A DNA stretch of 64,000 nt from Azospirillum lipoferum 4B. GTDB lineage: Bacteria > Pseudomonadota > Alphaproteobacteria > Azospirillales > Azospirillaceae. Positions 1-64,000 of this stretch are shown here, piece after piece (positions within the stretch are counted from its first letter, which is position 1; every line of letters starts with the position of its first letter). Made by a program: the position numbers and the translations under genes. The stretch covers positions 67,001-131,000 of the forward strand of contig NC_016585.1 of NCBI RefSeq assembly GCF_000283655.1. Direction: 5' to 3'. Under the pieces are notes generated by a model, which was not told the origin of the DNA, ran no database searches, and saw nothing but the letters and a program-made list of their open reading frames with translations.

Positions 1-2
1 AT

Positions 3-1091
3 TTCCCGCCCGACCGTCTGGCCGACGAGAGCGGCGGCAGCGTCCGCCCGCCGTCGGACCGGCCCGGCCTGTCGATCCTGATGGTGGAGGACGACCACAA
101 CATCCTGGAGAACGGCTGCGCCCTGCTGCGCAGCTGGGGCCACCGGGTGATCGGCGCGTCCGGCGCGGGCGAGGCCCTGCCGGTGCTGCGCGGGGACGAG
201 CCGCTGGACCTGCTGTTCAGCGACATCGTGATGCCGCCGGGCATGAACGGGGCGGAGCTGGCGCGCGAGGCGCGGCGCCTGCGCCCCGACCTTCCGGTTC
301 TGCTGGCCTCGGGCTTCGCCGCCCATGCGGTGGTGGCCGACGACGTGGCGCTGGGCGGCTACGACCTGATCGCCAAGCCCTACGACCCGCTGGAGCTGCG
401 CGACCGTCTGGCCCGCCTGCACCCGCTGGCCCCGTCTCCGCCCCTGGCCTCACCCCTGGCCTCACCCCAGGCCCCGCCGCAGCCATCCCCCCCGCCGCCC
501 GCCCCGCCGGTCCAGCCGGCCGCGGAAGCCCCGCCGCCGCCCATCGCCGAGGCCGTGCCCGAGGCCATGCCCGAGCCCGCCGCCGAGCCCCCTGCCGAGC
601 CTTCAATCCCGCCCGCCGCCCCGCCGTCCGCCGCCCCGCCGCCTGCCGCAACGCCCGGCCCCGCGGCATCGGCGCCGGGCTCCCTGCGCATCCTGGTGGC
701 GGAGGATGTGGAGATGAACCGCCTGCTGGCCGTCACCCTGCTGAAGCAGGCCGGCCACAGCGTCGCGGCGGTGGAGGACGGGGCGCAGGCGGTTGCGGCG
801 ACCGCGGCGGCGGATGGGCGCGAGCCGTTCGACGCGATCCTGATGGACGTGAACATGCCGGTGATGGACGGCCTGGAGGCGACGCGCGCCATCCGCGCCA
901 TGCCCGGCCCGGCCGGCCGAGTCGCCATCGTGGCGCTGACCGCCAACACCTTCCCCGACGACATCGCCCGCTGCTACGAGGCCGGCATGGACTGCCATGT
1001 GCCCAAGCCCATCGACCGCGTGCTGCTGCTGACCGAGATCGCCCGCTGCGTCGCCTCGCGCCGGGCGGTGGAGGCGATGGGGGAGGGGTAG
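3..1091 (+). CDS. C-terminal part of a hybrid sensor kinase or multi-receiver response regulator (5' end outside window)
   Basis: The reading frame is open from the first bases of the window, so this is the 3' part of a longer gene, probably a hybrid histidine kinase. Two receiver (REC) domains are visible. The first begins about residue 25 of the visible part (LSILMVEDD), with phospho-acceptor Asp in LLFSDIVMPP and conserved Lys in LIAKPYDP. A linker of about 90 residues, very rich in Pro and Ala, follows. The second REC (LRILVAEDVEMNR) has its acceptor Asp in AILMDVNMPVMDG and Lys in HVPKPID. No output domain follows, which is typical of hybrid kinases that pass phosphate to a separate partner. 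The histidine kinase core itself is not seen, so the kinase assignment is inference. An internal ATG at 81 lies inside the REC core and is unlikely to be the start. Confidence 0.85.
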   Translation, partial: FPPDRLADESGGSVRPPSDRPGLSILMVEDDHNILENGCALLRSWGHRVIGASGAGEALPVLRGDEPLDLLFSDIVMPPGMNGAELAREARRLRPDLPVLLASGFAAHAVVADDVALGGYDLIAKPYDPLELRDRLARLHPLAPSPPLASPLASPQAPPQPSPPPPAPPVQPAAEAPPPPIAEAVPEAMPEPAAEPPAEPSIPPAAPPSAAPPPAATPGPAASAPGSLRILVAEDVEMNRLLAVTLLKQAGHSVAAVEDGAQAVAATAAADGREPFDAILMDVNMPVMDGLEATRAIRAMPGPAGRVAIVALTANTFPDDIARCYEAGMDCHVPKPIDRVLLLTEIARCVASRRAVEAMGEG

Positions 1092-1262
1092 GGGGGAGGC
1101 GTGAATCTCTGCAGGTACCTGAAAAATCACCAATTGACGAACTGCACACGCAGTCAACTTTGTGCTGAGAACGGTCGCACCTTTGAGAGTAGTGCCATAA
1201 AATATTCTGTATTGACTTTATGTATATTAAATTTCTTCATTTTTGCTATGTTATGAGTAGAA

Positions 1263-1889
1263 TTAATCGGCAGGCGGACGTCGGTCAGCGAGGGCGTCGA
1301 CAGGAATAATCTTACGGTTTACTGAGTCAAAAGTGACGAGTACAGTTCTGCCGATGGGTTGGTAAGTGAGGAGTGCATTCAAATCTTCTTCACTGATGCG
1401 GTTTTTAATAATGTTGTCGATCAACGTGATGAATGCTTCAATCCCGCTTTCGGCGTTATCAGCAGATATATCGGTCTGAACAATAAATTTGAATTTAATG
1501 CCGGGTGAAATCTCGCCAGTTATTGAGTAGGCTGCCGAATAACGGCGAATAGGGGGCACTTTGCCGGCACTGCCGATCAAAGTGATATTTTGTTCATCGG
1601 CGCGCTTCCACAGCGCGAATGCCGCCTTTTTTAGGGCGCCGTATGCGTCCTTGCCCAACTCCTGAAGAACACCGTTGAAGAATCCTGCCGTGACGAATAA
1701 GGCGATGGCTGTGGGTAGATAGAGTTCGATCCCAGCGTAGGGAACGTGTGGCTGACGAATTACCATCAGGTTTGAGTTCGATTTTCCTAGCTGCGTGCGA
1801 AATTCTGACTCTATATCGTCAGGAAGTCCCTCCAATAGCATCAGAATGAAGTTAGGGCGATCTACAGGAAGCATTGCATCACTGGCCAT
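1263..1889 (-). CDS. Hypothetical protein, last gene of the graspetide-like cluster
   Basis: Unrecognised 208-aa protein. The start at 1889 (MASDAML) is chosen because GGAG lies 7 nt upstream; an in-frame ATG at 1943 has no ribosome-binding site. One hydrophobic segment (about residues 57-78, ELYLPTAIALFVTAGFF) could be a membrane helix. The rest is mixed alpha/beta-like sequence with no motif I can name. It lies downstream of the precursor, ATP-grasp and membrane-protein genes on the same strand, after a 136-nt gap, and shares their lower GC content, so it was probably acquired with them. Whether it belongs to the same transcript is not shown. Possible roles (immunity, accessory factor) are speculation. 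Confidence 0.6.
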   Translation of the reverse strand: MASDAMLPVDRPNFILMLLEGLPDDIESEFRTQLGKSNSNLMVIRQPHVPYAGIELYLPTAIALFVTAGFFNGVLQELGKDAYGALKKAAFALWKRADEQNITLIGSAGKVPPIRRYSAAYSITGEISPGIKFKFIVQTDISADNAESGIEAFITLIDNIIKNRISEEDLNALLTYQPIGRTVLVTFDSVNRKIIPVDALADRRPPAD

Positions 1890-2025
1890 TAATATCTCCA
1901 CGATTTTTGTATGTATAGGAAACGAGCTCAAAAAGCAGTCCATTGCAACGAATTCTGTAACAACAGAACCTACCGAAATCTACTTCCGCTGTTCAGTCTC
2001 GGCATTCGGAGGCTGCCGAGGTGCG

Positions 2026-2889
2026 TTACTCTTTAGGAGGTGGCGATTTTAATTCTGTAGACGGATGTGGGGTGATGTCCTTAGCGGGGTTCTTTTCTCG
2101 CTCTGGCAGAACTGCTGGAAATGACGCCTCACAATTCAGTAATGCTCCTTGATCGGTAGTTTTATTTTCTGCTAGCGGCTCGGGTATTGTGGTGTTCATT
2201 GCGGACGTAGGAACGGGCGTTGCCGGCCGTAACTCGTGCGTTTGGACCGGGATCGCTCTGGCAGTGGAGGCTGGTGGCATCACAGTTTCCTGTCCTGCGG
2301 CGGGTGCAAAAAAGCTGGCCGCAATGGCAAGGGTGAACACGACCACGCCGTTGCGAATAAGTCCGATCGCTGTTGATGCTTCGTTTGATCGAATAGTATT
2401 CATAATTTGGAAGCCACTTGCGGCCTTCACAATCTCATCCGCAGCCTCATCGCCGCCTTTGGCAATGACGCGAAGATAACCTGCGCCGTAGCCAAAGCGT
2501 GGCTTCGGGCGTAGGCCGCTGAAGCCGATCATGGCACCGAATAGAAACATGCCCATCGAAACGAACAGAAGAACCGCAATGGCTGTCTTCGCTGGCGTGG
2601 CGGCCAGACCATCGAAAATGGTTTTGGAAACCACGCCTCCGACCGTGACGGCCACCGACAGTGCAGCCGTTAGTTTATTTAATTTCTCGTCGAGCTCCTT
2701 AGCGCGCGTCCACTCAGTCTCAAGGTATTTTTCCAGCTGACTGGTATCGAGAGCCCTGATGTCGGCAAAATCCTCAGCTGTATTCCAGGATTCAAGCCGG
2801 CGCTCTAGGTTCCGATTAACGATAAACATGCCAATTGCATCGGGTACCGCCCACCACGCCCATTGCCGTAACTTTAACAGGAGGGGCAT
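2026..2889 (-). CDS. Membrane protein of the graspetide-like cluster
   Basis: Unrecognised 287-aa protein. The N-terminal half has a charged helical stretch (about residues 35-72, rich in Glu, Lys and Leu), followed by a hydrophobic region at about 74-90, a clear membrane helix at about 102-122 (AIAVLLFVSMGMFLFGAMIG) and another at about 176-198. After the last helix comes a Pro/Thr/Glu-rich tail of about 85 residues, probably exposed outside the membrane. The start overlaps the 3' end of the ATP-grasp gene by 16 nt and has a strong GGAGGA Shine-Dalgarno 6 nt upstream, indicating translational coupling. By position it could act in export, immunity or membrane anchoring of the modified peptide, but no transporter motif is visible. 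Confidence 0.7.
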   Translation of the reverse strand: MPLLLKLRQWAWWAVPDAIGMFIVNRNLERRLESWNTAEDFADIRALDTSQLEKYLETEWTRAKELDEKLNKLTAALSVAVTVGGVVSKTIFDGLAATPAKTAIAVLLFVSMGMFLFGAMIGFSGLRPKPRFGYGAGYLRVIAKGGDEAADEIVKAASGFQIMNTIRSNEASTAIGLIRNGVVVFTLAIAASFFAPAAGQETVMPPASTARAIPVQTHELRPATPVPTSAMNTTIPEPLAENKTTDQGALLNCEASFPAVLPEREKNPAKDITPHPSTELKSPPPKE

Positions 2890-3833
2890 GCCAGTTCCTC
2901 CGCAATCGCCACCGATAAGCCGCGTCCGTCACGGTCAAGCCATCCCCATTCACCCGTCGGGTTTATCTCGATGAACCAATAGCGATCATCCGAGAACGCA
3001 AGGTCGATTGCGCCATATCGCAGGCCAAGATCACTAACAAGTAAACGACAGCGCTCGGCAACATCGGTTGGCAGGTCATAATCCTTATAAATCAGTTTAT
3101 TCTTGGGGCGTACTCGCCAATCGCCATCAATGCCTCCATGCTCATCTGTGATAGCGTCACACCATAAGCGGTCGCCGATAAGTGTGACACGTAGATCTAA
3201 CTTGGGGGCGATGATTCTTTGGCAGGTTGCGGGTGCGAGATGGAAATGCTCATCCGCGCATGCCTTCCAATCAATCAAACTCGTGTAGCCAAAATGCTGA
3301 TGATGTTCATCTTGCAGAAGTACTGTATCGACGCTTTTCAGAGCAACTCGAGTGCCAATCAAGCTTGGTACGTCAGCCTCGCAGTCATTTGTCACTAATG
3401 TCGGCGGAACATCAAAACCGAGATTAGCCGCGCGTCTTAGCTGGTAGGGTTTAGACTCTGCCTGATATGTCACTGCCGGATGGTTCATCCAAACTGCATG
3501 GTCGAACAACATCATGCCGCGCATGGCTCCCGACCATTGCGAGCGCTCAAGCTGTTCCGCTGTTGTCAATGCACGGCTTGGCGTATTTCTCTGGAAGGTT
3601 GCTTGTCGCCACCACACCGAACGCAGTCCGGCTCCAACATACCAAGTTTTTCCACCGTAGCGGCAAGTCATGGTGGCAGCTAAAGGGTCAATGGAGAGCC
3701 TCAAATCAGCAAGTTGATCCCGGTTGATGCGTAAAAATGATACGCTTTGCCGAGAGAGGTGGTCGCAAATTCTATCGGTGGAATAATCCATCAAGCTTGA
3801 TAGAATAAGAACATCGACGCTATCGCCCGTCAT
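2874..3833 (-). CDS. ATP-grasp ligase, MvdC/MvdD-like putative graspetide (RiPP) maturase
   Basis: A 319-aa protein of the ATP-grasp superfamily. The N-terminal preATP-grasp-like part starts DVLILSSLMDYSTDRICDHL and contains FLRINRDQL, as in microviridin-type ligases. The central domain has a nucleotide-binding Lys (VALKSVDTVLLQ), and the C-terminal metal-binding motif is WFIEINPTGEWGWLD, close to the FLEINPxGqW motif of graspetide ligases. Length matches the family (about 320 aa). Such enzymes form omega-ester or omega-amide links between Asp/Glu side chains and Ser/Thr/Lys side chains of a precursor. The start at 3833 lies 4 nt after the stop of the precursor gene; AAGGGA lies about 10 nt upstream. 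An upstream in-frame start at 3896 would sit inside the precursor frame and is less likely. The ligase call is strong; substrate assignment is inferred from adjacency. Confidence 0.85.
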   Translation of the reverse strand: MTGDSVDVLILSSLMDYSTDRICDHLSRQSVSFLRINRDQLADLRLSIDPLAATMTCRYGGKTWYVGAGLRSVWWRQATFQRNTPSRALTTAEQLERSQWSGAMRGMMLFDHAVWMNHPAVTYQAESKPYQLRRAANLGFDVPPTLVTNDCEADVPSLIGTRVALKSVDTVLLQDEHHQHFGYTSLIDWKACADEHFHLAPATCQRIIAPKLDLRVTLIGDRLWCDAITDEHGGIDGDWRVRPKNKLIYKDYDLPTDVAERCRLLVSDLGLRYGAIDLAFSDDRYWFIEINPTGEWGWLDRDGRGLSVAIAEELACPSC

Positions 3834-3837
3834 ATGA

Positions 3838-4026
3838 TTATTGTCCCTTTTGATCCTCACCGGTCTCAAGGTCGTTCTTCTTTGTCTGCCTGCCATATCG
3901 AGAATCGTAAGCGATTAGGCCCTCCTTGCTACGCCACACTCCGGATGCGAAGTCATATACCGCATCTTCCGGCCCTTCGATTTCCCTGAGTTCTGTCGTT
4001 CTTGCCTCACGATGCAGGACGTGCAT
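3838..4026 (-). CDS. Putative graspetide precursor peptide (62 aa)
   Basis: Short peptide encoded immediately upstream of the ATP-grasp ligase. The start at 4026 has an excellent Shine-Dalgarno (GAGGAGG, 7-8 nt upstream); an earlier in-frame ATG at 4086 has none. The N-terminal about 20 residues (MHVLHREARTTELREIEGPE) look like a leader. The rest holds two imperfect Tyr-Asp units (VYDFASGVWRSKEG and AYDSRYGRQTKKN) and ends in an acidic/Lys/Thr-rich tail (KKNDLETGEDQKGQ). The abundance of Asp/Glu near Ser/Thr/Lys is what a graspetide core needs for side-chain cross-links. No Cys is present, so lanthipeptide or sactipeptide chemistry is unlikely. It does not match the microviridin TxKxPSD core, so if real it would be a different graspetide type. 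Identification rests on size, position and composition, not homology. Confidence 0.65.
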   Translation of the reverse strand: MHVLHREARTTELREIEGPEDAVYDFASGVWRSKEGLIAYDSRYGRQTKKNDLETGEDQKGQ

Positions 4027-4343
4027 TGTCACTTCCTCCTCTAAAAAATGCTTCTTGAGATTGAGGGAAACGCATGAATCAAACACAAAAGGCTTGATAT
4101 CATGGTAGTCTTGCCATCTGCAAGAGCATATGTCGGGCGCGTAATTGAAATTTAGCTATAGAATGAGAAGTTTTCCTGCTGCAGCAGTAAGCGTCAACTT
4201 GTATCGCGCTTTGATGTATCTGCTCCGGTAAGAGGCGATTGCTTTCACCTACTCCACCCCCCATTTTCACAAAACTCCCCCAACCCCGGACCAAATTCCT
4301 ATATCCTCTCCGCCCAGGTCCCACCCCTTCGCGGAGCCGCGCC
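4027..4343. other. Intergenic region upstream of the graspetide-like cluster
   Basis: No supported gene. The part next to the precursor gene is AT-rich like the cluster. The part from about 4240 returns to the GC-rich composition of the neighbouring genes. It should hold the promoter of the minus-strand cluster, but I see no clean -35/-10 pair. Confidence 0.5.
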
Positions 4344-5051
4344 ATGCCCCTCGACAGCCGTACCTTCCAGAACGACCGTTTCCCCGCCTGGGCCGAAGAG
4401 CCGCCGGTGCCGTCCGAAGGCTCGCTGGTCCCCGGTTCGCAGTTCCATGACGAGCAGTGGATCATGGCCGCCGGCATGCTGGCGCGCGGCAACAGCTTCC
4501 TTCAGGTCTCCCGCGCCATGGGGTGCAGCCGCACCACGCTCTGGCGGGCCTATTACGGCTCCAAGGATTTCCGTCACAGGGTGTGGTGGGAGCGGCAGGC
4601 GCTGAACCGCGAGGCCGAGCTGCGCCTGTCCTCGCTGCGCATCCTGGTGGCCGAGCAGATCGAGCGGCTGGTCACCTCCGGCGATCCCACCACCGTCCGC
4701 TGGATGGCCGAACGGCTCGGCCTGTTCGACGGCCTCGACCGCCCGGCCTCCAGGCGGCAAGCCGCCGAACAGGACGCGCCGCCCGCTCCCCGGCCGGCCC
4801 CCAGGTCCGCCCCCAGGCCTGAGGATCCGCCCGCCGTCACCATCCCCGAACTGGACGACGACATCCCCGGCGAGCTGCGCGAGCGGATGGCGCCCGATCC
4901 GGCCATGATCGCCGCCATCCTGGCCCGGCCGGAGGGCGAAGGTCCGAAGGGCATCTTCCCCTGGACCGTCAACGAGTACGAGGAGTTCCCCAACCTCAAC
5001 CCCGGCCCGGTCAGCCGCCGCGCCGCCGGTCCCTTCTCCCATCGCCTCTGA
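4344..5051 (+). CDS. Hypothetical protein with an N-terminal helix-turn-helix-like segment
   Basis: A 235-aa protein. Start at 4344 (MPLDSRTFQ) is preferred over an upstream in-frame ATG at 4239, which would add a low-complexity Pro-rich leader. Residues about 36-62 (EQWIMAAGMLARGNSF then LQVSRAMGCSRTTLWRAY) resemble the recognition helices of homeodomain-like or phage terminase small-subunit-like HTH domains. A helical region (ERQALNREAELRLSSLRI) follows, then a Pro/Ala-rich linker at about 135-170 and an acidic C-terminus. Probably DNA-binding; target unknown. It stands alone on the plus strand, 205 nt before the next gene, with codon usage like the chromosome. Confidence 0.6.
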   Translation: MPLDSRTFQNDRFPAWAEEPPVPSEGSLVPGSQFHDEQWIMAAGMLARGNSFLQVSRAMGCSRTTLWRAYYGSKDFRHRVWWERQALNREAELRLSSLRILVAEQIERLVTSGDPTTVRWMAERLGLFDGLDRPASRRQAAEQDAPPAPRPAPRSAPRPEDPPAVTIPELDDDIPGELRERMAPDPAMIAAILARPEGEGPKGIFPWTVNEYEEFPNLNPGPVSRRAAGPFSHRL

Positions 5052-5256
5052 CCGCTCCCCCGGCCGATGCAACATCCGCCGGATCCTGTTCCACGCCGTT
5101 CCACCCCTCTCCCACGCTCCCGATGAGGCCGCCGATACCCCCACCCTCGATACCCCCACCCTGACCGGCCCCGCCGGACTGTCCGACCGGGATGCTTGAT
5201 CGCGCCGCCGATCTGTCCGACCCTGCGTGTCCGTTCGAATACCCGAGGATCACGCG

Positions 5257-6162
5257 ATGACCGCCGGCCCCGCCTTTACCCCAGGCTTCACCTGTGTGCT
5301 CGACGCCCGTGCCAGGCTGGGGGAGGGGCCGGTCTGGTCGGTGGACGATCAGGCGCTCTATTGGGTCGACATCAAGGGCCGGGCGCTGAACCGCTTCGAT
5401 CCGGCCAGCGGGACCAATCATGCGATGGCTCTGCCGGAGGAGATCGGCTGCGTCGCCCCGCGCAAGGGCGGCGGCTTCATCGCCGGCCTGCGCTCCGGCC
5501 TGTGGCAGCTGGACGGGGAGGGGAGACCGGTCGCCTGCCTCGCCGCCAACCCGGAGGACCAGGGCGCCAGCCGCTTCAACGACGGCAAGACCGATCCCGC
5601 CGGCCGCTATCTGGCCGGCACGCTGGACGAGCCCAAGGCCGGCGGCAAGGCGCATCTCTACCGCTATGACCGGCGCGGGCTGGCGGTGCTGGCCGGCGGG
5701 CTGCTGACCTCCAACGGTCTGGCCTTCAGCCCGGACGGGCGGACCCTGTACCATGCCGACACCCCGACCTTCACCGTCCACCGCTACCGCTACGATCCCG
5801 CCACCGGCGCCGTCTCCGACCGCGAGGTCTTCGTCCGGCTGGAGCCGAAGGACGGCGACCGCGGCCGGCCGGACGGCGCGGCGGTGGATGCCGATGGCTG
5901 CTATTGGACGGCGCTGTACGAGGGCGGGCGGGTCGCGCGCTTCTCCCCCGCCGGCGACCTGCTGTCGGAGCATCCGCTGCCGGCGCGCTGCCCGACCATG
6001 GTGGCCTTCGGCGGCCCCGACCTGCGCACCCTCTACGTCACCACCGCCAGCGCCGGCCGCCCCGCCGACGAGCTGGAGCGCCTGCCGCAGTCCGGCGGCC
6101 TGTTCGCCATGACGGTCGATGTGCCGGGCCTGCCGGTCCCGCCCTTCGACCCGGAAGTCTGA
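5257..6162 (+). CDS. SMP-30/gluconolactonase/LRE family lactonase
   Basis: A 301-aa six-bladed beta-propeller hydrolase of the SMP-30/gluconolactonase family. Family metal-site landmarks are visible: the Glu in LGEGPVWSVD, the Asn in RFNDGKTDPAGR, the Asn in SNGLAFSPDGRTLY and the Asp in RPDGAAVDADGCYW. These bind the divalent metal used to open sugar lactones such as gluconolactone or arabinonolactone. No signal peptide is seen, so it should be cytoplasmic. Start at 5257 is supported by a GAGG about 10 nt upstream. The stop lies 2 nt before the ATG of the LysR gene, so the two are probably co-transcribed, though the LysR gene appears functionally linked to the formate dehydrogenase downstream. 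The exact sugar substrate cannot be read from sequence. Confidence 0.88.
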   Translation: MTAGPAFTPGFTCVLDARARLGEGPVWSVDDQALYWVDIKGRALNRFDPASGTNHAMALPEEIGCVAPRKGGGFIAGLRSGLWQLDGEGRPVACLAANPEDQGASRFNDGKTDPAGRYLAGTLDEPKAGGKAHLYRYDRRGLAVLAGGLLTSNGLAFSPDGRTLYHADTPTFTVHRYRYDPATGAVSDREVFVRLEPKDGDRGRPDGAAVDADGCYWTALYEGGRVARFSPAGDLLSEHPLPARCPTMVAFGGPDLRTLYVTTASAGRPADELERLPQSGGLFAMTVDVPGLPVPPFDPEV

Positions 6163-6164
6163 CG

Positions 6165-7115
6165 ATGTTCCGGAAGTTCGTCTATCTGCTGGCCCTGGCG
6201 CGCGAGAAGCATTTCGGCCGCGCGGCGGAAAGCTGCCACGTCTCGCAGCCCACCCTCTCCAACGCCATCCGCCAGTTGGAGGAGGAGCTTCAGGTCCCCA
6301 TCGTCGAGCGCGGCCAGAAGTTCGAAGGCTTCACGCCGGAGGGGCTGACGGTCCTCGAATACGCCCGCCGCATCGTCGGCGAGCGCGACAACCTGCGCCA
6401 CGAGCTGCTGGCGCTCGCCCAGGGCGTCACCGGCCATCTGCGGGTGGGGGCGATTCCCTCCGCCCTGCCGGTGGTGCCGCATGTGCTGGCGCCCTTCACC
6501 ACCCGCTTCCCGCACATCCGCTCCACCGTCGTCTCGCTCAGTTCGCGCGAGATCCAGCGCGGCCTCGACGAATTCGAACTCGACGCCGCCATCACCTATC
6601 TCGACAACGAACCGCTGAACAACGTCCGCACCCTGCCGCTCTACACCGAGCGCTACCATCTGCTGGCCCGCCGCGACGACCTGTCCGACGAGCGGATCGC
6701 CCAGGGCGCCGTGACCTGGGAAACGGCGGCGGGTCTGCGGCTCTGCCTGCTGACCCCGGACATGCAGAACCGCCGCATCGCCGACACCGCCTTCCGCATG
6801 ACCGGGCGGACGGTGCAGCCGGCGATGGAGACCAACTCCATCGTCACCCTCTACACCATCGTCCGCGCCGGCAGCTGCGCCAGCATCGTCCCCGGCCAGC
6901 TGCTGACCTTCGTGCCGCCCCACCCGGACATCGTCGCCCTGCCGCTGGTCGACCCCGAACTGAGCCATGTCGTCGGCCTCGCCTACGCCGACCGCGACCC
7001 GCCGCCGCCGCTCGCCAAGGCGCTGGCGGTCGCGGCATCCGACGCCGACATCGCCCAGCGCGTCGCCATCGGCATCGCCGAAGCGATGATCCCCTGGCGG
7101 GTGGCGATCCGCTGA
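6165..7115 (+). CDS. LysR-family regulator, probable regulator of the formate dehydrogenase operon (FdsR-like)
   Basis: A 316-aa LysR-type transcriptional regulator. The N-terminal winged HTH (FVYLLALAREKHFGRAAESCHVSQPTLS, about residues 4-31) is followed by the linker helix and a periplasmic-binding-like effector domain from about residue 90 (GHLRVGAIPSALPVV). It lies directly upstream of fdsGBA-fdhD-fdsD in the same orientation. A 17-nt palindrome with the T-N11-A LysR signature lies just 12 nt after its stop. In Cupriavidus necator a LysR protein, FdsR, controls the fds operon; the same role here is inferred from synteny. The start at 6165 is 2 nt after the lactonase stop. Confidence 0.85.
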   Translation: MFRKFVYLLALAREKHFGRAAESCHVSQPTLSNAIRQLEEELQVPIVERGQKFEGFTPEGLTVLEYARRIVGERDNLRHELLALAQGVTGHLRVGAIPSALPVVPHVLAPFTTRFPHIRSTVVSLSSREIQRGLDEFELDAAITYLDNEPLNNVRTLPLYTERYHLLARRDDLSDERIAQGAVTWETAAGLRLCLLTPDMQNRRIADTAFRMTGRTVQPAMETNSIVTLYTIVRAGSCASIVPGQLLTFVPPHPDIVALPLVDPELSHVVGLAYADRDPPPPLAKALAVAASDADIAQRVAIGIAEAMIPWRVAIR

Positions 7116-7127
7116 CGGGCCATTCTT

Positions 7128-7144
7128 GATAGCCAAAAGCTATC
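7128..7144. promoter_or_regulatory. Candidate LysR-type binding site upstream of fdsG
   Basis: A perfect inverted repeat GATAGC-CAAAA-GCTATC lies between the LysR gene and fdsG, in an AT-rich patch of otherwise GC-rich DNA. It contains T-N11-A (T at 7130, A at 7142), the consensus core of LysR sites. The position about 165 nt before the fdsG start fits an operator or activation site for the fds operon. Confidence 0.55.
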
Positions 7145-7309
7145 GGCTCATCGGAAAATAAAATTTGCTGGCATACCGTATCCTCCGCCACTCTGACGGT
7201 GCCGGGCGCTGAGAGTTGCCCGGAAAAAGCCAACAGAGCCAAGCCAGAACGACGCCGACCCAAGGGGAAACCCCAAGTGCGGCGCGGACGATCGCAAGGA
7301 GGGATACCC

Positions 7310-7843
7310 GTGAACGCTTGCCATCCGTGGAGCGCTGAGCGCGCCATGACGATTGTCGAAGACAATCGGCATCTGCGCGGCGCCCTGCTGCCGATCCTCC
7401 ACGCCCTGCAGGAAGAGTTCGGCTATATCGACGAACAGGCCATCCCCCTGCTGGCGACGGAGCTGAACCTCTCGCGCGCCGACGTGCATGGCGTCGTCTC
7501 CTTCTATCACGAATTCCGCCGCGAGAAGCCCGGCCGCCACATCGTCAAGGTCTGCCGGGCCGAGGCCTGCCAGTCGATGGGCGCCAACGCCCTGGTCGAC
7601 CACATCAAGAAGAGCCTGCAGGTCGATTTCCACGGCACCACCGCCGATGGCGCCTTCACGCTGGAACCGGTCTTCTGCCTGGGCAACTGCGCCCTCTCCC
7701 CCGCCGTCATGATCGACGAGAACCTGCACGGCCGGGTCTCTCCCGACCGCTTCGACGAGCTGGCGGCCGAGACGCGGACCAACCCGCAGGCCCATCAGCA
7801 AATCCCCCGCGCCCTCAGCCAGCATAAGGGGCATGCGCAATGA
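7310..7843 (+). CDS. fdsG: NAD-dependent formate dehydrogenase, gamma subunit
   Basis: NuoE/HoxE-like [2Fe-2S] subunit, 177 aa from a GTG start at 7310 with a near-perfect AAGGAGGG Shine-Dalgarno 6 nt upstream. The usual annotation from ATG 7346 would drop 12 residues and lose that site. The thioredoxin-like iron-sulfur fold has its four Cys ligands in VCRAEACQ and [10 protein letters not shown]. It passes electrons within the soluble FdsABGD complex, which oxidises formate to CO2 and reduces NAD+. It is the first structural gene of the operon; its 3' end overlaps fdsB by 4 nt (ATGA), indicating translational coupling. Confidence 0.93.
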
Positions 7844-9420
7844 GCGGCCATCTGATCACCGTCTTCGTCCCGCGCGACTCCGCCGCCCTGTCGGTCGGCG
7901 CCGATGCGGTCGCCGCCGCCATCCGCGCCGAAGCCGCCAAGCGCGACCTGCCGCTGCGCATCGTCCGCAACGGCTCGCGCGGCATGCTCTACCTGGAACC
8001 GCTGGTCGAGGTGGAGACGCCCGAAGGCCGCGTCGCCTACGGCCCTGTGACCGCGGCGGATGTCCCCAGCCTGTTCGACGCCGGCTTCCTGACCGGCGGG
8101 GAGCATACGCTCGGCCACGGCCTGACCGAGGAAATCCCCTATTTCAAGAAGCAGGAACGGCTGACCTTCGCCCGCTGCGGCATCATCGACCCGCTGTCGG
8201 TCGAGGATTACCGCGCCCATGGCGGCTTCCGCGGGCTGGAGAACGCGCTGGCGATGTCCCAGGCGGAGATCGTCAAGGCGGTGACCGACAGCGGCCTGCG
8301 CGGCCGCGGTGGCGCCGGCTTCCCCACCGGCATCAAGTGGAACACGGTGATGCAGGCCAAGGCGGACGAGAAGTTCGTCTGCTGCAACGCAGACGAGGGT
8401 GACAGCGGCACCTTCGCCGACCGCATGATCATCGAAGGCGACCCCTTCTGCCTGATCGAGGGCATGACCATCGCCGCCATCGCGGTGGGCGCCACCTCCG
8501 GCTACGTCTACATGCGGTCGGAATACCCGCACGCCACGGCGACCCTGCGTCATGCCATCAAGCTCGCCTATGACGAGGGCTGGCTCGGCGACAACATCCA
8601 CGGCACCAACCGCACCTTCCACCTCGACGTCCGCGTCGGTGCCGGCGCCTATATCTGCGGCGAAGAGACCGCGATGCTGGAAAGCCTGGAGGGCAAGCGC
8701 GGCATGGTGCGCGCCAAGCCGCCGCTGCCGGCACTGGAAGGCCTGTTCGGCAAGCCGACCGTGGTCAACAACGTGCTGTCGCTCTGCTCGGTGCCGATCA
8801 TCCTCGACAAGGGCGGCGACTATTACCGCGACTTCGGCGTTGGCCGGTCGCGCGGCACGCTGCCCTTCCAGCTGGCGGGCAACCTCAAGCATGGCGGCAT
8901 CGTCGAGAAGGCCTTCGGCATCACCCTGCACGAGCTGCTCTACGACTTCGGCGGCGGCACCATCACCGGCCGGCCGATCCGCGCGGTGCAGGTCGGCGGC
9001 CCGCTCGGCGCCTACCTGCCGCCCTCGCAGTTCGACCTGCCCAAGGATTACGAGGCCTTCGCCGCGCAGGAGGCGATGGTCGGCCATGGCGGCATTGTCG
9101 TCTTCGACGACAGCGTCGACATGGCCCAGCAGGCCCGCTTCGCCATGGAGTTCTGCGTGGCGGAATCCTGCGGCAAATGCACCCCCTGCCGCATCGGCTC
9201 GACCCGCGGCATGGAGACGCTGGATAAGATCATCGCCGGCAAGAACGTCGATGCGAACCTCGAACTGCTCGCCGACCTCTGCGACGTGATGGTGGACGGC
9301 TCGCTTTGCGCCATGGGCGGCATGACGCCCTATCCGGTGCGCAGCGCGGTGAAGCACTTCCCGGAAGACTTCCGCAAGAAGCAGCACGCCGTCCGCGTCA
9401 CCCACATCGCCGCCGAATAA
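7840..9420 (+). CDS. fdsB: NAD-dependent formate dehydrogenase, beta subunit
   Basis: A 526-aa NuoF/HoxF-like flavoprotein. An N-terminal thioredoxin-like domain of about 110 residues precedes the FMN/NADH-binding core with the glycine-rich signature [14 protein letters not shown] (about residues 155-168) and [13 protein letters not shown]. The C-terminal [4Fe-4S] site is [12 protein letters not shown] plus a later Cys (DGSLCAMGG). It binds FMN and NAD+ and hands formate-derived electrons to NAD+. It starts within the last codons of fdsG and is followed 24 nt later by fdsA, with an AGGAG-type ribosome-binding site. Length and motif order are normal for the family. Confidence 0.95.
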
Positions 9421-9444
9421 CGAGCGCCCCCAGGAGCACCCGAG

Positions 9445-12300
9445 ATGACCCTCATCCACGAGACCGACTACGGCACTCCCGCCCGCGTCTCCGAGACCCT
9501 GGTGACGCTGGAGATCGACGGCCGCAGCATCACGGTTCCCGAAGGCACCTCTGTGATGCGCGCCGCGATGGACGCCGGCATCACCGTGCCGAAGCTGTGC
9601 GCGACCGACAGCCTGGAACCCTTCGGCTCCTGCCGCCTCTGCGCGGTGGAGATCGAGGGGCGCCGCGGCACCCCGGCCTCCTGCACCACCCCCGTCGCCC
9701 CCGGCATGAAGGTCCACACCCAGACCGACAAGCTGGCCAAGCTGCGCCGTGGCGTGATGGAGCTGTACATCTCCGACCACCCGCTCGACTGCCTGACCTG
9801 CGCCGCCAACGGTGACTGCGAGTTGCAGGACATGGCCGGTGCCGTCGGCCTGCGCAACGTGCGGTACGGTTTCGACGGCGAAAACCATCGCGCCGCCGCG
9901 AAGGACGAGAGCAACCCCTACTTCACCTTCGACGCCTCCAAGTGCATCGTCTGCTCGCGCTGCGTCCGCGCCTGCCAGGAGACCCAGGGCACCTTCGCGC
10001 TGACCATCGACGGGCGCGGCTTCGCTTCCTCGGTGTCTCCGGGCGCCAAGGAGAGCTTCATGGACAGCGAGTGCGTGTCCTGCGGTGCCTGCGTCCAGGC
10101 CTGCCCGACCGCGACCCTGACCGAGAAGTCGATCATCGAGCACGGCCAGCCCGAGCACAGCGTCATCACCACCTGCGCCTATTGCGGCGTTGGCTGCTCC
10201 TTCAAGGCCGAGCTGCAGGGCACCACGGTGGTGCGCATGACGCCGTGGAAGGACGGCGGCGCCAACGAGGGGCATAGCTGCGTCAAGGGCCGCTTCGCCT
10301 GGGGCTACGCCACCCACAAGGACCGCATCATGAAGCCCATGGTGCGCGAGCGGATCACCGACCCGTGGCGCGAAGTGTCGTGGGAGGAGGCGATCGCCTA
10401 TGCCGCCGAGCGGCTGAAGGCGGTGCAGGCCAAGTATGGCCGCGGCTCCATCGGCGGCATCACCTCGTCGCGCTGCACGAATGAGGAGGTCTATGTCGTC
10501 CAGAAGATGATCCGGGCCGCCTTCGGCACCAACAACATCGACACCTGCGCCCGCGTCTGCCATTCGCCGACCGGCTACGGCCTGTCGCAGACCTTCGGCA
10601 CCTCGGCCGGCACCCAGGATTTCCGCAGCGTCGACAAGTCCGACGTCATCCTGGTCATCGGCGCCAACCCGACCGACGGCCACCCGGTGTTCGGCTCGCG
10701 CATGAAGAAGCGGCTGCGCGCCGGGGCCAAGCTGATCGTCGTCGATCCGCGCCGCATCGATCTGGTGCGCAGCCCGCACGTCCAGGCCGAATACCATCTC
10801 CAGCTCCAGCCCGGCACCAACGTCGCGGTGGTGAACGCCCTCGCCCACGTCATCGTCACCGAAGGGCTGGTCAACCGCGCCTTCGTCGAGGGGCGCTGCG
10901 ATCCCAAGGAGTTCGCGAAGTGGGAGGCGTTCATCGCCGAGCACCGCAACTCGCCGGAATATCTGGAATCGCGCACCGGCGTCCCGGCCGATCAGGTCCG
11001 CGCCGCCGCCCGCCTCTACGCCACCGGCGGCAACGCCGCGATCTATTACGGGTTGGGCGTGACCGAGCACAGCCAGGGCTCCAGCACGGTGATGGCGATC
11101 GCCAACCTCGCTATGGCGACCGGCAACATCGGCCGCGAGGGCGTCGGCGTGAACCCGCTGCGCGGCCAGAACAATGTGCAGGGCTCCTGCGACATGGGCT
11201 CCTTCCCGCACGAGCTGCCGGGCTACCGCCACGTCTCTGACGATCTCGTCCGCCACGAGTTCGAGACCGCCTGGGGCGTCACGCTGGATCCGGAACCCGG
11301 CCTGCGCATCCCCAACATGTTCGACAGCGCGCATGACGGCAGCTTCCGCGGCCTGTTCGTGCAGGGCGAGGACATCGTCCAGTCCGATCCCAACACCACG
11401 CACGTCACCTCGGCTCTGGAATCGCTCGACATCGTCATCGTCCAGGACCTGTTCCTGAACGAGACGGCGGCCTTCGCCCACGTCTTCTTCCCCGGCACCT
11501 CCTTCCTGGAGAAGGACGGCACCTTCACCAACGCCGAGCGCCGCATCAACCGCGTCCGCAAGGCGATGCCGTCGAAGGTGGGCAAGGACGAGCATTGGGT
11601 CGCCTGCGCGCTGGCGACGGCCATGGGCTACCCGATGCATTATGAAACCACGTCCGAGATCATGGGCGAGATCGCCCGGCTGACCCCGACATTCCGTGGC
11701 GTCAGCTTCGAGAAGCTCGACCGTGTCGGCAGCGTCCAGTGGCCCTGCACCGGGTTGGAGGACGACGACACCGGCATGGCGATCATGCACGAGGAGAGCT
11801 TCGCCCGCGGCCTCGGCCGCTTCGTGATCACTGAGTATGTGCCGACCGACGAGCGGACCACGCGGATGTATCCGCTGGTGCTGACCACTGGCCGCATCCT
11901 CGCCCACTACAATGTCGGTGCCCAGACCCGCCGCACCGCCAACGTGGCCTGGCATCCGGAGGATGTGCTGGAGATCAACCCGGTGGACGCCGAGATCCGC
12001 GGCGTGAAGGACGGCGACATGGTGTCGCTCGCCAGCCGCATGGGGGCGACGACGCTGCGCGCCGTCATCTCCGACCGCATGCCGGCCGGCGTCGTCTACA
12101 CCACCTTCCATCACCCGGTGACCGGGGCCAACGTCATCACCACCGAGAATTCGGACTGGGCGACGAACTGCCCCGAATACAAGGTGACGGCGGTGCAGGT
12201 CGCCCGCAGCAACCAGCCGTCGGATTGGCAGGTCGACTACGCGAAGAACGACGTCGAGCGCAAGCGCATCGCCGCCGCCAACGTCCTCGCCGCCGAATAA
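9445..12300 (+). CDS. fdsA: NAD-dependent formate dehydrogenase, alpha (molybdopterin) subunit
   Basis: A 951-aa catalytic subunit. Order of domains: plant-ferredoxin-like [2Fe-2S] domain (CATDSLEPFGSCRLCAVE, then CTTP), His-ligated cluster region (HPLDCLTCAANGDCELQ), two [4Fe-4S] ferredoxin motifs (CIVCSRCVRACQ and CVSCGACVQACP), the molybdopterin [4Fe-4S] site (CAYCGVGCSF) and the bis-MGD catalytic domain. The Mo ligand is Cys in ARVCHSPTGYG, so this is a Cys, not selenocysteine, enzyme; the following His-Ser and the FGTSAGTQDF region agree with metal-dependent formate dehydrogenases. The C-terminal molybdopterin-binding domain includes TTGRILAHYNVGAQTRR. The reaction is HCOO- to CO2 with electrons passed to FdsB/FdsG. 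Confidence 0.96.
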   Translation: MTLIHETDYGTPARVSETLVTLEIDGRSITVPEGTSVMRAAMDAGITVPKLCATDSLEPFGSCRLCAVEIEGRRGTPASCTTPVAPGMKVHTQTDKLAKLRRGVMELYISDHPLDCLTCAANGDCELQDMAGAVGLRNVRYGFDGENHRAAAKDESNPYFTFDASKCIVCSRCVRACQETQGTFALTIDGRGFASSVSPGAKESFMDSECVSCGACVQACPTATLTEKSIIEHGQPEHSVITTCAYCGVGCSFKAELQGTTVVRMTPWKDGGANEGHSCVKGRFAWGYATHKDRIMKPMVRERITDPWREVSWEEAIAYAAERLKAVQAKYGRGSIGGITSSRCTNEEVYVVQKMIRAAFGTNNIDTCARVCHSPTGYGLSQTFGTSAGTQDFRSVDKSDVILVIGANPTDGHPVFGSRMKKRLRAGAKLIVVDPRRIDLVRSPHVQAEYHLQLQPGTNVAVVNALAHVIVTEGLVNRAFVEGRCDPKEFAKWEAFIAEHRNSPEYLESRTGVPADQVRAAARLYATGGNAAIYYGLGVTEHSQGSSTVMAIANLAMATGNIGREGVGVNPLRGQNNVQGSCDMGSFPHELPGYRHVSDDLVRHEFETAWGVTLDPEPGLRIPNMFDSAHDGSFRGLFVQGEDIVQSDPNTTHVTSALESLDIVIVQDLFLNETAAFAHVFFPGTSFLEKDGTFTNAERRINRVRKAMPSKVGKDEHWVACALATAMGYPMHYETTSEIMGEIARLTPTFRGVSFEKLDRVGSVQWPCTGLEDDDTGMAIMHEESFARGLGRFVITEYVPTDERTTRMYPLVLTTGRILAHYNVGAQTRRTANVAWHPEDVLEINPVDAEIRGVKDGDMVSLASRMGATTLRAVISDRMPAGVVYTTFHHPVTGANVITTENSDWATNCPEYKVTAVQVARSNQPSDWQVDYAKNDVERKRIAAANVLAAE

Positions 12301-12320
12301 AGTCCTGGGGAGTGGGAAGC

Positions 12321-13148
12321 ATGACCGCGATGCCTTCTGGTTCCATCCGTCCTGACGATAGCCTCATGTGCTCCATCGCCGTCACCGGCACCGGCTTTTC
12401 CGCCGGTGTCGGGGGGGAGGAGGGCGCGGACGTCGAATGGCAGGTCCCGGAGGAAACCGCGGTTGCCTTCGAATACAATGGCCGCTCCCATGCCGTGATG
12501 ATGGCGACCCCCGCCGATCTGGAGGACTTCGCGCTGGGCTTCAGCCTCGCCGAAGAGATCGTCGGGTCCGCCGCCGATATCGAGACAATCGCCGTGCGGG
12601 AAACGCCGCTGGGCTTCGTCGTCAACCTGACGGTCGACCCGTTGCGTCTCCTGCGTGGAAGCCTGCGCAGCCGCTCCATGGAGGGGCGGAGCGGCTGTGG
12701 CCTGTGCGGCGTGGACAGTCTTGTCCACGCCGTTCGGGAGCCCCGCAAGATCGAAACCTCGCTGGAGGTGGACCCGGCCGCCGTGGCCGCCGCCTTCCGC
12801 GCCCTGCCGGACCATCAGCCGATGAACCGGGCCAACCGCTCGGTCCACGCCGCGGCGTGGTGCGCACCGGACGGCGCCATCCGCATGGCCCGCGAGGATG
12901 TCGGCCGCCACAACGCGCTGGACAAGCTGATCGGCGCCGTCGTCCGCTCCGGCGCCGACCCGGCCACCGGCTTCGTGGTGATGACCAGCCGCTGCAGCTT
13001 CGAACTGGTGCAGAAGACCGCCGCGGTGGGCATCCCGCTGCTGGCGACCATCTCGGCCCCGACGGCGCTGGCGCTGGAACTGGCGCGCAACGCCAAACTG
13101 ACTCTGGGTGCGCTGTCGCGCCGCGACACCGTCATCCTGTTCCGTTGA
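12321..13148 (+). CDS. fdhD: FdhD-family sulfurtransferase required for formate dehydrogenase activity
   Basis: A 275-aa FdhD homologue (called FdsC in some fds operons). The conserved active-site loop is SGCGLCGVDS (about residues 130-139), which in FdhD carries the persulfide delivered to the bis-MGD cofactor before its insertion in the apo-enzyme. Other family landmarks are DVGRHNALDKLIG and the SRCSFELVQK segment. Start at 12321 has GGAGTGGGAAGC upstream. It lies 20 nt after fdsA and 24 nt before fdsD, inside the operon, which strongly supports a maturation role for FdsA. Confidence 0.93.
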   Translation: MTAMPSGSIRPDDSLMCSIAVTGTGFSAGVGGEEGADVEWQVPEETAVAFEYNGRSHAVMMATPADLEDFALGFSLAEEIVGSAADIETIAVRETPLGFVVNLTVDPLRLLRGSLRSRSMEGRSGCGLCGVDSLVHAVREPRKIETSLEVDPAAVAAAFRALPDHQPMNRANRSVHAAAWCAPDGAIRMAREDVGRHNALDKLIGAVVRSGADPATGFVVMTSRCSFELVQKTAAVGIPLLATISAPTALALELARNAKLTLGALSRRDTVILFR

Positions 13149-13172
13149 TTTCAACCCATTCCGGAGACATCG

Positions 13173-13400
13173 ATGAGCCACACGAACCATGCCAAGGATC
13201 TGGTCCGGATGGCGAACCAGATCGCCGTCCATTTCGCCACCTACCCGCATGACGAGGCGGTGACGGAGACGGCGACCCACATCCGCAAATTCTGGGATCC
13301 GCGCATGCGCGCCGGCCTGTTCGCCCATGTCCAGGCCGGCGGCGAAGCCGACCTGCACGAGGTTGCCCGCGGGGCGGTCGGGGTGCTACAGGCGCGGTGA
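13173..13400 (+). CDS. fdsD: NAD-dependent formate dehydrogenase, delta subunit
   Basis: A 75-aa helical protein (starts MSHTNHAKDLVRMANQIA) typical of FdsD, the small subunit found only in soluble NAD-linked formate dehydrogenases. The sequence IRKFWDPRMRAGLFAHV is characteristic of the family. It sits at the 3' end of the fds operon after fdhD with a GGAG ribosome-binding site (CCGGAGACATCG). It is thought to help stability or cofactor insertion of the complex; no catalytic residues are expected. The next gene is convergent, only 13 nt away. Confidence 0.92.
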   Translation: MSHTNHAKDLVRMANQIAVHFATYPHDEAVTETATHIRKFWDPRMRAGLFAHVQAGGEADLHEVARGAVGVLQAR

Positions 13401-13413
13401 GGGAATAACGCCC

Positions 13414-15307
<1,894 letters not shown>

Positions 15308-15662
15308 GGCAATGGGACCGGAACGTGAACGGAAAGGATCGAGCGCTGTATCCTTCAGCCAGCCATCCGGGATCCGCAAGCGACATTTGGTGTCGTCAGC
15401 TCTGCTGTTCACACTGTTGCTCCCGTGCATCGCCGCGTCACTCGCGGGAAGCCATCGTCGTTACACGCGCTCATCAAACAGGTGGACGCCGCCGCATCGG
15501 TTTTATTCCGAACCGCCGCCGGTGGTACCGCCTGAAATGCCGGGGCACGTCCGTATGTGTCATTTGACGTAGATACGGTCCTTCGCATGCGCGGTAGCCT
15601 TCCTTCCGACGATGTGGCGAAGCCCCGGAGCAACCGGGGCGCCAAAGGAAGGGGGCAACTTC
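15308..15662. other. Intergenic region between divergent L,D-transpeptidase and urtA
   Basis: About 355 nt without a supported gene. It must hold the promoters of both divergent units. A TTGACG hexamer is present at 15564-15569, but nothing like a -10 follows at the right distance, and I see no convincing sigma-54 -24/-12 element. Confidence 0.5.
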
Positions 15663-16970
15663 ATGCGGACCAAGCAACTGACGTCGAGCTTCGGGATCAG
15701 CGCGCTGGCCGGTCTGGCCATGGGCGCGATGGCTGCGATGTCCGCGCCGGCGATGGCGCAGGACACGATCAAGGTGGGCATCCTGCATTCCCTGTCCGGC
15801 ACGATGGCGATCAGCGAGACGACGTTGAAGGACGTCATGCTGATGCTGATCGACGAGCAGAACAAGAAGGGCGGCCTGCTGGGCAAGAAGCTTGAGCCGG
15901 TGGTGGTCGATCCGGCCTCCAACTGGCCGCTGTTCGCCGAGAAGGCACGCGAGCTGATCAGCAAGGACAAGGTGTCGGCCGTGTTCGGCTGCTGGACCTC
16001 GGTCAGCCGCAAGTCGGTGCTGCCGGTGTTCGAGGAGCTGAACAACATCCTCTTCTACCCGGTCCAGTATGAGGGCGAGGAGTCCTCCCGCAACGTCTTC
16101 TACACCGGCGCCGCCCCGAACCAGCAGGCGATCCCGGCCGTCGATTACCTGATGCAGAAGGAAAAGGTCCAGCGCTGGGTGCTGGCCGGCACCGACTACG
16201 TCTATCCGCGCACGACCAACAAGATCCTCGAAGCCTACCTGAAGAGCAAGGGCGTCAAGCCCGAGGACATCATGATCAACTACACGCCGTTCGGTCATTC
16301 CGACTGGCAGTCGATCGTGGCGGACATCAAGAAGTTCGGCTCGGGCGGCAAGAAGACCGCCGTCGTCTCCACCATCAACGGCGACGCCAACGTTCCCTTC
16401 TACAAGGAACTGGGCAACCAGGGCGTGAAGGCCGAGGACATCCCGGTCGTCGCCTTCTCGGTCGGCGAGGAAGAGCTGGCCGGCATCGACACCAAGCCGC
16501 TGCTGGGCCATCTGGCCGCCTGGAACTACTTCCAGTCGGTCGAAACGCCGTCGAACAGCGACTTCATCAAGGCCTGGAAGGCCTACACCAAGAACGACAA
16601 GCGCGTCACCAACGACCCGATGGAAGCCCATTACATCGGCTTCAACATGTGGGTTAAGGCGGTCGAGGCGGCCGGCACGACCGAGCCGGACAAGGTCATC
16701 GACGCCATGATCGGCGTGGCCGTGCCCAACCTGACCGGCGGCTATTCGGCCATGCTGCCGAACCACCACATCACCAAGCCGGTCCTGATCGGCGAAGTGC
16801 AGGAGAACGGCCAGTTCGACGTCGTCTCCAAAACCTCGGGCCTCGTCCCCGGCGACGAGTGGTCGGACTATCTGCCGGACAGCAAGGACCTGATCGCCGA
16901 TTGGCGCAAGCCGATGTCCTGCGGCAACTTCAACGTGAAGACCGGCAAGTGCGGCGGCAAGGGGTCGTGA
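15663..16970 (+). CDS. urtA: Urea ABC transporter, substrate-binding protein
   Basis: A 435-aa periplasmic binding protein (Leu/Ile/Val-binding superfamily). It begins with a signal peptide (ending APAMAQ) followed by DTIKVGILHSLSGTMAISETTLKD, the recognised start of mature UrtA. FGCWTSVSRKSVLPVFEE and YPVQYEGEESSRNVFYTGAAPNQQ are typical UrtA segments. It captures urea (or short amides) for the UrtBC permease. Start at 15663 follows a GGAAGGGGG ribosome-binding site. It is first in the urtABCDE operon; a 227-nt gap with a strongly folded repeat separates it from urtB, which may let UrtA be made in excess of the membrane parts. urt operons are usually NtrC-controlled, but no site is clear here. 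Confidence 0.95.
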   Translation: MRTKQLTSSFGISALAGLAMGAMAAMSAPAMAQDTIKVGILHSLSGTMAISETTLKDVMLMLIDEQNKKGGLLGKKLEPVVVDPASNWPLFAEKARELISKDKVSAVFGCWTSVSRKSVLPVFEELNNILFYPVQYEGEESSRNVFYTGAAPNQQAIPAVDYLMQKEKVQRWVLAGTDYVYPRTTNKILEAYLKSKGVKPEDIMINYTPFGHSDWQSIVADIKKFGSGGKKTAVVSTINGDANVPFYKELGNQGVKAEDIPVVAFSVGEEELAGIDTKPLLGHLAAWNYFQSVETPSNSDFIKAWKAYTKNDKRVTNDPMEAHYIGFNMWVKAVEAAGTTEPDKVIDAMIGVAVPNLTGGYSAMLPNHHITKPVLIGEVQENGQFDVVSKTSGLVPGDEWSDYLPDSKDLIADWRKPMSCGNFNVKTGKCGGKGS

Positions 16971-17002
16971 GGGCTGGTGTCCGTCCTCTGATCTGAGTGG
17001 TC

Positions 17003-17163
17003 GCGACGCTTGCCCCCACCCCGGCCCTCCCCTGCGAAGCGGGGGAGGGAGAGATCCCCTCCCCCGCCCAGCTCTCGCACAAAGCTCCGCTTTGTGCTGA
17101 CGCGGCAGGCGGACCGTAGGTCCGCCGAGAGCGGGGTAGGGTTAGGGTGGGGGCAAGCGTCGC
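17003..17163. repeat. 161-bp folded intergenic element with perfect 19-bp terminal inverted repeats
   Basis: The ends GCGACGCTTGCCCCCACCC (17003-17021) and its exact reverse complement (17145-17163) bound an element with three internal hairpins: an 11-bp stem (17039-17049 with 17057-17067), a 9-bp stem around CACAAAGC-TCC-GCTTTGTG (17077-17097) and an 8-bp stem GGCGGACC-GTA-GGTCCGCC (17108-17126). The last two are enclosed by CTCTCG/CGAGAG (17072-17077 and 17126-17131). It lies between urtA and urtB. It looks like a dispersed palindromic unit or small MITE-like element rather than a simple terminator, since no T-run follows. Confidence 0.8.
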
Positions 17164-17197
17164 ACGTCTGTATGCCCCCCGCACCGAAGGACCCGCG

Positions 17198-18820
17198 ATG
17201 CGACGCGCTCTCCGCTGGCTGATGGCGCTCTGTGTGGTGGTCGCCACATCGACCGCCGCCTATGCCGCCGACCTCCGTCCCCTCGTCCAGGCCCTGGGCA
17301 GCGGCGGCTATTCCGGAACCGAAAAGGCCCTGGCGCAACTGTCGGAGGCCGGCGATCCGGCCGCCGTGCCGGTGATCGAGGCGCTGCAGGCCGGCGACCT
17401 CTTCGTTCGCAAGGCCGACGGCACCGTGGTGATCGCCCGCAGGGCCGGCGACGCCTATACCCTGACCGACCCGCTCACCCGCGCCGCGCTCGGCGATGCG
17501 CCGGCCGCCGCGGTCGAGAAGATCCGCATCAACAACGCGCTCCGTCGCGCCATCAACGCCTCACTGGGTGCCCTCACCCTGATGAGCCCAGATGCCGGCG
17601 TCCGCCGCTCCGCCGCCGATGCGGTGTTCAAGAGCCGCGACGCCCAGGCGCTGGAAACGCTGAACGCCGCCATCGCCAAGGAACAGGACAAGAGCGTCCG
17701 CGCCGCCATGGAGCAGGCGCGCGCCGCCATCCTGCTGACCAGCGAGGCCGCGTCGATGATGACCGATGCCGAAATCCAGGCGGCGACCGACACGCTGACC
17801 GCCCGTGGCGACCGCGACGCGCTGGTCCTGCTGAACATGGTTGCCGGATCCGGCGCGTCGGACATCACCAAGCGGTCGGCTGCCGCCGCCGTCTCCACCC
17901 TGGAACAGAAGCTGGCCTTCTGGGCTGCGTTGCAAAATCTCTGGTATGGGCTGTCGCTGGGTTCGGTGCTGCTGCTGGCCGCCATCGGGCTTGCCGTCAC
18001 CTTCGGCGTGATGGGCGTCATCAACATGGCCCATGGCGAGATGGTGATGATCGGCGCCTACACCACATTCCTGGTGCAGGAACTCTTCCGCGCCTACGCC
18101 CCCGGCTTGTTCGACCTGTCGATCCTGGTGGCGCTGCCCGCCGCCTTCCTCGTCTCCGGCGGTGTCGGCATCGTCATCGAGCGCAGCGTGATCCGCTGGC
18201 TCTATGGCCGTCCGCTGGAAACGCTGCTCGCCACCTGGGGCCTGTCGCTTGTGCTCCAGCAAGCCGTCCGCTCCATCTTCGGCCCGACCAACCGCGAGGT
18301 CGGCGCGCCGAGCTGGATGTCCGGCGCCTTCGAACTGGGTGGCCTGACCATCACCTACGGCCGGCTGTGGATCGTCATCTTCGCCTTCGCCGTCTTCGCC
18401 GCCCTGCTGGTGGCGCTGAAGCGGACCTGGTTCGGCCTGTCGATCCGGGCGGTGACGCAGAACCGGCCGATGGCCAACGCCATGGGCATCCGCACCGCGC
18501 GGGTGGATGCGCTGACCTTCGGCCTCGGCTCCGGCATCGCCGGCCTGGCCGGGGTTGCGCTGAGCCAGATCGACAATGTCAGCCCGAACCTGGGGCAAGG
18601 CTACATCATCGACAGCTTCATGGTCGTGGTCTTCGGCGGTGTGGGCAACTTGTGGGGCACGCTGGTCGGCGCGCTGACGCTGGGCTCCATCAACAAGTTC
18701 CTGGAGCCCTATGCCGGCGCCGTGCTGGGCAAGATCCTGGTGCTGATCTTCATCATCCTGTTCATCCAACGGCGTCCGCGCGGCCTGTTCGCGCTGAAGG
18801 GCCGCGCGGTGGAGGCCTGA
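17198..18820 (+). CDS. urtB: Urea ABC transporter, permease UrtB
   Basis: A 540-aa inner-membrane permease of the LivH family. A signal-like N-terminus (to about residue 25, TAAYAAD) is followed by an extracytoplasmic helical-repeat region of about 220 residues, found in UrtB but not in LivH. The multi-helix permease part starts at about residue 250 (GLSLGSVLLLAAIGLAVTFGVMGVINMAHGEMVMIGAY). The GSGIAGLAGVALSQIDNVSPNLGQGY segment is typical. It forms the urea channel with UrtC. GAAGGA lies upstream of the ATG at 17198. The urtC start is 4 nt after the stop. Confidence 0.95.
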   Translation: MRRALRWLMALCVVVATSTAAYAADLRPLVQALGSGGYSGTEKALAQLSEAGDPAAVPVIEALQAGDLFVRKADGTVVIARRAGDAYTLTDPLTRAALGDAPAAAVEKIRINNALRRAINASLGALTLMSPDAGVRRSAADAVFKSRDAQALETLNAAIAKEQDKSVRAAMEQARAAILLTSEAASMMTDAEIQAATDTLTARGDRDALVLLNMVAGSGASDITKRSAAAAVSTLEQKLAFWAALQNLWYGLSLGSVLLLAAIGLAVTFGVMGVINMAHGEMVMIGAYTTFLVQELFRAYAPGLFDLSILVALPAAFLVSGGVGIVIERSVIRWLYGRPLETLLATWGLSLVLQQAVRSIFGPTNREVGAPSWMSGAFELGGLTITYGRLWIVIFAFAVFAALLVALKRTWFGLSIRAVTQNRPMANAMGIRTARVDALTFGLGSGIAGLAGVALSQIDNVSPNLGQGYIIDSFMVVVFGGVGNLWGTLVGALTLGSINKFLEPYAGAVLGKILVLIFIILFIQRRPRGLFALKGRAVEA

Positions 18821-18824
18821 TCCG

Positions 18825-19988
18825 ATGCTGCTGCGCTTTTTCCTGATGGGGCTGGACCGCAAGGCCGGAATCGTTCTGACGATCCTCGCATTCCTGGCGG
18901 TGGCGGTTCCGGTGATGACGCTGTGGGTGCCGGCGGACTCGCCCTTCCACCTGTCGGTCTTCACCGTCTCGCTGCTGGGCAAATACCTGTGCTTCGCGTT
19001 GCTGGCGCTGGCGCTCGATCTGGTGTGGGGCTATTGCGGCATCCTGTCGCTCGGCCATGCCGCCTTCTTCACGCTCGGCGGCTATGCCATGGGCATGTAC
19101 TTGATGCGGCAGATCGGCCCGCGCGGCGTCTACGGCAACCCGGAGCTGCCCGACTTCATGGTGTTCCTGAACTGGACGGAGCTGCCCTGGTACTGGTGGG
19201 GCTTCGACCAGTTCTGGTTCGCGGCGCTGATGGTGCTGGCGGTGCCGGGCGCGCTGGCCTTCGCCTTCGGTTGGTTCGCCTTCCGCAGCCGCGTCACCGG
19301 CGTCTACCTGTCGATCATCACCCAGGCGCTGACCTTCGCCCTGCTGCTGGCCTTCTTCCGCAACGACATGGGCTTCGGCGGCAACAACGGCCTGACCGAC
19401 TTCAAGGACATCCTCGGCTACGACATCCAGGCCGACACCACCCGCGTCGCCCTGTTCGTGGCGACGGTGGCGGCGCTGGCGCTCTCCTACATGATCGCGT
19501 CCGGCGTCATCGCGTCCAAGCTGGGCAAGGTGCTGGTGGCGTTGCGCGATGCGGAAAGCCGCGTGCGCTTCATGGGCTACGACACCGAAAGCTACAAGCT
19601 GTTCGCCTGGACCCTGTCGGCCTGCATGGCCGGCGTCGCTGGCGCCCTCTACGTCCCGCAGGTCGGCATCATCAACCCGTCGGAATTCGCCCCGGCCAGC
19701 TCGATCGAGGCGGTGATCTGGGTCGCGGTCGGCGGGCGCGGCACGCTGGCCGGCGGCATCCTCGGCGCGGTGCTGGTCAACATGGGCAAGAGCTACTTCA
19801 CCGGCGCCTTGCCGGAGCTGTGGCTGTTCGCTCTCGGCGGCCTGTTCGTGGCGGTCACGCTGTTCCTTCCCAAGGGCCTGCTCGGGCTGTGGGGGCAGCT
19901 GACCGCAAAGCTGCCCCGCCGCAACAAGACCGCCGCCCTTCCCAACGCCCAAACCGCTAACCAGACCGCTGGCCAGAAGGGAGCCTGA
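18825..19988 (+). CDS. urtC: Urea ABC transporter, permease UrtC
   Basis: A 387-aa LivM-type permease with about 9-10 hydrophobic helices. Characteristic UrtC segments are DLVWGYCGILSLGHAAFFTLGGYAMGMYLM and MGFGGNNGLTDFKDILG. The ABC-contact loop is around RVRFMGYDTESYKLFAWTLSACMAGVAGALY. It partners UrtB in the inner membrane. It starts 4 nt after urtB and ends 3 nt before urtD, a tight operon. The C-terminus is a Lys/Asn/Ala-rich tail of about 30 residues. Confidence 0.95.
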   Translation: MLLRFFLMGLDRKAGIVLTILAFLAVAVPVMTLWVPADSPFHLSVFTVSLLGKYLCFALLALALDLVWGYCGILSLGHAAFFTLGGYAMGMYLMRQIGPRGVYGNPELPDFMVFLNWTELPWYWWGFDQFWFAALMVLAVPGALAFAFGWFAFRSRVTGVYLSIITQALTFALLLAFFRNDMGFGGNNGLTDFKDILGYDIQADTTRVALFVATVAALALSYMIASGVIASKLGKVLVALRDAESRVRFMGYDTESYKLFAWTLSACMAGVAGALYVPQVGIINPSEFAPASSIEAVIWVAVGGRGTLAGGILGAVLVNMGKSYFTGALPELWLFALGGLFVAVTLFLPKGLLGLWGQLTAKLPRRNKTAALPNAQTANQTAGQKGA

Positions 19989-19991
19989 CCC

Positions 19992-20738
<747 letters not shown>

Positions 20739-20749
20739 CGGGAGACCCC

Positions 20750-21448
20750 ATGATGCTCGACGTTCGTTCCCTCGATCTGCATTACGGCGCCGCCCAGGCC
20801 CTGCGCAGCGTTTCCATGAAGGCCGAAATCGGCAAGGTCACCTGTCTGGTCGGCCGCAACGGCGTCGGCAAATCCAGCCTTCTGCGCGCCATCGTCGGGC
20901 TGAAGCCGGTGTCGGGCGGCTCCATCGGCTGGGACGGTGCCGACGTGACGAAGATGGCGCCGGCCGACCGTGCACGCCGCGGCATCGCCTATGTCCCGCA
21001 GGGGCGCGAGATCTTCCCGCTGTTGACGGTACGGGAAAATCTTCTGACCGGCTACGCCCCGCTGCCGCGCTCGCAACGCTCGATCCCCGACGAGGTGTTC
21101 GAGCTGTTCCCGGTGCTGAAATCCATGCTGGAGCGCCGCGGCGGCGACCTGTCGGGCGGGCAGCAACAGCAGCTCGCCATCGGCCGTGCCCTGGTGACGC
21201 GCCCGCGCCTGCTGGTGCTGGACGAGCCGACCGAAGGCATCCAGCCCTCCATCATCAAGGACATCGGCCGCGCCATCTCTTACCTGCGCGACAAGGGCAC
21301 CATGGCGATCCTGCTGGTCGAGCAGTATTTCGATTTCGCCCGCGACCTCGCCGACGACTGGGTAGTGATGGAGCGTGGCGAGGTGATGCTGTCCGGTCCC
21401 CGCAGCGACCTGGACGAGCAGGAGGTGCGCAAGTACCTGACGGTGTGA
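20750..21448 (+). CDS. urtE: Urea ABC transporter, ATP-binding protein UrtE
   Basis: A 232-aa LivF-type ATPase. Walker A is GRNGVGKSSLLRAIVG, the ABC signature is LSGGQQQQLAIGRALV, Walker B is RLLVLDEPTEGIQPS and the H-loop is LVEQYFDFARDLAD. The double ATG at 20750/20753 makes the exact start uncertain by one residue; GGAGA is just upstream. It is the last gene of the urt operon. No urease genes follow in this window, so imported urea must be hydrolysed by enzymes encoded elsewhere. Confidence 0.95.
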   Translation: MMLDVRSLDLHYGAAQALRSVSMKAEIGKVTCLVGRNGVGKSSLLRAIVGLKPVSGGSIGWDGADVTKMAPADRARRGIAYVPQGREIFPLLTVRENLLTGYAPLPRSQRSIPDEVFELFPVLKSMLERRGGDLSGGQQQQLAIGRALVTRPRLLVLDEPTEGIQPSIIKDIGRAISYLRDKGTMAILLVEQYFDFARDLADDWVVMERGEVMLSGPRSDLDEQEVRKYLTV

Positions 21449-21519
21449 TGCCGATGGCGGCGATTTTCGACGGGTCGTCTACGGAATAACCGCGTTTCCA
21501 TTGCGTCTTTCATCCATCG

Positions 21520-21539
21520 GGTCCGCCATCCGGCGGACC
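21520..21539 (+). other. 8-bp hairpin in the leader of the secreted YxFxxD-motif protein gene
   Basis: GGTCCGCC-ATCC-GGCGGACC forms a perfect 8-bp stem with a 4-nt loop, 24 nt before the start of the next gene and 71 nt after urtE. No T-run follows, so it is not a standard terminator; it may slow read-through from urtE or affect mRNA stability. Confidence 0.4.
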
Positions 21540-21562
21540 GGTATTTGGGGAGCAACCACGCA

Positions 21563-21958
21563 ATGATGTCCGCATTCCGTGTCACCGTCGCCGCCGTCGG
21601 CCTGGGCGCCGTCCTGTTCGGCACTCCGGCATTCGCTCAGGACAAGGAACCGGCCATGACGGGTAAGACCGCAATGGGTCCTGTCCTGACCGATGCGAAG
21701 GGCATGACGCTCTACATCTTCGATAAGGACACGGCAGGCAAATCGGCCTGCAACGGGCCTTGCGCGACGAACTGGCCGCCGCTGATGGCTACCGCTTCCG
21801 CCAAGCCGATGGGCAAATACAGCGTCGTCACCCGCGACGACGGAGCCCGGCAATGGGCCTACGACGGCAAGCCGCTCTACACCTGGGCCAAGGACATGAA
21901 GCCCGGCGATACCACGGGTGACGGCGTGAACAATGTCTGGCACGTGGCGAAGCCGTAA
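21563..21958 (+). CDS. Secreted protein of the COG4315 (YxFxxD repeat) family
   Basis: A 131-aa exported protein. Signal peptide about residues 1-25, ending TPAFAQ. Two copies of the family motif Y-x-[FWY]-x-x-D are present: YIFDKD (after KGMTL) and YTWAKD (after GKPL). Between them is CNGPCATNWPPL with two Cys. Family function is not established; members are small periplasmic or cell-surface proteins, often called predicted lipoproteins, but here no lipobox Cys is seen, so it is probably soluble in the periplasm. GGGGAG 10 nt upstream of 21563 supports that start. Confidence 0.85.
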   Translation: MMSAFRVTVAAVGLGAVLFGTPAFAQDKEPAMTGKTAMGPVLTDAKGMTLYIFDKDTAGKSACNGPCATNWPPLMATASAKPMGKYSVVTRDDGARQWAYDGKPLYTWAKDMKPGDTTGDGVNNVWHVAKP

Positions 21959-22139
21959 GGCCCAATCCGCGGTGTCGTGGTGGTCATTCCGCCCCACGGC
22001 GCCGCGATCTTTCGAGGTGTTCTTATCCTGTTGAGGTAATTCGCAAACATCGGCTTCGCAGGCGGCGCTCTTTAATGGTCGTTAAGGATCGAAACCGCAA
22101 GATGTCCTCACCGTCATCTTGCTCATGGAGCAGCAGGCC

Positions 22140-22292
22140 ATGTCGATCTACAACGCCGTCTCGTTCGAAGCCACGCCCTCCGCCGAACCGAAGGTCCGCA
22201 AGATGCACGGTCTGCCGCGGCTGGCGGTGTGGACCGTGATGATCGGTGCGCCTTGGGTGGTGATCGTGCAGGCGGTGCGCCTGTTCTTCTGA
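22140..22292 (+). CDS. Small single-pass membrane protein (50 aa), unrecognised
   Basis: Short frame beginning MSIYNAVSFEATPS with one hydrophobic segment at about residues 28-45 (LAVWTVMIGAPWVVIVQA) and a basic stretch just before it (KVRKMH). GGAG lies about 10 nt upstream. An alternative in-frame ATG at 22125 would add five residues but lacks a ribosome-binding site. Small alphaproteobacterial membrane proteins of this shape are common and poorly annotated. It lies alone in a 386-nt gap between two convergent genes. Confidence 0.5.
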   Translation: MSIYNAVSFEATPSAEPKVRKMHGLPRLAVWTVMIGAPWVVIVQAVRLFF

Positions 22293-22344
22293 GAACGGCG
22301 CACCTCCCGTTTTTTGGCCCGTTTTTTGGCCCGTATCCGGCCCC

Positions 22345-23223
22345 TTACTTGGCTGGCGCTACCCAGGGTTCCAACGCGCCTATCTTCTTGGCCCGCTTCT
22401 CGTCGGCCGAGAGTTTGAAATTGTGCCCATAGGGCGCGCTCTCGAACGAGCCGTAGCCGGGATTGGCCAGCATCAGCCAGTCGCGCCCGAAATGCTCCTT
22501 CGCCGCTTCATAGGCTTTCAGCCGCTCCGCCTCGCTGCCGTTGTAGGCGTCGGAGAAGTCGCCGAAGTTATCGCCGAACAGCAGAACGATCCGGTAATCC
22601 TTGGCGATCGCCGCGCGCCGCGTGCTCTTTGCCGAACTCCAGTCCGGCTTTTCCTTGGACATCAGGAAGGTATCGACGTTGCCGCCCATCGGGAAGCCCA
22701 GCGCCTGCGCGTTGCGGCGGGTCGGCTCCTCCTGGTCGGCGCTGCGGTTGGTAACGTAGAAGACCTTGACGCCCTTCGACTCGGCATACTGGGTGAACTC
22801 CACCGCGCCCGGCACCGCCGTCGCCTTTTCCGCCCTCACCCAGGCATCCCAGGTCTTGGGCGAGAAATCGGTGCCGGAGGTGACAAGACCGGCCTGGTAG
22901 GCGGAGTTGTCCATCGCCGTCTCGTCCAAATCCAGCACCACGGCCGGCGGCAGCTCCTGGAAATTGCCGGTCTGCTCGGTCGCCGCGGTCCAGGCCTTGT
23001 CCGCCAGCGCCTTGTCCAACTGGATCCTGCCCAGCGCATAGACCGCCAGCGCGTTCGCCTTGTATTCGACCGAGCGCTGCATCCACAACTCGGCGTTCAG
23101 CAGATCGCTTTGCGGCACAGGATCGGCAGCCAGGGCAGGGCCGGCCAGAAGCGAGAGGACAATCGCACCGGACAGCAGCGACCAGCGCCCGGAACAGGCG
23201 GATTTGCGCATCGACACACCCAT
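22345..23223 (-). CDS. HAD-superfamily acid phosphatase, e(P4)/class C family
   Basis: A 292-aa exported phosphatase. A signal peptide (hydrophobic SLLSGAIVLSLLAGPALAAD) precedes WMQRSVEYKANALAVYALGRIQLDKAL, typical of the 5'-nucleotidase lipoprotein e(P4) family. The nucleophile motif is VVLDLDETAMDN (DxDxT-like), motif II is VFYVTNRS, and LLFGDNFGDFSD holds the acidic metal-binding pair. Members dephosphorylate nucleotides or NMN outside the membrane. No lipobox Cys is obvious, so periplasmic release rather than lipidation is likely. Start at 23223 or 23211 cannot be decided; neither has a strong ribosome-binding site. A 24-nt tandem repeat with a palindrome lies about 60 nt upstream. Confidence 0.87.
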   Translation of the reverse strand: MGVSMRKSACSGRWSLLSGAIVLSLLAGPALAADPVPQSDLLNAELWMQRSVEYKANALAVYALGRIQLDKALADKAWTAATEQTGNFQELPPAVVLDLDETAMDNSAYQAGLVTSGTDFSPKTWDAWVRAEKATAVPGAVEFTQYAESKGVKVFYVTNRSADQEEPTRRNAQALGFPMGGNVDTFLMSKEKPDWSSAKSTRRAAIAKDYRIVLLFGDNFGDFSDAYNGSEAERLKAYEAAKEHFGRDWLMLANPGYGSFESAPYGHNFKLSADEKRAKKIGALEPWVAPAK

Positions 23224-23280
23224 CCATCAAGTGTCATGGAACTGTCATCGAAGCACAGTTCAGGTCGCTTGGCGATGATC

Positions 23281-23333
23281 CCGTGACGCTTGCGTCACGG
23301 TGTCCTGGTACGCTTGCGTCACGGTGTCCCGGT
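23281..23333. repeat. 24-bp tandem repeat (two copies) containing a palindrome
   Basis: Two adjacent 24-nt copies (23286-23309 and 23310-23333) of ACGCTTGCGTCACGGTGTCC-type sequence differ at one base. The left end forms the perfect palindrome CCGTGACGC-TT-GCGTCACGG (23281-23300). The second copy contains the stop codon of the upstream minus-strand PNPOx-like gene. It may be slippage-generated, and sits in the promoter or leader space of the phosphatase gene. Confidence 0.7.
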
Positions 23334-24215
23334 ACGCTCCAATTCGCTCCAGCGCAGCGGAATCGCCGCCTTCCGCCGCCACCCGCGCTCGACATGCAGG
23401 CTCCAGCTTCGCTGGGCGTTGGGAAGTTCGGGGTCGGGCTCCCAGTCGATGCCGACCGCCCCGGTCAGGTGCAGCACATCGCCCCTGGCGACATCGACCA
23501 GCAGCAGCCCGGCGCGCGGGTTCAGCAGCATGTTGCCCAGCGTGTTGAAATAGCGGTTGCCGGCATAGTCCGGCACGATCAGCCGGTCGCCGTCGACCCG
23601 GATGAAGCCTGCCGGTCCGCCCCGGTGCGACACGTCCAGCCGGGCATCGCCAGCCGGCGACGAAGCCGATGCGACGAAGGCGGTGTCGGCCTTTCCGATC
23701 AGGCGCCGCGCCTCCTCGTCCAGACCGGTCAGCATTTCCATGGCACCAGGGGAGGCTGCCGGTGCCGTTTCCACCCTGCGGACATGAATGTACTGCGGAC
23801 AGTTGCCGAAGCTCTCCTCCACCCCTATCGCAAAGGCCGTCCCGTCGCGCGCCACCACCCGGCCATTCACGCGGTTGCGGCGGCGGGTGCCGAGGTCGAT
23901 GCCCAGCGCCGCCACCGGATCCCCGACCGCCGGCCCGGCCGGCCAGGGCTGCCACGCGCCATGGTCCGGCCGCACCCACAGTGTTCTGGAATCGGAGGCG
24001 GCGACGAAGCCGGGAGCGCCGGTCAGCACTCCGGCCGCCGGATCGCCGGCCTCGTCCCGTGTGGCGACCAGCAGCCAGGGCAGCAGCGGGTAGAATTCCC
24101 GGTGCTGCGAGATCAGCCGGTCGCGGATCGGCGCCGACGGCACGCGGAACCCGGCCCGCGCCTGCGCCGCCCGCTCGCCGGGATGGAAGGGATCGGGGAT
24201 GCGGTCCTGCTCCAT
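23319..24215 (-). CDS. Pyridoxamine 5'-phosphate oxidase-like FMN-binding protein
   Basis: A 298-aa protein with two related split-barrel halves. The N-terminal part includes REFYPLLPWLLVATRDEAGDPAAGVLTG. The C-terminal half includes FVASASS...LDVSHRGGPAGFIRVDGDRLIVPDYAGNRYFNTLGNMLLNPRAGLLLVD, the usual flavin split-barrel pattern of COG3576-type PNPOx-like proteins. It probably binds FMN or F420-like flavin; reaction unknown. No signal peptide. The last codons run into the tandem repeat, so the original C-terminus may have been altered by the repeat. Confidence 0.8.
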   Translation of the reverse strand: MEQDRIPDPFHPGERAAQARAGFRVPSAPIRDRLISQHREFYPLLPWLLVATRDEAGDPAAGVLTGAPGFVAASDSRTLWVRPDHGAWQPWPAGPAVGDPVAALGIDLGTRRRNRVNGRVVARDGTAFAIGVEESFGNCPQYIHVRRVETAPAASPGAMEMLTGLDEEARRLIGKADTAFVASASSPAGDARLDVSHRGGPAGFIRVDGDRLIVPDYAGNRYFNTLGNMLLNPRAGLLLVDVARGDVLHLTGAVGIDWEPDPELPNAQRSWSLHVERGWRRKAAIPLRWSELERTGTP

Positions 24216-24247
24216 GGCCGTGCTCCTGTGTTTGGGGTGAAGGGCGT

Positions 24248-24880
24248 TCAGGCGGGTTGCGGAATGGCGCTTTGGGCCATTGGGGTCAGCGCCGGGATCG
24301 CCTCCACCCGCTCCAGCCAGCGGCGAACCGCCGGATAGGGATCGAGCGGGATGCGGCCTTCCGGGGCGCGGGCGACATAGGCGTAGCAGGCGATGTCGGC
24401 GATGGTCGGCCGCTCCGCCGCCAGCCAGTCACGGCTTGCCAGATGGCTGTCCATGAAGCGCAGGACGCGTCCGGCGACCGCCTGCGCGTCGGTCAGCGAA
24501 GCGGCCCCGCCCCACAGCGTCAGGATGCGCGCCAGCGCCGGCCCGAAGCGCAGGTCGCCCGCGGCGACCGACAGCCAGCGCTGCACCCGCGCCGCCTCCT
24601 CCGGCGCCTTCGGGTTCCACAGGCCGGAGGCGTCGTAGCGGTCGGCGAGATAGACAAGGATGGCGACGGAGTCCGGCAGGACGAGATCGCCGTCGACCAG
24701 TACAGGTATCTGCCCGAAGGGGTTGAGGGCGAGGAAGCTTTCCGACCGCCGCAGTTCCGCGCCGGCCTCGACGAAGCGGTAAGGCAGGCCGAGAATGTTC
24801 AGGAAGGCTTCCACCCGGTGGCTGTGCCCTGACAGCGGCGTGCCGTAGAGCGTGATGGCGGGTTCGGCGGTGGTGCTCAT
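24248..24880 (-). CDS. Glutathione S-transferase
   Basis: A 210-aa GST. The N-terminal thioredoxin-like domain starts ITLYGTPLSGHSHRVEAFLNILGLPY and contains the glutathione-binding NPFGQIPVLVDGDLVLPDSVAILVYLADRY (cis-Pro and the Asp-Ser pair). The C-terminal helical domain has the conserved DRP-type capping segment as ERPTIADIACYAY. Start at 24880 (MSTTAEP) chosen over 24925. It is transcribed divergently from a LysR gene that is probably its regulator. Confidence 0.92.
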   Translation of the reverse strand: MSTTAEPAITLYGTPLSGHSHRVEAFLNILGLPYRFVEAGAELRRSESFLALNPFGQIPVLVDGDLVLPDSVAILVYLADRYDASGLWNPKAPEEAARVQRWLSVAAGDLRFGPALARILTLWGGAASLTDAQAVAGRVLRFMDSHLASRDWLAAERPTIADIACYAYVARAPEGRIPLDPYPAVRRWLERVEAIPALTPMAQSAIPQPA

Positions 24881-24991
24881 CGGACAGGTCCCTTCATCGA
24901 CTGTTTCGCGGATGCCCACAGCCAACCACTTGCGCGCTTCGGCAGGAATGCGCTTTGATCGAAAGGTACTCTTTCAGCAACCGGAAGAATC

Positions 24992-25891
24992 GTGGACCGG
25001 CTGGACGAACTGGCGATCTTCGTCGCGATCCTGGAGGCCGGCAGCCTCGCCGGCGCGGCCAAGCGGCTGCGGCGCTCGGCCCCTGCCGTCACCCGCGCGC
25101 TGTCCGGTCTGGAGGAGCGGCTGGGGCTGCGGCTGATCGAACGGACCACCCGCAACCTTGCACCCACCGACGCCGGGCGGCGGCTGGCCGAGCAGGCGCG
25201 CCGGCTGCTGGCCGACTATGACGAGGCGCTGGCGGCCACCGGCACCGACCGGCCGCTGCGCGGGCGGCTGCGCATCACCGCTCCGGTGATGTTCGGGCGC
25301 AAGCATGTGACGCCGCTGGTGCTCGACTTCATGCGCGCCTTCCCCGACATCCGTGTCGAACTGGTGCTGTCCGACGGCAACCTCGACCTGATCGAGGAGG
25401 AGCTGGATGTCGCGATCCGCATCGGCCCCTTGCCCGACTCCGGCCTCGTCGCCCGGCGTGTGGGGCAGGTCGCGCGCTATCTGGTCGCCAGCCCCGGCTA
25501 TCTGGCGCGGCGCGGCACGCCCTCGATGCCGGAGGATCTGGCCGGTCACGACATCATCCTGTCCATGGCCCGGCCCGGTCCGCCGGACTGGCGCTTTCTG
25601 GTCGATGGGCGGGAGCGGGTGGTGCGGGTCACGCCGCGGCTGGCGGTCAGCCATATCGAGCCGGCCCTGCTCGCCGCGCGCGACGGGCATGGCATCGCCC
25701 GGTCGCTGTCCTATCAGGCGGCGGACGACATCGCCGCCGGAACCCTCGTGCGCCTGATGCCGCATGCCGAGCCGGCTCCGCTGCCGGTCCATGTCGTGGT
25801 GCCGACGGCACGGCTGATGCCCGGCCGGGTGCGCGCCTTTCTCGACCATGCGATCCAGGGACTGGAGCGGCTGGCCGTTCTGCGCGCCTGA
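24992..25891 (+). CDS. LysR-family transcriptional regulator
   Basis: A 299-aa LTTR. The GTG start at 24992 gives VDRLDELAIFVAILEAGSLAGAAKRLRRSAPAVTRALSGLEERLG, the standard N-terminal HTH, followed by the effector-binding domain from about residue 88 (LRITAPVMFGRKHVTPLV). The sequence DLIEEELDVAIRIGPLPDSGLVARRVG is typical of the CrgA/AaeR-like subgroup. It is divergent from the GST gene with a 111-nt intergenic space, the classic arrangement for LysR control of the neighbour. Confidence 0.9.
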   Translation: MDRLDELAIFVAILEAGSLAGAAKRLRRSAPAVTRALSGLEERLGLRLIERTTRNLAPTDAGRRLAEQARRLLADYDEALAATGTDRPLRGRLRITAPVMFGRKHVTPLVLDFMRAFPDIRVELVLSDGNLDLIEEELDVAIRIGPLPDSGLVARRVGQVARYLVASPGYLARRGTPSMPEDLAGHDIILSMARPGPPDWRFLVDGRERVVRVTPRLAVSHIEPALLAARDGHGIARSLSYQAADDIAAGTLVRLMPHAEPAPLPVHVVVPTARLMPGRVRAFLDHAIQGLERLAVLRA

Positions 25892-26098
25892 TCATCGCAT
25901 CGACAGGCCTCGGGAGGAATTGCTCGGGGAAGGCCGGGATCGCGCAATGATCTGCCGCGAACCCATGGCAGATCGGCATTTTCCGACCATGCATTTGCCG
26001 AACCCGGCGTCATACTGGCGCACTCCCGTGGCGGGAGGCGGCCGGAGAGACGGCCGCAGCGAAGAATGACAGAAGACGACCAACGACAGGGGATCAGA

Positions 26099-26875
26099 AT
26101 GAAGGCTCTTTTGACGGCCGCCGCGATGATTGCCGCGACCATCACCATGGTTCCGGCGGCCTTTGCGGCCGACGGTGTGCTGCAGACGATCCGGCAGGCC
26201 GGGGTGATCCGGGTTGGCACCACCGGCGACTACAAGCCCTTCAGCTACAAGGGGGCCGACGGCGCGCTGGTGGGCGCCGACATCGAGATGGCGAAGGAGC
26301 TGGGAGCCGCGCTGGGCGTCCGGGTGGAGTTCGTGCAGACCAGCTGGAAAACGCTGATGGAGGACTTCAAGGCGGAGAGGTTCGACATCGCGCTGGGCGG
26401 CATCACCGTCAATCCCGATCGTGCCGCGGTGGGCGACTTCTCTGTTCCCAACGTCAGCGACGGCAAGCGCCCGATCGCCCGCTGCGCCGACAAGGAGAAA
26501 TTCACGTCCGTCGAGAAGATCGACCAGCCGACCACCCGCGTCGTCGTCAATCCCGGCGGCACCAACGAGAAGTTTGCCCGCGCCACTTTCACCAAGGCGC
26601 CGATCGAGGTCTGGCCCGACAACAAGACCATCTTCGGACAGATCGCCGCCGGCAAGGCCGACGTCATGGTCACTGACGGCATCGAAGCCGACATGCAGGC
26701 GAAGCTGAACGCCGGCGTGCTCTGTGCCGTCCCGGTCGCGGCTCCCTTCACCCATTTCGAGAACGCCTACCTGCTGCGCAAGGACCCGGAGCTGAAGCAG
26801 GCCGTCGATGCCTGGATGACCAAGGCGCTGACCAGCGGGCTGTGGAAAGCCAAGCTCGACGCCGCCATGCAGTGA
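26099..26875 (+). CDS. Periplasmic PheC-like protein (cyclohexadienyl dehydratase or amino-acid binding protein)
   Basis: A 258-aa type II periplasmic binding-fold protein. Signal peptide to about residue 23 (VPAAFA). The mature start GVLQTIRQAGVIRVGTTGDYKPFSYKG closely resembles cyclohexadienyl/arogenate dehydratase PheC. GGITVNPDRAAVGDFS and NPGGTNEKFAR also fit that group, so it may convert prephenate or arogenate to phenylpyruvate or phenylalanine in the periplasm. A simple polar amino-acid binding role cannot be excluded, because no ABC permease genes lie next to it but the fold is the same. Start at 26099 follows AGGGGATCAGA. Confidence 0.75.
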   Translation: MKALLTAAAMIAATITMVPAAFAADGVLQTIRQAGVIRVGTTGDYKPFSYKGADGALVGADIEMAKELGAALGVRVEFVQTSWKTLMEDFKAERFDIALGGITVNPDRAAVGDFSVPNVSDGKRPIARCADKEKFTSVEKIDQPTTRVVVNPGGTNEKFARATFTKAPIEVWPDNKTIFGQIAAGKADVMVTDGIEADMQAKLNAGVLCAVPVAAPFTHFENAYLLRKDPELKQAVDAWMTKALTSGLWKAKLDAAMQ

Positions 26876-26927
26876 GCGGCAACCGGGAAAGGATCCGGCA
26901 CAAGCGGCAGGTGGCGCCGTCCGCGGC

Positions 26928-27899
26928 TTACGGGTCGCGGGCGACGCGGAAGCCGTAGGCGGCATACCCGCTCTCCGCTCTATCCGCCCGCCGCACGGCG
27001 GAGCGCACATAGCGTGGGTGACTGTGCCACGACCCGCCGCGCATCAGCCGGCGCGGGCAAGTCTCACCGGCCTCGCCGGACCCTGCCGATCCGTCCGCCG
27101 CGCAATCCTCCACCCATTGCCAGACATTGCCCAGCATGTCGTAGAGGCCGAAGCCGTTGGGCCGATAGCTGCCGACGGGGGCGGTGAACAGGGCGCCGTC
27201 GCGGCAGTTCGCCACCTCCCAATCGGTGAAGCGGTCCTTGGCGCTCAGGTCGGCGCCGTTCGCGGCGTCGCATCCCGCCGCGGGGTCGTCGCCCCACCAG
27301 CGGGCGGTCCGGGTGCCGGCACGGGCCGCATACTCCCACTCCTCCCCCGTCGGCAGGCGATAGGCGTTGCCGGTCCGGCGGCTGAGCCACTCCGCATAGG
27401 CCTTGGCGTCGTACCAGCTGATACAGACGGCCGGGTCGCTGTTCGTCTGGTCGAAACCCGGCCGGCGCCAGGAGAAATGCCAGCGCGGCAGCAGTTCGGT
27501 TTCCCCGGCATAACCGCGGCAGATGGTCCGTGACCGGTATCCGCTGTCCTCGACGAAGCGGGCATACTCGCCGCGGGTGACCGGGTATTTGCCGAGCGCG
27601 AACGGCTGCCGGATCGACACCGTCCGTTGCGGCGGCTCATCCGGAAAGCGTTCCGCCTCCGTCTCCGGCGCACCCTGAAGGGAACTGCCGGCCGGCACCG
27701 TCACCAGCGCCGGGGCGTCGGGATGGTCCCAGATCTCGCGCGCCGGGCCGGCGGCCTGCCAGCCTTGGAAAGCGGCCAGCCGCTCGTCGCGCCAGCCGGT
27801 CAGGTCTTCCGGCTCCGCCCGGCGCCAGGCGGTCAGCCCGGCCAGCAGAAGGACCAGGACGGTCAAGGCGCCGAGCGGGCCGGGCAGGGCGGATTTCAT
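26928..27899 (-). CDS. SUMF1/FGE-domain protein lacking the catalytic cysteines
   Basis: A 323-aa protein with an N-terminal membrane anchor (about residues 9-25, GALTVLVLLLAGLTAWR) and a formylglycine-generating-enzyme-like domain. Landmarks: PVTRGEYARFVEDSGY, ICISWYDAKAYAEWLS-type segment, YRLPTGEEWEYAARAG, GLYDMLGNVWQWVED and LMRGGSWHSHPRYVRSAVR. In true FGE the end of this last region carries a catalytic Cys; here HPRYVRS has none, so formylglycine synthesis is unlikely. Related anchored domains may serve in surface protein or regulatory roles. An alternative start at 27938 would add 13 residues before the anchor. Confidence 0.8.
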   Translation of the reverse strand: MKSALPGPLGALTVLVLLLAGLTAWRRAEPEDLTGWRDERLAAFQGWQAAGPAREIWDHPDAPALVTVPAGSSLQGAPETEAERFPDEPPQRTVSIRQPFALGKYPVTRGEYARFVEDSGYRSRTICRGYAGETELLPRWHFSWRRPGFDQTNSDPAVCISWYDAKAYAEWLSRRTGNAYRLPTGEEWEYAARAGTRTARWWGDDPAAGCDAANGADLSAKDRFTDWEVANCRDGALFTAPVGSYRPNGFGLYDMLGNVWQWVEDCAADGSAGSGEAGETCPRRLMRGGSWHSHPRYVRSAVRRADRAESGYAAYGFRVARDP

Positions 27900-28142
27900 G
27901 GTGGGGATATCTTTTGCAGGGGAGGTGCAGTGGGTCATCCCGTCATTTCCGCGGCGCAACCCGCCTCCGGCAACCGTGCGTCCGTGTCCTGCTCGGGGCA
28001 CCTCCCGGCCGGTCCGCCAGCCAAGGGACCGCCCGCCCGTCCCATCGGGGTAGGTCCAAATCGGTAGGGCGTCGAAAGCGTGGCCGTCCTGTTGGTGCGG
28101 GCAGGCGTTCAACGGAGCACCGACACCACAAGGAGGACATTC

Positions 28143-28664
28143 ATGGCTGCCTATCCCGCCGACCTCACGCGCGCGCTGTTCGTCACCGGCCTGCGCAACG
28201 CCCACGCGGTCGAACAGCAGGCGCTTGCACTGATGGACCGCCAGCTGGACCGTCTGGTGAACTACCCGGAGGTCGCCGACCATCTGCGCATGCACCGTGG
28301 CGAGACCGAGGCGCAGATCACCCGTCTCGACCAGATTCTGGACCAGCTGCAGGAAAACCATTCCGGCTTGAAGGACACGGCGCTGTCGATCATGGGCAAT
28401 CTGGCGGCGCTGGGCCACAGCTTCGCCGAGGACGAAATCCTGAAGAACTCATTCGCCAACTACGCCTTCGAGAATTTCGAGGTGGCGAGCTACCGGTCGC
28501 TGCTGACCGTGGCGGATGCCGGCAACTTCGCCTTCGCCGTTCCGCTGCTGCAGACCTCGCTGCGCGAGGAGGAGGCGATGGCCTCCTGGGTGATCGAGAA
28601 TGTGCCGACCCTGACGTTGAAGTACCTGTCGCTGAAGGCCGCAGACCAGACCGCCGGCCGCTGA
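28143..28664 (+). CDS. DUF892 (YciE/YciF) family ferritin-like protein
   Basis: A 173-aa four-helix-bundle protein. The pattern LRNAHAVEQQALALMDRQLDRLVNYPEVADHLRMHRGETEAQITRLDQIL is the DUF892 signature, with Glu/His residues placed as in ferritin-like di-iron or di-zinc carriers. YciF-type proteins are stress-induced, with unclear chemistry. AAGGAGGA at 7 nt before 28143 is one of the strongest ribosome-binding sites here, consistent with high expression. A strong intrinsic terminator follows the stop. Confidence 0.88.
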   Translation: MAAYPADLTRALFVTGLRNAHAVEQQALALMDRQLDRLVNYPEVADHLRMHRGETEAQITRLDQILDQLQENHSGLKDTALSIMGNLAALGHSFAEDEILKNSFANYAFENFEVASYRSLLTVADAGNFAFAVPLLQTSLREEEAMASWVIENVPTLTLKYLSLKAADQTAGR

Positions 28665-28692
28665 CGCCGGACACGATCCGCCCGCAATGAGG

Positions 28693-28727
28693 CGGCCGGG
28701 GAAGACAGGCTCTTCCCCGGCCGTTTT
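28693..28727 (+). terminator. Rho-independent terminator after the DUF892 gene
   Basis: A 13-bp perfect GC-rich stem (28693-28705 with 28711-28723), a 5-nt loop and TTTT lie 28 nt after the stop codon. Confidence 0.85.
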
Positions 28728-28760
28728 CCGTTGCGCCCCGTCCGTGGCGCCGGGCGGAAA

Positions 28761-28928
28761 TCAGACGTCGTAGATGGGGCCTGGGGTCTTCTTGTTGGCG
28801 CCGCCGGCCTTTTCCTCCGATTTCTCGGTCAGGGTCTTGTCACGGTCCTGGTCGGTGCCGGCGGTGGATGGTTTGCCGGCCTTGGCCGTATCGTTTTCCG
28901 GCTTTTCCTGCTTGGATGCATCGTTCAT
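28761..28928 (-). CDS. Small hydrophilic protein (55 aa), unrecognised
   Basis: Highly charged sequence starting MNDASKQEKPENDTAKAGK, with no hydrophobic segment and no aromatic residue apart from one Tyr near the end; it is probably disordered. GGGAG lies 9 nt upstream of the ATG at 28928. It resembles small stress-related disordered proteins but no family can be named. It sits between the DUF892 terminator and the divergent lipoprotein gene. Confidence 0.55.
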   Translation of the reverse strand: MNDASKQEKPENDTAKAGKPSTAGTDQDRDKTLTEKSEEKAGGANKKTPGPIYDV

Positions 28929-29118
28929 CGTGGTCGCTCCCGGTTGTGGCGATGCCTTTCCAACAGCGCAGGGGCGCAGCGGTTGCCAACGATCCGTCAT
29001 CGGACATCGCCGCGCCGCAATGCAGCCTTCCGGCCTTGTCCGGTTTTTGCCCGGTGACGAGCAGGCTTGCTTTGCCGTAAGAGACAGGACGGGTCTCAAT
29101 ACGGATGGATCCCTCCCC

Positions 29119-29880
29119 GTGCTCCGATCGTTTTCCCTTTGCCTGTTCATCGTCGCGGCCGGCGGTCTTGCGGGCTGCAGCTCCGACTATTCGCCCAACA
29201 CCTACTCCTCCAGCGCGGTCCAGCAGGCCAACAAGGTGGAGCCGGCGGTCGTGGTCGGATTCCGTCAGGTGGCGATCAGCGCCAACGGCACGGTCGGCGC
29301 CGTCAGCGGCGGTGCGGCCGGCGGCATCCTGGGGGCGCAGGTCGGCTCCGGCGGCATGAACGCGGCGCTGGGCACCGTCGGCGGCACGGCGATCGGCGGC
29401 CTGCTGGGCACGGCGATGGAGCATATCGCCGGCGACACCACCGGCTGGGAATACATCGTCCGCAAGTCCAACGGCGAGTTGCTGTCGCTGACCCAGAAGG
29501 AGCCGCAGCCGCTGCCCATCGGCCAGAAGGTTCTGGTCATCACCGGCAGCCAGGCCCGCATCGTGCCCGACTATTCCACCCCCGCCGATCCCGAACCGGC
29601 CAAGACCGACGCCCCCAAGACGGACGCCGCGAAGCCGGAACTCCCGAAGCCGGAAACGCCGAAATCGGACATCAAGGCGGTGCCGCTCGCCCCGCTTGCA
29701 GCACCGGCCCCGCCGGACTCCGCCGCCGGCACCGCGCCGACCGGCGGCGGCGGTCCCATTCGCCTGACCGCCCCCACCGACAATACCCCTGCCGTCGACA
29801 CCCCGGCGCCCGCGGCGTCCACCCCCTCCGCCGACCCGCTTCCGGCTCCCGTTCCGGCGGAAGCGAAGCCTGCCGGGTAG
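29119..29880 (+). CDS. SlyB/Pcp-like glycine-zipper outer-membrane lipoprotein
   Basis: A 253-aa lipoprotein. From the GTG at 29119 the signal sequence is VLRSFSLCLFIVAAGGLAGC, with a clear lipobox (LAGC) that sets the mature N-terminal Cys. The mature part begins SSDYSPNTYSSSAVQQANKV, as in SlyB. The glycine zipper GAVSGGAAGGILGAQVGSGG...GGTAIGGLLG, and the C-terminal segment GWEYIVRKSNGELLSLTQKE...LPIGQKVLVITGSQARI, are typical of 17-kDa surface antigen/SlyB proteins. A Pro/Ala/Thr-rich tail of about 100 residues is added and unusual. No upstream ATG gives a better signal peptide. Confidence 0.82.
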   Translation: MLRSFSLCLFIVAAGGLAGCSSDYSPNTYSSSAVQQANKVEPAVVVGFRQVAISANGTVGAVSGGAAGGILGAQVGSGGMNAALGTVGGTAIGGLLGTAMEHIAGDTTGWEYIVRKSNGELLSLTQKEPQPLPIGQKVLVITGSQARIVPDYSTPADPEPAKTDAPKTDAAKPELPKPETPKSDIKAVPLAPLAAPAPPDSAAGTAPTGGGGPIRLTAPTDNTPAVDTPAPAASTPSADPLPAPVPAEAKPAG

Positions 29881-29954
29881 CTCCATACTTGTCCGAATGG
29901 ACGGGATGGCGCACAGTCCGGTGATCCAACCGTAAGATCACCGGCCGAGGGTCC

Positions 29955-30461
29955 ATGTCCGCCGTCGAATCCGCACACAACGTCACTCCGGCCCCCACTC
30001 CAGCCATGAGCAAGGAGGAGTTGGAGGAGTTGATCCGCGAGGGGGTTCCCCTGGTCGGCAACTTCGGCATCGTCGTCGACAGCCTCGGTGCCGGCACGAT
30101 CCGCCTGCGCCTGCCCTACAAGGACGATTTCGTCCGGCCCGGCGGCACGGTCACGGGGCCCGCCATGTTCGGGCTGGCCGATGTGGCGCTCTATGGCGCG
30201 GTGCTGAGCCTGATCGGGCGGGTGGAACTGGCGGTGACCACCAGTATGACCATCAACTTCCTGCGCCGTCCGCCCCCCGTCGCCATCATCGCCGAGGCGC
30301 GTGTCCTGAAGCTGGGCAAGCGGCTGGCCTATGGCGAGATCCTGCTGTTCTCCGAAGGCGATCCGGAGCCGGTCGCCCATGTCACCGGCACCTACTCCAT
30401 CCCCCCTCACGACCCGGTCGCTGTCGCGGTATCTCATTACCGTATCAATGAGGGCTCATAA
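29955..30461 (+). CDS. PaaI-family thioesterase (hotdog fold)
   Basis: A 168-aa hotdog-fold protein. GNFGIVVDSLGAGTIRLRLPYKDDFVRPGGTVTGPAMFGLADVALYGAV is the PaaI/YigI-type core, with the catalytic Asp in the central helix (LADVALYGAV), followed by VTTSMTINFLRRPPP. It should hydrolyse an acyl-CoA thioester; substrate unknown. It ends about 85 nt before the promoter of rplM. Confidence 0.88.
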   Translation: MSAVESAHNVTPAPTPAMSKEELEELIREGVPLVGNFGIVVDSLGAGTIRLRLPYKDDFVRPGGTVTGPAMFGLADVALYGAVLSLIGRVELAVTTSMTINFLRRPPPVAIIAEARVLKLGKRLAYGEILLFSEGDPEPVAHVTGTYSIPPHDPVAVAVSHYRINEGS

Positions 30462-30547
30462 AAATCCGTTTAATATCAATGGGTTTGTAGATCGGGTATC
30501 CAATTACCGCGACTGCAACATGTTGATACTAAAGAGAAATTTTTCTA

Positions 30548-30576
30548 TTGACAGCGCGTGCTGCTGCCCGTAGAAA
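30548..30576 (+). promoter_or_regulatory. Sigma-70 type promoter of rplM-rpsI
   Basis: TTGACA (30548-30553), a 17-nt spacer and TAGAAA (30571-30576) make a near-consensus promoter about 67 nt upstream of rplM, in a locally AT-rich stretch. Confidence 0.75.
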
Positions 30577-30642
30577 GCCGTCCGCTTCGGCGCCCCGGTA
30601 TCGGCGGCCTGCCGATCCGTATTCGAAGAAACGAGTGTGGCG

Positions 30643-31107
30643 ATGAAGACCTTCAATCTGAAGCCGACCGAAATCGAGAAGAAGTGGTACGTCGTCGACG
30701 CCGACGGCCTCGTTCTCGGCCGGCTCGCCAGCATCCTGGCGAACATCCTGCGTGGCAAGAACAAGCCGACCTACACCCCGCACATGGATTGCGGCGACCA
30801 TGTCGTCGTGATCAACGCGGAAAAGGTGAAGCTGACCGGCAACAAGCGCGATGCCGACATCTTCTACTGGCACACCGGCTATCCGGGCGGGATCAAGGGC
30901 CGTTCCAAGGGCCAGATCCTGGACGGCAAGTATCCGGAGCGTGTGATCGAGAAGGCCGTGGAGCGTATGGTTCCGCGCGGTCCGCTCGGCCGTCAGCAGA
31001 TGACCCATCTCAAGGTCTACAAGGGCGCCACGCATCCGCACGATGCGCAGCAGCCGGTCGCCCTCGACATCGGCGCCCTGAACCCGAAGAATAAGCGGAG
31101 CGCGTAA
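30643..31107 (+). CDS. rplM: 50S ribosomal protein L13
   Basis: A 154-aa ribosomal protein. The start [20 protein letters not shown], followed by [38 protein letters not shown] and the C-terminal [16 protein letters not shown], are standard for bacterial L13. A GTG two codons earlier (30637) is a possible start, giving MAMKTF. It is co-transcribed with rpsI, which starts 2 nt after its stop. Confidence 0.97.
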
Positions 31108-31109
31108 GC

Positions 31110-31598
31110 ATGGCTCAGGTCACCACCACCCTCTCCAGCCTGAAGGATCTGACGGGCGCCGCCGCCACCGCGACCGTCACCGAAGAGTTGGCCGCTCCGA
31201 AGCTGGACGCCCAGGGCCGCGCCTACGCCACCGGCAAGCGCAAGGACGCCGTCGCCCGCGTGTGGATCAAGCCGGGCACCGGCAAGGTCACCGTGAACGG
31301 CCGCGACCAGTCGGTCTATTTCGCCCGTCCGGTGCTGCGCATGATGATCGCCCAGCCGTTCGGCGTGACCGAGCGTCTGGACCAGTTCGACGTCGTCGCC
31401 ACCGTCGCCGGCGGCGGTCTGTCGGGCCAGGCCGGTGCCGTCCGTCACGGCATCTCCAAGGCGCTGACCTACTTCGAGCCGGCCCTGCGCCCGCCGCTGA
31501 AGGCCGCCGGCTTCCTGACCCGCGACGCCCGTACGGTCGAGCGTAAGAAGTACGGCCGCGCCAAGGCCCGCCGCAGCTTCCAGTTCTCGAAGCGCTAA
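31110..31598 (+). CDS. rpsI: 30S ribosomal protein S9
   Basis: A 162-aa S9 with the usual C-terminal [15 protein letters not shown], which contacts tRNA in the P site, and the core [26 protein letters not shown]. An alphaproteobacterial N-terminal extension of about 35 residues is present. It is the second gene of the rplM-rpsI operon, followed by a strong terminator. Confidence 0.97.
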
Positions 31599-31633
31599 TC
31601 CCTACACGGGCCCGCGTCTTTACGGTACAAGCG

Positions 31634-31668
31634 AGGGGCGTCCCGAAAGGGGCGCCCCTTTCTTTTTG
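31634..31668 (+). terminator. Rho-independent terminator of rplM-rpsI
   Basis: An 11-bp stem (AGGGGCG-T-CCC with GGG-G-CGCCCCT, including one T-G pair) closed by a GAAA tetraloop is followed by TTTCTTTTT. Confidence 0.9.
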
Positions 31669-31748
31669 CTCTGTCATCACGCTTTCGCTTATCCCGGATA
31701 CAGGTTTCACCCGTCTTCAGATCGTCTTCAGCGAAGGACATTGCCTCC

Positions 31749-32825
31749 ATGGCCTCGACCAGCATTCTCGGCAGCACGTCCGGCGGTTCGAAAATCCGCG
31801 TCGGCATCCTGGGCGCTTCCGGTTACACCGGCGCCGAACTGGTGCGCATGCTGCTGCGCCACCCGAACGTCGAGATCTCGGCCCTGACCGCCGAACGACA
31901 GGCCGGCAAGCCGATGGCGGAGGTGTTCCCGCATCTGGGCGGCTATGGCCTGCCCGATCTGGTGAAGATCGAGCAGCTGAAGTGGGACGGCCTGGACTTC
32001 ATCTTCTGCGCCCTGCCGCACGGCACCACGCAGGAGGTCATCGCCGGCCTGCCCAGCGGGCTGAAGGTGGTCGATCTGTCCGCCGATTTCCGTCTGAGCG
32101 ACCCGGCCGAATACGCCATCTGGTACGGGCATGAGCATCGCGCCGTCGATCTCCAGAAGGAAGTCGCCTACGGCCTGACCGAGTTCAACCGCCAGGGCGT
32201 GCGCAAGGCGCGGGTGGTGGCCAATCCGGGCTGCTACCCGACCTGCTCGCTGCTGCCGCTGCTGCCGCTCCTGATGGAAAACCAGATCGAGCCGGGCGGC
32301 ATCATCATCGACGCCAAGTCCGGCGTGTCGGGCGCCGGCCGCGACGCCAAGCAGGCCAACCTGTTCACCGAGGTGTCGGAGGGCTTCAACGCCTATGGCG
32401 TCGGCCACCATCGCCACATGCCAGAGATCGAGCAGGAGCTGCGGCTGGCCGCCGGCCGTCCGGTCACCGTCTCCTTCACCCCGCATCTGGTGCCGATGAA
32501 CCGCGGCATGATGGCGACCATCTATGTCCGCATGGCCGACGGCGTCACCGCCGACGACCTGCGCGCGACGCTCGCCGCCCGCTATGCCGACGAGCCCTTC
32601 GTCGGGGTCACGCCTGCCGGCGTCGTGCCGGCGACGCGCCATGTCCGCGCGTCCAACCACAACCTGATCGGCGTGGTTGCCGACCGCACCCCGCGCGGGG
32701 CCATCATCGTGTCGGTCATCGACAATCTGGTGAAGGGCGCCTCGGGCCAGGCCATCCAGAACATGAACGTCATGATGGGGCTGGGCGAGACCACCGGCAT
32801 CGATCAGGCGCCGCTTTTCCCGTAA
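31749..32825 (+). CDS. argC: N-acetyl-gamma-glutamyl-phosphate reductase
   Basis: A 358-aa enzyme of arginine biosynthesis: NADPH-dependent reduction of N-acetylglutamyl-phosphate to the semialdehyde. The NADP-binding start is RVGILGASGYTGAELVRMLLRHPNVEI, and the catalytic Cys is in ANPGCYPTCSLL. The GVGHHRHMPEIEQEL region holds the active-site His. Length fits type 1 ArgC with a short extra N-terminus (about 15 residues before RVGILG). The gene is single; GAAGGA lies about 9 nt upstream. Confidence 0.96.
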   Translation: MASTSILGSTSGGSKIRVGILGASGYTGAELVRMLLRHPNVEISALTAERQAGKPMAEVFPHLGGYGLPDLVKIEQLKWDGLDFIFCALPHGTTQEVIAGLPSGLKVVDLSADFRLSDPAEYAIWYGHEHRAVDLQKEVAYGLTEFNRQGVRKARVVANPGCYPTCSLLPLLPLLMENQIEPGGIIIDAKSGVSGAGRDAKQANLFTEVSEGFNAYGVGHHRHMPEIEQELRLAAGRPVTVSFTPHLVPMNRGMMATIYVRMADGVTADDLRATLAARYADEPFVGVTPAGVVPATRHVRASNHNLIGVVADRTPRGAIIVSVIDNLVKGASGQAIQNMNVMMGLGETTGIDQAPLFP

Positions 32826-32990
32826 CAGGTCCGTATGGGGGGCTGTGACAGCGTTGTGGCCCCCTGTCCGCACTGTTGCACGGAGGCACCAATCGGGATT
32901 TGCTTTGCCCTGTCAATGCGAAATCAGGTGGTGCCTTAAGCCTTACGGTGTTTCAATCCCGCCCGTCATGCACGACTTCGGTACGACCTG

Positions 32991-33527
32991 ATGACCGGCC
33001 TTGTCCGCGCCTTCAACGGCATCCTGCCCACCATCGACCCGACCGCGTTCATCGCGGAAACGGCGGCGGTGATCGGCGATGTCGTGATCGGGGCGAACAG
33101 CAGCATCTGGTACGGCTGCACCGTGCGTGGAGACGTCAACGAGATCCGAATCGGCGCTCGCACCAACCTCCAGGACGGCACCGTGATCCACGTGGCCGCC
33201 GAAGGGCAGGGCACCTACATCGGGGACGACATCACCGTCGGCCATATGGCGTTGCTGCACGCCTGCACGCTGGAAGACGGCTGCTTCATCGGCATGAAGG
33301 CCTGCATCCTGGATGGGGCCTATGTCGAGTCGCGGGCGATGGTCGCGGCAGGTGCTCTGGTGACACCTGGAAAGCGGGTGACGTCCGGATTCTTGTGGGC
33401 CGGCTGCCCTGCTAGACCGGTTCGCGAGCTGACGGAAAAGGATCTCGCGGTTTTTCCGGTCCTCAGCCACCGTTATACGGATTTGGCGGAAACCTACCGG
33501 AAAAGCTGCTATGGAAGTGGAGCATAG
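32991..33527 (+). CDS. Gamma-class carbonic anhydrase family protein
   Basis: A 178-aa left-handed beta-helix (hexapeptide-repeat) protein. The conserved opening IDPTAFIAETAAVIGDVVIGANSSIWYGCTVRGDVNEIRIG and the three metal-ligand His (VIHVAAEG, VGHMALLHAC) are present, so it can bind zinc or iron. Family members act as gamma-carbonic anhydrases or acyltransferase-like proteins. No signal peptide. No strong ribosome-binding site. Confidence 0.9.
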   Translation: MTGLVRAFNGILPTIDPTAFIAETAAVIGDVVIGANSSIWYGCTVRGDVNEIRIGARTNLQDGTVIHVAAEGQGTYIGDDITVGHMALLHACTLEDGCFIGMKACILDGAYVESRAMVAAGALVTPGKRVTSGFLWAGCPARPVRELTEKDLAVFPVLSHRYTDLAETYRKSCYGSGA

Positions 33528-33697
33528 GTCCAAGAACAGGTCCGGTTCGGCCAATCGGCTGAGGTGTCGGAACACAGCCGTGCACCACATGTTGGGATGG
33601 TCGTCGCCGCGCTTGCGCTTGGGCGGATGCTTCGATTGATAGGTTCATCCCCCGCAGGCACTCTGATGGGGAAGGGTTCTGGAAGGGAGTGAAGACA

Positions 33698-34309
33698 ATG
33701 AAGACTATTGTTCGCGCGGGTCTGGCTGCCATTCCGGCCGCCATCGTCGCTTTCGGCCTGTCGGCTGCCGCCAATGCCCAGGACGCCAGCAAGGTCGGCA
33801 CCGGCGCCCAGTGGTGCAACCCGGTCGTCGGCTGGAGCGGTCAGGTCAAGGAAGGCGTCGCCGCCCGCACCTCCAGCGGCGGCTATGTCATCCATCAGGG
33901 CAGCTATCCGTGCCCGCCGGCCGCCGCCGCTCCGGCTCCGGCCGCCGTCGCCGCGGTTCAGAGCGAATATCTGGTGTTCTTCGACTGGGATAAGTCGACC
34001 ATCACCCCGGCCGCCGATCGCGTGATCGGTGACGCGGTGTCGGCCATCCTGAAGAACGGTGGCGCCAAGATCCACGTCGTCGGCCACACCGACACGTCGG
34101 GCTCGCCGGCTTACAACCAGAAGCTGTCGCTGCGTCGTGCCGACGCGGTCAAGAAGGCTCTGGTCGCCAAGGGCATCCAGAATGCCAACATCACGACCGA
34201 AGGCAAGGGCGAGAGCCAGCTGCTGGTCCAGACCGGCCCGAACGTGCGTGAGCCGTCCAACCGTCGTGCGCAGATCCTGCCGCGCCTGATGAACGCTCCG
34301 TCGTCCTAA
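33698..34309 (+). CDS. OmpA-family protein with C-terminal peptidoglycan-binding domain
   Basis: A 203-aa exported protein. Signal peptide to about residue 25 (SAAANAQ). An N-terminal region of about 60 residues with two Cys (QWCNPVVG and SYPCPP) precedes an Ala/Pro linker and the OmpA domain (YLVFFDWDKSTITPAADRVI...VVGHTDTSGSPAYNQKLSLRRADAVKKAL). The Asp and Arg that bind diaminopimelate are conserved in GHTDTSG and SNRRAQI. No beta-barrel is present, so it tethers to peptidoglycan from the periplasm. GGAAGGGAG precedes the ATG; a terminator follows. Confidence 0.9.
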   Translation: MKTIVRAGLAAIPAAIVAFGLSAAANAQDASKVGTGAQWCNPVVGWSGQVKEGVAARTSSGGYVIHQGSYPCPPAAAAPAPAAVAAVQSEYLVFFDWDKSTITPAADRVIGDAVSAILKNGGAKIHVVGHTDTSGSPAYNQKLSLRRADAVKKALVAKGIQNANITTEGKGESQLLVQTGPNVREPSNRRAQILPRLMNAPSS

Positions 34310-34376
34310 GGACGGTAGGCAGGGGGCCGCTCCGGGGGTTTCGGATCGGCCTTCCCGCCAGCGGAAGAAACCGCAG

Positions 34377-34415
34377 GAAAAAGGCCGCGCCGGGTTAGCC
34401 CGTCGCGGCCTTTTT
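34377..34415 (+). terminator. Rho-independent terminator after the OmpA-family gene
   Basis: GAAAAAGGCCGCG...CGCGGCCTTTTTC forms a long stem with flanking A- and T-tracts, suitable for termination in both directions between two convergent genes. Confidence 0.85.
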
Positions 34416-34461
34416 CCGTTTCTGCCTGCTCTCGGCCGAAGATCCCTCAGGCAAAAACCCC

Positions 34462-35136
34462 TCAGCCCGCCAGTTGGGCCGGGTCCTGTTCCGGATCGCC
34501 GGCAGTCAGCCGCAGCGGCACCACGCCCGCCCACACCGGGTGGCCCATATCCTCCGCATCGTCGGACGGTGGGCCGGAGCGCCGCTTGGCCGATGCCTCG
34601 GCGATCGGGAAGGCCAACACGGAAGTGGCCTTCAGCTCCTGCACATTGGGCGCCCGCACCTTGGCGCTGCGGCCGGGTTCGATCTTTTCCATCAGGGCAT
34701 CCAGGGCGGCACGCTTCTCCGCCTCCTCCGCCACCAGCCGCGGCCGGCCGAACAGCATGACCGAGCGGTAATTGACGGAGTGATGGAAGGCCGACCGCGC
34801 CAGCACCCAGCCATCGATCAGCGACAGGGTGATGCAGGCTTCGCCCCCCTCCTGCAGCCGGCGGATCATCCGGCTGGAGGAAGCGCCATGGATCATCAGC
34901 TCGTCGCCCACGCGCCAGGGAACCGTCGGAATCACCATGGGGGAGGGGGTGCCCAGGCCCTTGATGGAGTCGTCGACGAAGCCGACGTGGCAGATCGGCG
35001 CCTCGTCGATGATGGCGTGGATCAGGGCGACGTCATGGCTGCCGCGGTCGCCCAGCCGAACCGGCCGGGTACGCGGCGTCTGGGCCAGCGTAGTGGGAGA
35101 AGCGGTGGCGGATGTATCGGGGAGAAGGCTGGTCAT
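34462..35136 (-). CDS. Pyridoxamine 5'-phosphate oxidase-family protein
   Basis: A 224-aa flavin split-barrel protein. IIDEAPICHVGFVDD, then PTVPWRVGDELMIHGASSSRMIRRLQEGGEACITLSLIDGWVLARSAFHHSVNYRSVMLFGRPRL, is the pattern of the PF12900-like (nitroimidazole resistance/PNPOx_2) subgroup. Start at 35136 (MTSLLPD) is preferred to the longer frame at 35259. It is divergent from a MocR regulator; this pairing suggests regulation by PLP or a related vitamer, but a direct role in B6 metabolism is not proven. Confidence 0.85.
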   Translation of the reverse strand: MTSLLPDTSATASPTTLAQTPRTRPVRLGDRGSHDVALIHAIIDEAPICHVGFVDDSIKGLGTPSPMVIPTVPWRVGDELMIHGASSSRMIRRLQEGGEACITLSLIDGWVLARSAFHHSVNYRSVMLFGRPRLVAEEAEKRAALDALMEKIEPGRSAKVRAPNVQELKATSVLAFPIAEASAKRRSGPPSDDAEDMGHPVWAGVVPLRLTAGDPEQDPAQLAG

Positions 35137-35257
35137 GGACGTGCTCGGAGCCGGAACTGTTGCGATGCCCCAGAATGACCGGCAGAATGGTTCTCTCGAA
35201 AGGTCCGGAATGTCAATTCCATAGGGGCCAATTTGCTTCTCCCTTCGGAGGATCGCC

Positions 35258-36751
35258 ATGGCCCGCGCGGCAGTTCCGGTTCTCTCCAGCCTTGGGCCGG
35301 TGGCGCTCGACCGCGCCGGTGCGGAGCCGCTGCACCGCCAACTCTACCGTGCGCTGCGGCAGGCGGTGCTGGACGGACGGCTGCGCCCGGGGGAAAGGCT
35401 GCCGCCCAGCCGGGCGCTCGCCGCCGACTGGGGGCTGTCGCGAAACACCGTGGTGACCGCCTATGACACGCTGCTGGCGGAGGGTTACGTCACCGGGCGG
35501 GTGGGGGCCGGCACCTTCGTCGCCGCCTCCCTTCCCGATGCGGTGCCCGGCAGCATTCCCGCCCGCGACGAAGTCCGCCGGGGTGTCGGCCTGTCCGTCC
35601 GCGGCCGTGTGTTGGCCGAGGCGCCGGCCATCGCCCGCGACCGGGTGGGGCGGCCCTTCGCGCTCGGCACGCCGGACCTCGGCGTCTTTCCCTTCGCCCT
35701 GTGGGCGCAGCTTCTCGGCCGCAGCTGGCGCCAGGGCGGGCGGCCGCTGGCGACCGAGCCGGATCCGCTCGGCCACGCTCCGCTGCGGGCGGAGATCGCC
35801 GCCTATCTGCGGGCCGTCCGTGCCGTCCGTTGCGAACCGGAGCAGGTCGTCATCGTTTCCGGCGCGCAGCAGGGGCTGGCGCTTTTGGCGCAACTGCTTC
35901 TCGACCCCGGCGACGAGGCCTGGGTGGAGGAGCCGGGCTGGCCCGGCAACCGCGCCGCCCTGTTGGGGGCCGGGGCGCGGCTGGTCCCGGTGCCGGTGGA
36001 CGGGGAGGGGATCGACGTCGCCGCCGGCATGGCCCAAGGCGCCGGCGCCCGGCTGGCGCTGGTCACCCCCTCCCACCAGTTCCCGCTGGGCGTGACCATG
36101 AGCCTCGCGCGCCGCCTGCGCCTGCTGGACTGGGCGGCGGCGCGCGACGCCTGGATCGTCGAGGACGATTACGACAGCGAGTTCCGCTATGCCGGCCCGC
36201 CGCTGGCCGCCCTCCAGGGGTTGGACGGTGCCGGGCGCGTCATTTATGTCGGCAGCTTCAGCAAGGTGATGTTCCCGGCGCTGCGGCTCGGCTATGTCGT
36301 GGTGCCGCCCGATCTGGTCGAGCCGGTGCGCGCCGCGCGGCGCCATTTCGACGGCGGGACCAGCGTGGTGCCGCAGGCGGCCCTGCACCGTTTCCTGGCC
36401 GACGGCCATTTCGCCTCGCACCTGCGGGCCATGCGCTCGCTCTATGCCGCCAAGCGCACCGCCATCCTGGAGTCGATCGCCGACGCCTTCGCCGGCTTCG
36501 CCACGGCCGAAGCCGGCGAGGCCGGCATGCATGTCCTGCTCCGCCTGCCGCCCGACTGCCCCGACCATATGCTGGCCGAGCGTGCGGCCCGCATCGGCCT
36601 GACCACGCCAGCCCTGTCCAGCTACCACCGTGACGCCGATGGGACCACCGGCAACGGCCTGCTGCTCGGCTTCGCCGCCCATGACCCGGCGATGCTCGAC
36701 CGTGCGGTGCGTGATCTGGCGCGGCTGGTGGCCGAGCTGCCGAAGGGTTAA
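35258..36751 (+). CDS. MocR-family regulator (GntR HTH fused to aminotransferase-like domain)
   Basis: A 497-aa fusion. N-terminal GntR winged HTH: PLHRQLYRALRQAVLDGRLRPGERLPPSRALAADWGLSRNTVVTAYD (about residues 26-72). C-terminal fold-type I aminotransferase domain with the PLP-binding Lys in VIYVGSFSKVMFPALRLGYVV and the preceding Asp in DAWIVEDDYDSEFRY. MocR proteins sense PLP or an amino-compound and regulate neighbours, as PdxR does. The divergent PNPOx-like gene is the obvious candidate target. Its stop overlaps the end of the convergent glycosyltransferase gene by 4 nt. Confidence 0.93.
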   Translation: MARAAVPVLSSLGPVALDRAGAEPLHRQLYRALRQAVLDGRLRPGERLPPSRALAADWGLSRNTVVTAYDTLLAEGYVTGRVGAGTFVAASLPDAVPGSIPARDEVRRGVGLSVRGRVLAEAPAIARDRVGRPFALGTPDLGVFPFALWAQLLGRSWRQGGRPLATEPDPLGHAPLRAEIAAYLRAVRAVRCEPEQVVIVSGAQQGLALLAQLLLDPGDEAWVEEPGWPGNRAALLGAGARLVPVPVDGEGIDVAAGMAQGAGARLALVTPSHQFPLGVTMSLARRLRLLDWAAARDAWIVEDDYDSEFRYAGPPLAALQGLDGAGRVIYVGSFSKVMFPALRLGYVVVPPDLVEPVRAARRHFDGGTSVVPQAALHRFLADGHFASHLRAMRSLYAAKRTAILESIADAFAGFATAEAGEAGMHVLLRLPPDCPDHMLAERAARIGLTTPALSSYHRDADGTTGNGLLLGFAAHDPAMLDRAVRDLARLVAELPKG

Positions 36752-37677
36752 ACCGCTTCCGTCACCCGCTCCGCCGCCGGCACGTCCCAGGCCGGGTAGC
36801 GCAGGCTCAGCTGGTGGGTGCGGTCCTGCATGTCCAGAACCGGGCGCAGCACCGACGGGTCGGCGCGCATGGCGTCCTCGCCGGCCATATGGACGATGCC
36901 CAGGCGGCGGTTGGGCAGGTAATACTCCACCAGCTCCCGCCGCTCCGGATCGAAGCGCCAGGGGCCGATGTAATTGCACCATTCCGGCAGAAGCTCGACC
37001 GGCAGTCCGTCCAGATAAATGGCGCCCGCCATCGCCAGCTGGTCGGAGGTGAACAGGCGGCCCTTGCGCAGCACCCGCTTCTGCCAGCGCTGGAAGGCTT
37101 CCCAATGGGGGGCGTCGGCCCTCAGCGCATAGGCGCCGGCATTCAGGGTCGGGCGGGTTGCCAGCGCCCGGCATTCCGCCGTGGTCAGTCCGGCGCGGCT
37201 GGAGTTCTTGAACAGGATGGACCGCACCCGGGCGAAGCGGCCGAACAGCCAGTCCAGCCGCAGCTCCGTCTCCGAAAAGCGGCCGAATTGGGCGACGATG
37301 GCGAAGCGGTTCAACGCCGCCCCCCGCCGCAGCATCTCCACCGCTTCCCAATCCTGCACCCAGGCGTCGGCGTCGATCCAGATCAGCGTGTCGTAGCCGG
37401 GGAAATAGGTCGGCAGATGCAGCTTGGCGAGGTTGGCCTTCAGGTGGATGCGGTTGCGCAGCTTGTGCGCCGGGATGCTGACCGGCCAGGGCGGCGTCAC
37501 CACCGCGGCGCCCTGCGCCTTCAGCTCCGCGATCTGTTCCTCGGTCAGCCCGGCATCGATCACGCCGATGGGGCACTCCGCCGCCGGCCTCAAAGCCCGC
37601 AGCGAGGCGATCAGCTCGCGGATCAGCGGGTGATAGCGGGAATCGCCGCCGGTCACGACGATGAAGGAACTCAGCAT
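36748..37677 (-). CDS. Glycosyltransferase-like protein with a DxD motif
   Basis: A 309-aa cytoplasmic protein of GT-A fold appearance. It opens FIVVTGGDSRYHPLIRELIASLRAL and has the metal/sugar-nucleotide motif LIWIDADAWVQDW (DxD) at about residue 115. LNAGAYALRADAPHWEAFQRW resembles GT8/DUF-type transferases that hold the acceptor near a second acidic site. No membrane segment. Acceptor and donor unknown. Adjacent to glucan genes but on the opposite strand. Confidence 0.7.
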   Translation of the reverse strand: MLSSFIVVTGGDSRYHPLIRELIASLRALRPAAECPIGVIDAGLTEEQIAELKAQGAAVVTPPWPVSIPAHKLRNRIHLKANLAKLHLPTYFPGYDTLIWIDADAWVQDWEAVEMLRRGAALNRFAIVAQFGRFSETELRLDWLFGRFARVRSILFKNSSRAGLTTAECRALATRPTLNAGAYALRADAPHWEAFQRWQKRVLRKGRLFTSDQLAMAGAIYLDGLPVELLPEWCNYIGPWRFDPERRELVEYYLPNRRLGIVHMAGEDAMRADPSVLRPVLDMQDRTHQLSLRYPAWDVPAAERVTEAV

Positions 37678-37960
37678 GATCTAACCGCTACGCCTTATGC
37701 GCAAAGTTTTATGTGACCCTACCCTGCCCGGATAACTCTTTGGCGTCAATCCACGTCCAATCCGGCTTGCCGTGCATTCGAACCGTGGCCCCGAAACTCT
37801 TCCCGGCCGTTGCGGCCCCTGACTTTCGCCGTCGAGCCTATCCGGAAGTCAGGGGTTGCGGGATGGCTTGCCGGGTGAAACCTTCGAGCGGGTGGCTTGT
37901 TTCCGTCCCGTGTTCCCGCGACACGTGTTCCGTCAATCGCCTCTGGAAAGTGCTGGACTC

Positions 37961-41338
<3,378 letters not shown>

Positions 41339-41474
41339 GAGGACAAATCCGCGGCGGGCATGGTGTGACGAAACCGCCGCGGGTATGTTCACGTCCGGAG
41401 AAGGCGTCCCGGCGTCGGGACAGTTTTGGTCCATGAAGACGATCGGGGCCTCCACGAAGAAGGGCACTTGGCCA

Positions 41475-43790
<2,316 letters not shown>

Positions 43791-43911
43791 CAGGGCGGAA
43801 TGTGCGGCAAGTCCGGCCGGTTTGCCGTGCCGGACTTACCGCCGCCGCCCGTCCGTGATAGGAAGTGTCCCAGATGGGACGAGTCCGATCCCGGATGAAG
43901 GAGGCTTCCGC

Positions 43912-44067
43912 ATGTCCAGCCAGACGACCGAACGCAGGATGCGCCGCCCTTCCGTCGGGACGATGGATGGAACAGTGGAACAGATGCCGGAAAACTGTTC
44001 CATCCTGTTCCAAACGCCCATCGCGACTCCATCGACCCAACCCGACGGATCACGGCGGCGCCCATGA
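43912..44067 (+). CDS. Small protein (51 aa) translationally coupled to the next gene
   Basis: Frame starting MSSQTTERRMRRPSVGTMDG and ending in a Pro/Arg-rich tail. Its ribosome-binding site AAGGAGG, 8 nt upstream, is one of the best in the window, and its TGA overlaps the ATG of the methyltransferase-glycosyltransferase gene (ATGA), the geometry of translational coupling. Composition is polar with no membrane segment. It may be a true small protein or a leader peptide that sets expression of the downstream gene. No homologue recognised. Confidence 0.5.
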   Translation: MSSQTTERRMRRPSVGTMDGTVEQMPENCSILFQTPIATPSTQPDGSRRRP

Positions 44068-45524
44068 ACGACTATTGCATCGCAAGCGGCTACCGCCACC
44101 GGCTCGACCCCGCCTACACCGAGGATACCGCCGGCAGCCGGGTGGTCTGGCAACCCGATGTCTATGCCGCGGCCGCGGTGCTGGCCGACCGGTACGGCGC
44201 CCGCACCGTCATCGATATCGGCTGCGGCGGCGCGAAGAAGCTGGGGCTGCTCGCCGGACGGTATTCGGTGATTGGCATCGATTACGGCGGCAACATCGAG
44301 TATTGCCGCGCCACCTATCCATTCGGCCGCTGGTTGACCGTAGACCTGGATGGGGAGGAAGTGCCGGCGCTGGCCGAGGCCCTGCGGTCGCTGGGTCCGG
44401 AAACCCTGGCCGACGCCGTCGTCGTCTGTTCCGACGTGATCGAGCATCTGGTCCGGCCCGATGGGCTGCTGAAGGTTCTGGCCGGCATCGCGCCCGCGGT
44501 GCGGGCCTGTCTGGTTTCGACCCCGGAGCGCGAGCGCACCCATCATCCCGGCCATGCCGGGCCGCCGCCCAACCCCTGCCATGTGCGGGAATGGACCCTG
44601 GCGGAGTTCCGCGCCCTGCTGGACCGCTTCGGCCTGCCGGTGATGCATGCCGGACTGACCGCTTCGCACAACCGCGGCCGGCCGAAGAGCACCATTCTGG
44701 CGGTGATCGACCGCAATGCCCGCCCGGCCGCGATGGCCCGGCAGGAACGTCCGGTGACTGCGGTGCTGGTGACCCGCGACGATGCCGAGCATGTCGAGGG
44801 GCTGGTCGGCCGGCTGCACGCCGACGGAATCCGCATCCACGCCATCGATCTTGGGTCGACCGACGGCACCCATGAGTTGCTGGTCGGCCAGTCGGCAAAG
44901 CTGGCGGCGTTGGAACACATCGCGACCCCACGGGTCGCCGATGACGGCAAGCTCGACAGTTTCTGGCATCATGTGGAGGATGTGGCGGCGTCCTGCCCAG
45001 GTCATTGGATGCTGCTGCTGGAAGGAAGCCAGCGGCCGGTTCCGACCGGCCTCGGGCCATCCCTGCGGTCGGCGTTGGCCGGGGTGGAGGCCAGCGGCTT
45101 CAACGCGGTGAGCTTCACCGGGCTGGATTTCCATCCCGTAGACGGCGGCTATAGCCGGGCGCTCGATGCCGAGGCGTATTTCGGCATCTGTTCCTTTGCC
45201 CGCTCGACGGCCTCCCGCCACCTGACGCGCGCCTGGATCCAGCCGGATTCCCATCCGGTCGGACTGGCCGATACCGTCGGCTGTGCGCCGCTGTTCATCG
45301 GCCGGCGCGATTTCCCGTACCGGTTCCTGATGAAATCCTATCCGAAGCGACGGCTGCTGCCGCAGGATCCCTGGCTGCCCGCTCGCATCGCGCACAATGC
45401 CGCCTGGGGCTTTCCGCCGGGCGGGCTGGAACTGATGGATTTCCACCAGCCCGATTTCATGGACCGCCACCTGACCGAATGCGTCTTCGGTGTCGGAGTG
45501 CTCCGTCATGATTTCGGTCTTTAG
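44064..45524 (+). CDS. Methyltransferase-glycosyltransferase two-domain protein
   Basis: A 486-aa fusion. Residues about 30-200: class I SAM methyltransferase-like domain with motif I TVIDIGCGGAKKLGLLAG and post-I IGIDYGGNIEYC, plus VVCSDVIEHLVRPDGLLKVL. From about residue 230: glycosyltransferase-2-like region (PVTAVLVTRDDAEHVEGLVGRLHADGIRIHAIDLGSTDGTHELL). The second half lacks an obvious DxD after that and may be a divergent or inactive GT; DFHPVDGGYSRALDAEAYF could supply acids. Such fusions occur in surface glycan or rhamnan synthesis. Its place inside the glycogen gene cluster is unexplained. Confidence 0.72.
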   Translation: MNDYCIASGYRHRLDPAYTEDTAGSRVVWQPDVYAAAAVLADRYGARTVIDIGCGGAKKLGLLAGRYSVIGIDYGGNIEYCRATYPFGRWLTVDLDGEEVPALAEALRSLGPETLADAVVVCSDVIEHLVRPDGLLKVLAGIAPAVRACLVSTPERERTHHPGHAGPPPNPCHVREWTLAEFRALLDRFGLPVMHAGLTASHNRGRPKSTILAVIDRNARPAAMARQERPVTAVLVTRDDAEHVEGLVGRLHADGIRIHAIDLGSTDGTHELLVGQSAKLAALEHIATPRVADDGKLDSFWHHVEDVAASCPGHWMLLLEGSQRPVPTGLGPSLRSALAGVEASGFNAVSFTGLDFHPVDGGYSRALDAEAYFGICSFARSTASRHLTRAWIQPDSHPVGLADTVGCAPLFIGRRDFPYRFLMKSYPKRRLLPQDPWLPARIAHNAAWGFPPGGLELMDFHQPDFMDRHLTECVFGVGVLRHDFGL

Positions 45525-45662
45525 CCAGGACCGGCCGATCCCTTCCGCGGGTGCCATGTACAGCGGAATTTTCGTGACCCGGCGGTGCCGGATCGCGTAT
45601 CCGCTTGAGCCGGCTGTGGTTTTCCCGCCATCCTCTCCCGTCTTCCCACACCGGTAGTCCGC

Positions 45663-47801
45663 ATGCCCCCCACCTCCGCCCGCACCCCGGTCTGGCCCGG
45701 CAAGCCCTATCCGCTCGGCGCCACCTGGGATGGGTTCGGCGTCAATTTCGCGCTGTTCTCCGCCAATGCCGAGCGGGTGGAGCTCTGCCTGTTCGACAAG
45801 ACCGGCCAGCGCGAGGTCGAGCGGGTCACGCTGCCCGAACACACCGACGAGGTCTGGCACGGCTATTTGCCCGATGCCCGCCCCGGCCTGCTCTACGGCT
45901 ACCGCGTCCACGGGCCGTACGAGCCGGAGGAGGGGCACCGCTTCAACCCGAACAAGCTGCTGATCGATCCCTACGCCAGGGCGCTGTTCGGCGGCTTCAA
46001 ATGGTCGGATGCCCATTACGGCTACCGGGTCGGCTCGACGAAGGAGGACTTATCCTTCGACCGGCGCGACAATGCCCGCGGCATGCCGAAATGCCGGGTG
46101 GTGGATGGCGCCTTCACCTGGGGCCATGACCGCCACCGCCGGGTGCCCTGGACCGACACGGTGCTGTACGAGACCCATGTCCGCGGCTTCACCATGCGCC
46201 ATCCGGAGGTGCCGGCCCATCTGCGCGGAACCTTCGCCGGCATGTCGACCCAGAGCGTGATCGAGTATCTGCGGGCGCTCGGCATCACCTCGGTGGAATT
46301 CCTGCCGGTCCAGGCCATCGCCGACGAGCAGCACCTCGTCACCCGCGGCATGACCAACTACTGGGGCTACAACACCATCGGCTTCTTCGCTCCGGAGCCG
46401 CGCTACATGACCACCGGCGTCCTGTCGGAGTTCAAGACGATGGTCGCCCGCCTGCACGAGGCGGGGATCGAGGTCATCCTCGACGTCGTCTACAACCACA
46501 CGGCCGAAGGCAACCATCTGGGGCCGACCCTGTCCTTCAAGGGCATCGACAATCTCAGCTATTATCGGCTGATGCCGGACAACCCGCGCCACTACATCAA
46601 CGACACCGGCACCGGCAACACCCTGAACCTCAGCCATCCGCGCGTGGTCCAGATGGTGATGGACAGCCTCCGCTACTGGGTGACGGAGATGCATGTCGAC
46701 GGCTTCCGCTTCGATCTCGCCACCGTGCTGGCGCGGGAGCCCTACGGCTACGACCCCGGTTCCGGCTTCCTCGACGCCGTGCGGCAGGACCCGGTGCTGG
46801 CCGACGTCAAGCTGATCGCCGAGCCGTGGGACGTCGGTCCCGGCGGCTATCAGGTCGGCAATTTCCCGCCGGGCTGGGCGGAGTGGAACGACCGCTACCG
46901 CGACACCGTGCGGCGCTACTGGCGCGGCGACGACGGCATGCTGCCGGAACTGGCCGGCCGCATCGCCGGCTCCGCCGACCTGTTCGAAAAGCGCGGGCGC
47001 CGGCCCTGGGCCAGCGTGAACTTCATCACCGCCCATGACGGCTTCACCCTGCACGACCTCGTCGCCTTCAACGACAAGCACAATTGGGCGAACGGCGAGG
47101 AGAACCGCGACGGCCATTCCGCCAACTGTTCCTGGAACCATGGGGTGGAGGGCGAGACGGCCGACCCCGGCATCAACGAGCTGCGGGCGCGGCAGAAGCG
47201 CAACCTGCTGGCCACGCTGATGCTGTCGCAGGGCACGCCGATGATGCTGGCCGGCGACGAGCTGGACCACAGCCAGGACGGCAACAACAACGCCTATTGC
47301 CAGGACAACGACATCACCTGGCTGGACTGGGCGAAGCGCGACGGGGCGCTGGTGTCCTTCGTCCGCCGGCTGATCGCGCTCCGTCGCGCCCACCCGGTCC
47401 TGCGCCGCCCCACCTTCCTGCATGGACAGGAAACGGCGGCCAACGGGCTGAAGGACATCGTCTGGTACAATGCCCAAGGGGTGGAGAAGACCGCCGAGCA
47501 TTGGCGCAACACCCAGGCGCGCTGCATCGTCCTGCTGCTGAACGGCCGCGCCGGCACCCATGCCGGGCCGGACGGGCAGCCTCTGTCCGACGGCGTGCTG
47601 CTGATCGTACTGAACGCCCATGCCGACATCCTGACCGTGACCCTGCCCGACGTGCCGGGCGGCCGGGGCTGGCGCTGCGTGCTCGACACCCGCGTCGCCG
47701 ATGGGGCGGGGGACGAGCGGATGCATCTGGCCGGCCGGTCGGTGCTGGTCGACGGGCGGACGGTGCTGGTCTTCACCCTGGTGGAACAGGCGGGGATGTG
47801 A
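45663..47801 (+). CDS. glgX: Glycogen debranching enzyme (GlgX-type isoamylase)
   Basis: A 712-aa GH13_11 enzyme. CBM48 start GKPYPLGATWDGFGVNFALFSANAERVELCLFD; catalytic Asp in MHVDGFRFDLATVL, Glu in LIAEPWDVGPGGYQVGNFPP and Asp in FITAHDGFTLHDL. It removes alpha-1,6 side chains from glycogen or limit dextrin. Length typical. It follows the methyltransferase-glycosyltransferase gene after 138 nt, on the same strand as treS and glgB. Confidence 0.96.
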   Translation: MPPTSARTPVWPGKPYPLGATWDGFGVNFALFSANAERVELCLFDKTGQREVERVTLPEHTDEVWHGYLPDARPGLLYGYRVHGPYEPEEGHRFNPNKLLIDPYARALFGGFKWSDAHYGYRVGSTKEDLSFDRRDNARGMPKCRVVDGAFTWGHDRHRRVPWTDTVLYETHVRGFTMRHPEVPAHLRGTFAGMSTQSVIEYLRALGITSVEFLPVQAIADEQHLVTRGMTNYWGYNTIGFFAPEPRYMTTGVLSEFKTMVARLHEAGIEVILDVVYNHTAEGNHLGPTLSFKGIDNLSYYRLMPDNPRHYINDTGTGNTLNLSHPRVVQMVMDSLRYWVTEMHVDGFRFDLATVLAREPYGYDPGSGFLDAVRQDPVLADVKLIAEPWDVGPGGYQVGNFPPGWAEWNDRYRDTVRRYWRGDDGMLPELAGRIAGSADLFEKRGRRPWASVNFITAHDGFTLHDLVAFNDKHNWANGEENRDGHSANCSWNHGVEGETADPGINELRARQKRNLLATLMLSQGTPMMLAGDELDHSQDGNNNAYCQDNDITWLDWAKRDGALVSFVRRLIALRRAHPVLRRPTFLHGQETAANGLKDIVWYNAQGVEKTAEHWRNTQARCIVLLLNGRAGTHAGPDGQPLSDGVLLIVLNAHADILTVTLPDVPGGRGWRCVLDTRVADGAGDERMHLAGRSVLVDGRTVLVFTLVEQAGM

Positions 47802-47961
47802 ACGGTGGGGGCGGCGGCAGTACGGCATGCACCGGTGCCTGCGGTCCTTTGCCCACTGTTCTTTTCCCCGGTGAAGATGCTACCGCGACGGGCGGAGACA
47901 ATGCGTGTTAACCTGCTGGACGTGTTGCCGTCACGATCGCAGCGGAGCTTCGGGTAGGGCG

Positions 47962-49032
47962 ATGCCGGATTACGATTTCTCGCAGGTCGACGCGGCGATC
48001 ATCGACAGTCAGCTCAACACCGCGCGCGTGTTCCGCGACGTGCTGATCCGCCTGGGCTTTCGCCGGGTTGAGCTGTTCGATTCGGTGAAGGCCGCCGCCG
48101 GCCTGCTGACCGCCGCCATGCCCGATCTGGTGCTGCTCGACGCCGACGGCGAGGATTCGGAAGCCTTCCGCTTCATCCGCTCCCTGCGCAACGAACCGGC
48201 CGTGCCGAACCCCTTCGCCTGCGTTATCGTCACCACCTGGGCGCCGACTCCGGCTCTGCTGACCCGCGTCACCAATGTCGGCGGCGACGACCTGCTGATG
48301 AAGCCGGTGTCGCCCAAGCAGGTGCGCGACCGGATCGTCAGCCTGATCGAGGCGCGCAAGGGCTTTGTCGTCACCGCCGACTACACCGGCCCCGACCGCC
48401 GCAAATCTCCGCGCGAAGGCGCCCAGGTGCCGGTTCTGGACGCCCCCAACACGTTGCGCCTGAAGGCCACCGGCCAATGGACCCAGTCCGGCGCCCGCAT
48501 GCTGCTGAACGAGGCGGTTGCGACCGTCACCACCCAGAAGCGGCTGCGCGCCAGCATCCAGGTCGCCTTCCTGGTGGAATTCGCCCTGGCCGGGCTGGCG
48601 CGGCCGGTGCCGGACCGCATGGCCATCGACCATGTCGGCCGCATCGGCGGCTTCCTGGACGACCTGCTGCGCCGGCTGGGCGAGGACGGCGACCATGCCC
48701 CGGTGGAGGCGGTGGCCCGCGCCGTCAAGTCGCTGGCCGACAAGGTCCGCGCCGCCGCGGAGACCGGGCCGGTCCCCGTCGACGACCGGGAGCAGTTGCA
48801 GGCCCTGTCGCGCGCCCTGATGCAGGCCGTCGATCCCGACCGCCCGCTGGAATCGATGACGCGTGAGGTGTCCGCCGCCGTCACCGGCTACCGCAGCCGG
48901 CTGGAGCAGATCGCTCAGGCCAAGGCGGCGGCCGCGTTGCCGGCGGTTCCGGCCGAGGACGCTTCCCTCTCCTCCGCAGTCCCTCCGCCGGGTGCCGGAG
49001 GGCAGGCGGCATCCGCCCTTCCGGCGGGGTGA
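47962..49032 (+). CDS. Single-receiver response regulator with a helical C-terminal region
   Basis: A 356-aa protein. Residues 1-130: REC domain with phospho-acceptor Asp in LVLLDADGEDSEAF and conserved Lys in DDLLMKPVSPKQV. Then the short motif DYTGPDRRKSPRE, found in a number of alphaproteobacterial regulators, and a long mainly helical C-terminus without a DNA-binding or enzymatic motif I can name. A Pro/Ala-rich tail ends the protein. Start at 47962; there is only a weak GGGTAGGGC nearby. Its placement between glgX and malQ might mean control of glucan storage, but that is inference. Confidence 0.75.
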   Translation: MPDYDFSQVDAAIIDSQLNTARVFRDVLIRLGFRRVELFDSVKAAAGLLTAAMPDLVLLDADGEDSEAFRFIRSLRNEPAVPNPFACVIVTTWAPTPALLTRVTNVGGDDLLMKPVSPKQVRDRIVSLIEARKGFVVTADYTGPDRRKSPREGAQVPVLDAPNTLRLKATGQWTQSGARMLLNEAVATVTTQKRLRASIQVAFLVEFALAGLARPVPDRMAIDHVGRIGGFLDDLLRRLGEDGDHAPVEAVARAVKSLADKVRAAAETGPVPVDDREQLQALSRALMQAVDPDRPLESMTREVSAAVTGYRSRLEQIAQAKAAAALPAVPAEDASLSSAVPPPGAGGQAASALPAG

Positions 49033-49142
49033 CGGGGGAAGCGCCGATGGCATAGGCCGCCGCTCTGCATTGACGCCAAGCGCCCTTGCGTCCCAAACCC
49101 TTGGCACCAACACCCTTTCCGTACAACCCGCGGGGACCCTGC

Positions 49143-51332
49143 ATGAGTGATCTCGACCGGCTGGCCGATCTGCTTGGGGTAGAACCCCTCTACCATGACA
49201 TCTGGGGCAACCGGCGCGAGACCTCCGCCGCCACCAAGCGGGCGCTGGTCGCCGCCATGGGGCTGCCGACGGCCACGGACGAGGAGGTCGCCGCCAGCCT
49301 GCGCACGGTGGAGCGGCGATCCTGGAGCCGCCCGTTGCCGCCGGTCTTGGTCACCGGGGAAGGGCAGGGCATCGGGCTGGGCGTCGCCCTGCCGGCCGGC
49401 CTGGACGATGCCACGCTGGTATGGGAACTGACGCCGGAGGGGGCGAGCGCCCAGGGTGGCCGCGTCACGGTCCGCGACCTGCCGGTGGAGCAGCGCGCCA
49501 TGCTGGACGGCACGGCCTATGAGCGCCGCGCGCTCGGCGGCCTGCTGCCGGTGTCGCTGCCCATCGGTTACCACCGGCTGGCCGTGCATGTGGAGGCCCC
49601 TGGCGGCGCCGGTCCATCCGGTGCCACCACCCTGATCGTGGCGCCCGACCGTTGCGTGACAGTGGAGGAGATGGTGCCGGCCGGCCGCTGCTGGGGCATC
49701 GGGTTGCAGGTCTATTCCCTGCGGTCCGACCGCGATTGGGGCATGGGGGATTTCGGCGATCTTTCCGGCTTTGCCGAGGTCGCCGGCCGGCTGGGCGCCG
49801 GGCTGGTCGGGCTGAACCCGCTGCATGCCCTGTTCCCGGCCGACCCGAACCATATCGGCCCCTATTCGCCGTCCAGCCGCCAATTCCTCAACATCCTCTA
49901 CATCGACCCGTCCTCCGTTCCCGAGCTGGCGGACGCCGACGACCTGCGTGCCCGGATCGCGGACCCCGCCTTCCAGTCCGCGCTGGCCGCGGCGCGGCAG
50001 GCGGAGCTGGTCGATTACCCCGCGGTCGCCGCACTGAAGCTTCCGGTGCTGGAGGAACTGCACGCGCGCTTCCGCAACCTGCCCGACGACCACCCGCGCA
50101 AGGCTGCCTATGCCCGCTTCCGGCAGAAGATGGGGGTGGCGCTTGACCGCCATGCCCTGTTCGATGCCCTGCACGAGCATTTCTTCCGCAAGGACCCGTC
50201 GCTGTGGATGTGGCGCAGCTGGCCCGCGGCCTTCCAGGATCCGGGGAGCGCCGAGGTCGCCGCCTTCGCCGCAGACCATGCAGACCGCGTCGATTTCTTC
50301 ACCTGGGCGCAGTTCGAGGCCGACCGCCAGTTGGGCGAGGCGGCGGCGCGCGGCACGTCCGCAGGCCTTGCCATGGGCTTCTACCGCGACCTCGCCGTGG
50401 CCGCCCATCCCGGCGGCGGTTCCGCCTGGGCCGATCCGTCGATGCTGGTTCAGGGCGCCAATGTCGGCGCTCCGCCCGACCAGTTCAATCTGAAGGGCCA
50501 GAACTGGGGCTTGGCGCCGCTGTCGCCGCTGGGCCTGCGCGAGGCCGCCTACCGCCCCTTCGTCGAACTCCTGCGGGCCAACATGCGCCATGCGGCGGCG
50601 CTTCGCATCGACCATGTGATGGCGTTGCAGCACCTGTTCTGGATTCCGGAGGACGGCAGCGACGGCGCCTATGTCGCCTATCCCTTCCACGACCTTCTGC
50701 GCATCGTGGCGCTGGAGAGCCGCCGCAACCGTTGCGTCGTGATCGGCGAGGATCTTGGCACCGTTCCGGAGGGCTTCCGGCCGGCATTGGAGCAGGCCGG
50801 GATCCTCAGCTACCGCGTGCTGTATTTCGAACGCACTGCCGACGGCGGCTTCAAGCCTCCCGGCGATTATCCCGCCGGTTCCATGGCGACGGTCAGCACG
50901 CATGATCTGGCACCCTTCAAGGGCTTCTGGACCGGCCGAGACCTCGACTGGCGCCAGCGTCTCAGCCTCTATCCCGACGATGCCAGCCGGGACAAGGACC
51001 GCTGGGACCGCGGCGTCGACCGCTGGCGCCTGTTGCAGGCCCTGTCCCGCGAGGGGCTGCGCCCGGACAGCTATCCGACCGAGGACGGCGACCAGCCCTT
51101 CCGCATCGAACTGTCCGCTGCTGTCCACGCCTATCTGGCGCGTACCCCGTCCCGCATCGTGATGGTGCAGATCGAGGACGCGCTGGCGGACGACGAGCAG
51201 CCCAATCTTCCCGGCACCGTCGACCAGCATCCGAACTGGCGTCGCCGCCTTCCTTGCAAGCTGGAGGAGTTGGAGGCCGACGACGATCTCCGACGGATCC
51301 TCGCCCCGATGACAAACATAGCGTTGCGCTGA
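49143..51332 (+). CDS. malQ: 4-alpha-glucanotransferase (amylomaltase)
   Basis: A 729-aa GH77 enzyme. An N-terminal extension of about 160 residues precedes the catalytic barrel (GRCWGIGLQVYSLRSDRDWGMGDFGDL, as in proteobacterial long MalQ). The catalytic residues are Asp in ALRIDHVMALQHLFWIPE, Glu in CVVIGEDLGTVPEGF and Asp in TVSTHDLAPFKGFW. It transfers maltodextrin segments and releases glucose. Start at 49143. It is the last gene of the alpha-glucan group; an IS element lies 22 nt after its stop. Confidence 0.95.
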   Translation: MSDLDRLADLLGVEPLYHDIWGNRRETSAATKRALVAAMGLPTATDEEVAASLRTVERRSWSRPLPPVLVTGEGQGIGLGVALPAGLDDATLVWELTPEGASAQGGRVTVRDLPVEQRAMLDGTAYERRALGGLLPVSLPIGYHRLAVHVEAPGGAGPSGATTLIVAPDRCVTVEEMVPAGRCWGIGLQVYSLRSDRDWGMGDFGDLSGFAEVAGRLGAGLVGLNPLHALFPADPNHIGPYSPSSRQFLNILYIDPSSVPELADADDLRARIADPAFQSALAAARQAELVDYPAVAALKLPVLEELHARFRNLPDDHPRKAAYARFRQKMGVALDRHALFDALHEHFFRKDPSLWMWRSWPAAFQDPGSAEVAAFAADHADRVDFFTWAQFEADRQLGEAAARGTSAGLAMGFYRDLAVAAHPGGGSAWADPSMLVQGANVGAPPDQFNLKGQNWGLAPLSPLGLREAAYRPFVELLRANMRHAAALRIDHVMALQHLFWIPEDGSDGAYVAYPFHDLLRIVALESRRNRCVVIGEDLGTVPEGFRPALEQAGILSYRVLYFERTADGGFKPPGDYPAGSMATVSTHDLAPFKGFWTGRDLDWRQRLSLYPDDASRDKDRWDRGVDRWRLLQALSREGLRPDSYPTEDGDQPFRIELSAAVHAYLARTPSRIVMVQIEDALADDEQPNLPGTVDQHPNWRRRLPCKLEELEADDDLRRILAPMTNIALR

Positions 51333-51364
51333 CCGACAGTTGCCGCCGGCCTTAGGGCGTGTCG

Positions 51365-51800
51365 TCAGTTGAGCCAGATGACAGCCGACACGAGGTAAAC
51401 AGCCGCCAAGAAAGTGCTGGCAAGCTTGTCGTATCGAGTTGCAATGGCTCGGAAGCCCTTCAGCTTGTTGAAGAATCGCTCGACGAGATTACGTTCGCGG
51501 TACAAGGCGAAATCGGTATCGCGGGCGATCAGCCGATTAGCCTTGGACGGGATGACGGGGACGATGTCGCGCTCCTTCAATGCGTCGATCAGGGCGTCGC
51601 CATCATAGGCCTTGTCGGCGATGAGGGCCTGCGGCTCGACCGCGTCGAGCAGAGGGGCGGCTTGGCTGAAGTCAGAGGCCTGACCGGGGGTCAGGGAGAT
51701 CGCCACCGGGTTGCCCAAGGCGTCCACGATGGCATGGATCTTCGTCGTCAGCCCCCCTCGTGATCGGCCGATGGCTTGGCAGGCGCCCCCTTTTTTCGCG
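51365..51800 (-). CDS. IS5/IS427 transposase, second frame (OrfB, made by frameshift)
   Basis: C-terminal DDE transposase part: GGLTTKIHAIVDALGNPVAI, second Asp in ALIADKAYDGDALIDAL and Glu in RERNLVERFFNKLKGFR. It has no independent start of its own near this region; the full enzyme is expected from slippage at the A6 G5 run joining OrfA to OrfB. All three catalytic acids are present, so the IS may be active. Confidence 0.88.
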
Positions 51801-52119
51801 CCCCGGCGCTGTGCTGGTGGGCGCGGACGATGGTCGCGTCGAGCATCATGTACTCGTTGTCGCTGTCCTCGGCCAGGGCTTTGAAAAGGCGCTCGAACAC
51901 CCCGCTCTCGCACCAGCGGCGGTAGCGGCGGTGGGTGTTCTTCCAATCCCCGAACCGGGTGGGCAGGTCGCGCCAGGGAATGCCAGCCCGGTAACGGTAC
52001 AGCACCGCCTCGACGAACAGGCGGTTGTCCTTCGCCGTCCCCCCGACATGGCCTACCCGCCCCGGCAGAAAATCCTGGACCCGCTCCCACTGATCGTCGC
52101 GCAAAGCATAGCGTCGCAT
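51748..52119 (-). CDS. IS5/IS427 transposase, first frame (OrfA)
   Basis: A 123-aa N-terminal part: MRRYALRDDQWERVQDFLPG and GIPWRDLPTRFGDWKNTHRRYRRWCESGVFERLF are the standard insertion-element DNA-binding domain, followed by the first catalytic Asp in YMMLDATIVRAHQH. The frame ends soon after a run of A6 G5 (51786-51796 on the plus strand as C5 T6), the likely slippage site for -1 frameshifting into OrfB. Confidence 0.9.
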   Translation of the reverse strand: MRRYALRDDQWERVQDFLPGRVGHVGGTAKDNRLFVEAVLYRYRAGIPWRDLPTRFGDWKNTHRRYRRWCESGVFERLFKALAEDSDNEYMMLDATIVRAHQHSAGARKKGAPAKPSADHEGG

Positions 52120-52335
52120 TCGTCGGCCCTCCCGTCAGCCGACCCTCTATGAATCACGCATTCCTACCGCTGGGAATCCCATAACTGACGACACGCCCTA
52201 GGAAAACCGGGCCGGCGGACTGCTTCGGAAAAAAATGCATCCGGAATGAAAAAAGCTCTTCACAGCCCGACATGTGGTCGCTATAAACCCGCCCACACCA
52301 CGGGGCACGGCAAACAAGCCGCCCCGGTGACGGTC

Positions 52336-52409
52336 TGGGGGATCGTCTAGCGGTAGGACAGCGGACTCTGACTCCGCCAGCCTAGGTTCGAATCCTAGTC
52401 CCCCAACCA
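52336..52409 (+). tRNA. tRNA-Gln (anticodon CUG)
   Basis: A 74-nt tRNA including an encoded CCA. Acceptor stem TGGGGGA/TCCCCCA; anticodon stem-loop GCGGA-CTCTGAC-TCCGC with anticodon CTG; T-arm CCTAG-GTTCGAAT-CCTAG. The 3' end is followed 130 nt later by a site-specific recombinase gene, so the tRNA is the likely integration site of the element downstream. Confidence 0.97.
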
Positions 52410-52539
52410 ACTCTCACGACTTCCCTTTGGAAACAGCCACTTGGTTCCGCCGCTCCTGCAACGATCCGCAGGTGGTGCCCATGGTTGTAGCCCAAAGCTG
52501 CTGCCCAACGCGCCGCCCGGTCCCGTCAGAGTACCGAGC

Positions 52540-54684
52540 ATGGGCCAAGCCGCGCACCTCGTCCTCCGCCACCAGACTTGGCACTGGCGCCGCCGCGTTC
52601 CGTCTGACTTGCAGCTGACGTCTCCGCGCGGGAGACTAAGCCTATCGCTCGGTACGAGCGTCCTCCGAGCAGCCCGGCGCGTCGGCTTGGCGCTCGATCT
52701 GGCAATGGAGGACCTGCGCATGCTGCACGCACCGCTAGACCCCGCCGTGCTGACCTCCATCCTCGCTAAGGTGCGTGACGACGCCCTGGCCACCGAGCAG
52801 GCCGAACGCGCCCAGCAGCCGCCGGATCTGGGGTTCGTGCCACGCCCTACGGCGGCGCGCCGCATTGTCGCTCCGAAGGATCTCGCCCAGTCCCTGCTGC
52901 ACTGGCTGGCCCAACAAGGGTCGATGGCCGGCATCGACGACGCCGACCTGAAGGATCCTGACAAGGGCCGGGCCAACGGGATTGCGGCGGGTCCAACGGC
53001 CGACGCTCCTGCCCAGGACAGCAACGACCAGACCGCCACTATGGTGGAGGAGCCCGCCGACGGTGGGCCCGTCCACCGCGGCCTTTGGCTACCGCCGGAG
53101 CTGGACCGCGCCATTCGCGACTTCGTCGCCGCGAACCCTGCGCCGCCGGCAGAGTTGACAACGGCGCGCGCCGCCTCGACGATCCGCGCGACCATTGCCC
53201 AAGGCGTGCAGGGAGCGTACCTGGATGCCGCGCGCCGTAACGACCGCCAGATGGCGCAGGCTCATGTGCAGCGTGCTCTCGACGGATTTGAAGCGGAGGG
53301 CATCACCGTCCATCCGAACAGCCGCGGCGTCCTGGAGCGCCAAGCCTTGTCTGTGCTTGGCGCCGTGCATGGGCAAGCGGCTACGGATGAGCGTGAATTG
53401 CCGGAGATCGTGCTGACCTCGCCGGAGGCACTCCTCGTGCCTCGCCAGACGGTGGGTGAACCGGCAGCGGCCTTCATACCCGCCGCGGCGCCTACAACGC
53501 CTCCTGCTGCGCCCATGATCGGCAGGGCGGCGCCCACGATCACGGAGATGCTGCAGAAGTGCATCAAATTGAAGCGGGATAAGGGGTGGAACGATAAGTC
53601 CATCGCGGATGCGACCACCAGCATCCGGATGTTTGTCGAATATCGTGGCGATGTGCCCATCGACCAAGTGACGAGCGCGGACGCGAGCGACTACAAGGCG
53701 CTTCTTCTCGATGTGCCGAAGCTGGCTGGCAAAGGGAGGTTCGCGAAACTGACGATTACGGACTTGGTCGCCGAGGCGAATGCCCTTGAACAGGCCTTGA
53801 ACGACGAAGAGGTGGATCCGAACTCTGTGCATGGCATCTTTCGTGATGAAGACGATGACAGCTGGCACGTCGCACGCTACTCGCTGGCGACGGTCAACAA
53901 GCACATCAATTTCTTGAACGTGGTCTTCACAGCCGGAATGAAGTATCTGGACCGCAAGGAGGATGCCTCTGTCTTCGCCAGCGAGTACTATGACAAGGCG
54001 CTGGTCAAGGAGCATCGCCGGAAGCGGCTCGCGTACGAGGTGAATGAGTTGGAAAGCCTGTTCCGCTCACCCGCGTGGGCCGGCTGCGTCGACGATCGTT
54101 TGCGCGCCACGGCTTCCGACAGCCCGCCGCCGCGCGACGCCCGGTTCTGGGGTCCCCTCATCGCCGCGCACCAAGGAATGCGGCTGGAGGAGATCCTCCA
54201 GTTGCAGACGGAGGATGTCGACGAGGAGGACGGCATCGCCGTCTTCCGCATCCGGAAAGGTGCGGGGCGGAAACTCAAGACCGCGGCGAGTGCTCGCACG
54301 GTACCCGTCCACTCTTCGTTGATCCGGATCGGTCTCCTGAAGTATGCCCAAGCCCGTCGGGCCGAGGGTTCTCCCCTGCTTTTCCCGGAGTTGAAACGCG
54401 GCGGCGGCTTCAGCACGTACGGCCACGCGTACAGCCTGTGGTGGACGGAGTACCGCCGAGCGATCGGGATTTACAAGCCAGGACTGGATTTTCATAGCTT
54501 CCGCACGACGGTGAATACCCACCTTCTGCGCCGCCGATGCAACGAAACAATGATCAAGGCACTGCTCGGCCACAGCATCGCCGGTGACATCACCACGGAC
54601 GACTACAACGCGGGTCTCAGCCTCGCCGATCTGCAGCAGGCTCTGGACCTCTGGCAGTTCGATATCAGCTATCTGGATGTCTGA
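52540..54684 (+). CDS. Tyrosine recombinase/integrase with DUF6538-like N-terminus
   Basis: A 714-aa site-specific recombinase. The N-terminus (HLVLRHQTWHWRRRVPSDL) matches the DUF6538-type domain seen in some phage and island integrases. A long linker region follows, then a SAM-like core-binding domain (about residues 325-510) and the catalytic domain. Visible catalytic residues: Arg in AHQGMRLEEILQL, His-x-x-Arg in LDFHSFRTTVN, His in ALLGHSIAG and Tyr in TTDDYNAGLSL. Its position right after tRNA-Gln marks the start of an integrated element. Start 52540 is preferred over 52441 because the DUF6538-like sequence begins there; the longer reading is also open. Confidence 0.9.
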   Translation: MGQAAHLVLRHQTWHWRRRVPSDLQLTSPRGRLSLSLGTSVLRAARRVGLALDLAMEDLRMLHAPLDPAVLTSILAKVRDDALATEQAERAQQPPDLGFVPRPTAARRIVAPKDLAQSLLHWLAQQGSMAGIDDADLKDPDKGRANGIAAGPTADAPAQDSNDQTATMVEEPADGGPVHRGLWLPPELDRAIRDFVAANPAPPAELTTARAASTIRATIAQGVQGAYLDAARRNDRQMAQAHVQRALDGFEAEGITVHPNSRGVLERQALSVLGAVHGQAATDERELPEIVLTSPEALLVPRQTVGEPAAAFIPAAAPTTPPAAPMIGRAAPTITEMLQKCIKLKRDKGWNDKSIADATTSIRMFVEYRGDVPIDQVTSADASDYKALLLDVPKLAGKGRFAKLTITDLVAEANALEQALNDEEVDPNSVHGIFRDEDDDSWHVARYSLATVNKHINFLNVVFTAGMKYLDRKEDASVFASEYYDKALVKEHRRKRLAYEVNELESLFRSPAWAGCVDDRLRATASDSPPPRDARFWGPLIAAHQGMRLEEILQLQTEDVDEEDGIAVFRIRKGAGRKLKTAASARTVPVHSSLIRIGLLKYAQARRAEGSPLLFPELKRGGGFSTYGHAYSLWWTEYRRAIGIYKPGLDFHSFRTTVNTHLLRRRCNETMIKALLGHSIAGDITTDDYNAGLSLADLQQALDLWQFDISYLDV

Positions 54685-54759
54685 TCAACATTCGGCGCGG
54701 GCGCCAGCGCCGTCTATTGCAGGTTGGCTCGCAGTGATCCGGGGCGTTATAGGGCGGAC

Positions 54760-54891
54760 ATGCCGAAGCGCTCCGATCCCCGCTATGCCGATGGCTTCCC
54801 CACCAAGGGCATGGCGACGGCGGTGTGCCGAGATTCCGAGGCGGTGAAACGCTTGCTGCACAATGCTCAGACGGGCAATGAAACGCGTTAA
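54760..54891 (+). CDS. Possible small protein (43 aa) after the integrase
   Basis: Short frame MPKRSDPRYADGFPTKGMAT, with an AGGGCGG upstream and charged helical C-terminus (EAVKRLLHNAQTGNETR). It could be a directionality factor-like peptide or chance. It lies 75 nt after the integrase, convergent with the next gene. Low support. Confidence 0.3.
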   Translation: MPKRSDPRYADGFPTKGMATAVCRDSEAVKRLLHNAQTGNETR

Positions 54892-54892
54892 A

Positions 54893-55168
54893 TCAGCCCG
54901 CAAGTTCAGCAAGCAAATTCGCCACGCGCAGCCGTGATATCAGCCACATGCGCTCATGGCCTGACAGTTCACGTTGGCTGCATTTGTCGCCGAACAGAAT
55001 CATCACGGCACCGTCAATCCGAGTGATTGCTGTTTGTATTTTCTCCACGTCTCTTGACGGCTCCCCCAGGTCATTGACAAAACACAGATCATTCAAGCAG
55101 TCGCCGCAGATCATTACGACCAGTCGCTGGCCTCCCAAGCGGATCACCACATCGCCCCGCTCAATCAT
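54893..55168 (-). CDS. Island protein ending in the [S/T]xHERM motif (91 aa)
   Basis: Unrecognised 91-aa protein. Its first part is beta-rich with three Cys (MICGDCLNDLCF), and its last 23 residues form a helix-like tail SGHERMWLISRLRVANLLAE that carries the motif repeated in four other genes of this element. GGAG lies about 6 nt upstream of the ATG. Monocistronic or part of a minus-strand run; a large palindrome lies upstream of it. Function unknown. Confidence 0.6.
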   Translation of the reverse strand: MIERGDVVIRLGGQRLVVMICGDCLNDLCFVNDLGEPSRDVEKIQTAITRIDGAVMILFGDKCSQRELSGHERMWLISRLRVANLLAELAG

Positions 55169-55340
55169 CTATCACTCCGCGCCGTTTTCCGAAGCCGCAA
55201 TCTGGAATTCGCACCGCGCCCAACCTGTTCGGTGAGGTCGAGTGGGCACGCTTCATTTTCCGTTCCGAGGGTGCCGCCCGCGAGTGCGCTTGCCGGCCAC
55301 GGCGCACGGCCGTATGGCAGGCAGGCTACGACCGGTTCAT

Positions 55341-55378
55341 GCCATCCCCCTCACCGGTGTACCGGTGAGGGGGATGGC
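55341..55378. other. Perfect 38-nt palindrome (18-bp stem, 2-nt loop)
   Basis: GCCATCCCCCTCACCGGT-GT-ACCGGTGAGGGGGATGGC lies between two small minus-strand genes of the element, 18 nt after the end of one and 172 nt before the start of the next. It is too perfect for most terminators, and the T-rich run (GATTTGTTTG) lies on the plus-strand side. It might be a terminator, a protein-binding operator or a hairpin acting in DNA processing. Confidence 0.7.
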
Positions 55379-55396
55379 GATTTGTTTGTGGTCGGA

Positions 55397-56074
55397 TCAG
55401 CACTTTTTGGGAGCGGCCAACCGGTGGAGACGCATGCGTTCGTGTGCCGACATCGTGTCCCCGGCGTCGTCGAGGGCCGCCTTGGCTGACCGCCGAATGA
55501 CCTGGCCGAAGCGCTGCCATAACACGTCGATGTCCACCAAGGAGAGCGCCCCGAGGTCATCCAGGAGGCGCACGGCCGCGCGCACGCGGGCGCGATGCGC
55601 GTTGTGCAGGTGAGCGACGTGGTCGAGCGACCGGCAATGCGTCATCTGCGGATAAGGATAGGCCCGCGATGGCGAGCGGAGCCCGGCGCAGCAGGGGAAA
55701 TGCTCCTCGGCCCAGAACCGGCCGGCACTGTCGAACCGCCCGGGCGGATGAGTTTGTCGGTCGCGCCGGCTGACATAGGTCCGGGCTCCAGCGATCTCGT
55801 CGGCCTGGAACCCCAACGCCGTGAGGATCTCCTGCACCGTCAAGGAACTGGACATCGCTCTGATTTCGCCGGTGATCCTGTCAGTGATCGTGTTGGTCGC
55901 CCGCGCGGCGTCGGGCTGCTCCGTCGAGGTGGGGGTGTTGGAGTGGGCGGCGCTCGCGGAGATCTGGTTCGGCTGCCACGGTCCCACCGGGGCGTTCTGC
56001 CGGTGAGCCAGGGCGTCGGTCACGTTCAAGGTGACCGGATCCTGCTCCGGCGCGGTCTTCGACATGATGGACAT
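55397..56074 (-). CDS. Island protein with C-terminal SAHERMRL motif (225 aa)
   Basis: Unrecognised 225-aa protein. Start at 56074 (MSIMSK) has GGGAG upstream; a TTG start at 56101 is possible. The N-terminal half is polar and probably flexible. The middle part has FPCCAGLRSPSRAYPYPQMTHC with several Cys/His, which might bind metal, and a helical region RARVRAAVRLLDDLGALS. The C-terminus ends DTMSAHERMRLHRLAAPKKC (motif at about residue 209). No domain can be named. Confidence 0.6.
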   Translation of the reverse strand: MSIMSKTAPEQDPVTLNVTDALAHRQNAPVGPWQPNQISASAAHSNTPTSTEQPDAARATNTITDRITGEIRAMSSSLTVQEILTALGFQADEIAGARTYVSRRDRQTHPPGRFDSAGRFWAEEHFPCCAGLRSPSRAYPYPQMTHCRSLDHVAHLHNAHRARVRAAVRLLDDLGALSLVDIDVLWQRFGQVIRRSAKAALDDAGDTMSAHERMRLHRLAAPKKC

Positions 56075-56150
56075 GTGGTCGCACTCCCGTGCTCGATCCA
56101 AGACAGGCCGGATGCCCCATGTCGAGGCATCCCTCGTTCTGGAGGCGGCT

Positions 56151-56801
56151 CTACCAGCCGGGGTAGTGGGAGAGCAGCATCAGCGCGTCGCTCCAGGCGT
56201 CGGGGGCCGTCCGTCGCAGGATCCCGAGCGCATCAACGGCGCCGATGCGCAGGGTGCGCTTGGCGACGGCGCGCAACATGTTGGCATTGTACAGGCCCAG
56301 CAGGACCAGGGCGGTGATCCGTCGCACTGAATCCGCGTGTCGCAGGGCGCGGGCGTACGCTTCGAGGTCGATCGGGCGCAGGTCGCAGTGGGTTCCGCTC
56401 CGGCCGGAGCGGCGCCATAGGCCCGACAGCCCTTGCTGCTCGATGATACGGTCCGCCGAGGCGCTGAAGTGGGGCCGCGTCCCGCCGCGGAAGCCTGCCG
56501 GCGGGACGCTGCCGACGATCGCCGTCTGCTCCCGGTGGTCGAAGCACATCGCCTTGTCCACCAACCAGCCGAGGCTGTAGGGCTCGGCGGGAAAGCGCAG
56601 GCGGGCGTACTCCTCGTCCAGCGCCGCGAGTGTCAGGACGCCGACCGCTTCCAGGGTGTCGTGATGGATGCGGTCCGGCCAGACCTCGACCGCGCCGTCG
56701 GTCACGGCTATCATGGTAATGCCGAGCGCGGACGCGCCGCGCAGACCCGCCAGCGTGCTGGCGGTGATCCCGTCGAGCGGGTACGGGATGGTGGGGTGCA
56801 T
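56151..56801 (-). CDS. Island hypothetical protein (216 aa)
   Basis: Unrecognised protein. Start at 56801 has an excellent CAGGAGG 6 nt upstream. The sequence alternates helical and beta-like stretches: GVLTLAALDEEYARLRFPAEPYSLGWLVDKAM, then DLEAYARALRHADSVRRITALVLLGLYNANMLRAVAKR. No signal peptide or motif. It lies 76 nt upstream of the SAHERMRL-tailed gene on the same strand and may be co-transcribed with it. Confidence 0.6.
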   Translation of the reverse strand: MHPTIPYPLDGITASTLAGLRGASALGITMIAVTDGAVEVWPDRIHHDTLEAVGVLTLAALDEEYARLRFPAEPYSLGWLVDKAMCFDHREQTAIVGSVPPAGFRGGTRPHFSASADRIIEQQGLSGLWRRSGRSGTHCDLRPIDLEAYARALRHADSVRRITALVLLGLYNANMLRAVAKRTLRIGAVDALGILRRTAPDAWSDALMLLSHYPGW

Positions 56802-57255
56802 GACCGCCTCCTGTTGACGCCGACGTGGGCCCATCCCTCGTTTTGTGGCGTCACGTTCAGGGTGCTCCGGCGCTCCGCCTCGCGGTCTACTCGTTCTTCC
56901 TCTGAGGAACTCTTGCGTAAATAAATGTCTTGACTACAGCGGAATCTGGGTTTCCCCCGTGCCGGTTGACCGTGCAACAGGTCGGCGAATCACCTCCATC
57001 TCCTGAAGTTGTTTGACAGCTGACTGCGGGAACGGCCCTTCGGACGCCATTGGGCGCTACTCCAAGTGCGGTGGACGTCCTGAACTGAATGACAGGTCCG
57101 AGAATCGCACGTTGATGTGCATTTCCCCCCTTGCTGATCGGAGGTCGACGTCCCATCCCCCCTTGCGGAGGAGGGTTCTCGTAAACGGCATGTTCCGGAT
57201 ATGGGGCAGGCCTTTCCTCCATGCCGGTGCTCTCGAGATGATGGAGGCTGCTGCG

Positions 57256-57765
57256 ATGGATGAAAGCAAGGGCATATCGAACGTTGAAACGGATGTCGGT
57301 GCTGAGGATGGTCTCGCTATCGTGACTGCCCTCATGGAGCGCGTCGAATTCATACGGGAGCAGATCGACGAACTCATTGGTATACACATAGGACCGATAC
57401 ACGCCTTGGGTCCGCGCATCGAAGCAGAGGTGTGGCAACTCATTGAGCAAGTGATCCAAGCAGAGTACAACATAGAATGCGCGCAGGTGCGCTACTTACA
57501 CGGGCCGGTACATTACGTGGTGGAGTTCTGCTATGAGTGCAATGCGCTGCACTGGGTGCCTGCACCGACCCATGATGATGATGATATCAAATGCACATGC
57601 ACCTTCTGCGGCGAACCGATGCGGATGCCCGAAACTGCGCACGAGCGCATGCAGGCCGCGCACGCGACCCAAAGCAGTGAGGTGAACCTACCTTTTGCGC
57701 ACTATTGGGGAAGAAGGCTGGATCTCGACTCTCGCTCTTTGATCAGATCCATCAGTCGTGATTAA
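57256..57765 (+). CDS. Island protein with zinc-ribbon-like cysteines and TAHERM motif (169 aa)
   Basis: Unrecognised 169-aa protein, the only clear plus-strand member of the group. The N-terminal half is helical and acidic (TALMERVEFIREQIDELIGIH). A zinc-ribbon-like set follows: CYECNALHW...KCTCTFCGEPM (two CxxC). The TAHERM motif comes directly after (about residue 126), and a 37-residue tail with basic residues ends the protein. GGAGG lies 9 nt upstream of 57256; in-frame ATGs at 57241 and upstream also exist. Confidence 0.55.
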   Translation: MDESKGISNVETDVGAEDGLAIVTALMERVEFIREQIDELIGIHIGPIHALGPRIEAEVWQLIEQVIQAEYNIECAQVRYLHGPVHYVVEFCYECNALHWVPAPTHDDDDIKCTCTFCGEPMRMPETAHERMQAAHATQSSEVNLPFAHYWGRRLDLDSRSLIRSISRD

Positions 57766-58206
57766 ACGACTCACTGATCCAGAGCGGTGATGATAACCCT
57801 GGATGGGGCCATCGTCATTCCGGATCAAGTTCGGGATACCCTTCATGGCCCTTGCTGATGGCGATCAGTCGGTACAGGGCCACCCTGAACTCCGACCCGG
57901 TGTGGATCGGCCAGGCTCTTGTCCCTCAGCCGATCAGTGACGTACTGCAACGAGGCAAGCGGGGCAAGAGATTGCTCTTGCCCCCTGATGATCAGGATCC
58001 AAGGACGGTCGCCGCGTGTCCGAGATTGACCGTGCACTTGAGGGCCGCGACACCGACGGCCACCTTGGCGGTCTGCGCTTGGCCGCAGTAGAAGCGCGGC
58101 GTGTCGCCAAGGATGCCCTTCGAGCGTGTCACTTGTCTCTCCACGCCAAGTCCACGATACCGACTATATCCGCGCAATACGGCGGTGCATGTTCAAGCCG
58201 GACCGC
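57766..58206. other. Gene-poor spacer in the element
   Basis: About 440 nt with no convincing complete gene. Its middle carries what may be the degraded end of a transposase on the minus strand (see separate entry). Confidence 0.4.
57992..58177 (-). pseudogene. Possible remnant of a transposase C-terminus
   Basis: On the minus strand this stretch reads GVERQVTRSKGILGDTPRFY then TAKVAVGVAALKCTVNLGH, resembling the C-terminal pattern of some IS transposases (a basic stretch, then TeVaV..LNrMl.LGrP). There is no ribosome-binding site and no upstream catalytic domain. If correct, it is a decayed insertion sequence in the island. Confidence 0.3.
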
Positions 58207-58518
58207 TCAGAGGCGTAGACGGACCAGATCATGCTGTATGCTGGCAGCCAGATGAGCCAGCAGCAATGACTCGGGATCGGCTGTAGTGGCTGTTTGACGT
58301 AAGCGGATGGACAAGACCAGGAGCTTCGCCTCGGCATCCATCCAATTCGTCGCCGACAGTTTCATCAAGCTTTCCAGTGCGTCGGCAATGCGATCGGAGC
58401 GGTCGGCCGTTTCTTGTTCATTTTCAATACAGTCAGTCGGACAGTTATCGACCATCCATCGGTGGGCGAGGCGTCCAATCGGCGTTTCCTGGCGATCCCT
58501 GCTGTCGGAAAGTAGCAT
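58207..58518 (-). CDS. Island hypothetical protein (103 aa)
   Basis: Unrecognised, mostly helical 103-aa protein (SDRIADALESLMKL...AEAKLLVLSIRLRQTA). AAGAAGG lies about 8 nt upstream. It starts 15 nt after the stop of the preceding minus-strand gene, so it is probably the last gene of the operon that runs from about 60 kb. The C-terminal AHLAASIQHDLVRLRL is only faintly like the shared motif. Confidence 0.55.
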   Translation of the reverse strand: MLLSDSRDRQETPIGRLAHRWMVDNCPTDCIENEQETADRSDRIADALESLMKLSATNWMDAEAKLLVLSIRLRQTATTADPESLLLAHLAASIQHDLVRLRL

Positions 58519-58533
58519 GACAAGGCCTTCTTC

Positions 58534-58989
58534 TTACGAGGTCCGGTCGAGCCAGTCGAGTTGATCGGCGACCGCCTCGTCGCTCAATCCGGCCGCGGCA
58601 AGCAGTCCGGCCAGTCGCATGCGTCCATGGGCGCTGTAGGCCAGGGCAAGGATCCGTTTAGCCTGCCGTGCTGCGGCCGCTTGCGACAGACTGATGTCCA
58701 CCTCGTCAATCCCCGAGGCCGAGAGTGCCGCGCGGATGTCCAGGAATACGGCAGCGACGGAAGGCGGATAGGTCAGGGTGTCGGGGGCGGTGATGCTGTA
58801 AGAAATACTCTTCCCGAAGCGGATGATCCGCCGCGGCAGGAAAGCGGGAAAAGGTGCATCATCAACCCTCACCCACAGCTTGCCGTCTATGACATGGGGG
58901 CTGACGCCGACGACAAATCTCTGAGGCACAATGGCCTGGACGATGCGTTGAGCCGCTTCCCTGTCGGCGGCGGTGTAACAGCGGGCCAT
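58534..58989 (-). CDS. Island protein with SAHGRMRLA motif (151 aa)
   Basis: Unrecognised 151-aa protein. An alpha/beta N-terminal half (TAADREAAQRIVQAIVPQRF, WVRVDDAPFPAFLPRRIIRF) is followed by a helical C-terminal half with the motif SAHGRMRLAGLLAAAGLSDE (from residue 119), which looks like two helices with a turn, as in an HTH. It starts 10 nt after the Cys-rich gene ends and is followed 15 nt later by another gene, so it is mid-operon. Confidence 0.6.
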   Translation of the reverse strand: MARCYTAADREAAQRIVQAIVPQRFVVGVSPHVIDGKLWVRVDDAPFPAFLPRRIIRFGKSISYSITAPDTLTYPPSVAAVFLDIRAALSASGIDEVDISLSQAAAARQAKRILALAYSAHGRMRLAGLLAAAGLSDEAVADQLDWLDRTS

Positions 58990-58999
58990 GATCAGGGTC

Positions 59000-59275
59000 C
59001 TATTGGTTTTGACGTCCCCGGCGCGGCCAGCGGGACGGCAGTAAGGTCAGATACGTATCCGGGTCGAGGTAGTGCGGCCGTCGCCGCATCATTGCGATAC
59101 GGCAGCGGCTGCAAAGTCCGAAGGTATCGGTATCGTCAGGCGGTCCGACGATGAGCCAAGTTTCAGGACCGGCGCGGTCCTGATCGTGCCAGATGCCGCA
59201 ACGCGCGCATCGACAGGTCTCGGCGGACGATGGCACGTGCTTCATCAGAGAGGGTTTCGTCCGCCGCATGGTCAT
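59000..59275 (-). CDS. CxxC-CxxC island protein A (91 aa), paralogue of the 60.5-kb gene
   Basis: A small Cys-rich protein with CARCGIWHDQDRAGPETW (Cys23, Cys26) and FGLCSRCRIAMMRRR (Cys55, Cys58), a probable zinc ribbon, and a basic C-terminal RWPRRGRQNQ. It is clearly related to the protein encoded at 60480-61022 (shared CARCGxWxDQDRxGP, GLCxxC, WPxRG). The ATG overlaps the stop of the LuxR regulator (ATGA), so the two are translationally coupled. Confidence 0.7.
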   Translation of the reverse strand: MTMRRTKPSLMKHVPSSAETCRCARCGIWHDQDRAGPETWLIVGPPDDTDTFGLCSRCRIAMMRRRPHYLDPDTYLTLLPSRWPRRGRQNQ

Positions 59276-60009
59276 CAGCGTTTCTCACCCTGTTCAGTTG
59301 AGCTCATCCTGCGAGCCGCAGCGCCCAGCACGGGAAGCAAGCGAGCAACCGCCATTGCCCTGTTGCTGACGCCGAGCGTCCGAAAGACCGCGGTGAGATG
59401 CACCTTGACCGTCCCTTCGGTCATCCCGAGCGTGGCAGCGATGACCTTGTTGCTGTGGCCGCGCGCCAGTTCCGCCGCAACCTCCTGCTGCCTTGCGGTA
59501 AGAGCGAACGCAGAGCCGGGGTTGTTGGGCAAAGCCGCGCTCTCATTCGGATCGATTGCCTCTGTTGCAGGCCAGCACCAGCCGCCGGCAAGGACCAGTT
59601 GGAATAGGCTGGCGCACAACGTGGGCGCTTCCGTCCCGGTCAGGAGTCCGCGTGCTCCGGCGGCCCGCAGCGTTGCCAAACCACCGCCTCCGCAACCTCC
59701 AGCAGCAAGGAGAACTCCGGCCTGTCTGTGCTCGACCAGTGCCGTCACCTGTGGTGTGGTCAGGCCGACCGTTGCGGCATGGATGATGATGAGTGCCGCG
59801 GCCGGTCCAGCCATCGCAGCGTCCAGGCTGTCGTGTGCCTCTATGGTGTCAATGGAATCGACCTGCCCGAGCAGCACGACGATGCCCTGCAAGGCAAACC
59901 GGTCGCTGGCGATAATGACGGCGGTTCTTGGTGTGGGCAGCGGGTGATCCTCGACGACATGTGGCGTTTCGTTCGTTGGAACCGGGAGGCCAAACAGTGA
60001 GTCGGGCAT
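59275..60009 (-). CDS. LuxR-family regulator with a degenerate receiver domain
   Basis: A 244-aa regulator. C-terminal LuxR/FixJ-type HTH: FALTARQQEVAAELARGHSNKVIAATLGMTEGTVKVHLTAVFRTLGV (about residues 167-215). The N-terminal half has a receiver-like fold (TAVIIASDRFALQGIVVLLG...) but where the phospho-acceptor Asp should follow the beta3 strand there is ALIIIHAATVG, i.e. His/Ala, and the Gly-rich VLLAAGGCGGGG is unusual. It is therefore probably phosphorylation-independent or senses something else. GAGG lies 5 nt upstream of the start. Likely local regulator of the minus-strand operon. Confidence 0.85.
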   Translation of the reverse strand: MPDSLFGLPVPTNETPHVVEDHPLPTPRTAVIIASDRFALQGIVVLLGQVDSIDTIEAHDSLDAAMAGPAAALIIIHAATVGLTTPQVTALVEHRQAGVLLAAGGCGGGGLATLRAAGARGLLTGTEAPTLCASLFQLVLAGGWCWPATEAIDPNESAALPNNPGSAFALTARQQEVAAELARGHSNKVIAATLGMTEGTVKVHLTAVFRTLGVSNRAMAVARLLPVLGAAARRMSSTEQGEKR

Positions 60010-60070
60010 TGCGACCTCATCTTGGATCAGGACGTGTTTAGGCGACGAGTGTTGCGAAGATCGAAGTGGG

Positions 60071-60370
60071 TCAGCCGACTACACGCGAAGCGTCATCCGT
60101 GCCGTCGATGCGGGCGATCAGATCCCGGGCTTGGCGGATCAGCCAGAGCGGCGCGTACTCGGGGTCATTGTCGGCTCGATCGACGATCGTCTCCGCCTGC
60201 TCCCTCGCAATGTCGACGTCACCAGCCGCGTGGTGGTGCAGAGCCGCGCGCAGCAGCAGGTCGGGACGACCGCCGTTGGCGGCGCAGTCGCGCTCCGCAC
60301 GCTCGGCAATCCGACGTAGCCGGCAGATGCGGGCGGCGGCGGATTCGAAGGGCGGTTGCATGGATTTCAT
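60071..60370 (-). CDS. Island hypothetical protein (99 aa), helical
   Basis: Unrecognised 99-aa protein, mostly helical with TPR-like spacing: AARICRLRRIAERAERDCAANG, then PDLLLRAALHHHAAGDVDIAREQAETIVDRADNDPEY. A single TPR-like repeat is possible. It lies 61 nt upstream of the LuxR gene on the same strand. Start 60370 or 60361. Confidence 0.55.
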   Translation of the reverse strand: MKSMQPPFESAAARICRLRRIAERAERDCAANGGRPDLLLRAALHHHAAGDVDIAREQAETIVDRADNDPEYAPLWLIRQARDLIARIDGTDDASRVVG

Positions 60371-60479
60371 GAAACTGGACCTGGATTGATTGACGGGGTG
60401 GCGTCCGGCTGGACCGCGGCGCCGCAGGGCGCGGCCGCGGTCCGGCCGGATGCCGCCCCGTCCACGCTCTCCTGGTCGT

Positions 60480-61022
60480 TCATTCCAGGTTCAGGAGGTC
60501 GGATTGATGCTGGCTCTGACACTCGGCGCCTCGCCCGCGTCCGCGCGGGCGGGTGATCGTGGTGGACGGCTCCGGCCGGTCATCGAGCGGCTCAGTCGAT
60601 GATGCCGGTAGACAATACTGCTGAGTCTGCGCCGCAACCTTCTCGGCTCTCTGCGATCTCAGTCCTCGCTTCGGCCATCCTGCCGACAAGCTTTCCATGT
60701 AGTCGTAGACATTCAGCGACCCCTCCCGATGGGCGTGCCGGTCGATCTCGCGCATCACAACGTGATGGCACATTCCGCACAGGCCATACTCGCCGGCACA
60801 AAGCCACATACCGGGGCCGAGACGGTCCTGGTCCCGCCACATTCCGCAGCGGGCGCAGCGGTCCCACGGACCATCGCTGCCTGCGGTGAACTTTGTCACG
60901 GATGGCAGGGTCCGCCTCCACCATCTCCGCTGGGGAACGACATCGCCGCAAGGCCGACGCGGAATGATGCGATACTCCGGATCAAGTGTTCTGAAGCCGG
61001 AAATCACACCGTCTTTTGTCAT
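60480..61022 (-). CDS. CxxC-CxxC island protein B (180 aa), paralogue of the 59.0-kb gene
   Basis: Cys-rich protein with CARCGMWRDQDRLGPGMW (Cys56, Cys59) and YGLCGMCHHVVMREI (Cys82, Cys85), then LSAGWPKRGLRSQ. The same order and signature appear in the 91-aa protein at 59000-59275. Here an N-terminal basic extension of about 50 residues (RRWWRR) and a C-terminal low-complexity tail of about 60 residues are added. GGAG lies about 8 nt upstream. Probably zinc-binding, perhaps nucleic-acid-binding given the basic flanks. Confidence 0.65.
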   Translation of the reverse strand: MTKDGVISGFRTLDPEYRIIPRRPCGDVVPQRRWWRRTLPSVTKFTAGSDGPWDRCARCGMWRDQDRLGPGMWLCAGEYGLCGMCHHVVMREIDRHAHREGSLNVYDYMESLSAGWPKRGLRSQRAEKVAAQTQQYCLPASSTEPLDDRPEPSTTITRPRGRGRGAECQSQHQSDLLNLE

Positions 61023-61180
61023 TGCTTCTTCTCCGTTTCAACCATCGTTGTCTTCCTTGGTCATTCGGTTCCTGTGGTGGAGCCTCCTGAACTGCGCAAT
61101 CTATTGGTGTCGGCGAGTGGCGACATATCTGTGCGTAGCGGTCGCCAACTCCGAACGAGATGATAGTAAACTCCCATTTA

Positions 61181-61582
61181 CTACGTCTTCGCAGTTTGTT
61201 GATCGATGGCGGCGGCAAGCCGCATCCGTTCGTGGGCAGTTAGTGTCCACTTTTTTAACGAGTCTTCCCAATGCGGAGTATTTGGGCTGTAGCCGAAGAT
61301 GTTTGAAAAGAAGTGTCCCCATTCCCACCAGTGCTTGATGTACTCATCACGATACATATCTATGGCGCTCCACATGACGGCACGGCTGATTTCGACCAGC
61401 CAATCCACGCTGGGGCCAAACGTCAGATGGCAGGTTTCACCGCCTGTGATGCAGAACGAACCATCCGATCCGATACTTGATACCAGGATCTCGACATTTC
61501 CTGGGGAACCCTGGTCTGATGAGACGGCCAGAATGCTCAATGCCACATCGCACGGTGAGCAGTTGAAGAAGGTCAGTGGCAT
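61181..61582 (-). CDS. Island protein ending in TAHERMRLA motif (133 aa)
   Basis: Unrecognised 133-aa protein. The first 60 residues are beta-rich (LTFFNCSPCDVALSILAVSS); the middle is aromatic (HWWEWGHFFSNIFGY). The C-terminus ends KKWTLTAHERMRLAAAIDQQ (motif from residue 115, 19 residues from the end). It starts 9 nt after the preceding gene, so the two are co-transcribed. No strong ribosome-binding site, which fits coupling. Confidence 0.6.
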   Translation of the reverse strand: MPLTFFNCSPCDVALSILAVSSDQGSPGNVEILVSSIGSDGSFCITGGETCHLTFGPSVDWLVEISRAVMWSAIDMYRDEYIKHWWEWGHFFSNIFGYSPNTPHWEDSLKKWTLTAHERMRLAAAIDQQTAKT

Positions 61583-61591
61583 ATCCGCTAT

Positions 61592-61915
61592 TCATATGTC
61601 TTCATCTTGGGATGGCCCAGTTGAAGGACGAGATGCTTCAATGGAAAGGAAACGACCAGGGACCGTCATCGTGGACGCTGTCTGAGACGCTGACTCGTTG
61701 GGTTGTCCCGCGCCCCGCGCCCCCGTGATGTGATCGATTGCCGCCCGGGCGGCGGGGAGATTTTCGACCAAATCCTGGTGCAAGCGGATCATAGCGTCAG
61801 CCTCCTCGGGCAACAGCGAGGCGATGGTTTCGTCCGCAAGATCCCGCTGGCGCCCCGTGAGGGGCAAACTGTCGATCACGGTGCGCAGTGCCTGGGTGCG
61901 GATCGGGTCGAGCAT
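61592..61915 (-). CDS. Island hypothetical protein (107 aa)
   Basis: Unrecognised 107-aa protein. Start at 61915 (MLDPIRTQALRTVIDSLPLT) has CCAGGAGAGG upstream; in-frame ATG 61957 is weaker. Helical N-terminal two thirds (RQRDLADETIASLLPEEADAMIRL), then a Ser/Thr-rich disordered tail. It is first of a minus-strand run that includes the TAHERMRLA gene. Confidence 0.55.
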   Translation of the reverse strand: MLDPIRTQALRTVIDSLPLTGRQRDLADETIASLLPEEADAMIRLHQDLVENLPAARAAIDHITGARGAGQPNESASQTASTMTVPGRFLSIEASRPSTGPSQDEDI

Positions 61916-62418
61916 GGACCTCTCCTGGAAGTGATACGGTTCGATGGGCGGGGTCATGGCTTGCGCTCTCCAGCTTGGCCGACAAGGCGTCCAGACCGAG
62001 TGCTGCCGGAGGTGCTGTTCGGCTCCTGCCTGTGAAGGTCGATGCCTGGGGCGTCGAAGCGATGGCCGCACCGACCGTCAGGCAAGCCGTTCAGGAGTTG
62101 CACCCGGACGATCATCGTATCGCAAAGGCCCATAGCAGGCTCCTGTCCGTCGACGGTCGGCATTCCGCCGGCCTGAGGTGCTTGGGGCGCGCTGGCGCAG
62201 GCAAGATGCCGCAGCCTCGCACCCGAAATTGATTCCGGCTTGAACCTATATTATATAAATAAACTACGTTAATTTCGCATTCAACCCGGAATGCAGCCTT
62301 CCATCCGCCGGATGCTCCGCGCGGGCTCCGTCCCGCCGTCGGTATCGCCAGTCGCAGATGTGCCAGGAGCGCCGGATATGCCTGTGCCGGCTGCATCCCT
62401 TCAGAAGGACCCCTCTCT
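61916..62418. other. Divergent intergenic region with AT-rich promoter-like patch
   Basis: About 500 nt without a supported gene, between the minus-strand island operon and the plus-strand membrane protein. It includes a sharply AT-rich patch at 62240-62280. Confidence 0.5.
62229..62257 (+). promoter_or_regulatory. Putative sigma-70 promoter
   Basis: TTGATT (62229-62234), a 17-nt spacer and TATATA (62252-62257) lie about 160 nt upstream of the membrane protein gene, in the AT-rich patch. Confidence 0.4.
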
Positions 62419-63120
62419 ATGACCGTGACCGGTTACGGCCAGACCTATGCCGAGGCATTGGCCGATGCGGAATCCAAGCTCCAATCCGAACGTGACGCTG
62501 AGACTTTCGGCCAGATCGGCGGCGGCATCATCGGCCTGCTGGTCGCCGCCATCCTTAGTACAGGGTGGCTGTTAGCCAACGCGGCATTGCGTCCCATCGC
62601 CGGAGCCACGTATCTAGTTCTGGCCGGGGCGTTGATCTGGCTGGTCAACACCGTGGCCGACCTGATCCTTGGCGGATTCGAGACTGGCCTGATCGGCCTG
62701 CTCCTCCTCGTGATGGTCAAGATCGCGCTTCTCGGTCTGTTCATCGGACTCGCCTTCCAGTCGCGTTCGGCGATGCTCAGTCTGGAGCTGGTCGAGGCCC
62801 GCCTGCTCCATGGCTGCTTCGCCGCCAGCCCGGCCATCGGCATGATCCTGCATGTCCTGCTCTATGGCCTGACCGCCGTCGGTGGCTACCTCTTCGCCGC
62901 ATTCCTGCTCCGGCGCGGTGCCTCGCTGATTCTGGAGCGGGAGGCCTTTGTCCAATCCTTCGGCATCGAGGACACGCTGATGACGGTGGTCAACGGCCCG
63001 GCACCGCCCTGGGCGATGGCGGCTGCCGTCATCGCGGCGGTCGTCGCCCTGGTCCGGCGACGCTATCTCCATCCCTTCGCCCGACATTTCACCCTGTTGG
63101 GACAACTGCGGTCGGCATAG
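62419..63120 (+). CDS. Multi-pass membrane protein, unrecognised (233 aa)
   Basis: A 233-aa protein with a polar start MTVTGYGQTYAEALADAESK and five or so membrane helices: about 30-52, 60-80, 85-112, 137-162 and 197-215. No transporter or enzymatic motif visible. Start at 62419 follows AGGACCCCTCTCT (AGGA). It could be island cargo or resident; its codon usage is closer to the chromosome than to the preceding AT-richer genes. Confidence 0.65.
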   Translation: MTVTGYGQTYAEALADAESKLQSERDAETFGQIGGGIIGLLVAAILSTGWLLANAALRPIAGATYLVLAGALIWLVNTVADLILGGFETGLIGLLLLVMVKIALLGLFIGLAFQSRSAMLSLELVEARLLHGCFAASPAIGMILHVLLYGLTAVGGYLFAAFLLRRGASLILEREAFVQSFGIEDTLMTVVNGPAPPWAMAAAVIAAVVALVRRRYLHPFARHFTLLGQLRSA

Positions 63121-63159
63121 GCGGTCGATTGCGCGAGGTCATCCCTCAACCAGTGCCGG

Positions 63160-63516
63160 CTATGGCCGCTTGCCGTCCGGACGCAGCAGGGTCAGGGCCT
63201 CGACCTGCCGGAGCGCCACCTCGGCTTCCCGGTCGCTCAGGCCGCGCAGCACCTCGCGCAGCCGCATGTCGGTGGCGGCCCGGGCCGGTGACACCACCGC
63301 CTCGCCGTCGTCGAAGAAGTCGACCAGCGGCACGTCCAGGCGGCGCGACAGGCGGTCGAGCGTCTCCAGCGCCGCTAGCACCCGGCCGCGCTCGATGTTG
63401 CTCACCGTCTCAACGCTGCGGTCGATCGCCGCAGCCACGTCCTCCTGGCTGAGGGCCCGGCTCTCGCGCAAGGCCCGCAACCGTTTTCCTATCCTACGTT
63501 TCAGGTCATCGCTCAT
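63160..63516 (-). CDS. XRE-family HTH transcriptional regulator
   Basis: A 118-aa regulator. Residues 8-62: Cro/C1-type HTH (RIGKRLRALRESRALSQEDVAAAIDRSVETVSNIERGRVLAALETLDRLSRRLDVPL). The C-terminus (about 50 residues, DREAEVALRQVEALTLL) may dimerise. Short size fits phage or toxin-antitoxin type repressors as well as chromosomal ones. Convergent with the upstream membrane protein. Confidence 0.88.
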   Translation of the reverse strand: MSDDLKRRIGKRLRALRESRALSQEDVAAAIDRSVETVSNIERGRVLAALETLDRLSRRLDVPLVDFFDDGEAVVSPARAATDMRLREVLRGLSDREAEVALRQVEALTLLRPDGKRP

Positions 63517-63655
63517 GAGCCGGAGTTTCGTTCCGGGTGAGTGGCTTGACCACGAAACGAATTCCTATTATGCAACGATCACTTGAAATCAGGTCGAGAC
63601 TGAAGCCGAACTGCGACGGCGGTCGGCCCGGACCTGCCACTGCCGGGGAGCCATC

Positions 63656-64000
63656 ATGCCGTCCGTCTTCTCTGCTGCTGTTCGGATCGGCGCCATCCTG
63701 TTCACCGCGGCGCCGGCGTTCGCGGCTTCCGTGACGATGCTGGCGGTGTCTCCGGTCCAGGCCCAATCCTATGGCTTCGCCGCCGGCGATCGGCTGCCCG
63801 TCTTCCGCTATCACGGCGAGGATGGCATCGCCCATCGCACCGATGAGTTCCGGGGCCGCTGGTTCCTGTTCAAGCGCGGTGCCGACTGGTGCGTGCCCTG
63901 TCTGGCAGAACGTCCGGGGTTGGATGCCTTCATGCGGGTCCACCCCGAGGTCCCCGTGGTGATGATGGTGGCGGTCAGCCGGGCCAGCCCCGCCGGCGCC
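63656..64000 (+). CDS. Exported thioredoxin-like protein, N-terminal part (3' end outside window)
   Basis: Open to the end of the window (115 codons visible). A signal-like N-terminus (VRIGAILFTAAPAFAASVTM, cleavage perhaps after VQAQ) is followed by SYGFAAGDRLPVFRYHGEDG and a thioredoxin-type active site RGADWCVPCLAERPGL (CxxC as CVPC). It resembles periplasmic TlpA/redoxin proteins that act in disulfide exchange. GGGGAG lies 6 nt upstream of the ATG. Divergent from the XRE gene with about 140 nt between. Confidence 0.75.
   Translation, partial: MPSVFSAAVRIGAILFTAAPAFAASVTMLAVSPVQAQSYGFAAGDRLPVFRYHGEDGIAHRTDEFRGRWFLFKRGADWCVPCLAERPGLDAFMRVHPEVPVVMMVAVSRASPAGA

Follow-up and report, generated by a model that had tools for sequence, protein, structure and literature searches.

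A recurring near-C-terminal peptide, a putative portable tag, in unlike proteins of an Azospirillum island

The window considered here, the whole 64 kb stretch of Azospirillum lipoferum 4B DNA that was analysed, contains an island whose features are collected in Table 1. The DUF6538 and Phage_integrase protein beside the tRNA gene is presumed to be the island's integrase, and has a homologue of 67% identity in the B510 pAB510a locus (L063). Five island ORFs, A to E, contain a motif of the form [ST][AG]H[EG]RM that lies 11–37 residues ahead of the stop, with 17 residues following the six-letter motif in A, 11 in B, 37 in C, 27 in D and 13 in E. All five motifs sit within one 7 kb stretch, and translation of the window in six frames gives four HERM words, every one of them inside this island. 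The motifs are present as the first-pass annotation described them, and its placing of four of the five within the last 33 residues is borne out, with C as the exception.

Table 1. Features of the island and their positions in the window.
Feature	Position	Strand	Details
tRNA-Gln (CTG), adjoins integrase	52336..52409	+	Identical tRNA gene beside related integrase in L063 and in L111 (locus of genome G068)
DUF6538 + Phage_integrase protein	52441..54684	+	PF20172 E 4.7e-11, PF00589 E 2.9e-10 (Pfam)
Protein A, 91 aa	54893..55168	-	ORF; SGHERMWL at 54964; tail block SGHERMWLISRL at 54929-54964
Protein B, uncertain start (the longest ORF reaches 56101)	55397..55864	-	SAHERMRL at 55450; tail block SAHERMRLHRLA at 55415-55450
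Protein C, 169 aa, CxxC...CxxC zinc-ribbon-like stretch	57256..57765	+	TAHERMQA at 57634; tail block TAHERMQAAHAT at 57634-57669
Protein D, 151 aa	58534..58989	-	SAHGRMRL at 58635; tail block SAHGRMRLAGLL at 58600-58635, then 21 further residues
Protein E, 133 aa	61181..61582	-	TAHERMRL at 61240; tail block TAHERMRLAAAI at 61205-61240

Gene starts within the island are uncertain: relatives of B point to a start near an internal MSSSL and not to the 234-aa ORF, and the start of C at 57256 lies inside a longer ORF. Sequence continues beyond the tail block in D and in the homologue of A. The C-terminus of D reads LSDEAVADQLDWLDRTS, of which the last 17 residues are acidic, whereas the ends of the other tails are mildly basic.

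None of the five proteins belongs to a known family in Pfam, PHROGs, NCBIfam or PADLOC, C giving a sub-threshold zinc-ribbon match (E 0.78), so that these searches do not make them members of one ordinary domain family. Protein A has a single homologue among 82 genomes, in G025, which is 44–46% identical and carries RELSSHERMW. The core of B has homologues on Sulfitobacter and Loktanella plasmids (seven plasmid records), and the three that were read all stop ahead of the tail; in 45 genus genomes B finds weak matches only. No convincing homologue of C was found among the 45 genus genomes, plasmids or phages. Protein D has three distinct orthologues, 73–75% identical, all with SAHGRM, while E has weak relatives ending PTAHQRM/PTGHQLM in G009, G025 and G068.

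A profile of the tail searched against the order matched 5 of 82 genomes, all five of them Azospirillum, and 13 of the 15 strong matches were rows of the search profile itself. Among the genomes searched the tail is restricted to Azospirillum. Its carriers elsewhere in the genus include homologues of A and D and a group of DUF551-like proteins with the end TAHQRMRDAAAI. An earlier profile of 14 rows also matched tails outside its rows, namely a second B510 DUF551-like copy (E 1.3e-9), an orthologue of D (E 8.2e-10) and a fragment in G027 (E 3.9e-4). Scores of at least 26 bits were reached by 20 tails from the fetched loci, the next frame giving 11.2 bits; because 18 of the 20 tails had trained the scoring model, profiles that leave out one family at a time are the cleaner test. 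With these, DUF551-like tails ranked first in six of seven cases and D in four of four, B and C each ranked second, and the E-like copies ranked 1, 2, 5 and 131, with E itself at 24.5 bits and rank 1. Protein A was the weakest of the five (ranks 12 and 92), and the SAHARM protein of L115 was poorly recovered too. In these counts L064 and L112 are taken as one A. brasilense DNA, with L112 alone entering the 20 tails and the leave-out series; from coinciding coordinates, G005 is taken as B510 and G009 as an A. brasilense record. A wider search covered 385 genomes of the class, with no more than 21 candidates scored in any listed genome, and gave four weak matches, E 1.9e-4 to 0.0045, which we read as chance. 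The tail was looked for in viral contigs too. Two contigs that match a TAHQRMRDA pattern are likewise treated as chance: L175 has RAHQRMRDAA near a small protein's end, lacking the S/T, and L176 has no reading as this peptide.

DUF551 (Pfam PF04448) is described as a phage accessory domain that occurs in an Ea22 variant and in YfdS. The tail-bearing DUF551-like proteins share its WQPIETAPRDG start and THWxPxPxPP end, match PHROG 924 (E 1.5e-5), and are homologous to phage DUF551 proteins by tblastn (E down to 7e-6). Against PF04448 itself the L063 protein scores 17 bits, below the gathering cut-off of 22, over profile positions 46–67 of 68, and no match was reported for the A. brasilense ORF. 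The viral relatives differ at the tail: none of the best 80 of 95, scored with the tail profile, carries it (the top score is 5.8 bits), and most of the 62 whose end can be read stop no more than 10 residues from that end. Nearest to having a tail is L177, which ends PPTAHGIGEKK and gives the 5.8 bits, and no tail was found in the phage relatives Pam5, Kintu, CASP1 and VSN-002, 4 of 14 phage records.

On these comparisons the tail is an add-on that is conserved at the level of the peptide, because relatives outside the genus lack it (the best 80 viral DUF551 relatives and all three B homologues read), and the motif is portable, since this holds for two different cores. Among the DUF551-like proteins, invariant columns make up 11 of 12 in the tail and 21 of 80 elsewhere (p 2e-5). 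For the families of D, E and A, conservation over the 12 columns of the tail does not significantly exceed that of the remaining columns (p 0.10–0.13), and seven tail columns give p 0.18, 0.03 and 0.04. The first-pass annotation had proposed a shared docking, sorting or degradation tag read by a partner; a shared and portable near-C-terminal feature at the protein level stands, these roles and the partner being conjectural.

Our preferred reading, to which we give an even chance, is that of a putative C-terminal tag, attached to at least five unlike Azospirillum island proteins, selected as a peptide and docking to a common receptor. The tag would comprise some 12–16 residues with the consensus [ST]-[AGS]-H-[EQ]-R-M-x5-[LI]; the proteins bearing it are small, and the islands are mobile. 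Its S/T..E/Q start would cap a short helix whose His, Arg and Met are offered to a single receptor, and different accessory proteins might thereby reach the same place. We think that the tail may dock on a common, probably host, partner; a host protein seems the more likely receptor than an island protein because the loci with the tail differ in the genes they contain (in G025 one tail neighbours separate integrase, Prim-Pol and HTH genes). Counting against this reading are the poor recovery of A, of the L115 SAHARM protein and of one E-like copy in the leave-out series, the tail conservation in the D, E and A families, the sequence that runs on past the block in D and in the homologue of A, a low hydrophobic moment of the tails, the possible kinship of D and E, and the modest word-level statistics. 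A more specific version, tentative and on the whole rather unlikely, would make the His-Arg-Met helix tail a private address label, gained independently and bound by one conserved host receptor, in which case any island protein gaining the tail would be delivered to the same host machine. To our knowledge portable short bacterial tags are few, and most were discovered via a receptor known beforehand. Here the tag is defined from sequence alone over several unlike cores, with the tail-less relatives as natural controls, and a receptor could be fished with a 16-residue peptide in a laboratory bacterium that is harmless and associated with plants. Such a tag would also offer a way into the function of those island proteins without a library match. 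Among the matches listed in searches of the open-licence literature, and in passages of PMC10834534 and PMC4776307, no such tail is described, and the listed texts containing the motif letters concern other subjects.

The five proteins had been called unrelated-looking, and this holds overall, with one qualification that bears on the count of independent cores. The profiles of D and E align over 90 columns with E 5e-4, and the two may be distantly related, in which case there would be fewer independent cores. D, E and perhaps A could then descend from one fast-diverging small domain whose conserved core is the motif helix, the DUF551-like proteins, B and C having gained the motif by gene fusion, so that the tail would be a structural piece and not a docking tag. 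E and its L115 relative are similar along most of their length (E 5e-4, one comparison), and a single A. brasilense ORF joins a DUF551-like unit with its tail to an E-like unit with its tail, both as such a history would have it. The hhalign probability for D and E is, however, just 31.5%, and the other alignments are confined to short stretches: the last 32 columns for DUF551-like against E (covering the tail plus the preceding THW stretch, with E 2.1e-6), nine residues for A against E, and 17 for DUF551-like against D. We consider this combination of paralogy and fusion unlikely. Searches for solved relatives of the DUF551-like, D and tail profiles returned three matches in all, the best with E 0.38, which were judged chance.

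Short peptides at protein ends serve several known systems. Encapsulin cargo-loading peptides and bacterial microcompartment (BMC) encapsulation peptides are short and sit at an end of cargo proteins that are otherwise dissimilar, a likeness that extends to the tail, which in the DUF551-like case follows a proline-rich linker. The encapsulin shell gene PF04454 was found in none of 10 genomes, of which five bear the tail (among 14 control genomes 3 were positive), and BMC shell genes (PF00936) in one of the five tail-bearing genomes, G068, and one of the 10 in all. Unlike BMC encapsulation peptides, the tails do not read as an amphipathic helix: the helical hydrophobic moment is low, 0.04–0.34 in 11 tails, values that shuffles reach in 21–99% of cases. 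An encapsulin or BMC cargo tag is disfavoured by the scarcity of shell genes and the low moment.

A different role for a near-C-terminal, portable peptide would be as a sorting or turnover signal, recognised by a protease adaptor or by a coupling protein of secretion, in place of docking for a task. PEP-CTERM and LPXTG signals are C-terminal sorting peptides that, like the tail, recur on dissimilar proteins within a genome, but the 20 tails, read by eye, have no membrane helix or constant basic anchor. SsrA and other C-degrons are likewise short C-terminal peptides, whereas the tail is gene-encoded, lies 11–37 residues internal in the window, and ends in residues that vary across the 20 tails, with no LAA-like end and no conserved hydrophobic terminal residues. 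Type IV secretion signals, for transport by a VirB/D4 system, are basic over the last 20 residues, which the acidic end of D does not resemble, the other ends being mildly basic. With the motif set back from the stop and the ends variable, we hold a sorting or turnover signal to be decidedly improbable.

Coincidence, in which a common helix start (the S/T-x-x-E capping box) is met repeatedly by chance, is very improbable. Its residue pattern, with E or Q, does fit 9 of the 11 tails examined, and evidence from words alone is modest: HERM occurs in 4 of 12 curated island proteins, and in 223 of 20,000 residue shuffles (about 0.01) some four-letter word reached at least four proteins, while AHERM occurs in three, a number that some five-letter word reached in 50 of 20,000 shuffles. 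His and Met, however, are invariant in all 11 tails, which were chosen by this motif, and capping needs neither; orthologues also retain the motif. A block matching LTAHERMRLA (score at least 27) is common to 5 of 11 proteins (10-residue BLOSUM62 blocks, z2 left out as a paralogue of z1), and because 300 shuffles gave at most three, the sharing of the motif is not chance. Nor is the motif equally frequent in unrelated Azospirillum proteins, the genus background being scarce, in agreement with the order profile search. The DNA pattern WSNGSNCAYGARMGNATG, which also lets in other first residues, matches 23 times across 61 genomes. The 37 genomes of the genus, of 5.5–9.7 Mb each, account for 16 of these matches, with at most two apiece. 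The pattern for [ST]AHERMRL finds 38 stretches in a collection of 84,980 genomes, from which records close to the window may be missing; no stretch comes from a record with Azospirillum in its title, and 23 of the 38 translate as the peptide, at a distance of 13 to 566 residues from the frame's end.

Rickettsia palindromic elements are mobile DNA repeats inserted in frame into genes, and we give next to no credence to such a repeat here, although the block occurs in several genes of one island and a 20-nt repeat family, 80–85% alike, spans the B, D and E sites, since among 20 of 46 direct-repeat families listed none extends over all five sites, DNA identity is lacking, a single reading frame is used throughout, and the motif codons of A to E differ at most degenerate positions, in line with the first-pass annotation, which took the differing DNA to mean conservation at the protein level. 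GC3 of B is 0.82.

Five small island proteins, A to E (genes at 54893, 55397, 57256, 58534 and 61181; C on the plus strand, the others on the minus strand), carry [S/T]xHERM-type motifs exactly as the first-pass annotation had written them, and its placing of four of them within the last 33 residues holds; all five lie 11 to 37 residues ahead of the stop. That the coding DNA differs also holds: the codons are unlike and, among the 20 of 46 repeat families listed, none covers all five sites, although one 20-nt family covers three of them. Among 12 curated island proteins HERM occurs in four and AHERM in three; in 20,000 shuffles some four-letter word recurred in at least four proteins 223 times, and some five-letter word in three proteins 50 times. 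Stronger evidence than these word-level shuffles comes from a 10-residue block with a BLOSUM62 score of at least 27, common to five of 11 proteins and to at most three in 300 shuffles.

The motif sits in a block of about 12 to 16 residues, the tail, found also in proteins of related islands that resemble the phage domain DUF551 (DUF551-like) and in one further SAHARM protein. The 20 tails, the window's five included, have cores in seven DUF551-like copies, four of D, four E-like, two of A and one each of B, C and the SAHARM protein. Whole families were removed in turn, searched for with the remaining tails and ranked among 4,118 non-member frames. Rank 1 was reached by all four copies of D and, among the seven DUF551-like copies, by six; for the seventh, from A. 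brasilense, its own tail ranked 2, at 7.8 bits. E-like copies ranked 1, 2, 5 and 131, B and C both 2 and the SAHARM protein 6, while ranks 12 and 92 went to A and its homologue. Judged by these ranks, the link is firm for the DUF551-like proteins, for D and for the E of the window; it is good for B and C, and A and the SAHARM protein are weakly linked. TAHGRM at 55299 on the plus strand, in a frame between A and B and opposite B, has the top non-member score (11.2 bits) and is probably a chance occurrence.

Comparison with relatives indicates that the tail is portable. Scored with the tail profile, none of the best 80 of 95 viral DUF551 relatives exceeded 5.8 bits; the 62 with a readable end stop 0 to 17 residues past that end, bar one with 46 unrelated residues. 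DUF551 relatives likewise have no tail in a Paracoccus plasmid and in the four phage records read out of 14 named ones. The core of B has homologues in plasmids of Sulfitobacter and Loktanella (seven records), and the proteins from the three records that were read and aligned finish short of the tail. In the DUF551-like family 11 of the 12 tail columns show no variation, compared with 21 of the 80 columns elsewhere (p 2e-5); for D, E and A the same test gave p 0.10–0.13.

Related islands lie on pAB510e and pAB510a of Azospirillum sp. B510 and on an A. brasilense plasmid. D's three distinct orthologues (73–75% identity) keep SAHGRM, and the DUF551-like protein of pAB510a ends in PPPATAHQRMRDAAAISRHHKDNG. 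When a profile built from 18 tails was run against the order (82 genomes), 15 matches had E-values no higher than 4e-6. They lie in five genomes, all Azospirillum, and 13 of them were rows of the profile itself; the next match (E 0.001) reads as noise. An earlier 14-row profile had already recovered several tails outside its own rows. Tail-bearing genomes are five of 45 in the genus, a small sample, and a class-wide search (385 genomes, at most 21 candidates scored per genome listed) gave four weak matches that read as chance. In one genome (G025) a tail adjoins integrase, Prim-Pol and HTH genes, with three further tails about 61 kb off on the same contig. In one A. brasilense ORF (L112:8231-9214) a DUF551-like unit and an E-like unit are each followed by a tail.

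As background, a DNA pattern for AHERM or GHERM preceded by S, T and some other residues matched 23 times on both strands of 61 genomes, in non-gene-like frames or unrelated proteins as far as readable. The [ST]AHERMRL pattern found 38 stretches in the genome collection, 23 encoding the peptide at no fixed position and none from an Azospirillum-titled record, records near the window being possibly excluded. Across 45 genus genomes a DNA pattern for [ST]AH[EQ]RMR gave six matches, four DUF551-like tails and two background. SAHERM also lies inside a restriction-type helicase of five Azospirillum genomes (L003, L005, L007, L013, L019; ResIII by Pfam in L003, the one tested), at least 500 residues before the end.

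We prefer to think of the tail as docking on a receptor, a reading we put at about an even chance; the receptor would more likely be a host protein, since loci of differing gene content carry the tail. Ancestry plus fusion is a main rival, on which the profile alignments bear. The first-pass annotation saw no obvious similarity in the rest of the proteins, and A and E do align over only nine residues, at the motif, as DUF551-like proteins and D do over 17. DUF551-like proteins and E align over the last 32 columns alone, tail and preceding THW stretch (E 2.1e-6, probability 89%). D and E align over 90 columns (E 5e-4, probability 31.5%) and may therefore be distantly related. A sorting or turnover signal is the other main rival. 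In the tails examined, which had been selected by this very motif, S/T and E/Q match a helix capping box in nine of 11, His and Met never vary, and Arg is present in 10 of 11. Moments are low in the tails and so lend no support to an amphipathic helix that binds a membrane or shell; encapsulin was found in none of 10 genomes and BMC shell genes in one of five tail-bearing genomes. One Azospirillum genome has a BMC shell gene cluster at G068:C1:918804-926177. The open-licence papers listed in searches included no description of such a tail.

The end of the window matches Azospirillum plasmids (Azospirillum sp. B510, A. brasilense), and its DNA is Azospirillum-like. Downstream of the integrase gene lie small genes, mostly without a match in family libraries. 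An identical tRNA gene adjoins a related integrase in pAB510a and in genome G068, and frames related to the transposase-like gene were found near the tRNA in both loci.

Further features of the window; genes are ORFs read from the sequence
Feature	Position	Strand	Remark
Transposase-like gene	51365-52119	minus	apparently in two frames (split); adjoins tRNA-Gln
tRNA-Gln	52336-52409		
DUF6538 + phage-integrase gene	52441-54684		3' of tRNA-Gln
Inverted repeat, near-perfect	about 55341-55379		directly downstream of B; read by eye; likely a terminator
CxxC protein (CARCGxWxDQDRxGPxxWL)	59000-59275	minus	same family as 60480-61022
LuxR-type regulator	59275-60009	minus	GerE domain
Two 34-nt arms	60392-60462		3 nt between; 85% complementary; between small genes
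CxxC protein (CARCGxWxDQDRxGPxxWL)	60480-61022	minus	same family as 59000-59275
HTH protein	63160-63516	minus	

Both CxxC proteins have the same relatives in the islands of B510 and A. brasilense, each at about 40% identity or more; for the LuxR-type regulator identity is 71–74% in two of the related islands and 47% in another. Across three related loci the HTH protein is 99–100% identical, with more divergence in its neighbouring genes, which suggests recent exchange.
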